The position numbers and the translations under genes are program-made. The notes below the pieces were generated by a model. The model did not search any database. It had not been told where the DNA came from and saw only the letters and a list, made by a program, of their open reading frames with translations. From Pseudomonadota bacterium (GTDB lineage Bacteria; Pseudomonadota; Gammaproteobacteria; Burkholderiales; Rhodocyclaceae): a stretch of DNA of 64,000 nt. The DNA is taken from contig JAFEDI010000080.1 of NCBI GenBank assembly GCA_018241725.1, positions 62,001 to 126,000 on the forward strand. The letters are read 5' to 3'. Of this stretch, positions 1 through 64,000 are shown in pieces (within the stretch, counting starts at the first letter, position 1; each line of letters starts with the position of its first letter).

Positions 1-1777
1 GCCCTTCGTCCTCGTAACGCTTGAGGGTGGCGGAAGCCAGGTACATCAGCGACAGGATGTCGCCGAGGCGGGCCGACAGCTTCTCCTTGCGCTTCAGCGC
101 ACCGCCGAGGGTGCCCATCGACACGTCGGCGAGCAGCGCGAAGGCCGCCGAGAAGCGTGTGAGCTGCTGATAGTAGCGGCGGGTTTCCGGCGCCACGTCG
201 GCTGGCACAGCAACGAAATGGGAGCCGGTCAGGCCCATCACCAGTGCTCGCGTGGCATTACTTGCCGTGTAGCCGATATGGCCCCAGAAGGCCTTGTCGA
301 AGCCCGCAAGGTCGTCGGCACGCGCAGCGTCCATCTCCTTCAACACATAGGGATGGCAACGGATCGCCCCCTGACCGAAGAGGATCAGGCTGCGGGTCAG
401 GATGTTGGCACCCTCGACGGTGATGCCTACCGGAACCTGCTGGTAGGCGCGGCCGAGGAAGTTCTGCGGACCCAGGCAGATGCCCTTGCCGCCGATCACG
501 TCCATACCGTCATTGACCGCCTGACGGGCCCTTTCGGTGACGTGATACTTGACGATGGCCGACACCACCGCCGGCTTCTCGCCGAGGTCGATCGCGCCGG
601 CGGTCATCACCCGCGCTGCGTCGCACAGGTAGGCATTGGCGCCGATGCGCGTCAGCGCCTCCTCTACCCCTTCAAAGCGCCCGATGGCGGTCTTGAACTG
701 GTAGCGCACACGGGCATAGGCACCGACGGTGCGGGCCGTCATCTTCAGCATGCCGGTGTTGGAACCGGGCAACGAGATCGAGCGCCCCGCCGCCAGGCAT
801 TCCATCAGCATCCGCCAGCCCTGCCCCGCCATCTGCGGGCCGCCGATGATGAAGTCTAGGGGCATGAACACGTCGCGCCCACGGATCGGCCCGTTCATCC
901 ATACCGCATTGAGGGGGAAGTGACGCCGGCCGATATCCACGCCCGGATGATCGTGAGGCACCAGCGCACAGGTGATGCCCAAGTCCTCCACATCGCCGAG
1001 CAGGCGGTCCGGATCGTAGAGACGAAAAGCGAGGCCAAACACCGTGCACACCGGCGCCAACGTGATGTAGCGCTTGTCGAAACTGACGCGCATGCCCAGC
1101 ACCTCACGCCCCTGGAACTGGCCGCGGCATACGACGCCCGAATCCGGAATCGATGCCGCATCGGACCCCGCCCATGGGCTGGTCAGTGCGAAAGCCGGAA
1201 TCTCCAGGCCGGTAGCCAGCCGCGGCAGATAATGCTGCTTCTGCTCGGGCGTGCCGTAGTGCAGCAACAGTTCGGCCGGGCCGAGGGAATTGGGCACCAT
1301 CACCGTCACCGCCGGCGCTGACGAGCGGGTAGACAGCTTGGTCACCACCTGGGAGTGGGCGTAGGCCGAGAAACCCTTGCCACCGTATTCTTTGGGGATG
1401 ATCATCCCGAGGAAGCCGCGCTCCTTGATGTATTTCCACACTTCGGCCGGCATGTCCTGGTGCTGAGTCATCTCCCAGTCGCGGGTCAGGCGGCACAACT
1501 CAGCGGTGTCTTCGTCAAGGAAGCGCTGTTCTTCGGCAGTGAGCTTCGGCACCGGGTACGCCAGCAGCTTTTGCCAGTCTGGCCGGCCAGCGAACAACTC
1601 GCCCTCCCACCACACCGTACCGGCCTCCAGCGCATCCTTCTCGGTCTGCGACATCGCCGGCAATGCCTTGCGGAAGGCCTTGAAGATCGGCGCACTGATA
1701 AGGCGTCGGCGCACCCCCGGTAACAGGAAAAGCGCCCCCACCAGGAGAGGCAGGGCAAGCAGGGATAAATAGGACAT
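1..1777 (-). CDS. fadE: Acyl-CoA dehydrogenase FadE (3'-truncated by window edge)
   Basis: Long-chain acyl-CoA dehydrogenase that makes the first oxidation (FAD-dependent, trans-2-enoyl-CoA product) of fatty acid beta-oxidation. Reading the minus strand gives an open frame of 592 codons from an ATG at 1777, preceded by AGGAGACAG, and running off the window start; the family is about 800 residues, so the C-terminal quarter is missing here. The N-terminus is a hydrophobic segment ([20 protein letters not shown]) as in membrane-linked E. coli FadE/YafH. Family-typical stretches are [39 protein letters not shown] and [21 protein letters not shown] TetR-type operator lies 160 bp upstream. Identification is confident; substrate chain length is not visible. 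Confidence 0.93.
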
Positions 1778-1940
1778 CGACTGTCTCCTTTCGCTCGGCG
1801 CCGTCTTGCCAGCGCACCGTCATTTTTATACCAACATCTTTGCAGGCTTGCTTGGCACCCCACGGCAACGACACTGAGATCGTCTGGACAAGACGGCTTT
1901 GTCGTTCATGGATAGCGATGAACAAGTCACAAATTAATTT

Positions 1941-1952
1941 AAACGTTCGTTT
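1941..1952. promoter_or_regulatory. PsrA/FadP-like (TetR-family) operator upstream of fadE
   Basis: AAACGTTCGTTT fits the core AAAC-N4-GTTT recognised by PsrA-type fatty-acid regulators and sits in an AT-rich island (TTTAAACGTTCGTTTTAA) inside GC-rich DNA, 164 bp upstream of the fadE start. Regulation of beta-oxidation genes by such TetR repressors is known for proteobacteria; the assignment here is by motif and position only. The rest of the 1778-2195 gap holds only this AT-rich island and the terminator at 2018-2052. Confidence 0.5.
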
Positions 1953-2017
1953 TAATCATACATGCGTTTAATTTTGCGTCAACACATCGGGAGATAAAGC
2001 ACACCAGAAACCAGACG

Positions 2018-2052
2018 AAAAAAAACCCTACTCAGCGTTGCGCCGGGTAGGG
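2018..2052 (-). terminator. Rho-independent terminator of the first sigma-54 activator gene
   Basis: Read on the minus strand, a hairpin with CCCTAC / GTAGGG arms is followed by eight T residues. It lies 144 bp past the stop of the regulator gene that ends at 2196, so it is the likely end of that transcript. Confidence 0.65.
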
Positions 2053-2195
2053 ATCGGGGACCATCTCATCATTCCCCCAAGGAGGGCTCAGACGCGCTTC
2101 AGCGGGGCCAACGATGGCAGGCAGGCCCGCACGCCCTTACAGAAAACGAACTGGCGGAAAGTCAGGCTCAGTGCTCCCCTGCCACCACCCAACGA

Positions 2196-4226
2196 TCAAA
2201 AACGTCCGAGCTTGCGATACAGCGTATTTCGACTGATTCCGAGACGACGGGCGGCAGCCGAGATATTCCCGTTTTCAGCCTCGAGCGTACGCTGGATCAT
2301 GTCGCGCTCAATCTCCTCCAGGCGCCCGAAACTTGCCGCTCCGCTGGAGGTGGCCGCGGCTGCAGCCCCTTCTGCCAGACCCGACGACATGCTGCGTACC
2401 GGAGCAACGGATGCCATCGCCGGCACGACCTCACCGATCTCTTCAAAGATATCGTCCGGCAGATGCCAGGTCTCGATGACATCCTCGTCGTCGTCGAGTA
2501 GCGCGATCGCCACTTTGATGACGTTGTTCAGCTGGCGGATGTTGCCAGGCCAGCGATAGCTCAGGAATGCCTGCATGACCTTGTGGGACACCTCCACGTG
2601 GCGATCGGGACCGGCCTCCTCGCGCATCAGCTTGTCGATCAGGCGATCGATGTCGCTGCGCTCGCGCAGGGACGGCAGATTGATGCACAGCCCGTTGAGG
2701 CGGTAGTACAAGTCTTCGCGGAAGCCACCGCGCGCCACCTCTTCCTTAAGGCGCCGGTGGGTAGCACAGACCAGCGTGATGTCTACCGGAATACTCTTGT
2801 TGGTCCCCAGCGGCGTCACGCAGCGCTCCTGCAACACACGCAGCAGGCGAGCTTGCAGGGACAGGGGCATGTCACCAATTTCGTCGAGGAACAGGGTGCC
2901 ACCGTGGGCCTGCTGGATCTTGCCGACCGCACCTTCCTTGCGGGCACCGGTGAAGGCGCCACCCGAATAGCCGAACAGTTCGGATTCGATCAGGGTTTCC
3001 GGGATCGCCGCACAGTTGAGGGCGACGAACGGCCCTTGAGCCCGCGGCCCGCTGTTGTGGAAGGCCTTGGCGAACATCTCCTTGCCGGCGCCGGATTCGC
3101 CCTGGATGAGGATCGGGATGTCTCGGCCGAGCACCCGCACACCCTTGTCGATAGCGGCCTGCAGGCGCTCGTCGCCGGTGGCCAGGGTGTGCAGCGTCAG
3201 GCGGACCTGGGAGGCCGGCTCCGTCTCGACACGGGCCGGGCGGGCGGGTCGCTCGCGGGCCTCAACACCGACCGGGCTCGACACCGGCATCGACGCAAAA
3301 TTGCCGCGCAGACGCGCGTAGAAACGCTCGCCGTTACGGCCGGCGATTGCGATGAGCGACGAAGGGTCGCGCCGAGCGCGATCAATCAACGTACCCAGCG
3401 GCACATCGAACAGCATGCTGTAGTGGCGGCGCGGCAGGTCCTCGCGGCGCAGGCCGAGCAGTTCGAGCGCCGCCTGATCGGCACCAACGATGTCGCCATC
3501 CGGCGAGATTGCCAGCAGCGCCTCGCACATGCTGCCCACATGGTCCGGGCGTGCATGGAAACTGAGCAGGCCCTGGTGGGCGAATTCGGATTCGAACAGA
3601 CGCTTCTCGATGATGCGGGACGACATTTTCACCAAGCCGAGGGAGTGACGCTGGAACGCGCGATAGTCGCTGGAGATGTCGAGCACCCCCATCAGACGGC
3701 CCTGGGCATCCTGGATAGGGGATGCGCTGCAGGTCAGGGACGCGTTGCCCTCGTAGAAATGCTCGGAACCGAAGACGTTGAGCGCACCGCGCTCAGCGAG
3801 GGCGGTGCCGATGGCATTGGTGCCGCGGTCGAACTCGTGCCAGCTGGCTCCCGGATGCAGGGACACCTGCTCGGCCTGACTCAGGAAATCGGGATCGCCA
3901 TAAGTCTGCAGCACCATGCCACGGGCGTCAGCAAGGATGACCATGCTGTGGGAGTTGCGGATCTGCTCGAAGAGATGCTCGAGAACCGGCTCGGCGTGGG
4001 AGATCAGCGTGCGGTTGCGCTCTCGTGCCTCCGATACTGCCCGCACGTTGGGCTCGCCGCACTCGAGACGGGTGGGGTCGAGACCCGCCTGCCGGCAACG
4101 CTCCCAGGAGCGCAACACGCTTTGGTCGAGCAAGGCCTCCGGGAGTTCGCCTCGGCCGAAGTACAGCGACCGCGCCTCCAGAAGACTCAGAGCCCGAGCC
4201 TCAGCGCTGAAAGGAACCTGCATCAT
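2196..4226 (-). CDS. Sigma-54-dependent transcriptional activator, AcoR type (GAF-AAA+-Fis)
   Basis: Bacterial enhancer-binding protein that would remodel sigma-54 RNA polymerase at -24/-12 promoters. Using the ATG pair at 4226/4223 behind a GGAGGAGGAG ribosome site gives about 676 residues; the longer frame to 4352 has no ribosome site. Order: AcoR-type N-terminus with RSWERC near residue 35, GAF sensor (about 75-215, with GTNAIGTAL), a PAS-like segment, AAA+ domain with Walker A GESGAGKE near 370, sigma-54 contact loop GAFTGA near 420, Walker B LFLDEIGD, and a C-terminal Fis helix-turn-helix (NISAAARRLGISRNTLYRKL). It is divergent from the pedF operon, whose promoter at 4468 is sigma-54 type, so that operon is the likely target. 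The effector is unknown; relatives answer to acetoin or alcohols. Confidence 0.9.
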   Translation of the reverse strand: MMQVPFSAEARALSLLEARSLYFGRGELPEALLDQSVLRSWERCRQAGLDPTRLECGEPNVRAVSEARERNRTLISHAEPVLEHLFEQIRNSHSMVILADARGMVLQTYGDPDFLSQAEQVSLHPGASWHEFDRGTNAIGTALAERGALNVFGSEHFYEGNASLTCSASPIQDAQGRLMGVLDISSDYRAFQRHSLGLVKMSSRIIEKRLFESEFAHQGLLSFHARPDHVGSMCEALLAISPDGDIVGADQAALELLGLRREDLPRRHYSMLFDVPLGTLIDRARRDPSSLIAIAGRNGERFYARLRGNFASMPVSSPVGVEARERPARPARVETEPASQVRLTLHTLATGDERLQAAIDKGVRVLGRDIPILIQGESGAGKEMFAKAFHNSGPRAQGPFVALNCAAIPETLIESELFGYSGGAFTGARKEGAVGKIQQAHGGTLFLDEIGDMPLSLQARLLRVLQERCVTPLGTNKSIPVDITLVCATHRRLKEEVARGGFREDLYYRLNGLCINLPSLRERSDIDRLIDKLMREEAGPDRHVEVSHKVMQAFLSYRWPGNIRQLNNVIKVAIALLDDDEDVIETWHLPDDIFEEIGEVVPAMASVAPVRSMSSGLAEGAAAAATSSGAASFGRLEEIERDMIQRTLEAENGNISAAARRLGISRNTLYRKLGRF

Positions 4227-4306
4227 CTCTCTCCTCCTCCGCTTTGACGGATTGTCTGCCAGCTCAAGCCGGCATTTTAGTCTGCGCCAAAATGTAGCAG
4301 CTGGAC

Positions 4307-4323
4307 CACATTTCAGCAATGTG
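4307..4323. repeat. Inverted repeat, possible activator site
   Basis: CACATTTCAGCAATGTG has perfect 6-bp arms around a 5-bp centre. It lies about 145 bp upstream of the -24 element at 4468, within usual enhancer distance for sigma-54 activators, and also upstream of the divergent regulator gene. Function is inferred from position. Confidence 0.35.
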
Positions 4324-4364
4324 ACTGCTCCACCCTCCCGCTCAATCAGCAAAACCCAGGCCAG

Positions 4365-4380
4365 TTTATAGAGCTATAAA
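4365..4380. promoter_or_regulatory. Palindrome, candidate upstream activating sequence
   Basis: TTTATAGAGCTATAAA has perfect 7-bp arms around AG and stands about 88 bp upstream of the sigma-54 -24 element, the usual place for an enhancer-binding protein. It could equally be part of the promoter of the divergent regulator. No second copy was seen near the other sigma-54 promoter. Confidence 0.4.
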
Positions 4381-4467
4381 GGAAACTGGAAAAAACCTGC
4401 TGCGGCAAAGGTGTCCCATTTCACGACGCAGCCCATCTGCGAGTCGCCGCACAGCCCTGCAGGAAAG

Positions 4468-4483
4468 TGGCACACCCCTTGCT
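4468..4483 (+). promoter_or_regulatory. Sigma-54 (-24/-12) promoter of the pedF operon
   Basis: TGGCACACCCCTTGCT matches the sigma-54 consensus TGGCAC-N5-TTGCW with the invariant GG and GC ten bases apart. Transcription would begin near 4494, giving a leader of 60-70 bases before the pedF start. Confidence 0.85.
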
Positions 4484-4562
4484 GAAAGGTCTGCACACAC
4501 GGCGACCCGCCCACTGGCGCTTCGCTCGACGAACTCCAAACACATGACCAAAGGTGACCCAG

Positions 4563-4991
4563 GTGACTGTCCGTAATTCCGCCCTCCTCCGTGCCCTCTC
4601 CGCCGCAGCGCTGACCCTGGCGGTAACTGCCGCCTTCGCCCACGGCGACGTGACCCCCCAGGCCGTCGACACCTCGACGCTGCCCTCCGTTGGCAAGGAC
4701 TGGCTGCCGAAGAACCCCTTCCTGGGTAACAAGGAGGCGATCCGCATCGGCTCCTCCGCGTTCAACCAGAACTGCGCCCGCTGCCACGGCCTCGGCGCGA
4801 TTTCCGGCGGCATCGCCCCCGACCTGCGCTACCTGCCGGCCGGCCAGGAAGGCGACGAGATCTTCCTGAACCGCATTCGCCACGGCGCCACCCGCGACGG
4901 CCGCGTGTACATGCCCCCGTTCGAAGGCATCCTGAGCCAGGAAGCCATGTGGACCATCCGTTCCTGGCTGGAGACCGTTCGTGAAGACTGA
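4563..4991 (+). CDS. pedF: Cytochrome c550 PedF-like, quinoprotein-associated
   Basis: Periplasmic monohaem cytochrome expected to accept electrons from a PQQ-dependent alcohol dehydrogenase. A GTG at 4563 with AAAGGTGA six bases upstream seems the best start; an in-frame GTG at 4554 lacks spacing for a ribosome site. A signal peptide ends near AAFAHG. The mature part begins HGDVTPQAVDTS, a PedF family hallmark, and carries one haem motif NCARCHGL near residue 70, followed by AISGGIAPDLR; MPPF supplies a likely axial Met. The length (142-145 residues) fits the family. It is first in an operon: its stop overlaps the GTG of the next gene. The dehydrogenase itself is not in this window. Confidence 0.85.
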   Translation: MTVRNSALLRALSAAALTLAVTAAFAHGDVTPQAVDTSTLPSVGKDWLPKNPFLGNKEAIRIGSSAFNQNCARCHGLGAISGGIAPDLRYLPAGQEGDEIFLNRIRHGATRDGRVYMPPFEGILSQEAMWTIRSWLETVRED

Positions 4992-5826
4992 TCGTCGTCG
5001 CTTCCTGCTGGCCGCCGGCGCAGCAGCGCTGGCCTCCAGCCTGCCGGCGCGCGCCGACGCGCTGGAAGAGATCAAGAAACGCGGCAGCCTCAGGATTGCC
5101 GTGTATAACAACTTCGCCCCCTACTCCAACCAGGGCAAGGGCATCGATGTGGAACTCGCCGAAGCCCTGAGCAAGCAACTCGGCCTGAATCCCCAGGTCG
5201 TCGGCTACAACGCTGACGAGGACATGGACGACGACCTGCGCAACATGGTCTGGAAAGGCCACTACCTGGGCACCCAGCCGTCCGATGTGATGATGCACGT
5301 GCCGGTGGACTCTTACCTGCAGGGCAAGAACGACAAGGTCAAGATCTTCGGCCCCTACCACCTCGAAACGGTAGCCGTCGCCCGCGTGCAGCGCCTCGGC
5401 TCGATCCGCGGCTCTGCCGCCACGGCGCTGGAAGTATTCACCCGAGAGAAGATCGGCGTCGAAGGCCGCAGCCTGGCGGACGCTTTTCTGCTTGGCGTTC
5501 TAAACGGCCGCCTGCGTGAAAACGTAGTCCATTTCGGCAGCGTGGAAGCCGCCGTCGAGAAGCTCAAGGCTGGCGAACTGGCCGCAGTGATGGGTCCGCG
5601 CTCGGAGATCGAAACCGCCCTCGGCAAGGACAACCGCTTCGTCGTCGAAGTGGTCCAGATGCCGGAGCTCAAGATCAACAGCTGGCCGCTGGGCATGGCG
5701 GTCAAAGCCGACGAAACCGGCCTCGCCGACGCCATCGACAAGGCGCTCAAGGAACTCGAAAAGAACGGCACGGTCGCAGCGATCTTCGCCCGTTACGGCG
5801 TCACCTACGTCAAGCCAACCCTCTGA
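4981..5826 (+). CDS. Quinoprotein-dehydrogenase-associated periplasmic binding protein
   Basis: Protein of the solute-binding protein 3 fold that accompanies PQQ-dependent dehydrogenase clusters; it is probably not part of a classical transporter and its ligand is unknown. The GTG start at 4981 lies inside the end of pedF (11-bp overlap), so the two are translationally coupled. The N-terminus DRRRFLLAAGAAALASSLPARA looks like a Tat-type signal (twin Arg plus FL). The mature protein starts LEEIKKRGSLRIAVYNNFAPYS, a standard binding-protein opening, with DVMMHVPVD and FGPYHLETVAV further in. At 281 residues it matches this subfamily. No ABC permease or ATPase gene is nearby, which supports an accessory role in the quinoprotein system. 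Confidence 0.82.
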   Translation: MKTDRRRFLLAAGAAALASSLPARADALEEIKKRGSLRIAVYNNFAPYSNQGKGIDVELAEALSKQLGLNPQVVGYNADEDMDDDLRNMVWKGHYLGTQPSDVMMHVPVDSYLQGKNDKVKIFGPYHLETVAVARVQRLGSIRGSAATALEVFTREKIGVEGRSLADAFLLGVLNGRLRENVVHFGSVEAAVEKLKAGELAAVMGPRSEIETALGKDNRFVVEVVQMPELKINSWPLGMAVKADETGLADAIDKALKELEKNGTVAAIFARYGVTYVKPTL

Positions 5827-5830
5827 GACC

Positions 5831-6775
5831 ATGACCCAGCCCTTCACCTTGCGGCAGTTCCTGGCGAGCTGCTTCCTTCTTCCGGGTGCAGCCCTCGCCG
5901 CCCCTTTCGCCTACGTTCCCAACGAAAAATCCGCGTCGGTATCGGTGATCGACACCGCCACCGACGAAGTGGTCGCGACCCTGCCCGGCGGACAGCGGCC
6001 ACGGGGCATTGCGACGGACGGCAAGAACCTGTTCATCAGCGAGGCACCCAGCAACGGCCTGGTAGTGGTCAACATCGCCGAAGGCAAGCAGATCGGCAGC
6101 ATTCCGCTCGGAGAGTCGCCGGAGGGTGTCAGCGTTTCCGCCGACGACAAGCTGGTGGCCGCCGCCGTAGAGGAATCCAATAGTGTCGTACTACTGGACA
6201 CCGCCAAGCAGCGCAAGATTGCCGAGATCAAGGTGAAGGGCAAGAACCCGGAACACGCGGAATTCAGCCCAGACGGCCGCTGGCTGCTGGTCAGCGCCGA
6301 AGAAGCCCAGCAGGTGGACCTGATCGACGTGAAGGCCCGCAAGCAGATTGCCAGCATCGAGGTCGGCAAGCGCCCGCGCGGCATCGGCTTCACACCCGAC
6401 GGCAAGCGTGCCTACGTGGCTTGCGAGATGGTCAGCACCGTCTACGCCATCGACATGGGCAAACGCAAGGTCATCGCCGAAATCAAGGCCGGCAACTTTT
6501 CCAATGGCGTCGCCATGGCGCCGGATGGTAGCCGCGCCTATATCTCGAACGGCAAGGACGGCACGGTCAGCGTAATCCGCACCAGTGACAACCAGATCGA
6601 AGCCACCCTGCCGGTCGGCAAGCGCCCATGGAACATGGCCATCACCCCCGACGGCCGCAAGCTCTACGTCGCCAACGGTCGCTCCAACAGCGTGTCGGTG
6701 ATCGACACCGAACGGCTGGAAACCATCAAGGAAATCGCCGTCGGGGAGCTTCCCTGGGGCGTCGTCGTCCGCTGA
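5831..6775 (+). CDS. PQQ-dependent-catabolism-associated YVTN beta-propeller protein
   Basis: Secreted seven-bladed propeller of the YVTN family, 314 residues, third gene of the pedF operon, four bases after the previous stop. A signal peptide (LASCFLLPGAALAA) precedes AYVPNEKSASVSVIDTATDEVVATLPGGQRPRG, and the blade motif recurs about every 42 residues (VLLDTAKQRKIAEI, IDVKARKQIASIEVG, IDMGKRKVIAEI, IRTSDNQIEATLPVG, IDTERLETIKEIAVG). Such propellers recur beside PQQ alcohol dehydrogenases; the precise role is unknown. A strong bidirectional terminator follows at 6835. Confidence 0.88.
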   Translation: MTQPFTLRQFLASCFLLPGAALAAPFAYVPNEKSASVSVIDTATDEVVATLPGGQRPRGIATDGKNLFISEAPSNGLVVVNIAEGKQIGSIPLGESPEGVSVSADDKLVAAAVEESNSVVLLDTAKQRKIAEIKVKGKNPEHAEFSPDGRWLLVSAEEAQQVDLIDVKARKQIASIEVGKRPRGIGFTPDGKRAYVACEMVSTVYAIDMGKRKVIAEIKAGNFSNGVAMAPDGSRAYISNGKDGTVSVIRTSDNQIEATLPVGKRPWNMAITPDGRKLYVANGRSNSVSVIDTERLETIKEIAVGELPWGVVVR

Positions 6776-6834
6776 TCCGCATCTGCGCCGCCATCCGGCG
6801 GCCGCAAGACACCCTTTTGTAGCGCCTCAAAAAG

Positions 6835-6866
6835 AAACACCTGCTCCAGGCTGGAGCAGGTGTTTT
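6835..6866. terminator. Bidirectional rho-independent terminator
   Basis: Perfect 13-bp arms AAACACCTGCTCC / GGAGCAGGTGTTT around a five-base loop (AGGCT), with T runs on both sides (TTTT after the right arm; TTTCTTTTT read on the other strand). It lies between convergent genes, so it serves both the propeller operon and the cytochrome gene that ends at 6904. Confidence 0.9.
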
Positions 6867-6903
6867 GCACATCTGTAGCGGGAAGATCTCCCGCACTCCG
6901 GGC

Positions 6904-7218
6904 TCAGAGCTTCAGAATCCACTCCACTGCAGCCTTCAGATCCGCATCGCTGATCTTGTCCGGACCATGGGGGGGCATCGGAATCTGTCCCCAGGTACCC
7001 GTACCGCCGCTGCGCACCTTGGCGATCAGCATGGCTTCGGCCTCGGGATGCCCCTTGTACTTGGCAGCCACATCCTTGTAAGCGGGGCCGACGCGTTTCT
7101 GGTCGACGGCATGACAGGCAACGCAACGGGCCTTCTTGATGATCTCCTCGGATGCCAGAGCCGGGGTCGCGGCGGCAGCCCCCAGGGCGACGATGCACAG
7201 CAGGTTGGCGATTTTCAT
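6904..7218 (-). CDS. Cytochrome c551/c8-type monohaem cytochrome
   Basis: Small periplasmic electron carrier of 104 residues. The signal peptide ends at LAS (about residue 23). The haem motif CVACH is at 32-36, and the axial Met sits in GTGTWGQIPMPPH (Met81), the classic c551 pattern. The start ATG is preceded by AAGGAGGAGCTC. It is transcribed away from the second sigma-54 activator, and a -24/-12-like promoter lies 103 bp upstream, so it probably belongs to the quinoprotein electron-transfer chain together with pedF. Confidence 0.9.
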   Translation of the reverse strand: MKIANLLCIVALGAAAATPALASEEIIKKARCVACHAVDQKRVGPAYKDVAAKYKGHPEAEAMLIAKVRSGGTGTWGQIPMPPHGPDKISDADLKAAVEWILKL

Positions 7219-7320
7219 GAGCTCCTCCTTCTAGTCATTCTTGACTGACTGGTTATCAAGACAGCGGTCAGGGTCGCGATACGGCACGACTGCGCACTGA
7301 ACCGCATCACCCGCATAGGC

Positions 7321-7336
7321 AGCAAAAAGCGTGCAG
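7321..7336 (-). promoter_or_regulatory. Probable sigma-54 promoter for the cytochrome c551 gene
   Basis: On the minus strand the sequence reads CTGCACGCTTTTTGCT. The -12 half TTGCT is perfect and the -24 half differs from TGGCACG in two bases, one being the first of the invariant GG. Spacing is correct, and the adjacent divergent gene encodes a sigma-54 activator. Transcription would begin near 7310. It is the only such candidate in the 7219-7622 gap. Confidence 0.6.
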
Positions 7337-7421
7337 ACCGATGTTCATCGGCCTCCATTTCAAAAATCCTTTACTGACAATGACTTGCCAAATGGGTAAT
7401 GCACATATCGGGGCATGCACA

Positions 7422-7438
7422 TGTTCCGCTGCGGAACA
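7422..7438. promoter_or_regulatory. Palindromic candidate activator site
   Basis: TGTTCCGCTGCGGAACA has perfect 8-bp arms around one base. It lies about 85 bp upstream of the -24/-12 element at 7321-7336, where an enhancer-binding protein would bind. The divergent regulator at 7623 is the natural candidate. Confidence 0.6.
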
Positions 7439-7479
7439 CCTGCTCCATCCCGTTACGTCGCCCTGAACACCTGCACCAT
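7434..7479 (+). repeat. Direct repeat GAACACCTGC[T/A]CCAT, two copies
   Basis: Copies at 7434-7448 and 7465-7479 differ in one base and are 31 bp apart, about three helical turns. The first overlaps the right arm of the palindrome at 7422-7438. They may be extra sites for the same regulator. Confidence 0.45.
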
Positions 7480-7622
7480 TTCATACCCACTGCACATCAA
7501 TAAAAACCCGTTCATAAACATGGGCATAGCCCTTAATCGCTGATTTTTATGGAGAAACGCAGCTCAGTTCACGGGCACGACAAGCGCTTTCGGGCAGGTA
7601 TGTTTCGTGCTATTCAGCAATT

Positions 7623-9488
7623 GTGAATAATCAGGATCCCCCCTCCTCCTCTCCGCTCAAGGCCATCCTGCGCTCCTGGGAGCGCTGTGCGGCCGACGGC
7701 CTGCGCCCCACCGAGCGCCTGCCCGCAACAAGCCAGCAGGGCAACCTGGCCGACCGCCTGGAAGCCAATGCCCGGCTGGTCGCCTACGCCCAGCCGATCA
7801 TGGAGCATCTGCACCAGCAGATCGCCCACTCCTCATCCACGATCCTGCTTGCCGACGACTCCGGCGTCATCCTGCGTTCAGTCGGCGATTCGGACTTCCT
7901 GGAGAAGGCCGCCCGCGTGTCCCTGAAGCCGGGACACTCCTGGGCCGAATCGGTGATGGGCACCAATGCCATCGGCACGGCACTGGCCGAACAACGCCCG
8001 GTGGCTGTGATGGGGGATCAGCACTACCTTGAACGCAACAGGTTCCTCGCCTGCGTCGCCACGCCGATCCACGCCCCGACCGGTGGCGTGCTCGGCATCC
8101 TGGACGTATCGAGCAACCTGCAGATCACCCAGACCCACGCCCAGGCGCTGCTGCAGACCACCGCCGAGATAATCGAAAACCGGCTGATCGAAACCGTCAA
8201 CGACGCAGCGGTACTGGTCCGTTTTCATTACCAGGCGGAAGCTCTGGCCTCGCCGCTTGAAGGGCTCGCCGTCTTCGACGAAGCCGGAGCGCTGCTCGCG
8301 TGCAATCGCCGCGCCGAGCGTCTGCTCGGGCTGCCCGATACCCTGCGCAACGAGAAGCCGCCGTTCTGGGACATTTTCGAGACCCGCTGGAACGCCGTGC
8401 TCGACCACGCGCTGCAGACCAGCGCGCATCCGGTCCGCCTGCGCAGCCGCCAGGGCCAGGAGCTGGTCGCCCGCGTCCTGCTGACCAATATGCAACGCAT
8501 GCGGCCGATGAATTCGCGGGACGTGCAGGCGACCTTCTCCCCGACCGCTCCGAGCGGCCCGACTCTCGACGAACTGGACCTCGGCGACAAGACCGTCAGC
8601 CACGCCATCCGGCGCGCCCGACGCATCCTCGGACTGGACATCCCGCTGCTGATCCAGGGCGAAACCGGCTCAGGCAAGGAAGTCTTCGCCCAGGCCTTCC
8701 ACACCAGCGGGCCACGCCGCAACGGCCCCTTCGTAGCGATCAACTGCGCAGCCATCCCGGCCAACCTGATCGAGGCCGAGCTATTCGGCTATACGGCCGG
8801 CGCCTACACCGGCGCCCGCGGGGAAGGCGCCCGCGGCAAGCTGCGCGAAGCCCACCAGGGCACGCTGTTCCTCGACGAAATAGGCGACATGCCCCTCAAG
8901 CTGCAGGCCGTCCTGCTGCGGGTTCTTGAGACCCGCCGCGTCACGCCGCTGGGCGGCGGCCCGGAGGAAGAAATCGATCTGTCCCTGGTCTGCGCCAGTC
9001 ACCGCTCCTTGAAAGCCCTATGCGAAAGCGGCGACTTCCGACCCGACCTGTATTTCCGCCTGTCGGCGATGAGCCTGTCCCTCCCGCCCCTGCGGGACCG
9101 CAGCGACATCGAGGCGCTGGCCCAGCGCATCCTGCAGGACGAATCGCCCCGGCGACCGGTGCGCCTGTCGACCACCGCCCTCGACCTGATCCGCCACCAC
9201 GCGTGGCCCGGCAACATCCGCCAGTTGAAAAACGCCCTGCGCCTGGCCGTGGCGATGCTGGGGCCGGACGACGACACCCTGGGCCCCGAACACCTGCCCC
9301 ACGACCTGGTGGACGACCCGGACACACCCGCCCAGCGTCCTGCAGCGCAGAGCCTGCGCGCCGCGGAAGGACGCCTCGTCGAAAGCACAGTGGCTCGCCA
9401 CAACGGCAACATCTCGGCCGCCGCACGGGAACTGGGCATCACCCGCACGACCCTCTACCGCAAGCTGCGCCAGCTATCGGCCTCGTGA
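7623..9488 (+). CDS. Sigma-54-dependent transcriptional activator, AcoR type, with GAYTGA loop
   Basis: Second enhancer-binding protein, 621 residues from a GTG at 7623 (no clear ribosome site, so the start is uncertain). The plan matches the first: RSWERCAADGL, GAF domain with MGTNAIGTALAE, a PAS-like region near 215-320, Walker A GETGSGKE near 346, Walker B LFLDEIGD, and a C-terminal Fis-type helix-turn-helix (NISAAARELGITRTTLYRKL). The sigma-54 contact loop reads GAYTGA (near 393) where the other regulator has GAFTGA; Tyr occurs naturally at this place in some active family members. It is divergent from the cytochrome c551 gene, with a palindrome and a -24/-12-like promoter between them, so that gene is the probable target. 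Confidence 0.9.
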   Translation: MNNQDPPSSSPLKAILRSWERCAADGLRPTERLPATSQQGNLADRLEANARLVAYAQPIMEHLHQQIAHSSSTILLADDSGVILRSVGDSDFLEKAARVSLKPGHSWAESVMGTNAIGTALAEQRPVAVMGDQHYLERNRFLACVATPIHAPTGGVLGILDVSSNLQITQTHAQALLQTTAEIIENRLIETVNDAAVLVRFHYQAEALASPLEGLAVFDEAGALLACNRRAERLLGLPDTLRNEKPPFWDIFETRWNAVLDHALQTSAHPVRLRSRQGQELVARVLLTNMQRMRPMNSRDVQATFSPTAPSGPTLDELDLGDKTVSHAIRRARRILGLDIPLLIQGETGSGKEVFAQAFHTSGPRRNGPFVAINCAAIPANLIEAELFGYTAGAYTGARGEGARGKLREAHQGTLFLDEIGDMPLKLQAVLLRVLETRRVTPLGGGPEEEIDLSLVCASHRSLKALCESGDFRPDLYFRLSAMSLSLPPLRDRSDIEALAQRILQDESPRRPVRLSTTALDLIRHHAWPGNIRQLKNALRLAVAMLGPDDDTLGPEHLPHDLVDDPDTPAQRPAAQSLRAAEGRLVESTVARHNGNISAAARELGITRTTLYRKLRQLSAS

Positions 9489-9541
9489 TCCCGGCAGGCC
9501 CGGCGTGGGATACTCGGGCTTTGCGCTCTCCGCCCACCACC

Positions 9542-9931
9542 GTGCCCTCCATCACTTCCATCCTCTCGCGCCTGGCGGCAGGCCTGTGCCTGACCGCCGG
9601 GCTGACTGCCTGCTCGCCGGCTCCCAGCCCCCTGCCGGACCAGCTCTCGGCCGAATTCCAGCCCGGCATGCCCCTTGACGACGCCCGCAAGCGGCTCAGC
9701 GCCCACGGCACCACCTTCTCGGAGAAGAGCGCGGCCGAGTGCCGGGCCCTCGTCGAGCGCAGTCCAAATGTTTCACAACTTCCGCCCGAGGGCGGCCCCT
9801 GCCTGTTTGGCAAGATTCCCCTGTCCCGTAGCTGGTATGGCGGCAAGAGCGACGTGATCCTGCAACTGGTTTTCGGCGCTGATGGCCGGCTCGTAGACGG
9901 ACACTTCGAACAGATCGACAGCCTGCTCTAG
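9542..9931 (+). CDS. Small lipoprotein of unknown function
   Basis: A 129-residue product from a GTG at 9542; the same frame is open far upstream, but that part overlaps the regulator gene and has no signal sequence. A lipobox (GLCLTAGLTAC) sits near residue 20, so export and lipidation are predicted. The rest (QPGMPLDDARKRLSAHGTTFSEKSAAECRALVERS) is soluble and not recognised. It lies 53 bp after the activator and may share its transcript. The start codon is the least certain part. Confidence 0.6.
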   Translation: MPSITSILSRLAAGLCLTAGLTACSPAPSPLPDQLSAEFQPGMPLDDARKRLSAHGTTFSEKSAAECRALVERSPNVSQLPPEGGPCLFGKIPLSRSWYGGKSDVILQLVFGADGRLVDGHFEQIDSLL

Positions 9932-9944
9932 CCCTCACAAAAGC

Positions 9945-9975
9945 GAACCCCGAACGGGGGGGACGTCCGGGGTTC
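9945..9975. terminator. Hairpin between convergent genes, probable terminator
   Basis: GAACCCCG and CGGGGTTC arms flank a 15-base loop, between the lipoprotein gene and the convergent cytochrome gene. No long T run follows, so termination strength is uncertain. Confidence 0.5.
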
Positions 9976-10019
9976 TCGGTACTTCATCCTTCACGGCAGC
10001 AGCCGTGCGTGCTGCCCGC

Positions 10020-10400
10020 TTACTTGGGTGCCAGCGTCAGGATCCACTTCACCAGTTTCTTGGCGTCGGCTTCCTTGATTGCAACCTTGTTGGGGGGCAT
10101 GGCCAGACCACTGACCTTGTCCTTCCAGTGGCTGCCGTAGGGGTTGGAGCCCTCGAGCACCACACGGGTCAGGAAAGTGTCGGCACCCGGCTTGCCCTTG
10201 TAGGCCTTGGCCACGTCCTGCCATGCTGGGCCGATCGGGGCCATGCCATTGGGGCCGGGCGTGCCGGACTCGATGGCGTGACAGGTCAGGCAGCCGCTCT
10301 TGCTGGCCAGCGCCTTCATGTCCTCATCCACCGCAGCGTTGGCAGCCGTGGCGACCAGGGCCAGGCCCGCCAGCAGCGCGGTCTTGCGTAAGGCGTTCAT
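10020..10400 (-). CDS. c-type cytochrome, class I
   Basis: Periplasmic monohaem cytochrome of 126 residues. The signal peptide (ALLAGLALVATAANA) is cut near residue 22. The haem motif CLTCH is at 37-41 and the axial Met at SGLAMPPN (Met101). The ATG is preceded by AAGGAGAAACAAG. It resembles the c551/c8 group but carries a longer loop (ESGTPGPNGMAPIGPAW). It sits in the quinoprotein region between the lipoprotein and the histidine kinase and is likely a further electron carrier of that system. Confidence 0.88.
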   Translation of the reverse strand: MNALRKTALLAGLALVATAANAAVDEDMKALASKSGCLTCHAIESGTPGPNGMAPIGPAWQDVAKAYKGKPGADTFLTRVVLEGSNPYGSHWKDKVSGLAMPPNKVAIKEADAKKLVKWILTLAPK

Positions 10401-10524
10401 CTTGTTTCTCCTTGGCTAAAAAAAGTCTCCACGCCGCCCGTTCGGCAGCCTGAAAACGTCGCCCGCACCCGCCAGTTGGCAGAGCGCAAGCGGGATCCCG
10501 GAATCATTTCGGGAAACACGGGCC

Positions 10525-11823
10525 TCAAGCCTGAGCCAACGGCAAAGGCAAACTGAGGCGAATCTGCAGACCGCCGCCCGGAGCATCGGTGAGCCAGCAC
10601 TTTCCGCCGGCCATCTCGGCGCGCTCGCGCATGCCGAGCAAACCGCCGCGGGAACGCGGCACCACCTCTTCAGCCTTGCCGACACCGTTGTCGGCGACAG
10701 TCAATTCCAGCACCTGTCCCTTGGTTCGCAAGGACAAGCGTACGCGGCTCGCTACGCTGTGGCGCAGCACATTGGTCAGGGCTTCCTGCAGCGTACGGTA
10801 AAGCGCAAGGCCGGCATGGGGCTCCAGCGGCGGCAGGGACGGCGGGAACTCAGCCTCGATGCCGATCTCCGGCACCCGGCCACGCCAGCCGCGGACGAGG
10901 TCATTGAGGGCGTCGACCATCTGCAGACCTTCGAGGCCATGGGGACGTAGCTGGGACAGCAGGTTGCGCACCTGAGCCAGCATCCCGTTGGTCTGGCTGC
11001 GGATGTCGCCGGCGATCATTGCGAGTTGTGCCGGCTCGGCACGGCCGGCCTGACGCTCGATGTAGGCCGCCGAAACATTTACCGCCGTCAGCGCCTGTCC
11101 CAGTTCGTCATGGAGCTCCCGGGCCAGTTCCCTGCGCTCGCTCTCCTGCAGTTCCAGCAATTGGCGGGCGAGCAGCTGACGTGCCGCCCGCGACTCCGCC
11201 AGTTCGCCAGACAGGGTTTCGATGGCCTGGGCGATACTGGCGAACTCCTTCAACTGAAAGGGCGGCAGGCGTACCTGCTCTTCCCCGCGTCCGAGACGGG
11301 CCAGTCCCTGTTCGAGCAGGCGGACCGGTTTCAGCGCCCGATGGGCTGCCACCCATGCTACGACCGCCATACCCAGGCAGAACACCACCAGCGTCGCCAG
11401 ATTACGCACGCCGTCGCGCAGCACTTCGTGGATTTCGGCGCGGGGATCGGCGCGGATCACCAACACTTCGTCGCCAAGCGAAATACGGCGCTCATGAGCA
11501 ACGCGCCCGTCGAGCAGATAATCGGCAAGGGTCGCCAGCAGGCCCGCTGGAGCAGGCGCGGCAACCCCCTGCTCCAAATTGGAGCGCTCCACGGACACCG
11601 CAACGTGCCGCAACTGACCACCCGCCAGCAACTCACGCAACTCACTCGCCCGGTGCCCCGGCGCGGTCCCGACAGCCAGGATCACGTCCGCCAGACGGGT
11701 CGAGGCTTCCATTTCCTCGGCCACGTCCTGCTGCAGGGCCAGCCCGACCCACGCCACGGCCGCGACCGACAAGGCCAGCGCAAAGCCCAGCACGTATCCG
11801 AAAAGTCTCCAGCGCAAATCCAT
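10525..11823 (-). CDS. Orphan sensor histidine kinase, NarL/HisKA_3 type
   Basis: Membrane sensor kinase of 432 residues, taking the ATG at 11823 with AAGGAGA upstream (MDLRWRLFGYVLGFALALSVAA) rather than the longer frame. A first transmembrane helix (about 8-30) and a second (about 140-160) enclose a periplasmic sensor; a HAMP-like linker follows, then the phosphoacceptor motif ELARELHDELGQALT and an ATPase part with LYRTLQEALTNVLRH, ADNGVG and GLLGMRERA. Kinases of this type pair with NarL/LuxR-type regulators, and none is adjacent. Position beside cytochromes and PQQ-accessory genes suggests a link to alcohol sensing, as with ExaD-type kinases, but that is inference. Confidence 0.85.
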   Translation of the reverse strand: MDLRWRLFGYVLGFALALSVAAVAWVGLALQQDVAEEMEASTRLADVILAVGTAPGHRASELRELLAGGQLRHVAVSVERSNLEQGVAAPAPAGLLATLADYLLDGRVAHERRISLGDEVLVIRADPRAEIHEVLRDGVRNLATLVVFCLGMAVVAWVAAHRALKPVRLLEQGLARLGRGEEQVRLPPFQLKEFASIAQAIETLSGELAESRAARQLLARQLLELQESERRELARELHDELGQALTAVNVSAAYIERQAGRAEPAQLAMIAGDIRSQTNGMLAQVRNLLSQLRPHGLEGLQMVDALNDLVRGWRGRVPEIGIEAEFPPSLPPLEPHAGLALYRTLQEALTNVLRHSVASRVRLSLRTKGQVLELTVADNGVGKAEEVVPRSRGGLLGMRERAEMAGGKCWLTDAPGGGLQIRLSLPLPLAQA

Positions 11824-11957
11824 TTGCGTCTCCTTATATTCCCTTTGGGGTAGGAAACAGCAAGGCATGTGCCAGTTGCAGCTAGTAACACCCGCCACCA
11901 CACGGACAAAGGGGATCGGCGATAATCGTCGGCCTTCCCGATCTGTTTGCCATAGCC

Positions 11958-12488
11958 TTGACCCGTCCTATCATCCGTCGTGCCCGGCGTGACGACCTGA
12001 ACGCCATCCTGCAGATCCAGGCCCGCTGCTACACCGCCATCGTTCCCGAATCGCCGTGCTCGATGGGCGCCAAGCTGGCCGCCGCACCCGGCAGCTGTTT
12101 CGTCGCCAGCCGGGCCGACGGCGTGCCGGTCGCCTACCTGCTGGCGCTGCCCTGGCGCTTCGACAACCCGCCGCATCTGGACGCCCAGACCTGCCAGCCG
12201 CCAGCCGATGCCGACACGCTCCACCTGCACGATCTCGCCGTGATCCCCGAAGCCCGCGGTAGCGGAGCAGCCGACGCCCTCGTCGACGCCTTCATGGCGG
12301 CCCTCGTCGCCAGCCGCCTCGGGCGCGCCAGCCTGATCGCCATCCAGGGCTCGGCCGGCTGGTGGGCGCGTCACGGTTTCGAAGCGGTGACGGCCACGCC
12401 GGCGCTGGCCGAACACCTGGCCGGCTATGGCCCCGACGCCCGTTACATGCGCCTGCTGCAGCCCAGCGGCATCCAGCCCCCATACTAG
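11958..12488 (+). CDS. GNAT-family N-acetyltransferase
   Basis: Cytosolic acetyl-CoA-dependent acyltransferase of 176 residues beginning at a TTG (TRPIIRRARRDDLNAILQIQ, the usual GNAT opening). The acetyl-CoA loop appears as LHDLAVIPEARGSGAADALV, and the C-terminal WWARHGFEAV is also typical. The substrate is unknown. It lies divergent from the histidine kinase and 16 bp ahead of cti, so the two may be co-transcribed. Confidence 0.8.
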   Translation: MTRPIIRRARRDDLNAILQIQARCYTAIVPESPCSMGAKLAAAPGSCFVASRADGVPVAYLLALPWRFDNPPHLDAQTCQPPADADTLHLHDLAVIPEARGSGAADALVDAFMAALVASRLGRASLIAIQGSAGWWARHGFEAVTATPALAEHLAGYGPDARYMRLLQPSGIQPPY

Positions 12489-12504
12489 ATCTCCCCCGAA
12501 GCCC

Positions 12505-14847
12505 ATGCGTGTCTTCTTCGGCCTTGCCCTGCTCGTCCTCGCGGGCTGTACCACCGTTGTCGCCAAGGTCCAGCTCGACCACGAACTGGGCCGTCCCGAC
12601 CCGGCCCGCTACGACGCTCCCGCAGTGCCCGTCGCACCGGCTCCCGACTACTGGCAGCAGGTCCGTCCTATCCTGGACCGCCGCTGCGTGACCTGCCATG
12701 CCTGCTACGACTCGCCCTGCCAGCTCAAGCTGACCCGCTACGACGGCATCACCCGCGGCGCCAACCCTGACCCGGTCTATGCCAATGCCCGCCTGCGGGC
12801 CGCCAGCCCGACCCGCCTCGGCTTCGACGCCCGCAGCACCGTGGAATGGCGCGACAAGGGCTTCCACCCGATCCTCAACGAACGTGCGGCCACGCCGGCC
12901 GCCAACCGCGAAGCCAGCGTGCTGTACCGCATCCTGGCCCTCAAGCAACAGAACCCAGGCCCGAGTTCGGGCCCACTGCCGGACGAGCGCTTCGACTTCT
13001 CCCTCGACCGCAGCCAGAGCTGCGCCAAGGTCGAGAGCATGGATGGCTTCGTCGCCGAGCATCCCGAATGGGGCATGCCTTACGGCCTGCCGGCCCTCAG
13101 CCAGAAGGACCACGACATCCTCACCCGGTGGATCGAGGCCGGCGCGCCCTACACGCCGCGCCCGGCACCGCGGCCGGCGGTACAGGCCCACGTGGCTGAA
13201 TGGGAAGGCCTGCTCAACGGCAACGCGCTGCGCGACCAACTCGCTGCCCGCTACATCTATGAACACTGGTATGTGGGCCAGCTGTATTTCGACGAGCAAC
13301 CGGACTACCGCTTCGAGCTGGTTCGCAGCCGTAGCGCCCCCGGCCAGCCCATCGATGTGATCGCCACCCGCCGGCCCTATGACGCACCGGGCGTCGAGCG
13401 CGTGTATTACCGCCTGCGCCCGCTGGAGGAGACGCTGGTCGCCAAGACCCACATGCCGCTAGCCCTCGACCCGGCCCGTCTGGCCCGTCTGCGGAAATGG
13501 TTCTTCGATGCGCCGATCGCGGTGACCAAACTGCCCGACTATTCGCCGAAGACGGCCACCAATCCCTTCGTCGCCTTCCGGGCGCTGCCGGTGGACGCGC
13601 GCTACCGCTTCATGCTCGATGACGCCCAGTTCACGCTGATGGGCTTCATGAAGGGCCCGGTGTGCCGCGGCCAGGTCGCCCTCAATGTCATCACCGACCA
13701 CTTTTGGGTGCTCTTCTATTCGCCGGAAAGCGAGGCGAACCACCAGGTCCAGGGCCTCCTCGACGCCACCCAGCCCAACCTGCGCCTGCCCGCCGAGGAC
13801 GACAGCAGTACCGGCATCCTGGCCTGGCGCCGCTACGCCCAGGCCGAAAAGGCCTACCTGCTCACCAAGGCCGACTTCATGGCGCGCCGCGCGCGCATCC
13901 AGCCGCCGCAGATCGGCGAACTGTGGGACGGTGAGGGCCGCAACCCGACCGCCGGCCTGACGGTGTTCCGCCAGTTCGACAGCGCCTCGGTGGTCCGCGG
14001 CCTCGTCGGCGAGCGGCCACAGACCGCAATGCTGCTCGGCTACCCGCTGCTCGAGCGGATGCATTACCTGCTGGTCGCCGGCTTCGATGTCTATGGCAAT
14101 ACTGGCCACCAGCTGGCCACCCGCCTCTACATGGACTTCCTGCGCATGGAAGGGGAAGAGAACTTCCTCACCCTGCTTCCGCTGAAGGACCGCCAGAAGG
14201 TGCTGGACCACTGGTATCGCGGCAAACCCGAGCACATCCGGGATTTCGCCGATGCCTCCACCTACTACCCGGGCGAGACCGGCATGCGCTACCGCAGTGC
14301 GGACACCCTCGGCGAGCTGTATCGCAACGTCGCCCAGTACCTGCACCCAGTACGGGAGAAACAGCTCGACCTGGCGGTGAACGGCTTCGCCGCCGAGCAG
14401 GTCACCCAGCTGCGCGCTCTCGGCAAGGTGGCCGGCCAGCCCGCGTCCCGGCTGCCCGAGCACAGCCTGCTGGTGCTGACCAACACAGATAGCACCATCC
14501 ACGTGGTGTCGGTGCTGCGCAACAGCGCTCACAGCAACGTCGCCGAGCTGTTCCGCGAAGACGCCCGCCGCCTGCCCGACGAGGACACCTTGAGCGTCCT
14601 CGACGGCATCGTCGGCGCCTATCCCAACACCATTTTCCAACTCGACGCCGACGAGTTGCCGCGCTTCGTTCGCGCAGTGCAGACCCTCGCCACCGACGAG
14701 GACGTACAGCACCTAACCCAGCGCTTCGCGATCCGCCGCACGGACTCGCGCTTCTGGGCCGTCAGCGATGCGATCCATGCCCACTGGCGCCAGGTTGCGC
14801 CGCGCGAAGCGGCGATCCTCGACTACAGCCGGCTCGAGAACCGTTGA
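12505..14847 (+). CDS. cti: Fatty acid cis/trans isomerase (Cti)
   Basis: Haem-containing periplasmic enzyme that converts cis-unsaturated membrane phospholipid acyl chains to trans, stiffening the membrane against solvents and heat. From the ATG at 12505 it has 780 residues, the family length. A lipobox-like signal (LALLVLAGC, Cys15) precedes the cytochrome c-type motif CVTCHACYDSPCQLK (Cys61, Cys64, His65), diagnostic of Cti. Other family stretches are RWIEAGAPY, YEHWYVGQLYFDE and YPGETGMRYR. The longer frame to 12427 overlaps the acetyltransferase and is rejected. The enzyme is usually controlled at activity level; no special promoter was noticed. Confidence 0.95.
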   Translation: MRVFFGLALLVLAGCTTVVAKVQLDHELGRPDPARYDAPAVPVAPAPDYWQQVRPILDRRCVTCHACYDSPCQLKLTRYDGITRGANPDPVYANARLRAASPTRLGFDARSTVEWRDKGFHPILNERAATPAANREASVLYRILALKQQNPGPSSGPLPDERFDFSLDRSQSCAKVESMDGFVAEHPEWGMPYGLPALSQKDHDILTRWIEAGAPYTPRPAPRPAVQAHVAEWEGLLNGNALRDQLAARYIYEHWYVGQLYFDEQPDYRFELVRSRSAPGQPIDVIATRRPYDAPGVERVYYRLRPLEETLVAKTHMPLALDPARLARLRKWFFDAPIAVTKLPDYSPKTATNPFVAFRALPVDARYRFMLDDAQFTLMGFMKGPVCRGQVALNVITDHFWVLFYSPESEANHQVQGLLDATQPNLRLPAEDDSSTGILAWRRYAQAEKAYLLTKADFMARRARIQPPQIGELWDGEGRNPTAGLTVFRQFDSASVVRGLVGERPQTAMLLGYPLLERMHYLLVAGFDVYGNTGHQLATRLYMDFLRMEGEENFLTLLPLKDRQKVLDHWYRGKPEHIRDFADASTYYPGETGMRYRSADTLGELYRNVAQYLHPVREKQLDLAVNGFAAEQVTQLRALGKVAGQPASRLPEHSLLVLTNTDSTIHVVSVLRNSAHSNVAELFREDARRLPDEDTLSVLDGIVGAYPNTIFQLDADELPRFVRAVQTLATDEDVQHLTQRFAIRRTDSRFWAVSDAIHAHWRQVAPREAAILDYSRLENR

Positions 14848-14869
14848 TCCCGAGCCGTCAGCCCATTAC

Positions 14870-14888
14870 AATAATGAGAACTATTATC
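14870..14888. promoter_or_regulatory. Fur box upstream of TonB receptor
   Basis: AATAATGAGAACTATTATC matches 15 of 19 positions of the Fur consensus GATAATGATAATCATTATC and lies 64 bp before the receptor start. Iron-dependent repression of the receptor/PepSY unit is expected. Confidence 0.85.
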
Positions 14889-14952
14889 AAATAGCCAGCC
14901 ACCGAGGCATGTTCCTAGGCAGCCAGCAAGCGACCCGTGCCCAGGAGCCTCC

Positions 14953-17085
14953 ATGCATCGCCATTCCGCCGCGACCGCGGCCTTCGTCCGTCATCCCCTT
15001 GCCTGCGCCCTTCTCGCGCTGTTCGCCCTGCCGGCCAGCGCCGCCGAAGACGTCACCCTGGCGCCCGTGAAGGTCGCCGCCCAGACCGACCAGGAGCCAC
15101 CGTCCGAACGCAGCGGCGCCTACACCGTGCGCCGCAGCCGCTCGGCCACCGGCCTGAACCTGTCCCTGCGCGAAACGCCGCAGACCGTGTCCGTGATCAC
15201 CCGCGCGCAGATGGACGACTTCCAGCTCAACAGCGTTAACGACGCCCTGTCCGCGTCCTCCGGCGTAATGGTCGAGAAGATCGAGACCAGCCGTACCTAC
15301 TACACCGCCCGTGGCTTCGACATCACCAGCTTCCAGGCCGACGGCGTCGGCATGCCCTTCATCTACGGCAACATTTACGGGGACATGGACGCGGCCATCT
15401 ACGACCGCGTCGAAGCGGTTTACGGCGCCAACGGCCTGATGAGCTCCACCGGCTACCCGGCCGCCACCATCAACTTCGTGCGCAAGCGCCCGACGGTGGA
15501 CCTGCAGGCCAGCGTGAAGGGCACGCTCGGCTCGTGGAACACCTACCGGCTGGACGCCGACGTATCCCGCGCGCTGGTGGAATCCGGCGCGATCCGCGGA
15601 CGCCTGGTGGTCGCCCGGGAAGACGGCGACTCCTACCTGGACCGCTACGGCCTTGCAAAGACGGTCTTCTACGGCATCGTCGAGGCCGACCTCGGCCCGG
15701 CCACCCAGCTGACCATCGGTCACAACGAACAAGCCAACAAGGCCCGCAGCCCGATCTGGGGCGCGCTGCCGATGTTCTACACCGACGGCACGCGGACCAA
15801 CTACAGCCGCTCCACCAGCCCCGCCGCCGACTGGGCCTACTGGGACACCACCTACAAGACCAGCTTCGCCGAACTCACCCACGAATTCGACAACCGCTGG
15901 CAGGCCCGGGTCGTGCTGACCCGCAACGACAACAGCAACAACAGCGCCCTGCTCTACGTCTACAACCGCCCCGACAAGGCCACCGGCCTCGGCGTGCTCG
16001 CCTACCCGGCGCGCTACGACGCCAGCAACCAGCAGACCCAGGCCGACCTGCAGCTCAGCGGCCCCTTCCGCCTGTGGGGGCAGGAGCACGAACTGACGTT
16101 CGGCGCCAACTGGTCCAAATCCGAACTCAACGACGCAACCCACTACGGACGCGGCATCGGCACCGCCCTGCCGGCCCTCGACAACTGGGACGGCAGCTAC
16201 CCGATGCCGCTCTTCGACGCGTCGGTGGACGGCAGCGCCTTCACCTACCGCCAGCGCAGCGCCTACGCCGCGGCCCGCATCAACCCCACCGACGGCCTCA
16301 AGCTGATCGGCGGCGCCCGCGCCACCCGCGCCGACAGCGACGGCATCTCCTACGGCGTGGCCCGCAACAGCAAGGCCAGCGACGTGACGCCCTATTTCGG
16401 CGTGGTGTACGACCTCACCCCCAACCTGTCCGCCTACGCCAGCCACGCCGACATCTTCACGCCCCAGTATCAGCTGGATGCCAGCGGCAACGTGCTGAAA
16501 CCGGTGGAGGGCCGCAGCAGCGAGGTCGGCCTGAAGGGCGAGTTCTTCCAGCGCCGCCTCAACGCCTCGCTGGCCCTTTTCCGTACCGTGCAGGACAACC
16601 TCGCCGAAGTCGCCGGCTACAACGGCACCAAGGCCTACTACGGAGGCATCAACGCCCGCTCACGGGGCTTCCAGTTCGACATGGCCGGGCAGCTCACGCC
16701 GCGCCTCGAAGCCAACCTCGGCTACACCCAGCTGTCGCTGCACGGCGACGACGGCGAGGACGTGCGCACCTACACGCCGCGCCGCCTGCTACGCCTGGCC
16801 GCCACCTACCGGGTGCCCTTCATCGAGAAGCTGAAGATCGGCGCCAACCTCAGCCACCAAGGTGACGCCTACGCCATGGCCGGCAGCGACGAGCTGCGCC
16901 AGAAGGCCTACACGCTGATCGGCCTGACCGCCCGCTACGACATCAGCAAGCAGCTGAGTGTCAGCGCCACGCTGCGCAATCTGACCGACGAGAAGTACCT
17001 GAGCAGCCTCTACTGGGGCAGCTACGGCCAGGGCTATTACGGCGCCCCCCGCAACGGCAGCATTGCGCTGGCCTGGACCTACTGA
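14953..17085 (+). CDS. TonB-dependent siderophore receptor (FhuE/FoxA-like)
   Basis: Outer-membrane receptor of 710 residues importing a ferric siderophore with TonB energy. A signal peptide ends at PASA near residue 32. The plug follows (SLRETPQTVSVITRAQMDDF, a TonB-siderophore subfamily marker; VEAVYGANGLMSSTGYPAATINFVRKRP), then a 22-strand barrel ending in the terminal aromatic SIALAWTY. The pattern resembles hydroxamate receptors such as FhuE, but the substrate cannot be fixed. The ATG follows AGGAGCCTCC. It is preceded by a Fur box and followed 10 bp later by a PepSY membrane gene, a common iron-uptake pair. Confidence 0.92.
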   Translation: MHRHSAATAAFVRHPLACALLALFALPASAAEDVTLAPVKVAAQTDQEPPSERSGAYTVRRSRSATGLNLSLRETPQTVSVITRAQMDDFQLNSVNDALSASSGVMVEKIETSRTYYTARGFDITSFQADGVGMPFIYGNIYGDMDAAIYDRVEAVYGANGLMSSTGYPAATINFVRKRPTVDLQASVKGTLGSWNTYRLDADVSRALVESGAIRGRLVVAREDGDSYLDRYGLAKTVFYGIVEADLGPATQLTIGHNEQANKARSPIWGALPMFYTDGTRTNYSRSTSPAADWAYWDTTYKTSFAELTHEFDNRWQARVVLTRNDNSNNSALLYVYNRPDKATGLGVLAYPARYDASNQQTQADLQLSGPFRLWGQEHELTFGANWSKSELNDATHYGRGIGTALPALDNWDGSYPMPLFDASVDGSAFTYRQRSAYAAARINPTDGLKLIGGARATRADSDGISYGVARNSKASDVTPYFGVVYDLTPNLSAYASHADIFTPQYQLDASGNVLKPVEGRSSEVGLKGEFFQRRLNASLALFRTVQDNLAEVAGYNGTKAYYGGINARSRGFQFDMAGQLTPRLEANLGYTQLSLHGDDGEDVRTYTPRRLLRLAATYRVPFIEKLKIGANLSHQGDAYAMAGSDELRQKAYTLIGLTARYDISKQLSVSATLRNLTDEKYLSSLYWGSYGQGYYGAPRNGSIALAWTY

Positions 17086-17095
17086 GGATCAACCC

Positions 17096-18322
17096 ATGCG
17101 CCCCCTGCTGGTTCGCCTGCACCGCTGGTTCGGCCTGACCGCCGCCGTGTTCCTGTTCATCGCCGGCCTGACCGGCGCGGTGATCTCCTGGGACCACGAG
17201 CTCGACGAATGGCTGAATCCCCATCTTTTCCTCACCGCGACACCGGGCCAGCCGCTACCCTCCACGGAGCTGGCAGCCCGCCTGGAAACCGCCGAGCCGC
17301 GCCTGCGCGTACGCTACCTGCCCCTGTCCGTGGAACCGGGGCACAGCCTCGGCGTGTTCGTCGAGCCGCGCATCGACCCGGCCAGCGGCAAGCCCTTCAC
17401 GCTCGGCTTCAACCAGGTTGCCCTCGACCCCGTCAGCGGCGCCGTGCTCGACCAGCGGGAATGGGGGGCGCTGTCGCTGCAGCGGGAGAACGTGCTGCCC
17501 TTTCTGTACAAGCTGCACTACAGCATGCACATCCCGGACGGTTTCGGGCTCGAACTCGGCGTGCTTCTCATGGGCATCCTGGCCCTGGCCTGGGTGCTCG
17601 ACTGCGTGATCGCGCTGGTACTGTCCTTCCCGTCGCGGGCCAGCTGGCGCCGCTCCTTCGCCTTCCGCTGGAAGGCCGGCGGCTACCGGCTCAACTTCGA
17701 CCTGCACCGCTCCGGCGGCGTGTGGCTCTTTCCGCTGCTGCTGGTCCTCGCCGTCACCTCGGTGGCCATGAATCTGCGTGAGGAGGTCGTGCGCCCACTG
17801 GTCGCCCGGCTCTCTTCCCTGTCACCGTCGCCCTTCGCCGACCGCATTCCGGCACCGCCGAACCGGCCGGTCGAACCCCTGCTGGGCTTCGAGGACGCCG
17901 TCCGGCTCGCCAACACCGAAGCCGCCCGGCGGGGCTGGCAGGTGCCGGCCGGCGGCGTCATGCTGTCGTCGCCCTTCGGCGTCTATGGCGTGGGCTTCTT
18001 CGATGCGGGCAACGGCCACGGCGACGGTGGGCTCGGCAATCCCTGGCTGTACTTCGACGCCCGCGACGGCACGCTGGTCGGCAGCAGCATTCCTGGCGAA
18101 GGCAGCGCCGGGGATATCTTCCTGCAGGCCATGTTCCCGCTCCATTCGGGACGTATCGCCGGGCTACCCGGGCGCATCCTGGTATCCCTGTGCGGGCTGG
18201 CCGTCGCCGTACTGAGCGTCACCGGCGTGGTGATCTGGGCGCGCAAGCGCCGGGCCCGTGGCCTCAAGGAAAAGTCGGACAAATCGCAGGCATCCACGCA
18301 GCGCGTGGCGGCAAGCGCTTGA
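17096..18322 (+). CDS. PepSY-associated transmembrane protein (PiuB-like)
   Basis: Inner-membrane protein of 408 residues, start ATG at 17096 with GAGGATCA upstream. It has four hydrophobic segments, near residues 10-35 (LTAAVFLFIAGLTGAVISWDHELDEWLNP), 165-190, 215-235 and 370-390, with periplasmic PepSY-like parts between. His residues in HRWFGL, LHYSMHI and MFPLHSG are conserved in this family and may bind haem. Relatives next to siderophore receptors are thought to act as periplasmic or membrane ferric-siderophore reductases. It shares the Fur-controlled transcript of the receptor and is followed by a strong terminator. Confidence 0.87.
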   Translation: MRPLLVRLHRWFGLTAAVFLFIAGLTGAVISWDHELDEWLNPHLFLTATPGQPLPSTELAARLETAEPRLRVRYLPLSVEPGHSLGVFVEPRIDPASGKPFTLGFNQVALDPVSGAVLDQREWGALSLQRENVLPFLYKLHYSMHIPDGFGLELGVLLMGILALAWVLDCVIALVLSFPSRASWRRSFAFRWKAGGYRLNFDLHRSGGVWLFPLLLVLAVTSVAMNLREEVVRPLVARLSSLSPSPFADRIPAPPNRPVEPLLGFEDAVRLANTEAARRGWQVPAGGVMLSSPFGVYGVGFFDAGNGHGDGGLGNPWLYFDARDGTLVGSSIPGEGSAGDIFLQAMFPLHSGRIAGLPGRILVSLCGLAVAVLSVTGVVIWARKRRARGLKEKSDKSQASTQRVAASA

Positions 18323-18340
18323 AAGTCCGACGCAAACGAA

Positions 18341-18363
18341 AACGCCCCTCGTCGAGGGGCGTT
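18341..18363. terminator. Rho-independent terminator hairpin
   Basis: Arms AACGCCCCTC / GAGGGGCGTT close over a GTC loop between the PepSY gene and the convergent secreted-protein gene ending at 18386. The preceding AAACGAAAA gives a T-rich tail on the minus strand, so it probably works in both directions. Confidence 0.75.
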
Positions 18364-18385
18364 GAACACAGCTGAAACTAGGGGT

Positions 18386-18964
18386 TCAGGGAAGGCAGAG
18401 CTTGCCCAGCACCGGCACCGACTGGCCGATGCTGTTGCCGATGATCGTGAGATTGCCGGTCACCTTGGCATAGGCCCCCTTGTTGTCGCTGCCCGTGATG
18501 AGGATCTGCTCGCTCAGCGCCGCCGGGTTCCCCATCTGCCCGGTCGTCGCGTCGAAGGTCGGTTGCACCACCATGACATCGGTAGTGTAGAGGGTGGTCT
18601 GGTTACTCCCCTTGCCAATCGTGATCGCGCTGCGTGCCGTCTGCACGATCTGCCGCGGGACGACCGGGCTGAAGTCGGACGGGACCACCGCCGGAGCCAC
18701 GGTGCCGACGCCATTCGCACCAATTAGCGGCTCCGCCGTCACCCCCGCGTAACCACTGGCTCCCGGCAGACCGATCAGCGACAACTGAACACTGAAACAG
18801 CTACCAATATAGGTATGCCCGGGAACCTTGGCCGCAATCTGGCAGGTGGCGTCGGGCAACAGCCGGACCGTGCCTGCCACCTGGTTGCAGGCGGCGCCCG
18901 CCGTTCCGGCGACCATGCTGATGGCGAGGGGAACGAGGATCTTGGGGGCAATTCGGCGCATCAT
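18386..18964 (-). CDS. Secreted protein of unknown function
   Basis: Not recognised. The ATG at 18964 (a second follows at 18961) has a perfect AGGAGG ten bases upstream and gives 192 residues. A signal peptide (KILVPLAISMVAGTAGA) is cleaved just before ACNQV. The mature protein has four Cys (CNQ, ATCQ, GSCF and KLCLP at the very C-terminus), could form two disulfides, and is rich in small and beta-forming residues (LTIIGNSIGQSVPVLGKLCLP). No membrane span or known motif was found. It is a single-gene unit with a terminator downstream and 274 bp of unremarkable AT-richer DNA upstream, to the bestrophin start. Confidence 0.7.
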   Translation of the reverse strand: MMRRIAPKILVPLAISMVAGTAGAACNQVAGTVRLLPDATCQIAAKVPGHTYIGSCFSVQLSLIGLPGASGYAGVTAEPLIGANGVGTVAPAVVPSDFSPVVPRQIVQTARSAITIGKGSNQTTLYTTDVMVVQPTFDATTGQMGNPAALSEQILITGSDNKGAYAKVTGNLTIIGNSIGQSVPVLGKLCLP

Positions 18965-19238
18965 TGTGAGGTAACCTCCTGAGTGGATCGAGAACATTTG
19001 CATTAGGACAACGTCAACGCATCATGCCTAGTGCAAGTTCTTATTTCACGGATGCCATCGTTATATCCGTGACAAATATCACACTCAATCCCAGTCGAAT
19101 CTCGGAAATGAATATAGGGCTGCAAACCGAGCGACGTCACCAGGCCGCCACAGATACGACTTGTGCAGCGCAGCACCCATACATTAAGTTAGGCCCCCCT
19201 CCAACGAAACAGACGCTCTCCGCCCTGCCGCTCCTGCC

Positions 19239-20159
19239 ATGATCGTTCGCCCCCGCCCGCGCCTGCGGGAACTCTTCTTTATCTGGAAGGGTTCCATCAT
19301 CCCGCTGATCCTCCCGCAGGTGATCTTCGTCACCGTCGTCGCGGCCATCGTCACGCTGATCGCCGCGCTCACCGGGCCACGCTTTCCCGATTTCGCCACC
19401 GGCCCGTTCACCTTCCTCGGCCTGTCCCTGTCGCTGTTCCTCGGCTTCCGCAACAACGCCTGCTACGACCGTTGGTGGGAAGCCCGCAAGCACTACGGCA
19501 ACCTGCTGGTGGTGATGCGCAGCCTGGCTCGCGACAGCCTGCTCCTCGACCGGGACACCGCCGGCCGGGCCCAGCGCCAGGACGTGCTGCGCCTGTGCAC
19601 GGCCTTCACCAAGGCCCTCACCGCCCGCCTGCGCGACCGGCCGGTGGCAGCTTCCGCCCAGGCCGAGTTGAGCCCCGCCGAGCTCGCCACGGTCAGCGCT
19701 GGCCGCAATGTGCCCGACGGCATCCTGCGCCTCATCACCGGGCAGTTGCTCGACGCTCACCTGCACGGCCGCCTGGACTCGATCACCTACACGGCCCTGG
19801 CCGAACACGTGAATCAGCTCACCGCCATCCAGGGTGCCTGCGAACGCATCCGCTACACAGCGCTGCCCTTCGCCTACACCCTGCTGCTGCATCGCACCGC
19901 CCACCTTTATTGCGTGTTGCTGCCCATCGGCATGGTGCACTCCCTGGGCTGGGCAACCCCGCTGATGACTGCCCTGGTGGCCTATACGTTCTTTGGGCTC
20001 GATGCCCTCGGCGACGAACTGGAGGAGCCTTTCGGCACGGCCCAGAACGACCTGCCCCTCGATGCGATCACTCGCATCATCGAAATCGACCTGGGCGAGT
20101 ACCGTGGCCTGGAGAAACTGCCGGAGCCGCTGCAGGCCCAGGACTTCCTGCTTCTGTAG
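19239..20159 (+). CDS. Bestrophin-family (UPF0187/YneE) chloride channel
   Basis: Inner-membrane protein of 306 residues forming homo-pentameric anion channels in characterised relatives. Hydrophobic helices lie at about 15-45 and 60-70, with the family signature LGLSLSLFLGFRNNACYDRWWEARKHYGNLL, and again near 205-245 (IRYTALPFAYTLLLHR, FGLDALGDELEEPFGTAQNDLPLD). The start is the ATG at 19239; no strong ribosome site precedes it. It stands 94 bp before the metal-efflux operon but outside its putative regulator box, so it is probably separate. Confidence 0.88.
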   Translation: MIVRPRPRLRELFFIWKGSIIPLILPQVIFVTVVAAIVTLIAALTGPRFPDFATGPFTFLGLSLSLFLGFRNNACYDRWWEARKHYGNLLVVMRSLARDSLLLDRDTAGRAQRQDVLRLCTAFTKALTARLRDRPVAASAQAELSPAELATVSAGRNVPDGILRLITGQLLDAHLHGRLDSITYTALAEHVNQLTAIQGACERIRYTALPFAYTLLLHRTAHLYCVLLPIGMVHSLGWATPLMTALVAYTFFGLDALGDELEEPFGTAQNDLPLDAITRIIEIDLGEYRGLEKLPEPLQAQDFLLL

Positions 20160-20192
20160 GCCCTGTCGCGAGGCCAGCCCGGCTTGGGCAGG

Positions 20193-20209
20193 CTTAAGAC
20201 GCGCTTAAG
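20193..20209 (+). promoter_or_regulatory. PmrA/QseB-type response-regulator box
   Basis: CTTAAGACGCGCTTAAG is two CTTAAG half-sites five bases apart (11-bp period), exactly the (C/T)TTAA(T/G)-N5-(C/T)TTAA(T/G) pattern of PmrA/QseB-family regulators. A -10-like GATAAT starts ten bases after it (20220-20225), the geometry of an activator replacing the -35 element. It would drive the metal-efflux operon. Confidence 0.65.
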
Positions 20210-20253
20210 ACGGCTGGGCGATAATCGGGACCATGCCTCGTGCCGGAGTCCCC

Positions 20254-21372
20254 ATGTCGTCCTCCCTTTCTACCGTTCGCCCCCTGCCACAGTCGACCGC
20301 GGTGAGCCTGATCGCAGTCCTGCTGCTCTCCCTGCCACAAGGCCGCGCGCAGGCGGCCGACACCAACTTCGTCGCGCTGACTGCCGCCCAGAGCCAGGCC
20401 CTTGGCATCGGCACCCGCAAGGCGGGTAGCAACGGCAATCCGGCCGCAAGTGGGCTGCCGGCCACCGTCAGCATCCCCAACAACCAGGTCCGGGTCATCG
20501 CTGCACCGCTGGCTGGCGTCGTCGAAAGCCTGGAGACCGCGCCCGGTCTGACAGTGAAGAAAGGCCAGGTGCTGGCCCGCATCGCCAGCCCACAGGCGCT
20601 TGAACTGCAGCGCGACCGCATTCAAGCCGACGCTCAGGCCAGCCTCGCCCGCCAGAGCCTCACCCGGGATGAGCAGCTATTCCGCGAAGGGCTGATCGCC
20701 GAATCCCGCCTGCAGGCCAGCCGTGCCAATGCCACCCAGACCGCCGCCCAGGCCGCCGAACGCCGCCAGGAGCTGAGCCTCGCCCAGCACAGCGGTGGGC
20801 AGACCCTCAGCCTCGTCGCGCCGATTGCCGGCAGCGTGCTGGAGCAACAGGTCAGCGTCGGCCAGCGTGTCGAACAAGCAGCGCCGCTGTACCGCATCGC
20901 CCGCCTCGATCCCCTGTCCGTGGACATCCAGGCACCCCTCGCGGTGGCCGGCCGGGCCCGTGTTGGCACGCCGCTGCGCATCCCCGGCGCCAGCGCCATC
21001 GGCGAGCTGGTAGCAGTCGGCCGCGCCGTTGATGCGAGCAGCCAGAGCGTGCTGCTGCGCGGCCTGATCACGCGCGGCGCGCAGAACCTGCGGCCCGGTC
21101 AGGTCACCGCAGTGGACCTCGATCTGCCGGCCGATGCAGGCGCCGGCATCGCACAGGTTCCTGCGGCAGCGGTGCTGCGCCACCAGGACAAGCAGTGGGT
21201 CTTCATCGCCGCCAGCGACGGCAAGGCCTCCGGCTACCGTGCCGTACCGATTACCCTCAACGGCCGGGTCGGTGATGCGGTGCTGGTCAGCGGCCTGCCG
21301 GCCGATGCCACGGTGGTCACCGCCGGCGTCGCCGCGCTGAAGGCCAACTGGCTCGGCATCGGGAAAGAATAA
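20254..21372 (+). CDS. RND efflux periplasmic adaptor, CzcB/CusB-like
   Basis: Membrane-fusion protein linking the inner-membrane pump to the outer-membrane channel. The ATG at 20254 with GGAG six bases upstream gives 372 residues; an ATG at 20233 would sit on the predicted transcription start. A signal peptide (LIAVLLLSLPQGRAQA) is followed by a barrel-sandwich lipoyl half (VIAAPLAGVVESLETAPGLTVKKGQVLARIASP), a coiled coil rich in Gln/Ala (about 105-165) and the second lipoyl half (LVAPIAGSVLEQQVSVGQRVEQAAPLYRIARLD). The metal cannot be read from the sequence. It is first gene of a four-gene operon, four bases before the pump. Confidence 0.9.
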   Translation: MSSSLSTVRPLPQSTAVSLIAVLLLSLPQGRAQAADTNFVALTAAQSQALGIGTRKAGSNGNPAASGLPATVSIPNNQVRVIAAPLAGVVESLETAPGLTVKKGQVLARIASPQALELQRDRIQADAQASLARQSLTRDEQLFREGLIAESRLQASRANATQTAAQAAERRQELSLAQHSGGQTLSLVAPIAGSVLEQQVSVGQRVEQAAPLYRIARLDPLSVDIQAPLAVAGRARVGTPLRIPGASAIGELVAVGRAVDASSQSVLLRGLITRGAQNLRPGQVTAVDLDLPADAGAGIAQVPAAAVLRHQDKQWVFIAASDGKASGYRAVPITLNGRVGDAVLVSGLPADATVVTAGVAALKANWLGIGKE

Positions 21373-21376
21373 GCCC

Positions 21377-24456
<3,080 letters not shown>

Positions 24457-24460
<4 letters not shown>

Positions 24461-24777
24461 TCGTCGATCCCCCGTCCCATGTCGTCCTGACCCTGGTGCT
24501 GCCCATCGAGGTGGAGGACGCCGTACTGGAAACCCTGCTCGAACACCCGACGTTGGCGCCGGGCTTCACGTCCCAGCGCGTCGAGGGCCAGGGCCAGCGG
24601 GTCACCTTCACCGGCACCGCCGAGCATGTGCGCGGTCGCGCCGCCTGCTGTCGGGTCGAACTGGTCGCCCCACTCGGCGATGCCCAGGCCCTGCTCGACA
24701 TCCTGCGCGAGCGCTTCGCCACCAATCGGGTGTTCTTCTGGATGGTGCCGGTAATGACCAGCGGGAGGCTCGCATGA
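24457..24777 (+). CDS. DUF3240 family protein, PII-like, metal-efflux associated
   Basis: Small cytosolic protein of 106 residues, starting at an ATG inside the end of the pump gene (ATGA overlap) and ending in an overlap with the channel gene, so it is strictly coupled to the operon. The central part (VVLTLVLPIEVEDAVLETLLEHPTL and VTFTGTAEHVRGRAACCRVELVAPLGDAQALLDILRERF) has the beta-alpha-beta pattern of PII-like proteins. DUF3240 genes recur in Czc-type operons; a metal-sensing or pump-modulating role is likely but unproven. Confidence 0.8.
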
Positions 24778-26123
24778 AACGCCAGCCATATCCTGTTGGG
24801 TCGAGTTCATTTACCTGCCGCAGTTCGATCAACGTCAGAGGGCGCATTCATTCATCCCTGCGCGTCTTGCTGCTGGCGCTGCTCCCCGTCACCGCCCTTG
24901 CCAGCCCGGCCGCCGATGCGCCGGATCTGCCGCCCCAAGCCCAGGTGACCAGCGTGCTGCGCAGCAGCCCGATGGTCAGCGCCGCCGGCGCCATGCTGGA
25001 GGCCGAAGAAGCGCGCAGCCGGCGCTTGGCCGCGGGCCCCCACGAATGGACACTGCGCCTCACCGACCAACAGCGCCGCGTGCGCACCACGCCGACCGAG
25101 CGCTTCAACGAATGGGACGTCGGCCTCGAACGCGCGCTGCGCCTGCCCGGCAAGGGCGAGCTGGACCGCCAGCTCGGCGCCGCGGGCATTGCCAGCGCCA
25201 AGATAGGCCGCGGCGACGCGCTGCACGAAGCGAGCCGGGCGTTGCTGGCCGCGTGGTTCGACTGGCTGCGCGAGCAGGCCGGTGCCGAACAATGGCGCAA
25301 GCAGCGTGACGTGCTGGCCCGCCAGGCCGGCGTAGTCAAACGCCGCGTCGAACTGGGCGACGCCCCGCGCCTGGAAAGACTGCAGGCCGATGCGGCGCTG
25401 GCCCAGGCAGAGGCCCAGCTCGCCCAGGCCGAAGGCCGCGCCCAGGTCGCCGCCGAAAGCCTGCGCCGCCTCTACCCCGCGCTGAACCTGCCCGACAGCG
25501 TGCCGGAAGTGGCGCCAGAGGCCGTCGGCCAGGATGCTGCCAAGTGGGTCGGCGCGATCCTCGAACACAACCATGAACTAGGCGTTGCCCGCTCGGAAAG
25601 CCTGCGTGCCCGTATCGGCGCGAGCCGTGCCGAAGCCGAACGGCGCCCCGACCCCAGCGTCGGCGTACGCGTGGCCCGCGAGCGGGATGGCGAGGAGCGC
25701 CTGGTCGGCCTGACCCTCAGCCTGCCGCTGCCCGGCGAAGGCCGCCGCGCCGATGCAGATGCCGCCGTCGCCACGGCCCAGGCCAGCGCCCACCGGGAAG
25801 CCGGCATCCAGCGCCGCATCGAGGCCGAGGCCGCCGCCCTGTACCGCCGCGCGACGGCAGCCCGGGCCGGCTGGCTGAGTCAGCAGGCCGCCGCCGAGGC
25901 GCTGGCGCGTAGCGCCGACCTCAGCGAACGGGCCTGGCAACTCGGCGAGGGCAGCCTGTCGGACACCCTCAACGCCCGCCGCCTGGCCCACGAGGCGCGC
26001 CTGGCCTCCAGCCTGGCCCGCCTCGACGCCAGCGAAGCCCGCTACCGCCTGCTCCTCGACGCTCACCAGCTGTGGGCGCTGGACATGGACGACGACGAGC
26101 ACGGCGAACACGATCACCCCTGA
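24774..26123 (+). CDS. Outer-membrane channel of metal RND system, CzcC-like (TolC family)
   Basis: Outer-membrane efflux protein of 449 residues from the ATG at 24774 (GGGAGGCTCGC upstream), overlapping the DUF3240 stop. An N-terminal region with LLLALLPVTALASPA precedes two repeated OEP halves: long Ala/Glu/Arg-rich helices (about 150-230 and 340-430) alternating with beta segments such as WDVGLERALRLPGKGE and VGLTLSLPLPGEGRR. The last residues, DMDDDEHGEHDHP, are rich in His and acidic groups and may bind metal. It closes the operon and runs convergent into the VOC gene with a 10-bp overlap. Confidence 0.88.
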   Translation: MKRQPYPVGSSSFTCRSSINVRGRIHSSLRVLLLALLPVTALASPAADAPDLPPQAQVTSVLRSSPMVSAAGAMLEAEEARSRRLAAGPHEWTLRLTDQQRRVRTTPTERFNEWDVGLERALRLPGKGELDRQLGAAGIASAKIGRGDALHEASRALLAAWFDWLREQAGAEQWRKQRDVLARQAGVVKRRVELGDAPRLERLQADAALAQAEAQLAQAEGRAQVAAESLRRLYPALNLPDSVPEVAPEAVGQDAAKWVGAILEHNHELGVARSESLRARIGASRAEAERRPDPSVGVRVARERDGEERLVGLTLSLPLPGEGRRADADAAVATAQASAHREAGIQRRIEAEAAALYRRATAARAGWLSQQAAAEALARSADLSERAWQLGEGSLSDTLNARRLAHEARLASSLARLDASEARYRLLLDAHQLWALDMDDDEHGEHDHP

Positions 26124-26500
26124 GCGGCGGAGCCCGGCGAGTGCAGCCCGATGCGGTTGCCCTCGCTGTCGGCGAACATCGCGATGTAGCCGATCTCCGG
26201 GCTGATCTCGGTCTTCGGCAGCAGCACCTGCCCGCCGGCCTCCACGGCGCGGGCCAGAGGCTCCGCGAGGTCGTCGCCCCCGTCCAGATAGATCAGGACA
26301 CCCTGCTCGCCGGGCCGGGCCTGCGGCGCGGCCAGCAAGGCCCCACCGGTCGCCGGCTCCACGTAAGGGAAGACTGCCATCTGCATACCGTGCATCGCCT
26401 CGCGGCGCAGGCTTACCGCGAAAGTCGCCTCGTAGAAACGGACCGCCCGTTCCAGATCGGCGACGGGGATTTCAAACCAGTTGATCAGGGTCTTGGCCAT
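26114..26500 (-). CDS. VOC-family protein (glyoxalase/bleomycin resistance fold)
   Basis: Cytosolic metal-binding-fold protein of 128 residues, starting at the ATG at 26500 behind AAGGAGCACAAC. It has one VOC module: KTLINWFEIPVADLERAVRFYEATF at the start and EIGYIAMFADSEGNRIGLHSP at the end, which carries the usual terminal Glu/His ligand area. The substrate is unknown; this subgroup resembles YdcJ/PhnB-like proteins annotated as putative glyoxalases. It is divergent from a WYL regulator with two operator-like repeats between, so it is probably that regulator's target. Confidence 0.82.
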   Translation of the reverse strand: MAKTLINWFEIPVADLERAVRFYEATFAVSLRREAMHGMQMAVFPYVEPATGGALLAAPQARPGEQGVLIYLDGGDDLAEPLARAVEAGGQVLLPKTEISPEIGYIAMFADSEGNRIGLHSPGSAAQG

Positions 26501-26552
26501 GTTGTGCTCCTTCATGCGGATTGATTGGAGCCGCCATTCTGGCCGCCTGCTC

Positions 26553-26577
26553 CTGACAGCCTTCCGTCAGTAGCCCC
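26553..26577. promoter_or_regulatory. Operator-like repeat, copy 1 (VOC/WYL intergenic)
   Basis: A 25-bp element beginning CTGACAGCCTTCCGTCAG and ending TAGCCCC contains the inverted pair CTGAC-N8-GTCAG. It recurs at 26606-26630 with 22 of 25 bases identical, 53 bp away (five helical turns). It is a likely binding site for the WYL regulator encoded at 26703. Confidence 0.6.
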
Positions 26578-26605
26578 GGCGCAATCGGCCGACTGGCGCG
26601 TTATC

Positions 26606-26630
26606 CTGCCAGCCTTATGTCAGTAGCCCC
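26606..26630. promoter_or_regulatory. Operator-like repeat, copy 2 (VOC/WYL intergenic)
   Basis: The second copy begins CTGCCAGCCTTATGTCAG, in the same orientation as copy 1. It lies 73 bp before the WYL start and about 106 bp from the VOC start, so it could control both divergent genes. Confidence 0.6.
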
Positions 26631-26702
26631 CGACCACGAGCCAGCGCGCCGCGAGAACTGCGCGTGATATGGACCGGGGCCGTTTCCCTTCCGGAGCCCC
26701 CA

Positions 26703-27458
26703 ATGCGTCGCGCCGACCGCCTGTTCCAGATCGTCCTCCTCCTCGACCGCGGACGCGCTGTCACCGCCCGCGAGCTGGCCGAAGCCTTGCAGGTGTCCGA
26801 ACGCACCGTTTACCGGGACGTCGCCGATCTGTCCCGATCCGGCGTTCCGATCAGCGGCGAAGCCGGCGTCGGCTACCTGATGCGTGCGGGCTACCGCCTG
26901 CCGCCGCTGATGTTCGACGCCGACGAACTCGCCGCCCTGGCCCTTGGCAGCCGCATGGTGCGCAGCTGGGCCGACCCGGAACTCGGCCGCGCGGCGGAGC
27001 GCGCGCTGCTGCGCATCGAGGCAGTGCTACCGAAGAAGCTACGGGAAGATCCGGCCCGCGACGCGCTGCTCGTGCCTGGCTTCCACGTCCCCGACGCGAT
27101 GCGCGCGCCGATGGCCGAATTGCGCGAGGCCATCGCCAGCCAGCGCAAAGTTCGCGTCGCCTACACGCGGGCCGACGGCGCCGACAGCGAACGGATCATC
27201 CAGCCACTTGGCCTGGTCTTCTGGGGCGAGACCTGGACCCTCGGCGCCTGGTGCGAGCTGCGCGGAGAGTTCCGCAGCTTCCGCCTCGACCGCATCCGCA
27301 GCGTCGCCGCCCTCGACAACCATTTTCACGGCGAAGGCATGCTGGCGCGCTATCTCCTGTCCGTCCAGCAGAAGTCGGCGCAGCCATCTGCCGACTGCCC
27401 CAACGGCGGTCCACAAGGCCTGCCGGACGTGCCAGAATCGCGCCTCACAAAAGCCTGA
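26703..27458 (+). CDS. YafY-type HTH/WYL-domain transcriptional regulator
   Basis: Regulator of 251 residues from the ATG at 26703 (RRADRLFQIVLLLDRGRAVTARELAEALQVSERTVYRDVADLSRSGVPI, a winged HTH of the HTH_11 type). A WYL domain follows near 130-210 (RKVRVAYTRADGADSERIIQPLGLVFWGETWTLGAWCELRGEFRSFRLDRI). Here the eponymous Trp-Tyr-Leu reads WTL, as in many YafY proteins. It is divergent from a VOC gene, the typical arrangement, and 36 bp ahead of the YkgJ gene. The ligand is unknown. Confidence 0.88.
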   Translation: MRRADRLFQIVLLLDRGRAVTARELAEALQVSERTVYRDVADLSRSGVPISGEAGVGYLMRAGYRLPPLMFDADELAALALGSRMVRSWADPELGRAAERALLRIEAVLPKKLREDPARDALLVPGFHVPDAMRAPMAELREAIASQRKVRVAYTRADGADSERIIQPLGLVFWGETWTLGAWCELRGEFRSFRLDRIRSVAALDNHFHGEGMLARYLLSVQQKSAQPSADCPNGGPQGLPDVPESRLTKA

Positions 27459-27494
27459 TCACGTCTGGTTTCCACCGGTCACCGACGCCATCCG

Positions 27495-27821
27495 ATGAGC
27501 AGCACCGACGCCAATCCCTGCCTCGACTGCGGCGCCTGTTGCGCCAGCTTCCGCGTGTCCTTCTACTGGTCCGAGGCCGAAGCCCGCGGCCTGCCGGCGG
27601 AGCTGACCGAACAGGTCAATCCCTGGTTCAGCTGCATGACCGGCACCAATAATGCCCATCCCCACTGCGTCGCCCTGTCCGGGCAAGTCGGGCAGAAGGT
27701 GGGCTGTACCGTCTACGAGCAGCGCCCCGAGCCCTGCCGGGAAGTCCAGGCCGGTGATGAGCAGTGCGCCAAGGCCCGGGCCCGCCACCACCTGACACCA
27801 CTTTCCAGCGCGTCCAGCTAA
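27495..27821 (+). CDS. YkgJ-family cysteine-cluster (zinc/iron-chelating) protein
   Basis: Cytosolic 108-residue protein with the YkgJ pattern CLDCGACCASFRVSF at residues 9-23 followed by further Cys at SCMTG, HCVAL, GCTVYEQRPEPCREV and QCAK, nine in all, suited to binding an Fe-S cluster or Zn. The function of the family is not known. It probably follows the WYL regulator on one transcript. Confidence 0.85.
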   Translation: MSSTDANPCLDCGACCASFRVSFYWSEAEARGLPAELTEQVNPWFSCMTGTNNAHPHCVALSGQVGQKVGCTVYEQRPEPCREVQAGDEQCAKARARHHLTPLSSASS

Positions 27822-27873
27822 GTCCGCCTGACGGAAATCCGTTAGCAGGCTGTCGACGGGCTTGCGCACAATT

Positions 27874-27892
27874 GCGAACAACTCTCATTTAC
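27874..27892. promoter_or_regulatory. Weak Fur-like site upstream of Fiu-like receptor
   Basis: GCGAACAACTCTCATTTAC agrees with the Fur consensus at 10 of 19 positions, best in the right half (TCTCATTT). It lies 116 bp before the receptor start. The call leans on the iron-uptake function of the gene; no better site was seen in the 186-bp gap. Confidence 0.4.
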
Positions 27893-28007
27893 GTTAAAGT
27901 TGTAAGCAGATCCTTCGGGCAAGCCAGCCATGCGCTAGCCAAGCCAGCCAGCCTCAGGTCCTGAATTCCACCGCCCTACCGGGCGACATTCATCCCAGGA
28001 GGCCAAA

Positions 28008-30290
28008 TTGGCACGCACAAAAACCCGTCACCAGAGCTTTCACCCCCCCCACCGCAAGGCTGTCCCGGAACAGTCCGCCGGCAGCACCGCCGAACGCGTT
28101 ATCCTGCCCCTTGGCGCGATGATGTTCGCCGCCTCGATGAACGGCTGGGCCCAGACGCCCGCCGCCGAGGATGACGTCAAGACCCTCAAACCGGTGGTCG
28201 TCAAGGCTGCCGCCGAAGCCGAACAGGGCAAGGACAGCCTGCGCACCACCACCACCCGCATCGGCAAGGGCCAGCAACAGCTGCGCGACATTCCCCAGTC
28301 GATCACCGTCGTCACCGAAAAGCTCATCGACGACCGCAAGATCGATACCGTGAAGGAAGCCCTCAAGGCCACCGCCGGCATCACCTTCCTGGCCGCCGAG
28401 GGCGGCGAGGAAGACATCCGCCTGCGCGGCTTCCCGATCAACACCACCGGTGACCTGTTCATCGACGGCATGCGCGACCCGGCCTTCTACGACCGCGACA
28501 CCTTCAACCTGGACCGCCTCGAAGTGCTGCGCGGCTCCGCCTCCATGCTGTTCGGTCGCGGCTCCACCGGCGGCGCCGTCAACCAGGTGAACAAGCAGGC
28601 CCAGCTGTATGGCGAGAACCAGGTGGACGTGACCCTCGGCAGCCACAACTACCGCCGCGCCGTCGCCGACCTCAACGTACGCACCGGCGACAACGAAGCC
28701 TTCCGCTTCAACGCGATGCGCACCATCGCCGACAACAACGGCGCCGGCGCCAGCATCGACAAACAGGGCTTTGCCGCCGACTATCGCTGGGGCATTGGTA
28801 CCACCGACGAAATCGAGGTCGGCTACTACTATCTCGACAACAAGAACGGCATCAACTACGGCCTGCCGTGGGTCCGTCCGACCGCCACATCGCCGGTGTC
28901 GTCCACCGGCATGCTGCCGCTCGACCCCAAGACCTATTACGGGATGGCCAGCGATTACAACAAGGGCACCGCCAACTACGCCACGCTGATCCACACCCAC
29001 CGCTTCTCCGCCGATACCGAGCTGGTCACCAAGTTCCGCAAGGGTGATTTCCAGCGCGACCAGCGGGCCAGCTCCCTACGCTTCGGCGCCGCGGCATTGC
29101 AGCCTGGCGGACTGGCGGCCAGCCTTGCCACCTTGAGCGACGGCACCGTGGTGACCCGCGGCACCAACCTCAAGATGCAGAGCATGGAGAACTTCTTCGC
29201 CCAGAGCGACCTGTCCTCCAAGTTCGACGCCTTCGGCTTCAAGCACGAGGCGCTCACCGGCGTCGATTTCGCATGGGAGCGCAAACGGGTCTACGGTGCC
29301 CTCAACGCGGCCCAGGGCGGCGTGGTGCCGGTCAAGGCCAATACCACCATCGGTACCCCTTTCGACGGCGCCACGGTGGACGAGAGCATCCGCAGCATTG
29401 CCAAGAGCAGCGAGTTCGAGAGCCTGTCCGGCGGCGTCTACGCCCAGGACCTCGTCCAGCTGGCCGATCACTGGAAGCTGCTCGGCGGCATCCGCTACGA
29501 CGCCATGTCCGGCAGTTACGATCAGTTCAACCTGACCACCAAGGCAATCACCAACTTCCAGCAATCCATCTACAAGTGGAGCCAGCGGGTCGGTGCGCTG
29601 TACCAGCCGAGCCCCCTGCAGTCCTTCCACCTGTCCTACGCCACCTCGTTCAACACCTCCGGCGACACCTACTCGTACAGCACGCAGAACGTCAATACGC
29701 CGCCCGAGAAGAGCATGAACCTGGAACTCGGCGCCAAGATCGACTCCGCCGACCGCCGCTTCAGCACACGCTATGCCTTGTTCCGCGCAGTCAAGCTCAA
29801 CGAGCGCAACACCGATCCGCTGATCAACCTGTCCGTACTGTCCGGCAAGCGCCACTCCACCGGCGCCGAGTTCGACTTCACCGGCCGCATCACGCCACGC
29901 TGGGAAATGTGGGGCTCTTACATGTGGATCTGGGATGCCGAGATCGACAAGGGCGCAGTGGACGGCGAAGCCCAGGGCGCGCGCCCATCGCTGGTACCCA
30001 AGCACTCCGGTTCCTTGTGGTCCACCTACCAGTTCACCGATAAGTTCCGCGCCGGTGGCGGTGTCAACTTCCGTAGCAAGATGACACCGAACCGCAATCC
30101 GGGTTGGTACGCGGAAGGTTATGCGACGGCCGACCTGATGGCGGAATATGCGGTGATCCCGGACAAGTTCATCGTCAAGGCCAACGTCACCAACGTCACC
30201 AACAAGCTGTACGCCGACTCCCTCTACACGTCCTTCTACGTGCCCGGAACGGGCCGGCTCTACATGCTGACCTCGACCTTCAAGTTCTAG
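28008..30290 (+). CDS. TonB-dependent catecholate siderophore receptor (Fiu-like)
   Basis: Outer-membrane ferric-siderophore receptor of 760 residues. The TTG start at 28008 has a strong AGGAGG six bases upstream. A signal peptide ends near GWAQ (residue 49). The plug shows [51 protein letters not shown] and [31 protein letters not shown], as in Fiu/catecholate receptors, and the barrel ends [12 protein letters not shown]. The following gene is piuC, the partner of Fiu-type receptors, which supports the catecholate reading. A stable hairpin separates the two. Confidence 0.9.
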
Positions 30291-30300
30291 GTCGAACCCG

Positions 30301-30323
30301 CGGGCGGACTTCGGGTCCGCCCG
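30301..30323 (+). terminator. GC-rich hairpin between receptor and piuC (terminator or attenuator)
   Basis: Perfect 9-bp arms CGGGCGGAC / GTCCGCCCG around TTCGG, eleven bases after the receptor stop and 23 bases before the piuC start. Only a short pyrimidine run (TCTTC) follows, so it more likely reduces than ends transcription, or protects the receptor mRNA 3' end. Confidence 0.6.
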
Positions 30324-30345
30324 TCTTCACTCACAGGAACCCGCC

Positions 30346-31026
30346 ATGCTCCTGCAGATACCGGACGTCCTCAGCCGCGACGAAGTCCGCAAGGCCCGCC
30401 AGCTGCTCGCCGACGCGCCGTGGACCGACGGCCGCGACAGCGCCGGCCCCCAGGCCGCCCAGGTCAAGAACAACCAGCAACTGCCCCACGACTGCGCCGC
30501 CGCCCAGGCGATCCGCAGCCTGATCCAGAGCCGCGTCGAGCGCCATCCGCTGTTCCTGACCGCCGCGCTGCCGAAGAAGATCTTCACCCCGCGGATCAAC
30601 CGTTACGGCGGCGACACGCCCTTCTACGGCGCCCACGTGGACAATGCCGTCCGCTTCACCGCCGAAGGCCAGCGGGTGCGTACCGACGTCTCGTGCACGG
30701 TGTTCCTGTCCGAGCCGGACGAGTACGATGGCGGCGAACTGCAGGTGCAGGACACCTACGGCAGCCGCGGCGTCAAACTGCCGGCCGGCCACGCGGTGCT
30801 TTATCCCGGCACCAGCATCCACCAGGTCACGCCGGTCACCCGCGGGCACCGCATCGCCTGCTTCTTCTGGATCGAGAGCATGGTGCGCAGCGACGAACAG
30901 CGCCGCCTGTTGTTCGACCTGGACATGGCCCTGATGCGCCTGCGTGAAAAGCACGGCGAATGCGACGAGGCGGTAGCCATCACCGGTACCTATCACAACC
31001 TGCTACGCATGTGGACCGACACATGA
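30346..31026 (+). CDS. piuC: PKHD-type Fe(II)/2-oxoglutarate hydroxylase PiuC/YbiX
   Basis: Cytosolic non-haem iron dioxygenase of 226 residues (family length), companion of Fiu/PiuA siderophore receptors. The double-stranded beta-helix ligands are visible: His97 and Asp99 in YGAHVDNA, His159 in TSIHQVTP, and the 2-oxoglutarate-binding Arg169 in RGHRIA. The opening [21 protein letters not shown] and [19 protein letters not shown] are family signatures. The ATG follows ACAGGAACCCGCC. The stop overlaps the next ATG. The natural substrate is not established. Confidence 0.92.
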
Positions 31027-32135
31027 GTTCGCCCCGCATCGACACCCTGCCCCCCGGCGTGGTCAGCCTCGGCGACCACGAAGCCCATGCCCGCGGCGTG
31101 CTCGACGCCAACGCATGGGCCTACTTCGCCGGCGGTGCCGCCGACGAACTGAGCATGGCCGCCAACCACCATGCCTGGAACACCATTCAGCTACGGCCCC
31201 GCGTGCTGCGTGCAATGGCCGGCGGCCATACGCGCGTGTCGCTGCTCGGCCGCGAACAGGCCCATCCGATCCTCCTCGCGCCAGTAGCCTACCAGCGCAT
31301 GGCCCACCCGGACGGCGAACTCGCCACGGCCTGCGCCGCCGCCGCCCAGCAGGCCGGACTGGTCCTCAGCACTCAGGCCAGCCTGCCGCTGGAGCACATT
31401 GCCGACGCGGTACGCGACGACCCCGACCGCGGCCCCCTGTGGTTCCAGCTCTACCTGCAGCACGACAAGGGCTTCAACCTCGAACTGGTGCGCCGCGCCG
31501 AAGCCGCCGGCTACGAAGCCCTGGTGCTCACGGTGGACGCCCCCTGCAACGGCGCCCGCGACCGGGAACGCCGCGCCGGCTTCCGCCTGCCGCCGGGCAT
31601 CCGCGCGGTGAATCTCGACAGCCTGCCATCCCGCCTCGCCCGCCCTCTCGTCCCCGGCACCAGCGGCCTCTTCGACGACCTGCTGCTCGACGCGCCGGGC
31701 TGGGACGACGTGGCCTGGCTGCAGGCCAACAGCCGCCTGCCGGTCATCCTGAAGGGCATCCTCGCCCCGGAAGACGCCCGCGAGGCGGCACGCCTGCAGG
31801 TCGGCGGCCTGATCGTCTCCAACCACGGCGGGCGCACCCTCGACACCAGCCTGCCCACCGCCACTGCGCTACCGTCCATCGTGCATGCGATTGGCGACAG
31901 CCTGCCGGTGCTGGTGGACGGCGGCATCCGCCGCGGCACCGACGTGCTGAAGGCGATGGCCCTCGGCGCCAGCGCAGTGCTGGTCGGACGCCCCTACATC
32001 TTCGGCCTGGCCAATGCCGGCGCCCTCGGCGTCGCGCATGTGATCCGCCTGCTGCGCGACGAACTGGAGATCGCCATGGCTTTGTGCGGCTGCCGCACGC
32101 TGCAGGACATCCCCCCCACGCTACTCGTGGCGTAA
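31023..32135 (+). CDS. FMN-dependent alpha-hydroxy-acid oxidase (lactate/glycolate oxidase family)
   Basis: Flavoenzyme of 370 residues that oxidises an L-2-hydroxy acid to the 2-oxo acid, giving peroxide if oxygen is the acceptor. Expected active-site parts are present: [11 protein letters not shown] near 33-43 (substrate Tyr), [63 protein letters not shown] (catalytic His plus substrate Arg) and [29 protein letters not shown] (phosphate site). There is no membrane-binding insert as in quinone-linked LldD, so a soluble oxidase is likelier. The ATG at 31023 overlaps the piuC stop (ATGA), so the two are translationally coupled, an unusual partner for siderophore genes. Confidence 0.88.
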
Positions 32136-32233
32136 GTGCCCCCAAGGCCCGGGCCGTGCCCGGCCAGTCCCCCGCGGAGGACAAGGAAACTTGGGGCGAC
32201 CCGATGTTTACTTGAGAGCGTTGAGAGCACCAC

Positions 32234-33154
32234 CTACCAGGACGCGGTCTCGTCGGCCTCTGGCCGATAGGCGGCAAAACGCTCGGCCAGGAAATCCACA
32301 AAGACCTTCACCTTGGCGCTGAGCAGATGGCGCTGGGGATAGACGGCATGGATGTCCGCCACCGCCCCGGCCCATGGTGCCAGCACGCGCCGCAGCCCGC
32401 CGCTGCGCAGATGCGGCGCCACATCCCATTCCGAGCGCAGCACGATGCCATGGCCGGCCAGCGCCCAACTCACGGCCACTTCCCCATGGTTGCAACTGAG
32501 ACCGCCACGCACCTTCACAGTGATCTGCTTTTCTCCGTTGGCCAGTTCCCAGCTGTTGTAGGCGCGGGTGTTCTCGCGGATCACGATGCAGCGGTGGCGG
32601 GCCAGTTCCTGCGGATCGGCCGGCTCACCACTCGCCGCCAGATAGGCCGGCGATGCACACAGCAGGCGCCGGTTGGCGGCGATCCGCCGGGCCAATACGC
32701 GGGTATCCGGCGGCGGACCGAAGCGGACACCCACGTCGGTGGCGGTCGCCGTCAGATCCAGCGGCCGGTCGGTGAGTTGCAGGATCACCTCCACTTCCGG
32801 ATAGCGCAGTGCGAAATCGGCGATGGCCGGCGCCAGGTGGCAGCGCCCGAAGCCCAGCGTCGCATTGACGCGCAACAGACCGCGAGGCTGCTCGCGGCTG
32901 GCCGACAAACCACGCTCCAGGGTTTCGATGTCGCGCAGGATGCGCGTGCCCTCGTCGAGATAACGCTCCCCTTCCGGCGTCAGGCTCTGGCGCCGCGTCG
33001 TGCGGTTCAGAAGGCGCACGCCAAGGCGCGCCTCCAGCGCAGCGAGACGGCGGCTCACCGCCGGCGGCGTCACGCCCAGTTCGGCAGCCGCGGCGGCAAG
33101 GCTGTCCTGGCGGGCAACGACGGAGAAGAAGGCCAGATCGGATGAATCCTGCAT
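32234..33154 (-). CDS. LysR-family transcriptional regulator
   Basis: Regulator of 306 residues: winged HTH at 1-60 (DLAFFSVVARQDSLAAAAAELGVTPPAVSRRLAALEARLGVRLLNRTTRR) and a substrate-binding domain of the CrgA-like subgroup (GLLRVNATLGFGRCHLAPAIADFALRYPEVEVILQLTDRPLDL; AGHGIVLRSEWDVAPHLRSGGL). It is divergent from the TauE/SafE gene, with an inverted repeat in the 97-bp gap, and probably controls it. The effector is unknown. Confidence 0.9.
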   Translation of the reverse strand: MQDSSDLAFFSVVARQDSLAAAAAELGVTPPAVSRRLAALEARLGVRLLNRTTRRQSLTPEGERYLDEGTRILRDIETLERGLSASREQPRGLLRVNATLGFGRCHLAPAIADFALRYPEVEVILQLTDRPLDLTATATDVGVRFGPPPDTRVLARRIAANRRLLCASPAYLAASGEPADPQELARHRCIVIRENTRAYNSWELANGEKQITVKVRGGLSCNHGEVAVSWALAGHGIVLRSEWDVAPHLRSGGLRRVLAPWAGAVADIHAVYPQRHLLSAKVKVFVDFLAERFAAYRPEADETASW

Positions 33155-33173
33155 TCGTGCGTTTCAGGTACGA

Positions 33174-33190
33174 ATCAAATTAATCTTGAT
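33174..33190. promoter_or_regulatory. Candidate LysR operator
   Basis: ATCAAATTAATCTTGAT has 5-bp arms ATCAA/TTGAT around seven bases and contains a T-N11-A core. It lies 20 bp before the LysR start and 62 bp before the divergent TauE start, the usual place for an autoregulated LysR site. Confidence 0.55.
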
Positions 33191-33251
33191 GCATTGTATC
33201 TCCGCCACCGCTGCTTATGATGGGTTCCAGATTTTCACTCGCGTGACCATC

Positions 33252-34022
33252 ATGCCCACTCCCGACCTCCTCGCATTTCTCCCGGCGTTGATCCTCGGCG
33301 CCGCCCTCGGCTTCTTCGGCGGTATGTTCGGCATCGGCGGCGGCATCATCGCGATCCCGCTGTTCGTGATCGGCTATGGCATGGAACAGCCGCTGGCCCA
33401 AGGCACGGCCCTGGTTATGATGGTGCCCAACCTGATGGTCGGCTGGTGGCGCTACAGCCAGCGCCACCCGGTGCCCTTCCAGCGGGCGCTGGCCATCGGC
33501 GTGATCGCCATGCTCACCACCTGGGGCACGGCGCACTTTGCCAATGGACTGGATCCGGCCACGCTGAAGATACTGTTCTCGCTATTCCTGCTGGCGATGG
33601 CGCTCAAGCGCATCGTCCCCGGCCGCTCCGGCAACGCGGCCCCGGCTCCGCGAGTGACCGAACGCCATGTACCGCTGGTCGGCCTGCTTGGCGGCAGCAG
33701 CATGGGCCTGCTGGGCATCGGCGGCGGGCTGGTCGCCACGCCGCTGCTGACCGGTCTGTTCGGCCTGCGCCAGACCGTCGCCCAGGCCTTCGCACTGGCA
33801 TTGGTCACGCCCAGTTCGCTGATCGCGCTGCTGGTCTATGCCGGCGCCCACCGGGTGAACTGGGCGATGGGCCTGCCAATGGCCGCCAGCGGGCTGTTCA
33901 CCGTGTCGGCCGGCGTGGCCTTCGCCCATCGCCTGCCGGAAAAGACCATGCACCGCGCCTTCTCCACCCTGCTGCTACTCAGCGCCCTATGGATGCTGGT
34001 CAGCCCGTTGGTGATGGGCTGA
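33252..34022 (+). CDS. TauE/SafE-family sulfite/organosulfonate exporter-like membrane protein
   Basis: Inner-membrane protein of 256 residues from the ATG at 33252. There are about eight hydrophobic helices in two related halves, each beginning with the Gly-rich family motif (LGFFGGMFGIGGGIIAIPLF near 20 and GGSSMGLLGIGGGLVATPLL near 148). The substrate is unknown; family members move sulfite, sulfoacetate or other small anions. It is divergent from a LysR gene. Upstream frame to 33000 overlaps the regulator and is rejected. Confidence 0.87.
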   Translation: MPTPDLLAFLPALILGAALGFFGGMFGIGGGIIAIPLFVIGYGMEQPLAQGTALVMMVPNLMVGWWRYSQRHPVPFQRALAIGVIAMLTTWGTAHFANGLDPATLKILFSLFLLAMALKRIVPGRSGNAAPAPRVTERHVPLVGLLGGSSMGLLGIGGGLVATPLLTGLFGLRQTVAQAFALALVTPSSLIALLVYAGAHRVNWAMGLPMAASGLFTVSAGVAFAHRLPEKTMHRAFSTLLLLSALWMLVSPLVMG

Positions 34023-34030
34023 GCCCCGGA

Positions 34031-36052
34031 TCAGACGCGCAGGCGCCCGACCTCGTTCTCCAGATCACGCGCGACCCGCAGAAGCTCGGCCGCTTCGCTG
34101 CGGTTGGACGCCGCCGACTGGCTGGTTCCGGCGACCGAACGGGCCACCGAATCGATGCCACCGGCAATCGTCTGGCTGGCCTGGGTCTGCTCCCGCGTCG
34201 CGCGGGCAATGTCGGCCACCGCCTGAGAGGTGCGCTCGGCCCGCTCATGGATGGCCTGCAGGGCCTCCCCGACCTGACGGGATGCCACCACGTTGCGATC
34301 CACCTGCTCCACCGCCTTGCGGGCCGAATTGGCCACGGAGGACACGCCGTCCTGGATGCTATTGAGGATGGAGTCGATCAACGACGCGGACTGACCTGAC
34401 TGCTCGGCAAGTTTGCGCACCTCATCGGCGACGACCGCGAAACCGCGCCCCTGCTCACCGGCCCGTGCGGCTTCGATGGCCGCATTGAGAGCCAGCAGAT
34501 TGGTCTGCTCGGAAATGTCGCGGATCGCATTGAGAACCCTGTGGATCTCCGCCGACTGCTGGCCGAGCTGCTCGACCTGGGTTGCCGCATCCTGCACGGT
34601 GCGCGCCGTTTCATTGAGTTGCTCGATACTGCCCTGCACCGAGCCGACGCCCTCCTGAACCGCACGCGAGGTCTCCTGCGTCAGCTCCAGCGCATGAGAC
34701 GCATTGCTGGCCACCTGCTCCACGCTGACCGTCAGCTGCTCGGTGGTGCTGGCCATCGCGCTGGCCGAGTCGCTCTGCCGACGGGTCTCCTCGCCAAGCG
34801 CTTCGGAAGCTACCGACATGTTCTGCGCGGTGCGCTGCAGATGATCGCTGGTCTGGCGGATACTGCCGCTCAGCGTGCGCATGGACTCGGCGGCCGTGTT
34901 GATGCTGCAGCCAATCAGGTCGATCTCGCTGCGGCTACGGGCGTCGACATCGGCGCGCACGGTCAGGTCGCCACTACCAAAGCGCGACACCAGTTCGGCC
35001 AGGTGCGTCAGGGGCTTGAGGCGCAAACGCAGGAAGTAGCCCAGCGCCAGGATCAGCAATGTCCCGCAGGCAACCGCGAGCAGCGCGATGTCGTTACGCA
35101 GCCCGTTGGCGTCCTCGACGAACTCATCCACCCACGAGCCGCTGGCCACCATCCAATGCAGGTCAGGCAACTCGCGGATGACCACCATCTTGTCGGCCTC
35201 CGGATCGCCCCACTTGTAGACCAGCGTGCCGTTGCGCTTCTCCACCAGGCTCTTGATGATGCCCTGGGTACGGGGATCCAGGTCGGCCAGGGACTTGCCC
35301 TCGAACTTCGGGTGATAGATGAAACGCACGTCCTTGGCATCGCCGGACGGTACTGACACGATGTACGGATAACCAGTCTTACCTACGCGAATCTGCGCCA
35401 GCTTTTCCTTGATCAGCTTGACGTTGCTTTCCGCGTCGACGCGCATGGTTACCGCGCCGATCACGTTGCCAGCCTCGTCCTTCAGCGGATTGGCGGCCAG
35501 CACGAACATCTTGCCGTTACGCTCGATGGCGCCCAGATAGGGCTTACCGGTCAACAGGATGGCCGGATAGTCACCGGCCGAACCAACCTTTTCTCCGTGC
35601 CGGAAGTTACCCTGCTTGTCCTTCAGCAGCGTCACGGCACGGTAGAAGCTGTCTCCCTTGCGCACCAGGAAGGACGGCTCGCGATCCTCGTAACGCTTGG
35701 AATAATCCTGGAGTACCGCCACATTAGAGCTGACGACGGTACCGCCGATGGCCAGCTCAGGCAGGGTTTCGCTTCCCATCTGCATCTCGCGGCCGGTCAA
35801 CCTCGGCGTGCCAGGCACGGTGGAGGCGAACTGCACGACGGCGTCTGCGGCCCGCGCCTTCAGCGCATCCTGCGCGTAGGCCAGCATTGCGACGGTCATG
35901 TCAGCCTGCTGGGCCAGGGACTCCTCGGCTTTCTTCAGCGCACTCTGGCGCGACAGTGCGGCTACGGTGGCGACCAGGACGGCCACCATCAGGGCGATAC
36001 CAAGGGTGCACAACAGGACAACCTGCCGGACCAGGGGCTTGTGCTTGAGCAT
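34031..36052 (-). CDS. Methyl-accepting chemotaxis protein with Cache-type sensor
   Basis: Membrane chemoreceptor of 673 residues. A first transmembrane helix (about 8-32) and a second (about 325-345, [24 protein letters not shown]) enclose a periplasmic sensor of about 290 residues with Cache_3/Cache_2 features ([47 protein letters not shown]). HAMP follows ([24 protein letters not shown]), then the signalling hairpin tip ([40 protein letters not shown]). The ligand cannot be read. No CheA/W genes are nearby. It is convergent with the TauE gene (8-bp gap). Confidence 0.93.
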
Positions 36053-36097
36053 GTCTCTTTGTTCTTTTGTTGGCGTTTATCGGTTCTCCCAAAGCAA

Positions 36098-36115
36098 TAC
36101 GGCGTACATACCGTA
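36098..36115. repeat. Inverted repeat upstream of chemoreceptor gene
   Basis: TACGGCGTACATACCGTA pairs TACGG with CCGTA around eight bases, 46 bp upstream of the chemoreceptor start. It could be an operator; no family is recognised. A flagellar sigma-28 promoter was looked for here and not found with confidence. Confidence 0.3.
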
Positions 36116-36210
36116 CAGTATGGGGAAGCCTGTTTACATCGGCTCAAAACGGGCTGTCTTGAGGCTGCAACAAACGCAAACGGTCTTTTTACATGCCCCT
36201 GGCCTGGGAG

Positions 36211-37260
36211 TCAGGCGAACAGGGCAGCCAAGTCGATCGACGGACGCACGCCGACGTCCTGACGATGGATTCGGATCCAGCGTGCCGCCCGCGCCCGCCC
36301 GAGGTCGCGCAGCTCGGTCAGGAAGGCCCGCGTGGCGTTGAGCTTGCTGGCGGTACCGGCATCCACCAGTTCCTCGGCCTCCACCATGTGGAAGCGCAGG
36401 CGGGTCAGCTTACGCTCCAGCCGCCCCTGGGGCAGCCAGTTGCGGCCCTCCTCGATGTAGCTGCGGGCATGGGCGATCATGCGCATCTCGCGCAGGAAGG
36501 TCGTCGAGAAACCCAACTCGACGCTACGCGCCGCGATTTCCTCCGCAGTGCGGGGCGCCTCCGGGCGCACCAGCGGGTTGAGCAGCACCAGCAGGATATC
36601 CGGCGTGGCGCACTCGTACATCAGCGGATAGATCGCCGGGTTGGCGGTGAAGCCACCGTCCCAGTAATCCTCCCCGTCGATCTGCACCGCATGGTGCAGG
36701 GTCGGCAAACAGGCCGAGGCGAGCAGCGCCTCCTCGCTCAGCTCGCGGGTGTGGAACAGGCGGACCTTGCCGGTGCGCACGCGGGTTGCCGCAATGAACA
36801 GCTTGAGCGGACAGTCCCGGCGGATGCGCTCGAAATCGAACTGGGCGCGCACCACGTCGCGCAAGGGGTTCAGCTCAAAGGGATTGAGCTGGTAGGGCGA
36901 GAACATTTTGGTCAGCCCCAGCATCATCCCCACAGGGGCCGGCAGCGAACCGTCGCCGGCCGGGTTGAAGCTGTGCAGCAGGTCCAGCTCGAACGGTGTG
37001 GTATCGGACACCGCCTCCCAGAACGCCGCCAGACTTTCCCGCGCGCCCTCGGCGCCGCCGGTCGTCCAGCCCTGGGCCAGCGCCACGGCATTCATCGCAC
37101 CGGCGCTGGTACCGCTGATGCCGTCGATCTGCCAGTCGTCTTCGAGGAGGCGGTCGAGCACGCCCCAGGTGTAGGCGCCGTGCGCCCCTCCCCCCTGCAG
37201 CGCGAGGCTCAGATGCGGGGACGCGGCGACGTCCCGGATTTTCCATAGCTTCTTCAACAT
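36211..37260 (-). CDS. Patatin-like phospholipase
   Basis: Serine hydrolase with the Ser-Asp dyad fold, 349 residues from the ATG at 37260, which has GGAGGTATTCC upstream. The oxyanion motif LALQGGGAHGAYTWGVLDRLLE is near 18-39, the nucleophile elbow GISGTSAGAMNA near 48-58, and the dyad Asp in DYWDGGFTANPAIYPL near 205-220. The product likely acts on phospholipid or other acyl esters in the cytosol or at the membrane; no signal peptide is seen. This subgroup (RssA/YchK-like N-terminus, long C-terminal helical tail) is of unknown role. A single-gene unit. Confidence 0.88.
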   Translation of the reverse strand: MLKKLWKIRDVAASPHLSLALQGGGAHGAYTWGVLDRLLEDDWQIDGISGTSAGAMNAVALAQGWTTGGAEGARESLAAFWEAVSDTTPFELDLLHSFNPAGDGSLPAPVGMMLGLTKMFSPYQLNPFELNPLRDVVRAQFDFERIRRDCPLKLFIAATRVRTGKVRLFHTRELSEEALLASACLPTLHHAVQIDGEDYWDGGFTANPAIYPLMYECATPDILLVLLNPLVRPEAPRTAEEIAARSVELGFSTTFLREMRMIAHARSYIEEGRNWLPQGRLERKLTRLRFHMVEAEELVDAGTASKLNATRAFLTELRDLGRARAARWIRIHRQDVGVRPSIDLAALFA

Positions 37261-37362
37261 GGACGGAATACCTCCATTCAGGTGCTGCGGCCTGGATTGC
37301 TGCACCGCAGCATACATGATGGACGTCCGTCGATGACGAAAGTTCGTGCGGGTTCGGGGTGG

Positions 37363-37383
37363 CAGCCCCCCGCAAAGGGGCTG
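37363..37383 (-). terminator. Hairpin downstream of the RND efflux operon
   Basis: Arms CAGCCCC and GGGGCTG flank a seven-base loop, about 50 bp after the end of the outer-membrane channel gene at 37435 when read on the minus strand. No clear T run follows, so this is a weak or factor-assisted terminator. Confidence 0.45.
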
Positions 37384-37434
37384 GAACCTAGCTGTTCCTG
37401 TTACGGCTTTTAAGTCAGCCCCTGGCGCTGGGCT

Positions 37435-38955
37435 TCACTTTGCGTCTTGCGGCAGCTTGCCGCCCAGCCCACCGCCGGCGTTCTTCGCCAGCAGCACTGC
37501 CGCCACCAGCCGGCGCGCCGCCAGGTCGCTGGCGCTGCGCTGGGCGCTGAGCAGAGTGGTCTGGGCGGTGACCACGTTGAGGTAGCTGACGGTGCCGGCG
37601 CGGTACTGGTTGAGGGCGATGGTCTCGGCCTCGGCGGCAGCGGCCACCGCAGCGGCCTGCTCAACGCCGGCCTCCTCGAGCACACGCACCGCGGCGAGGT
37701 TGTCCTCCACTTCCTGGAAGGCCGCCAGCACGGTCTGCCGGTAGGTTGCCACGGCCTGCTCCCAGACGCCGACGGACTGGCTCACTGCGGCCTTCTTGGC
37801 GCCCGCGTCGAACAGCGTCGCGGCCAGCGTCGGGCCGAGGGACCAGTAGCGGCTGGGCACGGTCAGCAGGTCCTCGATCTGCGAGCGGCGGAAGCCGGTG
37901 GAGGCGGACAGGCCGAGCACCGGGAAGCGTGCCGCCTGGGCTGCGCCGATAGCGGCATTGGCTGCGGCGACTCGGCGCTCGGCGGCGGCGATGTCCGGAC
38001 GCCGTTCGAGCAGCGTGGACGGCAGCGTCAGCGTGACCGGCGCTGCGGCAAGCGGGCCTGCCACAGCCGGCAGCGCAAAGCTGGACGGAGCCTGGCCGAT
38101 CAACACCGCGATGGCGTGCTCGTACTGACTGCGCGACAAGCCGGCGTCCAGCGCCGACGCGCGGGTGCTGCGCAGCTGGCTTTCCGCCTGGGCCACGTCG
38201 GCCTTGGTGGCGACGCCGGCGGCGTAGCGGTTGCGGGTCAGTTCAAGGGAGCGCTCGTAGGCCGCCACCGCCGCGTCGAGCAGCGCCTTCTGGCGGTCTG
38301 CCGCGCGCAGCTGGAAATAGGTCTGGGCCAGGGTGGCGTGGGCCGACAGGCGTGCGGCGGCGAGATCCGCCTCGCTGGCCTGCACCCGCTCGTCGGCGGC
38401 CTCCACGTTGCGGGCGATGCGCCCCCACACATCGGCCTCCCAGCTGGCGGTGGCGCCGAGGCTGAAGCTGTTGGTCGGCGGCGCGTTGCCGGCGCTGGCA
38501 GTGGACGCCGCGCTGGCCGAGCGCGTCGCGCCGAAAGTACCGTTGATGGTCGGGAACCAGGACGAGCGGGCCGAATCGGCCAGCGCCTTGGCCTGGCGGT
38601 ACTGGGCCTCGGCGGCGCGCAGGTTCTGGTTGGAGATATCCACCTTGGCCTGCAGGCCGTCGAGCACCGGATCGCCGAACACCGTCCACCAGGTGTCGCC
38701 GGAGACCGGGTCCTGCGGGCTTGCGGGACGCCAGCCGCCGGCCGCCTCCTTGAAGGCGGCGGGCGTTTCCACCGACGGCCGCACATAGTCGGGACCGACC
38801 GTGCAGGCGGCCAGCAGGAGACAGGGCAACACCACCCGCAGGGGCGAACTCACCCGCCCGCAGAGCTTGATCAAGCCGCGCTGGGCGAATGAACTCGCCC
38901 CAACAGGATCGGCCGCCACCGGGGCCAGCTTGTCCATCGAATTCATCTTCTTCAT
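37435..38955 (-). CDS. RND outer-membrane lipoprotein channel, NodT/OprM type
   Basis: TolC-family trimeric channel for the adjacent RND pump, about 506 residues. The start is unclear: TTG at 38961 and ATGs at 38955, 38946 and 38937 are in frame; 38955 follows the mdtC-like stop by two bases. A lipobox LLLAACTVGPDYVRP lies near residue 51, unusually far from the N-terminus, so a later start cannot be excluded. Two OEP repeats are visible (YRQAKALADSARSSWFPTINGTFG; AVAAYERSLELTRNRYAAGVATKADVAQAESQLRSTRA; ERRPDIAAAERRVAAANAAIGAAQAARFPVLGLSAS; GTVSYLNVVTAQTTLLSAQRSA). Last gene of the operon. Confidence 0.9.
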   Translation of the reverse strand: MKKMNSMDKLAPVAADPVGASSFAQRGLIKLCGRVSSPLRVVLPCLLLAACTVGPDYVRPSVETPAAFKEAAGGWRPASPQDPVSGDTWWTVFGDPVLDGLQAKVDISNQNLRAAEAQYRQAKALADSARSSWFPTINGTFGATRSASAASTASAGNAPPTNSFSLGATASWEADVWGRIARNVEAADERVQASEADLAAARLSAHATLAQTYFQLRAADRQKALLDAAVAAYERSLELTRNRYAAGVATKADVAQAESQLRSTRASALDAGLSRSQYEHAIAVLIGQAPSSFALPAVAGPLAAAPVTLTLPSTLLERRPDIAAAERRVAAANAAIGAAQAARFPVLGLSASTGFRRSQIEDLLTVPSRYWSLGPTLAATLFDAGAKKAAVSQSVGVWEQAVATYRQTVLAAFQEVEDNLAAVRVLEEAGVEQAAAVAAAAEAETIALNQYRAGTVSYLNVVTAQTTLLSAQRSASDLAARRLVAAVLLAKNAGGGLGGKLPQDAK

Positions 38956-38957
38956 CT

Positions 38958-41900
38958 TCAAAGGGCGCTCTCCGCCTTCAATGCCGCCGTGGGCCTGGGC
39001 TGGCGGCGCAGCCGGTCGAGCATCACGAAGACGACCGGCGTGGTGTAGAGGGTCAGGATCTGGCTGAGGATCAGGCCGCCGACGATGGCGATGCCCAGCG
39101 GCTGGCGCAGCTCGGCGCCATCGCCGGCGCCGATGGCCAGCGGAATGGCACCGAACAGGGCCGCCAGCGTGGTCATCAGGATCGGCCGGAAACGCAGCAG
39201 GCAGGCGTGGTGGATCGCGTCGCGGGCGCTGGCGCCCTGGCGCTGCAGCACGATCGCCACGTCGATCATCATGATGGCGTTCTTCTTGACGATACCGATC
39301 AGCAGGATCACGCCGATCATCGCGATCAGGCTGAACTCGGTGTCCATGCCCATCAGCGCCAGCAGCGCACCGACACCCGCCGAGGGCAGCGTGGACAGGA
39401 TGGTGATCGGGTGGATCAGGCTCTCGTAGAGCATGCCGAGCACGATGTAGATGGTCACCACCGCGGCCAGGATCAGCAGCGGCTGGGTGCTCATGGACTT
39501 CTGGAAGGCGCCGGTGCTGCCCTCGAAGCTGGTGCGGATGCTCACCGGCACGCCGATGCGCGCCACCGCCGCGCGGATGGCGTCGGTGGCCTCACCGATG
39601 GAGCGTCCTTCGGGCAGCGCGAAGCTGATCGTCGACGCCGCCGCGCCCCCCTGGTGGCTCACCGACAGCGGCGCCAGCGTGGACACCACGCGGGCCACCG
39701 CCGACAGCGGCACCTGGGCGCCGGAGGACGACACCAGGGTCAGCCGTGCCAGCGATTCCGGCCCCTGCAGGTAGTCGGATGCCGCCTCCATCACCACCCG
39801 GTACTGGTTGAGCGGGTTGTAGATGGTGGACACCTGGCGCTGCCCGTAGGCATTGTTGAGCGCCGTTGTCACCGCGCGCATGGTCAGGCCGTAGCGGGCC
39901 ACCGCGTCGCGGTCGATCACCAGCGTGGTCTGCGGACCGCGGTCCTGCTGGTCGGAGCTCACGTCGGTGATCTCGTCGAGGCGGCTCAGCGCATTGCGGA
40001 TGCGCGGCTCCCACAGGCGCAGCTCGTCCAGGTTGTCGGACTGCAGCGTGAACTGCTGGCTGGAGTTGCTGGAACGCCCGCCGATGCGGATGTCCTGCAC
40101 CGGATTGAGGTACAGGCTGGCACCCGGCACGTGGGCGAGCTTCTTGCGCAGACGGGTGACAATGGCGTCGGCGGACTCCTTGCGCTCACCGATCGGCTTG
40201 AGGGTGATGAACATCATGCCGGAGTTGATCTGCCCGCCACCGGTGAAACCGACCACGTTGGCAACTGCCGGGTCGGCCCCGACGAGGGCCAGGAAGACGT
40301 CCATCTTGCCCTTCATGGCTTGGAAGGAGATTGCCTGGTCGGCCTCGACAAAGCCACGGATGCGCCCGGTGTCCTGCTGCGGGAAGAAGCCCTTCGGGAT
40401 GGTGTTGTAGAGATGCACGTTGGCCGCGATGGTGGCGAGCAGGATGCCCAGCACCAGCCACGGGTGCGCCAGGGCCCAGCCCAGGCTGCGGCGGTAGCCG
40501 TCCACCAGGCGGTCCAGCACGCCACCGGCGAGGCGGTCGAAGCGCCCGCGCTCGTCTTCCGGCGGGCGCTTCTGCAGCAGGCGTGCGCACATCATCGGCG
40601 TGGCGGTGAGGGACACCACCATCGACACCAGGATCGCCGCCGACAGGGTGATCGCGAACTCCCGGAACAGGCGCCCGACGATGCCGCCCATGGCCAGGAT
40701 CGGGATGAACACGGCGATCAGCGACAGGCTCATCGACACCACCGTGAAGCCGATCTCCCGCGCCCCGCGCAGGGCCGCCTGGCGTGGCGCGAGGCCTTCG
40801 TCGATGTGGCGCGAGATGTTCTCCAGCACCACGATGGCGTCGTCCACCACGAAGCCGGTGGCGATGGTCAGCGCCATCAGCGACAGGTTGTCCAGGCTGA
40901 AGCCGGCCAGGTACATCACCGCAAAGGTGCCGATCAACGACACCGGCACCACCACGCTGGGGATCACCGTCGCCCGCAGGTTGCGCAGGAACAGGAAGAC
41001 CACCATCACCACCAGCGCCACCGAGATCATCAGCGTGTGCTCCACCTCGCGCAGCGAGCCGCGGATGGTCGGCGTGCGGTCCATCACCACGTCCAGGTCG
41101 ATGGCCGGCGAGATGCTGGCACGCAGATGCGGCAGCAGCGCGGTGACCCGGTCCACGGTTTCGATGATGTTGGCGCCGGGCTGGCGGTTCACCATCAGCA
41201 GCACCGCCGGGCGGCCGTTGGAATAGCCGTAATTGCGGTCGTTCTCGATGCCGTTGCGCACCTTGGCCACGTCGGACAGACGCACCGCGGCGCCGTTCTT
41301 CCACGACACGATGAGCGGCTTGTACTCGTCGGCGGTGCGCGCCTGATCGTTGGCGCCAACCTGCCAGGCCCGCTCGCCGTCCTCCACCACGCCCTTCGGG
41401 CGGTTGGCGTTGGTGCCAACGATGGCCGTGCGCACGTCGTCCATGTTGAGGCCGTTGGCAGCCAGGCGGTCCGGGTCCAGCTCGACGCGCACCGCCGGCA
41501 GCGAACTGCCGCCGATGGACACCTGGCCGACCCCGTCCACCTGGGACAGGCGCTGGGCCAGCACCGTGGACGCGGCATCGTAGAGCTGGCCCTTGGTCAG
41601 CGTGTCCGATGTAAGCGCCAGGATGATGATCGGCGTCTCGGCCGGGTTCACCTTGCGGTAGGTCGGGTTGTTCGGCAGGCTGGTCGGCAGCTGACCGCGG
41701 GACGCGTTGATGGCCGCCTGCACGTCGCGGGCAGCGCCGTCGATGTCGCGGGACAACTCGAATTGCAGCGTCACCCGCGTCGAGCCGAGGGTGCTGTAGG
41801 AGGTCAGCTCGGTAACCCCGGCGATCTGCCCGAGGATGCGCTCCAGCGGCCCGGCGACGGTGGCCGCCATGGTCTCGGGACTGGCGCCGGGCAGGTTGGC

Positions 41901-42044
41901 CGACACCGAGATGGTCGGGTAATCCACCTGGGGCAAGGGCGACACCGGCAGCATGCGGAAGGCAATCGCACCGGCCAGCGCCACCGCCAGCGTCAAGAGC
42001 GTGGTGGCGACCGGGCGGAAGATGAACAAGCGGGACAGGTTCAT
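38958..42044 (-). CDS. mdtC: RND multidrug efflux permease, MdtC/MuxC type
   Basis: Second of the paired inner-membrane HAE-type pumps, 1028 residues. The opening [74 protein letters not shown] is typical of MdtB/C. The proton-relay Asp pair sits in [19 protein letters not shown]; twelve membrane helices and two porter loops are seen. MdtB and MdtC form a heteromultimer (B2C) in E. coli. It lies 88 bp after mdtB, in contrast with the otherwise tight operon; that gap can fold into alternative structures around this gene's ribosome site. Substrates in relatives: bile salts, novobiocin, aztreonam and others. Confidence 0.9.
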
Positions 42045-42132
42045 CGCAGACCGCCCTTCCGGAGCCCATCAGCGCATGCCGGCACACGGCGGAACTGCTG
42101 AAGGGCGGATCGATCCGCCCCCAATCCGGCCA
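42045..42132 (-). other. mdtB-mdtC spacer with mutually exclusive hairpins
   Basis: In the transcript, GGGCGGATCG (42120-42111) is followed by ATCCGCCCTTC (42110-42100), and the mdtC ribosome site region is GGAAGGGCGG (42060-42051), six bases before the ATG. The middle segment CCGCCCTTC can pair with the first (perfect 18-bp palindrome GGGCGGATCGATCCGCCC) or, over nine bases, with the ribosome site. Only one pairing can form at a time. Translation ending at the mdtB stop would reach the first segment. Regulation is an inference. Confidence 0.45.
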
Positions 42133-45100
42133 TCATGCCGCCCTCCCCCGCCGCGCCAGGCGGTCGAAGGCCAGGTAGATCACCGGCGTGGTGAACAGCG
42201 TCAGCACCTGGCTGACCAGCAGGCCGCCGACCATCGTCACGCCGAGCGGGTGGCGCAGTTCGGAGCCGACACCGGAGCCCAGCATCAGCGGCAGCGCGCC
42301 GAGCAGCGCCGCCAAGGTGGTCATCAGGATCGGCCGGAAACGCAGCAGGCAGGCCTGGTAGATGGCCTCCCGCGGCTCCAGGCCTTCGCGCCGTTCGGCG
42401 TCGAGGGCGAAGTCGATCATCATGATGGCGTTCTTTTTCACGATGCCGATCAGGAGCACGATGCCGATGATGCCGACGATGCCCAGCTCGCTGCGTGCCA
42501 GCAGCAGCGCCAGCAGCGCGCCGACACCGGCGGACGGCAGCGTGGACAGGATGGTGACCGGGTGGATGTAGCTCTCGTAGAGCACGCCGAGCACGATGTA
42601 CATGGTCACCACCGCGGCGAGGATCAGCAGCAGGGTGTTGCTCAGCGAAGCCTGGAAGGCCAGCGCCGCGCCCTGGAAGCTGGTCTCGATGCTGGCCGGC
42701 AGGCCCAGATCGGCCTCGGCGCTGCGGATCGCCTCCACCGCCGCGCCGAGGGACGCGCCCGGCGCCAGGTTGAAGGACAGGGTCACCGCCGGGAACTGAC
42801 CGATGTGGTTCACCGCCAGCATCGCCGGCCGCTCGACGACCCGCGCCACCGCCGACAGCGGCACCTGGGCGCCGCCGGTGCCCGGCACGTAGAGGTTGGC
42901 GATGGCCGCCGGGCTGCTGCGGAACTCCGGCTTCACTTCCAGCACCACGCGGTACTGGGTCGCCTGCGTGAAGATGGTGGATACCAGGCGCTGGCCGTAG
43001 GCGTTGTACAAGGCGTTGTCGATGGCCGCGGTGCTGACACCGAGACGGCTGGCGCTGGCCCGGTCGATCTCGACCCAGGCCTGCAGGCCCTTGTCCTGCA
43101 GGTCGCTGGCCACGTCGGCGAGCTGCGGCAGGCCTTTCAGGCGCTCGACGAGGCGCGGCACCCATTCGGTCAGCGCCGCCGAGTCCGGCGACTGCAACGA
43201 GAACTGGTACTGGGTGCGGCTGACCTTGTCCTCGATGGACAGATCCTGAACCGGCTGCATGTACAGCGTGATGCCAGCCACTTTGCGCACCTCCGGCGTC
43301 AGGCGGCGGATCACCTCGCTGGCGCTGGCATCCCGCTCCGCGAGCGGCTTGAGGTTGATCATCATGCGCCCGCTGTTGAGGGTCGCGTTGGAGCCGTCCA
43401 CACCGATGAAGGACGACAGGCTGGCCACCGCCGGATCCTTCAGCACCACCTCGGCCAGCGCCTGCTGGCGCGACGACATGGCGTCGAAGGAGATCGACTG
43501 GGCCGCCTCTGTGATGCCCTGGATCGCGCCGGTGTCCTGCACCGGGAAGAAGCCCTTGGGAACGAAGACGTACAGCAGCGCGGTCAGCGCCAGCGTGCCG
43601 ACGGCCACCACCAGGGTCAGGGCCTGGCGGTCGAGCACCCACCGCAGCATCACGCCGTAGCGGGCGATGACGCGGTCGAAGAAGTCTCCCATCACCTTGT
43701 AGAAGCGCCCCTGCTCAGCCTCCGGCACGTGCTTGAGGAGGCGCGCACACATCATCGGCGTGAGGGTCAGGGACACGAAGGCGGAGATCAGGATGGCGAT
43801 CGCCAGGGTGATCGCGAACTCGCGGAACAACCGGCCGACCACGTCGCCCATGAACAGCAGCGGAATCAGCACGGCGATCAGCGAGAAGGTCAGCGAGATG
43901 ATCGTGAAGCCGATCTGCTTGGCGCCCTTCAGCGCGGCCTGCATCGGCGATTCGCCCTCCTCCACGTAGCGGGCGATGTTCTCGATCATCACGATGGCGT
44001 CATCCACCACGAAGCCGGTGGAGATGGTCAGCGCCATCAAGGTCAGGTTGTTGAGGCTGAAGCCGGCCAGGTACATCACCCCGAAGGTGCCGACCAGGGA
44101 CAGCGGCACCGCCACGCTGGGGATGATGGTCGCCGGCACGCTGCGCAGGAACATGAAGATGACCATCACGACGAGGGCCACGGCCATCATCAGCTCGATC
44201 TGCACGTCGTGCACCGAGGCGCGGATGGCGGTGGTGCGGTCGGACAGCACGCGCACGTCCATCGACGCCGGCAGGCTGGCGGTCATCTGCGGCAGCAGCG
44301 CGGTGACCCGGTCGGCCACCTCGATCACATTGGCGCCCGGCTGGCGCTGCACGTTGATGATCACCGCCGCCTGGCTGTCGGCCCAGGCGGCGAGGCGCAG
44401 GTTCTCGGCGTCGTCGGCCAGGTTGGCGACGTCGGACAGGCGCACCGGGTTGCCGTTCTTGTAGGCGACGATCAGGCCGCGGTATTCGTCGGCGGAGCGC
44501 AGCTGGTCGTTGGCATCGATGGTGGATGCCCGCTGGGGGCCGTCGAAGCTGCCCTTGGCCTGGGTCACGTTGGCGTTGGCAATGGCCGTGCGGATGTCCT
44601 CCAGCCCAAGCCCGTAAGCGGCGGCCGCGGTCGGGTTGACCTGCACGCGCACTGCCGGACGGCGCCCGCCGGCGATGCTGACCAGACCGACGCCCGGCAC
44701 CTGGGAGATCTTCATCGCCAGGCGGCTTTCCACCAGGTCGTGGATGCGGGTGATCGGCAGGCTCTTCGAACTCACCGCCAGGCTCAGGATCGGCGCGTCA
44801 GCGGGGTTCACCTTGCTGTAGGTGGGCGGCGCTGGCAGGTCGGTGGGCAGCAGGTTGGATGCGGCGTTGATGGCCGCCTGGACCTGCTGCTCGGCCACAT
44901 CCAGGCTCAGGGAAAGACTGAAGCGCAGGGTGATCACCGAGGCGCCGCCGGAGCTGGTGGACGACATCTCGTCCAGCCCCGGCATCTGGCCGAACTGGCG
45001 CTCCAGCGGTGCGGTAATGGCCGAGGTCATCACGTCCGGGCTGGCGCCGGGATAGAGAGTCTTGACCTGGATGGTCGGGTAATCCACCTCGGGCAGTGCC

Positions 45101-45204
45101 GAGATGGGCAGCAGGCGATAGGCGACGAGGCCCACCAGCAGGATGGCGACCATCAGCAGGGAGGTCGCCACCGGCCGCAGGATGAACGGACGGGACGGGT
45201 TCAT
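42133..45204 (-). CDS. mdtB: RND multidrug efflux permease, MdtB/MuxB type
   Basis: First pump subunit of the operon, 1023 residues, starting three bases after the adaptor stop. The opening is [77 protein letters not shown]. The Asp-Asp proton relay is in [19 protein letters not shown]; there are twelve helices and two periplasmic porter domains. It is clearly paralogous to the next pump gene and assigned B by gene order (A-B-C). The heteromeric MdtBC/MuxBC pump exports drugs and amphiphiles. Confidence 0.9.
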
Positions 45205-45207
45205 GCG

Positions 45208-46479
45208 TTAATGCCCCGGGCGACCGCCGCCGTTACCGCCGCGCTTCCTCTCCCGACCAGGCGCATCCACGGCCTTCGGGTCGATGGCCTCGATCTGGGC
45301 GCCGTCCTTCAACTTGTCGAGGCCATCCACCACGACCCGGTCGCCGGCGGCGAGGCCATCCTCGACCACGGCCTTGTCGCCGTCCACGGGCCCCAGCTTG
45401 ACCGGCACGGACGCTACCTTGTTGCCTTCGCCGACCTTGTAGACGTAGCTGCCCTTGGCGCCCTGCTGGACGGCCGCGGTCGGCACAGTGACGACGCCGG
45501 ACAACGTGTCGAGGATCAGGCGCACATTGACGAACTGGTTCGGGAACAGGCTGCCGTCCTTGTTGGCGAAATCGGCCTTCAGCTTGACGGTGCCGGTGGT
45601 GCTGTCGATCTGGCTATCCACCGCCAGCAGCTTGCCGTCGGCGAGGTGGTTCTTCATCTCCCGGTCCCAGGCCTCGGCGATCAGCCCCTTGCCTTCGCGC
45701 ACGCGCTTCATGATCGCCGGCAGGCGGTCTTCCGGCACCGGGAAGACGGCGGTGATCGGGCTCACCTGGGCGATGGTCACCAGCCCGGTGGTGTCCGAAG
45801 CCTTGACGATGTTGCCCGGGTCCACGGCACGCAGGCCGGCCCGGCCGCTGATCGGCGCCTTGATGGTGGTGTAGGAGAGCTGCAGCTCGGCGCTCTTCAC
45901 CGCCGCCTGGTCGGCCTGCACGGTGCCCTGGTACTGGCGCACCAGCGCCTCCTGGGTTGCCACCTGCTGCTCGGCGATGGAATCCTGGCGCAGCAGGCCC
46001 TTGTAGCGGTCGAGGTCGATCTGCGCATTCTTCAGCAGCGCCGCATCCCGCGCCAGCTGCCCACGGGCCTGCTCCAGCGCGGCACGGAAGGGATCGGGAT
46101 CGATCAGCGCGAGCACGTCGCCACTATTGACCGTCTGGCCTTCGGTGAATTTCACCGCCAGCAGCGGCCCATCGACCCGCGAACGTACCGTTACCTGGTT
46201 GCGCGGCACCACGCTGCCGAGGGCCGGCACCATCACCCGGATGTCGCCGGTAGCAATGGTGGCGAGGCTTACCGGGGTCGGCCGTTCGCCGCGCCCGTCC
46301 CGGCCGCCGCGCGGTCCATTGGCCGACTTGCCACCACCTCCTCCGTCTGCGTCAGCCGGACTGCGATGGGTGTAATACCAGCCACCACCAGCCGCCAGGG
46401 CCAACACGATGAGCCAGGGAAGAATACGACGACGGGGACGGGAAACTGAGTCGGACGGAGCAGAGGCAGGGCTGGACAT
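45208..46479 (-). CDS. mdtA: RND efflux adaptor, MdtA/MuxA type
   Basis: Periplasmic membrane-fusion protein of 423 residues from the ATG at 46479 (the frame extends to 46533 without a ribosome site). An N-terminal anchor (RRRILPWLIVLALAAGGGWYYTH) is followed by a Gly-rich linker, the lipoyl domain (VPALGSVVPRNQVTVRSRVDGPLLAVKFTEGQTVNSGDVLALIDPDPF), a coiled hairpin (about 130-190), beta-barrel and membrane-proximal domains, and a basic tail (RERKRGGNGGGRPGH). It is first gene of the mdtABC-type operon, preceded by CpxR-like repeats about 90 bp upstream. Confidence 0.9.
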   Translation of the reverse strand: MSSPASAPSDSVSRPRRRILPWLIVLALAAGGGWYYTHRSPADADGGGGGKSANGPRGGRDGRGERPTPVSLATIATGDIRVMVPALGSVVPRNQVTVRSRVDGPLLAVKFTEGQTVNSGDVLALIDPDPFRAALEQARGQLARDAALLKNAQIDLDRYKGLLRQDSIAEQQVATQEALVRQYQGTVQADQAAVKSAELQLSYTTIKAPISGRAGLRAVDPGNIVKASDTTGLVTIAQVSPITAVFPVPEDRLPAIMKRVREGKGLIAEAWDREMKNHLADGKLLAVDSQIDSTTGTVKLKADFANKDGSLFPNQFVNVRLILDTLSGVVTVPTAAVQQGAKGSYVYKVGEGNKVASVPVKLGPVDGDKAVVEDGLAAGDRVVVDGLDKLKDGAQIEAIDPKAVDAPGRERKRGGNGGGRPGH

Positions 46480-46566
46480 GGAGCGTTTTTCCGGAAGGCG
46501 CCGGCCCGCTACAGGCCGGCAGGTCGAAGCCACCGAGAGGCGGTCGCAATCCTACACGATGCATTC

Positions 46567-46592
46567 GTAAGACTGCGTAAAGACCCCGTAAG
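46567..46592 (+). promoter_or_regulatory. CpxR-like tandem repeats upstream of the mdtABC operon
   Basis: Three GTAA(A/G) repeats stand in a row at 46567, 46577 and 46588: GTAAGACTGCGTAAA is GTAAR-N5-GTAAA, and a further GTAAG follows after N6. This fits the CpxR box GTAAA-N5-GTAAA and, more generally, OmpR-family sites with 10-11-bp period. It is 88-113 bp upstream of the adaptor start. E. coli mdtABC is itself CpxR/BaeR-controlled. Confidence 0.6.
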
Positions 46593-46667
46593 GAAAAAAC
46601 TGTTCGCGCAAATTCACTGGAGAGGAGCGGAAATACATCACAAGCATCTCCCCGAGCGCATGCCGGA

Positions 46668-47864
46668 TCACTCGACTTCGGACGTCTGCAAGCGTGCTGA
46701 AGAGGACTGCGCCTGCTCCGGCAAGGGGGCTGGAGACCGCCGCAGCCCGCTCGCCGAACGGGCTCGGACCTTGTGCCGCCAGCGCAGCCAGCCGGTGACG
46801 AACAGCAGCGCCGGCAGCAGCCCGGCCACGCAGGCGACGATGCGGCCGGGCAGCCCGAAGGCCTCGCCGTTGTGCAGCGGATGCATCCAGGCCAGGAAGC
46901 CGTCGCCGGCGGACTCGCGCAGCGGATCGCGAACCGCCAGCACCTGTCCGTCGCGCGGGTCCACCCACACGTGGGAGCGAGGGAAGCGCCGGCCGGGCTC
47001 GCCGGGCTGGTGGAAGCGCACCGAAATCGGCCGCCCCGCGCTGCCGGAGGTCTCGACCCAACGCAGTTCCGCGCCGGGGAAACGGCCGCGGGCGATGCGC
47101 ACCGCAGCATCAAGGGAGATCGGTGTAGCTCCATCGTCCAGCAGGCCGGCCGGCGCTCGATAGGCCTCGCGCAGCGGCGATACACCAGCGACCAGATCGC
47201 GGGTGAAGTCCGGCAAGGCCAGCGCACTGCCGGTCAGCGCCAGCACCAGCAGCACCGGCAGCCCATAGACGCCGCCGAGTACGTGCAGATCGTAGGTGCG
47301 GCGGACCGCGCCGCTGCGCAGCACCGGCTTCAACGCCGCGGCCAGGCGGGCACGGCTGGGCCACCACAGGTAGAGCCCACTGAGCAGCGAAAAGGCCAGC
47401 ACCAGGCCGAGGACTCCGACCGCCGTCTTGCCCCCCTCACCTGCCAGCAGCGTGTAATGCAGATCGAACAGCCAGGTCGTCGCGTAGTCGCCCCAGAAGC
47501 GCGCGCTGGTGACTTCCAGGGTGTACGGATCGAGGCTCAGCATCAGCGGTGCGAAGCCGCGCCCGGCCGTTTCCGGCGGGTTGTAATAGCGGGCCAACAC
47601 CGGCGCGTCCGCCGCCAGCGGCATCTCGATACGCCACGGGCCGTCCCGCTGTGGGTAGCGGGCACGCAACGCCTGGAACACCGCCTCCGGCGACGGCGCA
47701 GACGCCGGTGCGCTGACGCGGATCTTCGGATTGAGGAGGCCGTCCACCTCCAGATAGAAGACCAGCACGCTACCGGTGAGCCCCAGCAGCACGAACAGGC
47801 CGCCAGCCAGCAAGCCCACGTACAGGTGCAGCTTGACCCACAGGCGGCGCAGTTCGCGTGTCAT
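46668..47864 (-). CDS. PepSY-domain membrane protein (siderophore/haem reductase-like)
   Basis: Inner-membrane protein of 398 residues, starting six bases after the stop of the TonB receptor it follows. Hydrophobic segments lie near 12-35 (VGLLAGGLFVLLGLTGSVLVFYLEVDGLLNP), 145-170, 195-220 and 335-360. His residues occur in LHLYVG, DLHYTLL, YDLHVLGG and WMHPLHNGEAFGLPG, the usual family positions. As with the gene at 17096, it probably helps release or reduce the imported iron complex. The tail is basic and disordered. Confidence 0.87.
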   Translation of the reverse strand: MTRELRRLWVKLHLYVGLLAGGLFVLLGLTGSVLVFYLEVDGLLNPKIRVSAPASAPSPEAVFQALRARYPQRDGPWRIEMPLAADAPVLARYYNPPETAGRGFAPLMLSLDPYTLEVTSARFWGDYATTWLFDLHYTLLAGEGGKTAVGVLGLVLAFSLLSGLYLWWPSRARLAAALKPVLRSGAVRRTYDLHVLGGVYGLPVLLVLALTGSALALPDFTRDLVAGVSPLREAYRAPAGLLDDGATPISLDAAVRIARGRFPGAELRWVETSGSAGRPISVRFHQPGEPGRRFPRSHVWVDPRDGQVLAVRDPLRESAGDGFLAWMHPLHNGEAFGLPGRIVACVAGLLPALLFVTGWLRWRHKVRARSASGLRRSPAPLPEQAQSSSARLQTSEVE

Positions 47865-47870
47865 CAGGAA

Positions 47871-49886
47871 TCAGAACTTGACCGCGACTGTCCCGTACAC
47901 GCTGCGCGGCGCACCCGGCGCGTGCAGGGACTGGGCGCCGTCCCACCACACGTACTCGCTGTAACGGTCGAACAGGTTGCGCACCTGCACCTCGAGATTG
48001 ATGCTTGGGCTCAGGCGATAGGCCGCCGCCACGTTGGCCAGCGTGTAACCGCCGAACTTGCCGGTGCTGTTGGTCCGCTCCAGGTAATAGCCGCTCTGCC
48101 CGTTCACCCATGCCGACAGGCGCCAGGCCTCGCTGGCCTGGTAATCGGCGCCGAGGTTGTAGAGCAGATGCGGCACATGGTCGATCTCCTTGCCGACGGT
48201 GCCGGCCGAGGCCGTGTCGGCCTGCAGGATCTTCGAGCGCTGCAGCGCAGCGCCGACCCACAGGCCAAGCTGGCGCGTGGGCTGGGCGTTGAGCTGCAGG
48301 TCCACACCCTGGCGGCGGGTCTGGCCGATGTTCTCGGCATCATTGGCCGGGTCGTTGAGCTTGCGCCGCGCTTCGTTGGACGCCGTCTGACGCCAGGCCG
48401 CCAGGCGGCCTTCCAACCAGGCCAGCGGGCGGAACTTGAGGCCGGCCTCCCAGCCTTCGTTGATCGACGGCGACAGGTCGGCCGTCTGGTTCACCTTATA
48501 AGAAGCGGTGCCGACGCCGACCTGGAAGGTCCGCCCCCAGTTACCATACACCGAGTACGCATCGGACAGCGCATACACCGCGCTCATCTTGGGCTGCTTG
48601 ATCGTGCCGTAGTCGTTGATGTCGTAGGTCTTGCCGTTGAGGCGGTTGGTGTAGGTGCCGTCCACGCGGTCGGCACGGAAGGCCGGCGTCAGACTCAGGC
48701 CGGGCAGCGGCTTGAGCACGGCCTGCACGAAGGCGCCGGCGGTGTCGAACTCGAAGGCCTGGTCGCGGGTCTGGCTCTGGCGCACCTGGCTGACGGTGTT
48801 GTAGCGGGTGCTGCGGTTGTCCTGGCGCTCCACGTCGAGGCCGCCCATCACCGACAGATCGCCGAGGACGGTCTTGCCAGCCCGCCAGGTGAGCGTCGTG
48901 GATGCGCCGCTGTGGGTTTCCGCGACGACGCGCTCCTGCTGGGAGACGTTTGCCGAGAAGGTCACGAAGCGACGGTCGTCCAGATTGTTCAAGTAGATCT
49001 GGCCGGTCCAGAACAGCTGGCTGCCCAGCGCGGTTTCTGCCTGCAGCGCCACTTGCGTCGCCAGACGACGGTCCGCATCGGTCGCGTTGTGGGCCGGCGA
49101 CTGGTCGGGGTCGGCGCGGCGCTGGGCGTCGGTCAGGTAACCCGCCTCGTCGGCGCGGGCGGTGGAATGGCGCAGGATCAGGCCGAAGCGGCTGTCACCG
49201 CCCTCCGGCGTGATGAACCACTTGGCGCTGAAGGCGCCGTTCTCGGCACCGGAATGGGCCCGGTAGCCGTCGGTGGAATTCACCGCCAGCGCGTAGTTCT
49301 GCGCCAGCGCGCCCTGCTCGATGCCCGCCGCCGCCTGCAGCTCACGGGTCTGGAAGCTGCCGAGGGTGGCCCGCCCCTGCACGTAGCTGCCGCCGCTCTT
49401 GGTGATGATGTTGGCGTTGCCTGCGATGTTGTGCAGGCCGTAGCGCGGATCGTTGGTGCCGCGCACCACCTCAATGGATTCGACGTCCAGCCGCGGCGCC
49501 AGGTCGATGTAGGGCATGTTGCCGTCGTTGCTGTTGGACGGCACGCCGTCGATCAGCAGCTTGACCGCATTGATCTCCCCTTCCCCGTTGAAACCGCGCA
49601 TGGAGAACTTGCCGGACGTGGTGCCCTGGCCGAACTGGGTCAGCATCACACCAGGCAACTGGCCGAACAGCTGCCAGTTGTTGGCCACCACCTGATTGGC
49701 GATGCGCGCCTCCGGCAGGATGTCCACCGAGCTCAGCACCCGCCGGGCCTGCAGCGGGCCGTCGGCGCTGCTGCTGACGACCACCTCGCCGAGGGTCAGC
49801 GCCACACTGTCGGCGGTATCCGCCGCATGGGCCGGAAGCGTCGCCAGCATGGCAACGGCGATGGGGGTCAGTCTTGCGGAAATCAT
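47871..49886 (-). CDS. TonB-dependent receptor, iron/metal complex uptake
   Basis: Outer-membrane receptor of 671 residues from the ATG at 49886 (GAGG seven bases upstream); the longer frame to 50042 starts without a signal. The signal peptide ends at LPAHA. Plug: LFGQLPGVMLTQFGQGTTSGKFSMRGFNGEGEINAVKLLIDGVPSNSNDGNMPYIDLAPRLDVESIEVVRGTNDPRYGLHNIAGNANIITKSGG. The barrel ends with SVYGTVAVKF. The plug text is unlike the two siderophore receptors elsewhere in the window, so a different ligand is likely. It is co-transcribed with the PepSY gene. No Fur box was recognised; a 17-bp palindrome lies 88 bp upstream. Confidence 0.9.
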   Translation of the reverse strand: MISARLTPIAVAMLATLPAHAADTADSVALTLGEVVVSSSADGPLQARRVLSSVDILPEARIANQVVANNWQLFGQLPGVMLTQFGQGTTSGKFSMRGFNGEGEINAVKLLIDGVPSNSNDGNMPYIDLAPRLDVESIEVVRGTNDPRYGLHNIAGNANIITKSGGSYVQGRATLGSFQTRELQAAAGIEQGALAQNYALAVNSTDGYRAHSGAENGAFSAKWFITPEGGDSRFGLILRHSTARADEAGYLTDAQRRADPDQSPAHNATDADRRLATQVALQAETALGSQLFWTGQIYLNNLDDRRFVTFSANVSQQERVVAETHSGASTTLTWRAGKTVLGDLSVMGGLDVERQDNRSTRYNTVSQVRQSQTRDQAFEFDTAGAFVQAVLKPLPGLSLTPAFRADRVDGTYTNRLNGKTYDINDYGTIKQPKMSAVYALSDAYSVYGNWGRTFQVGVGTASYKVNQTADLSPSINEGWEAGLKFRPLAWLEGRLAAWRQTASNEARRKLNDPANDAENIGQTRRQGVDLQLNAQPTRQLGLWVGAALQRSKILQADTASAGTVGKEIDHVPHLLYNLGADYQASEAWRLSAWVNGQSGYYLERTNSTGKFGGYTLANVAAAYRLSPSINLEVQVRNLFDRYSEYVWWDGAQSLHAPGAPRSVYGTVAVKF

Positions 49887-49973
49887 CGAAAGCCTCGTCG
49901 GTCGGGAACTGGGCCCGGACTGTAACAAGGCAGTCCCGAGAAGTTTCTTGATGCGGGCCAGGAAACGGGCTGT

Positions 49974-49990
49974 TGCGACACTATGTCGCA
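49974..49990. promoter_or_regulatory. Palindrome upstream of TonB receptor, candidate operator
   Basis: TGCGACACTATGTCGCA has perfect 7-bp arms around CTA. It is 88 bp upstream of the receptor start in a 300-bp divergent gap and resembles a dimeric repressor site. The cognate regulator is not recognised. Nothing else stands out between 49887 and 50186. Confidence 0.5.
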
Positions 49991-50186
49991 GCCGCGGCCA
50001 GCCTTTTTCGCATCCCGCGCCGCGGTTCTTGACCTGGGGCAAGTCCGGGCCCGAAATTCCCGGGCGGCCCTTGCTCCTCGATCAGTAGCGCCTAATATTG
50101 ATGGCGTAGTACGGTTTCAGCCCCGGACGAATGGCCAGCGGGCGGCCCTGGGGATGAATGACGGCCCGCATGCATGGGAGATCACG

Positions 50187-50624
50187 ATGAAGATGTTCAG
50201 ACAATGCGCCCTGGCCGGCATGGCGAGCCTGTTGATGGCCGGCGTTGCGGTGGCTCAGCCGGGCCCGGGCATGGGCGGCGGCGGAATGGGCGGAGGCATG
50301 GGCCCCGGCATGATGCAGGGCGAACGGCCATGCATGAAGGCCGATGCTACGGCGAAAGCGGACATGGGCCCCAACTGCGGCTGGCGCATGAACCGCCGCA
50401 ACACGCCGGGCATGGGCCTGATGACACCCGAGGAACGCCGCGCCCACCGGGACAAGATGCGCTCGCTGAAGAGCGCCGAGGAATGCCAGGCCTACATGGC
50501 GGAGCACCATGCGCAGATGGCCGAGCGTGCCAAGGCCAAGGGCATCACCCTGCCGGCGCCGCGCAGCAACGCCTGCATGCGCTTCGGCGCGCCCGCCGCA
50601 CCGGCAACGGCACCTGCGAAATAG
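50187..50624 (+). CDS. Secreted Met/Gly-rich protein of unknown function
   Basis: The ATG at 50187 behind GGGAG gives 145 residues. The signal peptide ends near AVAQ (residue 24). The mature N-terminus is a low-complexity Gly/Met run (GMGGGGMGGGMGPGMM), followed by a small helical domain with four Cys (ERPCMK, GPNCGWR, EECQAY, NACMRFG) and MAEHHAQMAE. The Met and His content would suit Cu(I) or other soft-metal binding in the periplasm, but no named family is recognised. Upstream in-frame residues lack coding character. Confidence 0.65.
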   Translation: MKMFRQCALAGMASLLMAGVAVAQPGPGMGGGGMGGGMGPGMMQGERPCMKADATAKADMGPNCGWRMNRRNTPGMGLMTPEERRAHRDKMRSLKSAEECQAYMAEHHAQMAERAKAKGITLPAPRSNACMRFGAPAAPATAPAK

Positions 50625-50723
50625 GCAGTCCAGTCATCCGGGATCCCGTCACCATGCGGGACGGGATGATCGTCGGCGCCCCAGCGGTTATGCTGGCGCG
50701 CCGACGACTTCCAATCCCGCCCC

Positions 50724-51503
50724 ATGCCGATCCGCGACGAGTCTGCTTCCCACCTCGCCATTCCCGACAGCGTCTTCGATCTGGCCCGCGATAGCTTCGC
50801 CGCCGCCGGACGGACGCTGCGCAACGTACGCCGGGATTTCCACGAATGGCATCTCGGGCGCCCGCACTACGCCCTGTGGGCCATCGACGTAGACTTGCCG
50901 GCAGTACGGCAGCTGTCTTACGACGCGGCCCAGCGCCTGGATGGCGTGCTGCTCGACGACTACCGCCGCCAGCCGCATATCACGCTGGCTCTGTGTGGTT
51001 TTCCAAGCCTGCAGCCAACGCATCCGGATGATTTCGGCCCGGCCGAACTGGAGCGGCAACTCGACGCCCTCGGGCAGCTGGCTTGTGGCCCTTTCCAGGT
51101 AGAGATCGGCGGCCTGGCGAGTTTCACGTCGGCACCTTTCCTTCACGTACGCGATGTGGATGGCGGTATCGGCCAGTTGCGCTACGCCCTGTGCGGTCCA
51201 CGGACCGAACCCGGCGGCCCATATACACCCCACGTCACCGTTGGCCTTTACGGCGGGGAATGGCCGACGGCCCCACTGCTGGAGCGCCTTGCCGCGGGCA
51301 GTGAAGAGGCCGTCATCTGCACGGTCACGAGCCTCAGCCTGATGTGCTACGCGGCATCCGACATTGGCGGACCACTGACCACACTAGGCAAATTCGATCT
51401 TGCCCACAGGCGCTGGGAGGGCCCCATCTCACGGATTTTGCCCACCATGGAGCCTGAGCAGCCCTTGCCTAATTTTGCAGCAATGCTAAAAAATACTGAC
51501 TAA
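50724..51503 (+). CDS. 2H phosphoesterase superfamily protein (2'-5' RNA ligase-like)
   Basis: 259 residues with the two HxTx motifs that define the 2H superfamily: RQPHITLALCGF near residue 85 and YTPHVTVGLYGG near 171. Such enzymes open 2',3'-cyclic phosphates or join 2'-5' RNA ends; the substrate here is unknown. There are extra N-terminal (RDFHEWHLGRPHYALWAIDVD) and C-terminal parts. Its last dozen codons lie inside the first copy of the 353-bp repeat that fills the following gap, so the extreme C-terminus may be an acquired tail. No co-transcribed neighbour. Confidence 0.8.
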   Translation: MPIRDESASHLAIPDSVFDLARDSFAAAGRTLRNVRRDFHEWHLGRPHYALWAIDVDLPAVRQLSYDAAQRLDGVLLDDYRRQPHITLALCGFPSLQPTHPDDFGPAELERQLDALGQLACGPFQVEIGGLASFTSAPFLHVRDVDGGIGQLRYALCGPRTEPGGPYTPHVTVGLYGGEWPTAPLLERLAAGSEEAVICTVTSLSLMCYAASDIGGPLTTLGKFDLAHRRWEGPISRILPTMEPEQPLPNFAAMLKNTD

Positions 51504-51531
51504 ACAGTGACATGCCATCCCCTCCCACACC

Positions 51532-51540
51532 TTATCCACA
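51532..51540 (+). promoter_or_regulatory. DnaA box, perfect (module 1)
   Basis: TTATCCACA equals the consensus DnaA box. An AAATCCACA variant follows at 51585. The inverted partner found in the other modules is degraded here. Confidence 0.7.
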
Positions 51541-51689
51541 GGGTTGACCACGTGTGGTGGGGAAAAGATGGGGCAAATCCTCACAAATCCACAGCCCTAT
51601 TCTGGGGCGCGCGTCATGTGCGTTGCACAAAATTGAAGCAAACGATAAAAATGCTGCTAGATCAGTCATCTAGAGCCACCTTTCACAAC

Positions 51690-51724
51690 TTACCCACAGG
51701 GTTGACCACGCTGGACGGGGATAA
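51690..51724. promoter_or_regulatory. DnaA box pair (module 2)
   Basis: TTACCCACA at 51690-51698 is followed by an opposed CGGGGATAA at 51716-51724, 17 bases later. The same arrangement recurs in modules 3 and 4. Confidence 0.6.
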
Positions 51725-51884
51725 CACACAGCCTGCGACAGGCTCGCGAACCCGGATGTCCCCAACAAGCTGCCGCTGGAAAGGTCTGCAAACCCCGTCT
51801 CGAATCATTGAAAAAAGCTGCCTAATTTTGTGACAGAAGTAAAAAGCACTTAACTTTCAATAACCTGCTTACACCCCTCACACC

Positions 51885-51919
51885 TTATCCACAGGGTTGA
51901 CCACGACCAGCGGGGATAA
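51885..51919. promoter_or_regulatory. DnaA box pair (module 3)
   Basis: Perfect TTATCCACA at 51885-51893 with opposed CGGGGATAA at 51911-51919, and an AAATCCACA variant at 51936. The start is 353 bp after module 1. Confidence 0.7.
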
Positions 51920-52040
51920 CCCACAGTCTCGGCGAAAATCCACAGGGCTCTCGTTTCCAGCCCCAAAGGTGCATTGCACAAAATTGAGGCAAACACTAAA
52001 AGCGCTGCTCAATCAGTAATCTAAGCCTGCGTTTCACAAC

Positions 52041-52075
52041 TTACCCACAGGGTTGACCACGGCTGACGGGGATAA
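52041..52075. promoter_or_regulatory. DnaA box pair (module 4)
   Basis: TTACCCACA at 52041-52049 with opposed CGGGGATAA at 52067-52075, ending four bases before the codA stop. Confidence 0.6.
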
Positions 52076-52078
52076 AGC

Positions 52079-53356
52079 TCAGGAGCGATGGCTGAAATCC
52101 ACACGGGACGGCCGTCCCGGCAGGTCCAGCGCGGCGACGGCCGCCGGGCTGCGGGCGACGATCCGCCCGGCACGTAGCACCAGGAGACGCGTCGCCCGCA
52201 GACGCAATGCCTCAATGGGATCGGCGGCCTGCAGCAGCACCAGGTCGGCGCGGCAGCCCGGTTCGAGGCCGTAATCGTCCAGGCCCAGGATGCGTGCCGG
52301 CGTCGCCGTCACCGCTGCGAAGCAGGCGCGCATGCCATCCTGGCTGGTCATCTGGGCCACGTGCAGGCCCATCGCCGCCACTTCCAGCATGTCGCCGCTA
52401 CCGAGGCTGTACCACGGATCCATCACGCAATCGTGGCCGAAGGCGACCGGGATGCCGGCCGCGAGCAGTTCCGGCACACGGGTCATGCCGCGGCGCTTCG
52501 GGTAAGTGTCGTGGCGGCCCTGCAGCGTGATGTTGATAAGCGGGTTGGCGACCGCCGCAACACCCGCCTCGGCCATCAGCGGCAGCAGCTTGGACACGTA
52601 ATAGTTGTCCATCGAATGCATGGACGTCAGGTGGGAACCGGTCACCCGCCCCTGCAGGCCGAGACGCTGGGCCTGGAAGGCCAGGCTCTCGATATGGCGC
52701 GACAACGGGTCGTCGGACTCGTCACAATGCATGTCCACCGGCAGGCCGCGTTCGGCGGCCAGTTCGCACAGGATGCGCACCGACTCCGCGCCGTCGACCA
52801 TCGTGCGCTCGAAATGGGGAATGCCGCCGACCACGTCGACGCCCATGTCCAGTGCCCGCTTCAGGTTGTCCAGCGCACCGGGGCTGCGCAACACGCCATC
52901 CTGCGGAAAGGCCACCAGCTGCAGGTCCAGATAGGGCCGCACCTTGTCCTTCACGTACAGCAGGGCTTCAACCGCCAGCAGGCGCGGGTCGCACACATCC
53001 ACGTGGGAGCGGATCGCCAGCAGACCCTTGGCCACCGCCCAGTCGCAATAGGCCAGCGCCCGCTCCACCAGCGCCTCCTGGGTCAGCAGCGGCTTCAACT
53101 CCCCCCACAGGGCGATGCCTTCCAGCAGCGTTCCGGACTGGTTCACCCGCGGCAGGCCGTAGGACAGGGTCGCGTCCATGTGGAAGTGGGCGTCGACGAA
53201 CGGCGGAGTGACGAGTTGGCCGGCCGCGTCGATGACTTCTCCCGCTTCGCCGGCCAGCGCCGTTTCAACAGCGGAAATACGCCCGTCGCGGATGCCGATG
53301 TCCATGCCACGACGCCCATCGGGCAGGTTGCAGTTGCGCAGGATCAGGTCGAACAC
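52079..53356 (-). CDS. codA: Cytosine deaminase (CodA-type amidohydrolase)
   Basis: Metal-dependent amidohydrolase of 425 residues that would turn cytosine into uracil and ammonia, feeding the uracil pathway of the same operon. Metal ligands and catalytic motifs are present: TPPFVDAHFHMD (HxH), RSHVDVCDP, PVDMHCDESDDP, GSHLTSMHSM and AFGHDCVMDPWYSLGSGDML (the catalytic Asp, close to FGHDDVFDPW of E. coli CodA). The GTG start at 53356 lies 13 bp inside the end of the regulator gene. It is last gene of the URC operon. A related activity such as isoguanine or other pyrimidine/triazine deamination is possible. Confidence 0.85.
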   Translation of the reverse strand: MFDLILRNCNLPDGRRGMDIGIRDGRISAVETALAGEAGEVIDAAGQLVTPPFVDAHFHMDATLSYGLPRVNQSGTLLEGIALWGELKPLLTQEALVERALAYCDWAVAKGLLAIRSHVDVCDPRLLAVEALLYVKDKVRPYLDLQLVAFPQDGVLRSPGALDNLKRALDMGVDVVGGIPHFERTMVDGAESVRILCELAAERGLPVDMHCDESDDPLSRHIESLAFQAQRLGLQGRVTGSHLTSMHSMDNYYVSKLLPLMAEAGVAAVANPLINITLQGRHDTYPKRRGMTRVPELLAAGIPVAFGHDCVMDPWYSLGSGDMLEVAAMGLHVAQMTSQDGMRACFAAVTATPARILGLDDYGLEPGCRADLVLLQAADPIEALRLRATRLLVLRAGRIVARSPAAVAALDLPGRPSRVDFSHRS

Positions 53357-54030
53357 GGGAAACTTCCTTCCAAAATAGGGGGCGCGAGACCGCAGCCGCG
53401 CAACACCAGGTTCAGCACATGGGCCGTGGCCCGCCGGTAATCGGCCGGCCCCAGGCTGCGGCGGTTAAGCACTGCGCAGACCTGGGTTTCGAAGTCGGCG
53501 TAGGTCTGGGTCAGTGCCCACAGGCTGATGAACAGATGTACCGGATCCACCGGCGCCAACTTGCCGGCGGCAATCCAGGCTTCGATCACCGCCGCCTTGT
53601 CGGCAACCAGCAGGCGCAATTCATTACGCAGATAGTCGCCGATCTCCGGCGCACCATGCAGCAACTCGTTGGCGAAGACCCGCGACGCGTCCGGGTGCTC
53701 GGCGGTGAGACGCATCTTGGCTTCGATGTAGTGGGCCAGCGCCTCGCGCGGGTCGGCGTCGGCATTGATGCGGTCGGTCTCCGCCAGCCAAAGGCGCAGG
53801 ATGTGCGCCAGCACGGCCCGGTAAACCTCGGCCTTGGTGCCGAAGTAGTAATGCAGATTGGACTTGGGCAGGCCGGCCACGACGGCTATCTCCGCCATCG
53901 TGGCGCCCTGGAAGCCGGCCCGCGCGAAGACTTGCTCGGCGGCCGCAAGGATGGCGGCCTCGTGCTGGCGTCGGATGCGCCCGCCGCGCGCGGGCGTTTC
54001 CACGTCCCCGGGCGGCGGCGCTACCGTCAT
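53344..54030 (-). CDS. rutR: TetR-family regulator, RutR type
   Basis: Repressor/activator of 228 residues starting at an ATG (54030) that overlaps the upp stop. The N-terminal HTH ([59 protein letters not shown]) and the C-terminal domain ([23 protein letters not shown]) match RutR/YcdC. RutR of E. coli senses uracil and binds TTGACCA-N2-TGGTCAA; exactly this motif precedes the operon at 57189-57204, so autoregulated, uracil-responsive control is expected. The frame extends to 54183 inside upp, but that part is shadow. Confidence 0.88.
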
Positions 54031-54659
54031 TTGGTACCGAAGATGCGGTCGCCGGCGTCGCCCAGGCCGGGCACGATATAGCCGTGCTCGTTGAGGTGGC
54101 TGTCCACCGCTGCGGTCGTCACCGGCACGTCCGGGTGGGCCTCCTGCAGCGCGGCCAGGCCTTCCGGCGCAGCCAGCAGGCACACGAACTTGAGACTGGT
54201 CACGCCGGCCTCCTTCAGGCGCGACAGGGCCGCACTGGCCGAATTGCCGGTGGCCAGCATCGGATCGACGACGATCACCAGGCGGTCTTCCACATCATCC
54301 GGCAGCTTGAAGTAGTACTCGATGGCCTCCAGCGTTTCCGGATCCCGGTACAGGCCGATGTGCCCGACCCGCGCGCCGGGCAGCAGGTCGATCATGCCGT
54401 CGAGCATTCCGTTGCCGGCCCGCAGGATGGACACCAGGCACAGCTTCTTGCCGCTGATCACTGGCACCTTGCAGGCCGCCACCGGCGTGGTCACGTCGAT
54501 CAGCTCGGTGGGCAGGTCGCGGGTCACCTCATAGGCCAGCATGGAGGCGATCTCCCGCACCAGGCGGCGGAAGTTGTCGGTGGTGGTCTCGGCGCTGCGC
54601 GCCATGGACAGCTTGTGCTGAAGCAGGGGGTGGTCGATGACGGTAACGGGTGCGCTCAT
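54027..54659 (-). CDS. upp: Uracil phosphoribosyltransferase
   Basis: Makes UMP from uracil and PRPP; 210 residues, the family length. The start ATG at 54659 follows CTGGAGGACTGT. Conserved parts: [62 protein letters not shown], the PRPP loop [18 protein letters not shown] and the uracil end [17 protein letters not shown]. Placed between urc4 and rutR, it most likely supplies the UMP that the URC enzymes degrade (the role of URC6 in yeast) rather than only salvage. Confidence 0.96.
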
Positions 54660-54685
54660 ACAGTCCTCCAGTGCTTGCAGTGGTT

Positions 54686-55930
54686 TCAGAATACAGTACC
54701 GTCGCTGATCAGTTTCACCGGCGGCGCGCCACCGGTGCGGCGTTGGGCGGCAATGCGGCGGCCGGCCGACCAGGTGCCGCCTTCCAGCACGCGGGCCAGC
54801 GGAAAAGCCTCCGGCGTCAGCCCAAGCAGTTCGCGGACGGCGAGCGCGAGCCGGTCGAGGCCGATGACGGTCAGCGCCCGCCATTCGACGATGGGCGGCG
54901 CATCCACCGTCCAGGCATGACGCCAGAAGCGCTCCTCACGCGGACGGATCAACCCGAAGTCGAGCAATAAGCCACCGTTGCGATACTCCGGCAGGCCGGT
55001 CAGTTCGTCCAGCCCGGTGATCGTCAGCCCCGCCGTTTCCAGCGGTTCGAGCAGGGAATAGGTGAGCCACTGGGTCAGCTTGTGGAAAGGCAGCAGGCCG
55101 TCCTCCAGCGCCGGGTGGGCCCAGCAGTCGCCGAGCGGGACGCCCTGCAGCACCACGCGCCCCGGCCACACCGGCCCGAGGGCGCGCAGCAGCGTACCGA
55201 GCACGAAGGACGCGGCGAGCTTGCCGTCGATGGCGTGGGCCAGCAGGTAATCCACCAGAGTGCCGGCACGGGCCGGCGTGCCGAACACCGCCGGCGTTGC
55301 TTCCATCACCGCACCCAGGCGTTGCAGTAGCGCACTTCGCCCGTCCAGCCCGACCAGCGGATTGGCCGGCCCGACCTGGAAGGCTGTGGCCAGTACCTCC
55401 GGCGTCAGGCGCCGCAGGGCAGCCGCATCGCAGCGCAGAGGGCTGGCCGGATCGGCAGACAGCGCGCCACTGGCGAACAAGGCCAGACTGGCCACGCCAA
55501 GCCCTTCGGAGCGGCCCAGTTCCATGCCGCCGGCCACGTCCCGGTAACGCCACTCGGCACCCGCTCCCGCGTCCAGCAGCACGCTGGGAATGACCAGATC
55601 CACCGCCACGCGAGCTCGCTCCAGTCGGTCGCCGTCCAGGCCGTGAGTGCCGGCCAGCACGCCCCAGCGGTCCCGTCCACCGGCCTCGAAGTGGCGCCAG
55701 CGGCTGTGGTAGGGCACGTCCAGATCCGGGTAGTTGAGGCGGATGGTCTGTGCGACGTACTCGGCGCACGGCAGCAATTGCTCCGCATGCCAGGTAAAGA
55801 AGGGCGACAGGTCGGCCTCGACGCGCGCCGTGACGACACGGCAGCGCTCGCGTACCGCCGTCGAGCTCAGCAGCGGCGCTGCCGGGTGGCCGGCAGATAC
55901 CGGCGTGTGCCATCCCGATCCGTGGTTCAT
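54686..55930 (-). CDS. urc4: URC4-like protein (DUF1688), pyrimidine catabolism
   Basis: 414 residues, coupled to the previous gene by an ATGA overlap. Family stretches: [70 protein letters not shown] and [23 protein letters not shown]1688 proteins are homologues of yeast Urc4, required in the URC route of uracil breakdown, where uracil is first made into UMP and then opened. The chemical step of Urc4 is not established. No signal peptide or membrane span, so cytosolic. Confidence 0.88.
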
Positions 55931-57171
55931 GCGTGCAGCCCCCTGCCCTTCGCCACCGCCAGTTCGGCCGCGCTCGGCGGCGCCACCGGCGTGAAGTAGC
56001 CGGCCGCCGTCTTGGCATCCATCTCCACCCGCGCATCGGCGGGAATCAGCTCATCAGGAATCGCCACCTGCTCGACGACCTGGATGCCGGCGGCGGTCAG
56101 CGCCCCATGCTTCATGTTGCTCATCGACGCCCAACGGTCGATACGCGTGATGCCGAGCCAGTGGAAGACGTCCGGCATCAGCTCCTGGAAGCGCATGTCC
56201 TGCACGCCGGCGACGCACTCGGTGCGCTCGAAATAAGTTTCCGCCCGGTCGCCGCCGTACTGGCGCTTGCGGGCGTTATAAACGAGGAACTTGGTCACCT
56301 CGCCGAGGGCGCGGCCCTCCTTGCGGTTGTACACCACCAGGCCGACGCCGCCCCGCTGGGCCATCTCGACGCACACCTCGATGCCGTGGGCAAGATACGG
56401 CCGGCAGGTGCAGATGTCTGAGCCAAACACGTCGGAGCCGTTGCATTCGTCGTGAACCCGACAGGCCACCTGCGTCTCTGGCCGACCAAGCAGGCTCACG
56501 TCGCCGAAGAAATAGAGGGTCATGCCACCGATCGGCGGCAGGAAGACCTTCAGGTCGGGCCGCGTGACGAGCTCCGGGAACATCCCGCCGGTCTGCTCGA
56601 ACAGCGCGCGCCGCAACGCGCTCTCGGTGATGCCGAAGCGCTCCGCCACGCCGGGCAGGTACCACACCGGGTCGATGGCGGCTTTGGTCACGCGCACGTC
56701 GCCGTTGGCTTCGAGGATGTCGCCGTCCGGCACCAGCCGGCCGGCCTCGATGGCATCGCGGAGCTCCGGCATGTTGATGTGGGCGGTAGTCACCGCAATG
56801 GTCGGGCGGATGTCCATGCCCGCCGCGATCTCGGCGGCGAACTCCTGGGCCACCCGGTGCCCCCATGGGTCGAGGGACACGATGCGCCCCGCGTCGGCCC
56901 ACTGGGGATGGGGTCCGATGCCGGTGGCCGGCACGGTGTTGGTGAGGTCCGGCCGGTGGTTGGCCTGCAGGTTGCCGGCCGCCACCGCCAGCGCCCGATA
57001 CACCGAATAGGAACCCGAGTGGGTGCCGATCACGTTGCGCAGCGCCGGTTCGGCCAGGCCCGCCACCAACGGCCCCCGCTCGGCGGCGGTGGCGGCGCCC
57101 CAGCGGATGGTGGATACCGACCGCCCACGGCTGGCACGGGGATGGGAAGTCAGAACGATATGGGACGCCAT
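55927..57171 (-). CDS. urc1: URC1-like protein, GTP cyclohydrolase II family, pyrimidine catabolism
   Basis: 414 residues from the ATG at 57171 with AGGAGCGAAGC upstream; the longer frame to 57291 crosses the operator. The C-terminal half is a RibA-type GTP cyclohydrolase II core: zinc Cys cluster in RVHDECNGSDVFGSDICTCRP, then GVGLVVYNRKEGRALGEVTKF. The N-terminal half (SVSTIRWGAATAAERGPLVAGL, HRPDLTNTVPATGIGP) is specific to URC1. Yeast Urc1 is needed for opening the pyrimidine ring in the URC route; no ribB/DHBP domain or other riboflavin gene is nearby, so riboflavin synthesis is unlikely. First gene of the operon. Confidence 0.9.
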   Translation of the reverse strand: MASHIVLTSHPRASRGRSVSTIRWGAATAAERGPLVAGLAEPALRNVIGTHSGSYSVYRALAVAAGNLQANHRPDLTNTVPATGIGPHPQWADAGRIVSLDPWGHRVAQEFAAEIAAGMDIRPTIAVTTAHINMPELRDAIEAGRLVPDGDILEANGDVRVTKAAIDPVWYLPGVAERFGITESALRRALFEQTGGMFPELVTRPDLKVFLPPIGGMTLYFFGDVSLLGRPETQVACRVHDECNGSDVFGSDICTCRPYLAHGIEVCVEMAQRGGVGLVVYNRKEGRALGEVTKFLVYNARKRQYGGDRAETYFERTECVAGVQDMRFQELMPDVFHWLGITRIDRWASMSNMKHGALTAAGIQVVEQVAIPDELIPADARVEMDAKTAAGYFTPVAPPSAAELAVAKGRGLHA

Positions 57172-57188
57172 GCTTCGCTCCTGAAAAC

Positions 57189-57204
57189 CTGACCATATGG
57201 TCAA
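57189..57204. promoter_or_regulatory. RutR operator upstream of the urc operon
   Basis: CTGACCATATGGTCAA matches the E. coli RutR consensus TTGACCA-N2-TGGTCAA at 13 of 14 defined positions and contains a perfect 14-bp palindrome. It starts 18 bp upstream of the urc1 ATG, where binding would block transcription start or early elongation. The regulator is encoded in the operon. Confidence 0.9.
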
Positions 57205-57411
57205 TTTTCTATTAGCGAGTTCCATGCCATCGGAAATCAGCCCGTTTTCAGGCCCGGAATGGGTCAAGCACGCACTATTGCAGTGCACCATCCCGATCTG
57301 GCGAACCCAGTCGGTGCGCGGCGCCCATCGCTTTCACCTGGGATCAGCATGAATCCGGCCCACCTGAAAGCCCAATGCCACCCTTTCACAAAAACATTTA
57401 CACAAATACAA

Positions 57412-57425
57412 TTGATGCCAATCGA
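57412..57425 (+). promoter_or_regulatory. FNR/ANR-like box upstream of Pal-like gene
   Basis: TTGATGCCAATCGA differs from TTGAT-N4-ATCAA in one base. It lies in the 469-bp divergent gap between urc1 and the Pal-like gene (57172-57640), 215 bp from the latter's start, which is far for direct activation. Nothing else besides the RutR site is recognised in that gap. Confidence 0.3.
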
Positions 57426-57640
57426 TAGCTGTAAGCTCAGAACTGACTTCCGTGTGCCCTTCGCCGGCTCCCTGTTGTGACGGATGCGCCCGCATCCACG
57501 AAGCACCGACCGCCCCCGATCGCCTCCCCACCGACCAGGCCCTTGCGCCTGCCCGGACGGCCAGCCTGCCCCGCAGACGTGAAGGCCACGTCAGTACGTC
57601 ATCTCGACCGTTTCCCTCCCACCACTCCTGGAGTTACTCC

Positions 57641-58168
57641 GTGAACAAGTCCCTGTTGTCCACCCTTGCCTGCAGCCTCGTGCTGGCCGCCTGCTCGACC
57701 ACCGCGCAAAAGCCCACCGCCTCGACCGAGCAACCGGTTTCCGCCGCCCAGGCTGCGCCGGCGCCGGTCGCAGCCCCCGGCATGTCCGCCGCCGAACTGG
57801 AAGCCCAGAAGCTGAAGGCCCAGCGTGAAGAACTGGCCAAGAAGAGCGTCTATTTCGCTTTCGACAAGTTCGCCGTGGAGACCAAATACCTTGACGTGGT
57901 GAAGCAGCAGGCCGACTTCCTGAACGGCCATGCCAAGGACGCCGTCACCGTGGAGGGCAACGCCGACGAACGCGGCAGCCGCGAATACAACCTGGCCCTC
58001 GGCCAGAAGCGCGCCGAGTCCGTGCGCAAGGCACTGGTGCTGCAAGGCGTGCCCGATGGCCGTATCGAAGCGGTGAGCTTCGGCTCCGAGAAGCCGCGCG
58101 CAAGCTGTGCCGAGGAACGCTGCTGGGCCGAGAACCGCCGCGTGGACTTCCAGCACAAGGACAAGTAA
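57641..58168 (+). CDS. Pal-like OmpA-family lipoprotein
   Basis: Outer-membrane lipoprotein of 175 residues. The GTG at 57641 has GGAG eight bases upstream; the frame extends to 57452 without signal character. The lipobox LACSLVLAACSTT gives lipidated Cys18. A Pro/Ala-rich linker (20-60) leads to an OmpA/Pal peptidoglycan-binding domain: VYFAFDKFAVETKYLDVVKQQADFLNGH, VEGNADERGSREYNLALGQKRAESVRKALVLQGV, SFGSEKPRASC. Two Cys in CAEERCW may form a disulfide. It stands alone, not in a tol-pal cluster, so it may be a second Pal-type protein. Confidence 0.88.
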   Translation: MNKSLLSTLACSLVLAACSTTAQKPTASTEQPVSAAQAAPAPVAAPGMSAAELEAQKLKAQREELAKKSVYFAFDKFAVETKYLDVVKQQADFLNGHAKDAVTVEGNADERGSREYNLALGQKRAESVRKALVLQGVPDGRIEAVSFGSEKPRASCAEERCWAENRRVDFQHKDK

Positions 58169-58200
58169 GCCGTTCGTCGGCTTCCGTGGGGAAACAGGTC

Positions 58201-59541
58201 GTGAAGCGTACGAAGATCAACCCTCGACGCAGCGGCCTGCTCAGCACGCTCCGCTGGCGGACCCGCATCACCCTCTGGCTGGCCGCACTGGCGGCCGGGG
58301 TGATCGTGGCGGGATTCGCCAAGCTGGCGGAACTGGCGCTCACCCTCTTCGGCGGGCTTTCTTCAGGCAGGCCCTGGCTCCCCTTTCTGCTGACCCCATT
58401 GATCGGCATGAGCACTGTCTGGCTCACCCGACACTACTTCCCCGGAGCCCAGGGCAGCGGCATCCCTCAGGTAATAGCGGCAACGCGCCTGGCCGCACAG
58501 GGAAAGGCAGTCCGGCAACTGGTCTCGCTGCGCATCGCGTTCGGCAAAGTGAGCCTGGGCGCGTTCGCTCTGATCGGCGGCTTCTCCTCCGGTCGTGAAG
58601 GCCCTTCGGTCCAGGTGGCCGCCTCGATCCTCCACGCTGCGCACAAGCTGCTTCCCAATACCCGTGCCTTACGTGCTTCGGATCTCATCCTGGCTGGCGG
58701 AGCGGCAGGTGTCGCCGCGGCCTTCAACACCCCACTCGCGGGCATCGTCTTCGCCGTCGAAGAGCTCGGACGGCGCCTGGAAACCCGGACCAGCGGCGTG
58801 TTGGTCAGCACCATCATCCTGTCGGGGCTGGTCGCCATTGCCTTGCTTGGCAACTACAACTACTTCGGACATGTGAAGGATGGTCGGATCGATCAGTCCT
58901 TGCTGCTTCCCGTCGTAACCGCTGGCGTAGCCTGCGGCGTGTCCGGCGGCCTGTTCAGCCGGCTGATGCTGTTGCCGATGAGCTTTCGGGAACACGTGCT
59001 GTGGCGATGGCGCGAGACGCATCCGATCCTGTTTGCAGGCGGTTGCGGCGTTTTCGTGGCACTCGCCGGTTTCATCAGCGGCGGGGTATCCTACGGCAGC
59101 GGCTATACGATTACCGCCCATGTTGTCGCCGGCCAAATGGAACTCCCCTGGTATGCGGCGCCTTCCCGCTTCCTGGCCACACTGGCCAGCTACTATTCGG
59201 GGATTCCCGGAGGCATCTTCGCCCCCTCGCTGGCCATCGGGGCGGCCATCGGGTCTCCCCTGACGGCCCTGCTCGGTATCGGCGAAGGCATCCCGGCCTT
59301 CATCGCACTGTGCATGGCGGGTTTCCTTGCAGCCGTAACCCAGGCACCAATCACCTCCGCGATCATCGTCATGGAGATGATCGACGGACATGGAATGGTC
59401 ATCAGCCTGATGGCTGTCACGCTGATCGCAAAGGCGATTGCTTCACGCATCAGCCCTGAACTCTATCAGCAACTGGCGCTCGGTTTCCTGCCCAGCCCGC
59501 TGCATGGCCCCGTGCAGCAGCAGCGGCCACCAACGCCTTAG
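58201..59541 (+). CDS. CLC-family chloride/proton transporter
   Basis: Inner-membrane protein of about 446 residues; the GTG at 58201 (GGGGA ten bases upstream) is preferred over the GTG at 58186. CLC signatures: GSGIPQ at 85-90, GREGPSVQ at 131-138 with the gating Glu133, GIPGGIFAPSLAIGA and the preceding YYS. The internal proton Glu appears to be kept (AFNTPLAGIVFAVEELGRRLE, second Glu), which points to an H+/Cl- exchanger rather than a channel. No CBS domains. In other bacteria such proteins aid acid resistance or fluoride export, but fluoride-type CLCs have different motifs. Confidence 0.92.
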   Translation: MKRTKINPRRSGLLSTLRWRTRITLWLAALAAGVIVAGFAKLAELALTLFGGLSSGRPWLPFLLTPLIGMSTVWLTRHYFPGAQGSGIPQVIAATRLAAQGKAVRQLVSLRIAFGKVSLGAFALIGGFSSGREGPSVQVAASILHAAHKLLPNTRALRASDLILAGGAAGVAAAFNTPLAGIVFAVEELGRRLETRTSGVLVSTIILSGLVAIALLGNYNYFGHVKDGRIDQSLLLPVVTAGVACGVSGGLFSRLMLLPMSFREHVLWRWRETHPILFAGGCGVFVALAGFISGGVSYGSGYTITAHVVAGQMELPWYAAPSRFLATLASYYSGIPGGIFAPSLAIGAAIGSPLTALLGIGEGIPAFIALCMAGFLAAVTQAPITSAIIVMEMIDGHGMVISLMAVTLIAKAIASRISPELYQQLALGFLPSPLHGPVQQQRPPTP

Positions 59542-59551
59542 CAAGCGATTA

Positions 59552-59917
59552 TCACGCGCCACTGTGCGACCTCCCACTGGCCAGTGTGCCGTGGGCTTGA
59601 GCCTCGGCCCACAGGGCTCGCGCGAAGGTTTTCCAGATCACCCCGCCGTGGCTCTCGAAGCCAACGCTGGCGCTCTCCTGCATCGTGCGGAGCATTAACG
59701 CCGCCAGGCCGAACAGCTCGACCTTGGCGAGCAGTTGGTAGTCGATGGGCGTCGCCATCGCCCGCTGGACGTCCGACGACACGTGTTCGATCGCCTCCCG
59801 CGCCAGCGCCCGCACCTGCTCCGCATTGCTCCAGTCGATACCGAGGGCCACCCCTCGGCGCTCGATCTCGCGCTCGATGTCCTGAGTGTCCTGAAGATAG
59901 TTCTCAAAACCGGCCAT
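59552..59917 (-). CDS. Hypothetical cytosolic protein
   Basis: Not recognised. The ATG at 59917 follows AGGAACCATTCA and gives 121 residues, largely helical, without signal peptide or membrane span: MAGFENYLQDTQDIEREIER, DWSNAEQVRALAREAIEH, LLAKVELFGLAALMLRTMQES, GVIWKTFARALWAEAQ. It is 104 bp downstream of, and on the same strand as, the gamma-glutamyl hydrolase gene, and convergent with the CLC gene (10-bp gap). Codon pattern is normal for the window, so it is likely real. Confidence 0.65.
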   Translation of the reverse strand: MAGFENYLQDTQDIEREIERRGVALGIDWSNAEQVRALAREAIEHVSSDVQRAMATPIDYQLLAKVELFGLAALMLRTMQESASVGFESHGGVIWKTFARALWAEAQAHGTLASGRSHSGA

Positions 59918-60021
59918 TGAATGGTTCCTGTATTGGAGGCGAACCGGCTGGCCGTCTCATGATTGGATATCGGGTGGAGCCTTCTCGCTCAGAATTGGTT
60001 CCGGAACGGACGACGAACGGC

Positions 60022-60801
60022 TCAGCGCCCCCGTGCCGCCGCGGAGAAGGCATCGAGCAGCGGCAGGCAGTCGAGCAGATCGGACCTTCCCGGCGTGTGG
60101 AATTCGGGATGCCACTGCACACCGACCAGGAAACTGCGGCCGGAGTGGCGGATCGCCTCCACCATACCATCCTCGGACGACACTGCCTCGACGACCAGAT
60201 CACGGCCCACCGTCTTCACGCCCTGATGGTGGATGGACACCACTCGGCCGCCCTCGGCGCTTCCGAACCAGCGCTCGAACTGGCCCTTCTCCTCAAAGCG
60301 CACCGAATGGTGGTGCAGATCGTAGGCCTCGGCCTGATGCATCGCCGAACCGCCGAACTGGGTCGGAATGTCCTGGTACAGCGAACCGCCGAAGGCCACA
60401 TTGATCAGCTGCATACCACGGCAGATACCGAGCACCGGCTTGCCGAGCTCGACGAACTCGTGCAGCAGCTCCATCTCGTACGCATCACGGACCCGATCGC
60501 CGGTCCACTCCTCCTTCAGCGGCTGCTCGCCGTAGGCTTCCGGACTCACGTCCGCGCCGCCCTGCAACACCAGGCCATCGAGGTATTCGGCGTAATCGCG
60601 CAGACGGATGCTGCTGCGGTGGATCGGCCCGTCCTTCAGGATGGACGGCACCATCAGCACCAGCACGTCCCGCGACATGAGCCACTGGGCGATGGATTGC
60701 TCGAGCACCTGCAGGGTCTTCGAGTCAAGGCCCGTCGCCCCGGCCTTCGGATGGAACAGGCGGGCCGACAGCCCGATCCGGATCGTCTTGGTCCTTGCCA
60801 C
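60022..60801 (-). CDS. Gamma-glutamyl-GABA hydrolase-like class I glutamine amidotransferase (PuuD/peptidase C26)
   Basis: Cytosolic hydrolase of 259 residues from the GTG at 60801 (AAGGAGAGCGAGC upstream). The catalytic Cys is in PVLGICRGMQLINVAFGGSLYQDI near 122-145, and the His/Glu pair in GVQWHPEFH near 230. This is the C26 family, which cuts gamma-glutamyl bonds (for example gamma-glutamyl-GABA in putrescine breakdown). No other puu genes are present, so the physiological substrate is open. It lies downstream of the MarR gene on the same strand (36-bp gap). Confidence 0.87.
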   Translation of the reverse strand: MARTKTIRIGLSARLFHPKAGATGLDSKTLQVLEQSIAQWLMSRDVLVLMVPSILKDGPIHRSSIRLRDYAEYLDGLVLQGGADVSPEAYGEQPLKEEWTGDRVRDAYEMELLHEFVELGKPVLGICRGMQLINVAFGGSLYQDIPTQFGGSAMHQAEAYDLHHHSVRFEEKGQFERWFGSAEGGRVVSIHHQGVKTVGRDLVVEAVSSEDGMVEAIRHSGRSFLVGVQWHPEFHTPGRSDLLDCLPLLDAFSAAARGR

Positions 60802-60837
60802 GCTCGCTCTCCTTCCGGGGCCTGCGCCCCGTAACAT

Positions 60838-61350
60838 CTACAGATCGGCCAGCGGCTTGTCGACGCTCCGCTCGTCACGCGTCTTCAACTGGCCGATCAC
60901 GCTGGCCAGCCCGGCCTGGAGCCGCAGCAATTCTTCCTCGGACAAGCCTTGCAGGGCCTCCGGCAAGACGCCCTCGGCCGGGCCGGGTGCCGTCTGCAGC
61001 ACGTCCGCCGCACTGTCGCTGACCTGCAGGCCGACCCGACGCTGGTCTTCCGGCTTGCGGCGCTTCGTCACCAAGCCGCGGGTCTCCAGCTTGTCCACCA
61101 ACTGACTACATGTGGACTGATGGATCGACAAACGGCCCGCCAGTTCCGATACGCCAATACCCGGCGCACGGGCGATCTCATGCAGCAGCCACAGCTGGGA
61201 GCCCGATACGCCGCAGGTCTGCTCGACCTCGCGGAAATGCTGCTTCACTGAACCATAGATGAGACGGAACTGTTTGAGGACCGCAAAGGCCAACGATTCC
61301 TCTGCGGAGTTTGTGGCGAGCGCCTTGGAGTTGGAGTTTGCTAAATTCAT
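60838..61350 (-). CDS. MarR-family transcriptional regulator
   Basis: Winged-helix regulator of 170 residues: helices FAVLKQFRLIYGSVKQHFREVEQTCGVSGSQLWLLHEI, recognition part GIGVSELAGRLSIHQSTCSQLVDKLETRGLVTKRRKPEDQRRVGLQVSD, then a C-terminal dimer helix. The ligand is unknown. It probably controls itself and the hydrolase behind it; the 115-bp AT-rich gap upstream (61351-61465) holds direct repeats AATTCATTTAC and AATTCAGTTTAC that could be its site. Confidence 0.88.
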   Translation of the reverse strand: MNLANSNSKALATNSAEESLAFAVLKQFRLIYGSVKQHFREVEQTCGVSGSQLWLLHEIARAPGIGVSELAGRLSIHQSTCSQLVDKLETRGLVTKRRKPEDQRRVGLQVSDSAADVLQTAPGPAEGVLPEALQGLSEEELLRLQAGLASVIGQLKTRDERSVDKPLADL

Positions 61351-61465
61351 TTACCGAAATTATATTTATACCAATTCAGTTTACTCAAGACAGTTCCGCG
61401 TTCCCGGCCGCCATCGCCAGATCCCGGAGGCTGTCACACCCATCCAGAACTCTCAGGAAGCACCC

Positions 61466-62080
61466 ATGCCTGCAACCGCCCCCGGCCTGCCCGACCGCGC
61501 CGCCGGCTCGCTGCGCCGCCTTCGCGACGCTCTCTTCCCCTTTGCCTGTGGCCTGCTGGCCATGGGCGGACTTCTCCTGACAAACAACGGTCTGGCCGGC
61601 GCCCCGGATCCGGGCAGCGCCATCGCATCGAGCACCCTCACCGTACAGCCCACCGGCTGGCGCAGTCTGGCCGGAGAAATCGCCCGCCTGGCCCGCGCCG
61701 TCGGCCTGAAGGCCGCCTGGCAGGACGATGCACGGTCAATCAACCTGACCGTCGACACGACCCAGGCCTTCGAGAACCGCCAGGCACAGCTGAGCCCCGC
61801 CTACACCTCGCTGCTCGGCGAGATCGCGCTGCTGGTGCAGGCCCGGCCGGAGATCCGCCTGATCATGACCGGCTTCGGCAACAGCCCGGCCACCCAGTAC
61901 AACCCCGTCCTCTTCGGCCGGCGCCTGCGAGCCCTGCAGGTCTTCTTTGCCGAACACGGCATCGCGATCGGCCAGATCGAAACGCTGGTCAAGGACGTGG
62001 ATGAGGCGGGCAGTCACGACACGCCGTCCGGCCGCACCGCGCCCGGACGGCTGATCAGCCTGCGCTTCGCACCGGCCTGA
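61466..62080 (+). CDS. Membrane-anchored OmpA-like protein
   Basis: 204 residues from the ATG at 61466 (CAGGAAGCACCC upstream); the frame runs back to 61259 through the MarR gene and its promoter, which is rejected. A signal anchor ([22 protein letters not shown], about 22-43) is followed by a divergent OmpA C-terminal domain: [61 protein letters not shown]. The NxxLxxxR peptidoglycan-binding core is altered ([12 protein letters not shown]). Role unknown. Its end overlaps the convergent purT gene by 26 bp. Confidence 0.7.
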
Positions 62081-63275
62081 CCTTGCTGGCGGCAAGCCCC
62101 GCCCGCACCCGCGCCTCTTCCACATCGGCACCATTGGCCACCGCGACGCCCATGCGGCGCCGCGCAAAGGCCTCCGGCTTGCCGAACAGGCGCAGGTCGG
62201 TGCGCGGCACGGCCAGCGCATCGGCCACGCCTTCGAAGACGATGCCGTCGGCCTCCATCCCACCATAGATCACCGCGGACGCCCCTGGCTCGCGCAGGCT
62301 CACGTCCACCGGTAGCCCGAGAATCGCCCGCGCATGCAGTTCGAACTCGGAGAAGCGCTGGGAACACAAAGTGACCAGGCCGGTGTCGTGGGGGCGCGGG
62401 CTCACTTCCGAGAACCACACCATGTCGCCCTTCACAAACAGTTCGACACCGAACAGGCCACGCCCGCCCAGATTGGCGGTAACCGCGCCGGCGATCTCCC
62501 GCGAGCGCTCGAGAGCCACCGGGCTCATCGCCTGGGGCTGCCAGGATTCGACGTAGTCACCGGAGACCTGCACATGGCCGATGGGATCGCAGAAATAGGT
62601 CTGCACGGAGCCGCTGGCATCACAGGCGCGCACGGTGAGCTGAGTGATCTCGTAATCGAAATCGATGAAACCCTCGACGATGACCCGTCCCTGATTCACC
62701 CGCCCGCCGGCAGCAGCGTAGTCCCAGGCCTTCTGCACGTCGTCCGGCCCCTTCAGCAGCGATTGGCCCTTGCCGGAGGACGACATCACCGGCTTGACGA
62801 TGCACGGATAGCCGATCGCCGGCTGGCCGTCGGTGCCGTCGATAGCGGCCTTCAGCTCGGCCAGGGAGTCGGCGAAGCGATAGGGCGACGTGGCCAGCCC
62901 CAGTTCCTCGGCTGCCAGGCGACGGATGCCTTCGCGGTTCATCGTCAGGCGCGCGGCACGGGCGGTGGGAATCACCTCGGACAGCCCTTCGGCTTCGATC
63001 TCGACGAGCGTGTCGGTGGCAATCGCCTCGATCTCCGGCACAATCAGGTGCGGCTTCTCCTTTTCGACCAGTGCGCGCAGCGCGGCGCCATCGGTCATCG
63101 GAATCACGTGGGCACGGTGCGCCACCTGATGACCCGGCGCATTCGGATAACGGTCAACTGCGATCGTCTCCACCCCAAGGCGCTGCAGGGCGATCAGCAC
63201 CTCCTTACCGAGTTCGCCGGAGCCCAGCAGCATCACGCGCTGGGCGGAGGGAGAAAGGGGGGTTCCAAGGTGCAT
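62055..63275 (-). CDS. purT: Formate-dependent phosphoribosylglycinamide formyltransferase PurT
   Basis: ATP-grasp enzyme of 406 residues that makes formyl-GAR from GAR, formate and ATP in purine synthesis, the alternative to folate-dependent PurN. Conserved parts: [107 protein letters not shown] and [13 protein letters not shown]-like [20 protein letters not shown] at 63311-63306 on the minus strand could be its -10, next to the upstream terminator. Confidence 0.96.
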
Positions 63276-63310
63276 GGCGGGCTCCGCGTCGATTGAGAGG
63301 CCGCGATTAT

Positions 63311-63342
63311 ACGGACTGCCCGCCCTGGGGCGGGCAGTCCGT
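63311..63342 (-). terminator. Hairpin terminator of chemoreceptor gene
   Basis: Perfect 14-bp arms ACGGACTGCCCGCC / GGCGGGCAGTCCGT around a CTGG loop, 17 bp after the stop of the chemoreceptor gene read on the minus strand and before purT. There is no T run, yet the stem is very stable. Confidence 0.65.
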
Positions 63343-63358
63343 ACTCGCCATCCCCGTG

Positions 63359-64000
63359 TCAGGAAACGCGGAAGCGGCCGATCTGCTGCTTCAGGTTGGT
63401 GGCGATCCCCTCCAGCTGGTGGGCGATAGCCGTGGTGTCGCGGATGGTGCCGGTGGTGTCCTCCACCATGCCGGCGATCTGCTCGACCCGCTGGGCGATG
63501 GCCGTGCTCGCCGCGCTCTGTTCGCGGGTCGCATCCGCCACGTCACCGACCCGCTGCAGCGTGGCCCGCGCCCCCGCCTCGATGGACTTCAACAACTCGG
63601 CAGCAGACGAAGCCAGTTCAACACCTTCCTGCACTTCCGGCAACGCCGCATTCATCGCATCGACGGCCCCACCCGTATCGCCCTGAATACCGACGATCAT
63701 CTGCTCGATCTCGGTCGTCGCAGCGGAGGTCCGCTCGGCGAGCTTGCGCACTTCGTCTGCCACCACCGCAAAGCCGCGCCCCTGCTCGCCGGCCCGTGCC
63801 GCCTCGATGGCCGCATTGAGCGCCAGGAGGTTGGTCTGGCCGGCGATATCCTTGATCACATTTGCGATCGACGACACTTGGCGTGCCCGTTCTTCAAGAG
63901 CCCGGATGCGGCCCGAAGCATCGGTGACGGTATCCGAAATCTTGCGGATCGCCGATGCTGCCAGACCGACCCGCGTCGAACCCTCCCCGGCCAGTTCGAC
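63359..64000 (-). CDS. Methyl-accepting chemotaxis protein (5' part beyond window)
   Basis: Only the C-terminal 213 residues are visible; the frame is open to the window edge. It is the signalling domain: [81 protein letters not shown], with methylation-region helices and a C-terminus ([11 protein letters not shown]) typical of MCPs. The hairpin tip is nearly the same as in the chemoreceptor at 34031, as usual. The sensor part cannot be judged. Confidence 0.92.

Follow-up and report, generated by a model that had tools for sequence, protein, structure and literature searches.

A URC operon with a RutR-type regulator and a probable QNG1-like N-glycosidase role for URC4

What reaction does URC4 catalyse, and how might a bacterium use it to obtain urea from cytosine and uracil? 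URC4 (URG3; DUF1688) belongs to a uracil-breakdown route that was first worked out in yeast and is present in many bacteria and fungi, and the literature passages concerned give its reaction just as ribosylurea to urea, with neither enzyme class nor active site. According to the passages available, URC1 and URC4 of Lachancea kluyveri act in uracil breakdown (PMC7530994, PMC3869809), with URC4 releasing urea from ribosylurea in the yeast model (PMC7530994), and urg1, urg2 and urg3 of Schizosaccharomyces pombe are clustered, uracil-induced genes (PMC2174524). Here we analyse a stretch of 64,000 nucleotides (the window) from a Zoogloea-like genome, in which five minus-strand genes, urc1–urc4–upp–rutR–codA, form an operon spanning positions 57171–52079, downstream of a perfect RutR-type palindrome (Table 1). 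The operon type is already known. It contains the same three protein families as L. kluyveri URC1/URC4/URC6 and S. pombe urg1/urg2/urg3; what sets it apart from the yeast systems is its organisation as a bacterial operon, in which a dedicated RutR-type regulator and a cytosine deaminase are also encoded.

Table 1. Genes and operator of the URC operon, in window coordinates
Feature	Position	Strand	Assignment
urc1 (P0001)	55927..57171	-	GTP-cyclohydrolase-II-like; proposed UMP ring-opening enzyme
urc4 (P0002)	54686..55930	-	DUF1688; proposed QNG1-like N-glycosidase on 5-phosphoribosyl-urea
upp (P0003)	54027..54659	-	uracil phosphoribosyltransferase
rutR (P0004)	53344..54030	-	RutR-type TetR regulator
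codA (P0005)	52079..53356	-	cytosine deaminase; GTG start
RutR-type operator TGACCATATGGTCA	57190..57203	.	exact palindrome, 18 bp 5' of urc1 ATG

Gene identities, operon layout and the conserved operator are established from the sequence. Family profiles recover all five genes on one strand, with the identities and order given in a preliminary description of this DNA, and the tight spacing reported there is equally apparent, the junctions being, in order, an overlap of 4 bp, a gap of 26 bp and overlaps of 4 bp and 13 bp. A longer urc1 frame starting at 57291 is unnecessary, because the alignment with the Cupriavidus metallidurans CH34 copy (82% identical) already begins at the first residue encoded from 57171. 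A search for the gene order across relatives found it, identical and with the exact operator, in C. metallidurans CH34, and the same five-gene order also occurs in Zoogloea, Parazoarcus and Methylibium loci. Among the best 80 of 539 confirmed places, a selection that for this reason leans to close relatives, a frame-independent recount by tblastn found urc1 at 76, upp at 73, rutR at 21 and codA at 31, the same as the first count. Clustering of neighbouring genes produced many shadow frames in this high-GC DNA, and Pfam-checked representatives alone were used.

The other enzymes of the operon are assigned by family profiles and solved relatives. URC1 combines PF12471 (277 bits) with PF00925 (49 bits), scores 771 bits against NF005536 (cut-off 403) and has solved full-length relatives in 7EEV and 7EJ3 (E = 3e-184). 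In the alignment with E. coli GTP cyclohydrolase II (RibA; 2BZ0), with positions counted from the printout, its C243/C254/C256 pair with C54/C65/C67 and its D325/R327 with D126/R128. Despite retaining these residues, URC1 differs from RibA in its additional N-terminal PF12471 domain, in reaching only those 49 bits for PF00925 and in carrying ASMSNMKH in place of the E. coli LTNNPKK stretch. Upp, which adjoins urc1/urc4, scores 271 bits against TIGR01091 (cut-off 208), and CodA matches NF005748 cytosine deaminase at 826 bits and the cytosine deaminase 1R9Y at E = 2e-108. The cytosine and uracil logic previously read into the operon is likewise supported.

Other routes of uracil breakdown, which the preliminary description had named as a possible challenge to its reading, are not apparent for the two enzymes searched for: the best matches in the genome to RutA (20 bits, cut-off 498) and to dihydropyrimidinase (90 bits, cut-off 393) both fall below threshold. 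A urea step is absent from the operon, as had been noted for the window, but a candidate urease alpha subunit is encoded elsewhere in the genome (G000:C6, unlinked; TIGR01792 967 bits, cut-off 680), whereas passages of PMC7530994 assign urea in the yeast model to urea amidolyase. These searches also bear on whether the locus is instead a pyrimidine salvage operon, with CodA and Upp recovering bases to UMP and URC1/URC4 acting on another nucleotide, for example a modified or damaged pyrimidine. The genome search found one upp copy over the family cut-off, so that Upp must serve salvage too, as this reading would have it. Nonetheless, a salvage operon would leave breakdown to a RutA or dihydropyrimidinase that does not exceed cut-off in the genome, and it sits poorly with the role of L. 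kluyveri URC1/URC4 in uracil breakdown, as given in the passages of PMC7530994 and PMC3869809; of all the readings considered, we regard it as the least probable.

Is the operon controlled by uracil? P0004 matches PF08362 (170 bits) and the E. coli RutR structures 3LOC/6Z1B (E = 1e-43), and its W81, Y101, W171, Q175 and Q183 align with the uracil-contact residues W77, Y97, W167, Q171 and Q179 of E. coli RutR, all five of which are kept in 23/23 rutR-linked relatives. Because its score for TIGR03613 RutR (194 bits) misses the curated equivalog cut-off of 368, the protein is RutR-type rather than RutR by the NCBI definition; the name RutR given to it earlier is thus apt for the type and the conserved uracil pocket but not for the equivalog. 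The locus shares with the E. coli RutR/Rut system a RutR-type regulator, the same operator form and the uracil pocket residues, and differs from it in that the regulator sits with URC genes, not rutA–G, and scores below the NCBI RutR cut-off. On these sequence features the operon is probably uracil-controlled and uracil-inducible.

The proposed operator, described earlier as RutR-type, does contain the exact core TGACCA-N2-TGGTCA, the sole exact match to the palindrome within the window. Near matches occur at chance level, with 2 in the window at up to two mismatches against 1.72 expected and 14 places genome-wide at up to one mismatch against 15 for a control pattern; such counts therefore carry no evidence and were dropped in favour of conservation. 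A second exact site in the genome (G000:C9:76515) was rejected as a target because it lies inside a coding-like frame of 407 aa, by eye transporter-like. The relevance of the operator rests instead on its conservation 5' of urc1 in rutR-carrying relatives: with up to two mismatches it occurs upstream of urc1 in 23/23 relatives with a linked rutR, many of them close relatives of one another, and in only 3 of the 77 testable relatives without one. We settled on limits of 160 bp and 2 mismatches after viewing a 300-bp scan, which yields the same loci. The three loci that combine an operator with no linked rutR are L055, L065 and L111; in L065, the sole explained case, the contig stops inside urc4, which accounts for the absent gene. 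Operator and rutR thus co-occur across relatives.

The chemistry of URC1 and URC4, previously called poorly described, can for URC4 be narrowed considerably. URC4 is a clear DUF1688 protein (PF07958, 469 bits, cut-off 25), and its AF2 model (pLDDT 93.3) predicts, with high confidence, a fold that in structure comparison matches QNG1 (DUF2419, PF10343; queuosine-5'-phosphate N-glycosylase) over the whole domain. Profile comparison by hhalign also links the two families (prob 94.7). Sequence identity to QNG1 is only 14–20%. P0002 has no match to PF10343 (Q_salvage) at E 10, whereas 18/67 relatives do match within that limit, the best of them at E = 5e-5, and the single Q_salvage match in a Legionella sp. 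genome lies at its urc4 coordinates (20.7 bits, cut-off 25). Phmmer searches of the PDB with P0002 and with one relative's URC4 (L101) returned no QNG1, and where a P0002 search yielded four PDB matches, none was significant by itself. HhH-GPD DNA glycosylases (AGOG, endonuclease III) were absent among the P0002 sequence-search matches, and URC4, by context, differs from them in not being a DNA enzyme.

Residue correspondences, drawn from sequence and profile alignments only, sharpen this relation. For URC4 we aligned P0002 with 66 of the 80 loci, omitting 14 to limit redundancy and truncation. A search for QNG1 found none in 299 genomes of the bacterium's own phylum or in 14 control genomes, and the phylum of a Mycolicibacterium genome was therefore searched, where 13 of 346 genomes matched; the 11 over cut-off were aligned and the weak L138 and L139 dropped. 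QNG1 K199 and D231 are presumably catalytic, to judge by the PDB titles of the variants. At the position of K199 stands URC4 K284, a lysine in 67/67 URC4 and 11/11 QNG1 sequences, a pairing repeated in the PDB-match and hhalign alignments; at that of D231 stands E315, where the Asp of 11/11 QNG1 proteins is replaced by Glu in 67/67 DUF1688 proteins. K284 and E315 are hence both invariant in DUF1688, and Lys284, Asp268, Thr311, Arg351 and Trp387 are common to URC4 (67/67) and QNG1 (11/11). The D298 column holds Glu (50) or Gln (17) in DUF1688, and in the QNG1 rows Asp in 8 and His in 3 of 11 in the joint alignment, as against Asp in 11/11 in the QNG1-only alignment, which makes D298–E383 the least sure of the pairings. 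We equate D312/W316 in L130 with D298/W302 in the Sphaerobacter enzyme because the numbering is shifted by a constant 14 relative to K199/D231. D298/W302 pair with E383/W387 of URC4 and not, as first supposed, with its C-terminal DGTVF. URC4 is also longer (414 residues, against 319–331 in solved Sphaerobacter-type chains), and its expected substrate is ureido, not deazapurine.

Since a common fold is not a common reaction, the URC pathway could run as described with URC4 keeping the QNG1 fold but catalysing another step, so that the product of UMP ring opening would be its substrate in, for instance, a lyase, isomerase or amidohydrolase reaction. The replacement of Asp by Glu at D231 and by Glu or Gln at D298, together with the low identity to QNG1, would fit such a change of function; the five residues common to every aligned sequence of both families argue against it, as do the passages of PMC7530994 that put URC4 at ribosylurea to urea, the very cut expected of an N-glycosidase, and we consider it unlikely. 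A further reading reverses the order of the enzymes, with URC4 cleaving UMP or another 5'-nucleotide as an N-glycosidase and URC1 acting on a different intermediate. QNG1 accepts an intact base on a 5'-phosphate, according to passages of PMC12301720, and UMP-sized substrates would fit the family. Cleavage of UMP, on the other hand, would presumably do no more than reverse Upp and waste PRPP, so that one and the same operon would run a futile cycle. The urc4 mutants, moreover, reportedly accumulate ribosylurea, and we judge this order very improbable. The reported accumulation agrees with the passages of PMC7530994.

We therefore favour as likely the reading that DUF1688/URC4 is a new family of ureido-ribonucleotide N-glycosidases, with QNG1 as a relative and the HhH DNA glycosylase fold as a more distant one, that uses an invariant Lys–Glu in place of Lys–Asp to free urea from 5-phosphoribosyl-urea and returns ribose-5-phosphate, the phosphoribosyl group serving as a recyclable carrier. 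The placement of URC4 at ribosylurea was previously known; the predicted relation to QNG1 and glycosidase mechanism are new within the searchable open-access literature. With URC4 in this role, the locus is quite likely a self-contained, probably uracil-inducible operon that takes cytosine and uracil to urea via UMP and so makes both bases available as nitrogen. The RutR-type protein would hold the operator 5' of urc1 until released by uracil, thereby inducing the operon, rutR included. CodA would deaminate cytosine to uracil, which Upp would join with PRPP to give UMP; URC1 would open the UMP ring hydrolytically, yielding 5-phosphoribosyl-urea together with a three-carbon acid at the level of 3-oxopropanoate; and URC4, with K284 and E315 at the QNG1 positions of K199 and D231, would hydrolyse the N-glycosidic bond of 5-phosphoribosyl-urea to give urea and ribose-5-phosphate. 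The phosphoribosyl group would thus be a reusable handle, and the urease encoded elsewhere would split the urea.

The QNG1 fold and the matching positions would make the URC4 reaction assayable in one tube, with two named residues (K284 and E315) to mutate, and the operon with its RutR-type switch offers a genetically simple bacterial model, including in C. metallidurans CH34. The proposed placement of URC4 also suggests why the pathway runs via UMP, the ribose phosphate being a removable handle. If this is true, a fold of the repair and salvage type would have been recruited for nitrogen scavenging.

The tightly spaced, same-strand order urc1-urc4-upp-rutR-codA proposed in the preliminary description was borne out: the genes run on the minus strand from 57171 to 52079, with successive junctions of -4, +26, -4 and -13 bp, on contig G000:C130 of a 5.93-Mb host genome. 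The operon is a bacterial URC system. Among the best 80 of 539 relatives' loci carrying a urc4 homologue (L numbers below), those whose URC4 is nearest belong to two MAGs with no label beyond Proteobacteria (95%) and to Zoogloea sp. LCSB751 (93%), and we therefore call the source Zoogloea-like. The search for this gene order in other betaproteobacteria found all five genes and an exact operator in Cupriavidus metallidurans CH34 (identities of 82, 64, 71, 65 and 82% for urc1, urc4, upp, rutR and codA). In the same 80 loci, urc1 (76/80) and upp (73/80) lie near urc4 across Proteobacteria, Cyanobacteria and Mycolicibacterium, rutR being linked at 21 loci and codA present within 12 kb at 31. DUF1688, the URC4 domain, occurs in 26 of 398 genomes of an even phylum sample, source genome included, and is absent from the sole other same-family genome listed there. 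In Bosea sp. 117 and Prosthecomicrobium hirschii (L094, L097), upp is divergent from urc1-urc4, not downstream.

Features of the urc operon and its putative operator
Feature	Strand	Position	Assignment
urc1 (URC1)	minus		NF005536, PF12471+PF00925
urc4 (URC4)	minus		PF07958
upp	minus		uracil phosphoribosyltransferase
rutR-type TetR regulator	minus		PF08362
codA	minus		cytosine deaminase
RutR-type palindrome TGACCATATGGTCA		57190-57203	18 bp ahead of urc1 start codon

Judging from its sequence, URC4 is a homologue of the queuosine-5'-phosphate N-glycosylase QNG1 (DUF2419) that falls outside that family, with an acidic residue consistently changed; the fold relation between the two is nearly certain. 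PDB titles name DUF2419 variants K199C and D231N crystallised with queuosine or queuosine-5'-monophosphate, which points to K199 and D231 as working residues of QNG1. In three alignments (HMMER, hhalign and MAFFT), these correspond to URC4 K284 and E315. The lysine is invariant in 67/67 URC4 and 11/11 QNG1 proteins, whereas the acidic position is Glu in 67/67 URC4 and Asp in 11/11 QNG1. Common to all 78 proteins are D268, T311, R351 and W387, the last being the counterpart of W302, described as an active-site residue of QNG1 (PMC11592518). By contrast, at the position of QNG1 D298, the column aligned least surely, URC4 has Glu (50) or Gln (17).

The primary substrate of QNG1 is reported to be a nucleoside 5'-monophosphate (PMC12301720). 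In the L. kluyveri model, URC4 takes ribosylurea to urea, and how uracil becomes ribosylurea is described as uncharacterised (PMC7530994); a review on yeast mentions a putative enzyme that degrades ribosyl-urea (PMC8709784). The place of URC4 at ribosylurea was thus already proposed and is not new. Fitting both this place and the QNG1 substrate, URC4 would act as an N-glycosidase on 5-phosphoribosyl-urea, a predicted reaction in which we have good confidence. In the open-access literature (subscription papers and structure-database pages being outside its scope), our search found no paper that connects DUF1688 with QNG1 or with an N-glycosidase, and the mentions of DUF1688, in the portions available, give no mechanism.

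The solved structures nearest to URC1, 7EEV and 7EJ3 (query residues 3-412 aligned, E 3e-184), are filed as GTP cyclohydrolase II. Residue pairs counted off the printed alignment match C54/C65/C67 and D126/R128 of 2BZ0 (E. coli GTP cyclohydrolase II), which we take to be zinc ligands and catalytic residues, respectively, with URC1 C243/C254/C256 and D325/R327. Two URC1 hydrolyses of the UMP ring would leave N1-C2-N3 on the ribose phosphate as urea and release C4-C5-C6 as a three-carbon acid. A ureidoglycolate-lyase-like gene (PF04115) lies within 10 kb of urc genes at L118:19416-19910 (Cylindrospermum) and in four more loci, the assignment being checked in L118 and carried to the others by neighbour-gene cluster 21; its product may act on a ureido intermediate.

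The preliminary description had allowed that Rut or reductive pathway genes elsewhere might account for uracil breakdown. As far as RutA (best 20 of 498 bits) and dihydropyrimidinase-type proteins (best 90 of 393 bits) are concerned, matches stay below the cut-offs genome-wide, so URC is the only complete-looking uracil route found in a search that covered these two and not dihydropyrimidine dehydrogenase. The genome also encodes urease alpha (967 bits), a single upp over cut-off and two uracil/xanthine-type permeases unlinked to the operon.

Imperfect operator matches occur at chance level in the window and the genome, and their counts are therefore uninformative. The operator was instead scored within 160 bp upstream of urc1 at no more than two mismatches, thresholds chosen after a 300-bp scan, in the best 80 of 539 loci and in 25 from the even phylum sample; five loci (4 + 1), all without rutR, were left out as untestable. 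It is present wherever a RutR-type gene lies near urc4 (21/21 and 2/2, respectively) and in 3/55 and 0/22 testable loci without one, counts that are not independent because many of the rutR loci are close kin (Zoogloea, Azoarcus), and in which rutR absence from the phylum sample, with flanks of just 1.5 kb, is weaker evidence. In L065, which has the operator without rutR, the sequence ends inside urc4, so rutR would lie out of view; L055 and L111 have the operator and complete flanks, yet no rutR match. The background of such sites is ~0.011 per 165 bp across all 80 loci, true sites counted in, and TGAC and GTCA are kept in 23/23 sites, in part through selection for few mismatches.

The E. coli RutR residues reported to contact uracil (W77, Y97, W167, Q171 and Q179'; PMC10891134) align without gaps with W81, Y101, W171, Q175 and Q183 of the operon's regulator, and all five are identical in 23/23 relatives. 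Uracil binding is described as stabilising a RutR form unable to bind DNA (PMC10891134), and by analogy uracil would therefore be likely to de-repress the urc operon, the expected direction of control. The regulator scores 194 bits against the 368 required by the NCBI RutR model, which speaks against a strict RutR label. A RutR regulon governing pyrimidine catabolism in Proteobacteria has already been published (68 genomes, 13 taxa; PMC5343134). In loci L067-L072 and L075-L078 (Aquabacterium, Leptothrix and other Burkholderiales), urc1-urc4-upp is accompanied by codA in the same locus, but a RutR-type gene is absent and any operator match has at least four mismatches; some other regulator is expected to control these loci.

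Downstream of codA, the region 51532-52106 contains 35-bp direct repeats at 51700, 51895 and 52051 and 49-bp direct repeats at 51878 and 52034, beside DnaA-box-like words at 51532, 51690, 51885 and 52041. The window as a whole holds 7 such words at one mismatch or fewer, where 3.0 are expected, and 7 was reached in 4/100 shuffles; the region may represent either a cluster of DnaA-binding sites or an intergenic repeat.

Taken as a whole, the scheme in which the operon encodes breakdown of cytosine and uracil via UMP to urea is probably correct. In Azoarcus L058, a PnrA-type (PF02608) nucleoside ABC transporter lies between rutR and codA, where L052 (Cognatazoarcus) and L064 (Caldimonas) share its binding-protein cluster 11 and L060 has permease cluster 9, the Pfam check covering the L058 binding protein only. 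These PnrA/BMP-type transporter genes suggest that, in Azoarcus-group and Caldimonas urc loci, nucleosides are imported as feedstock.
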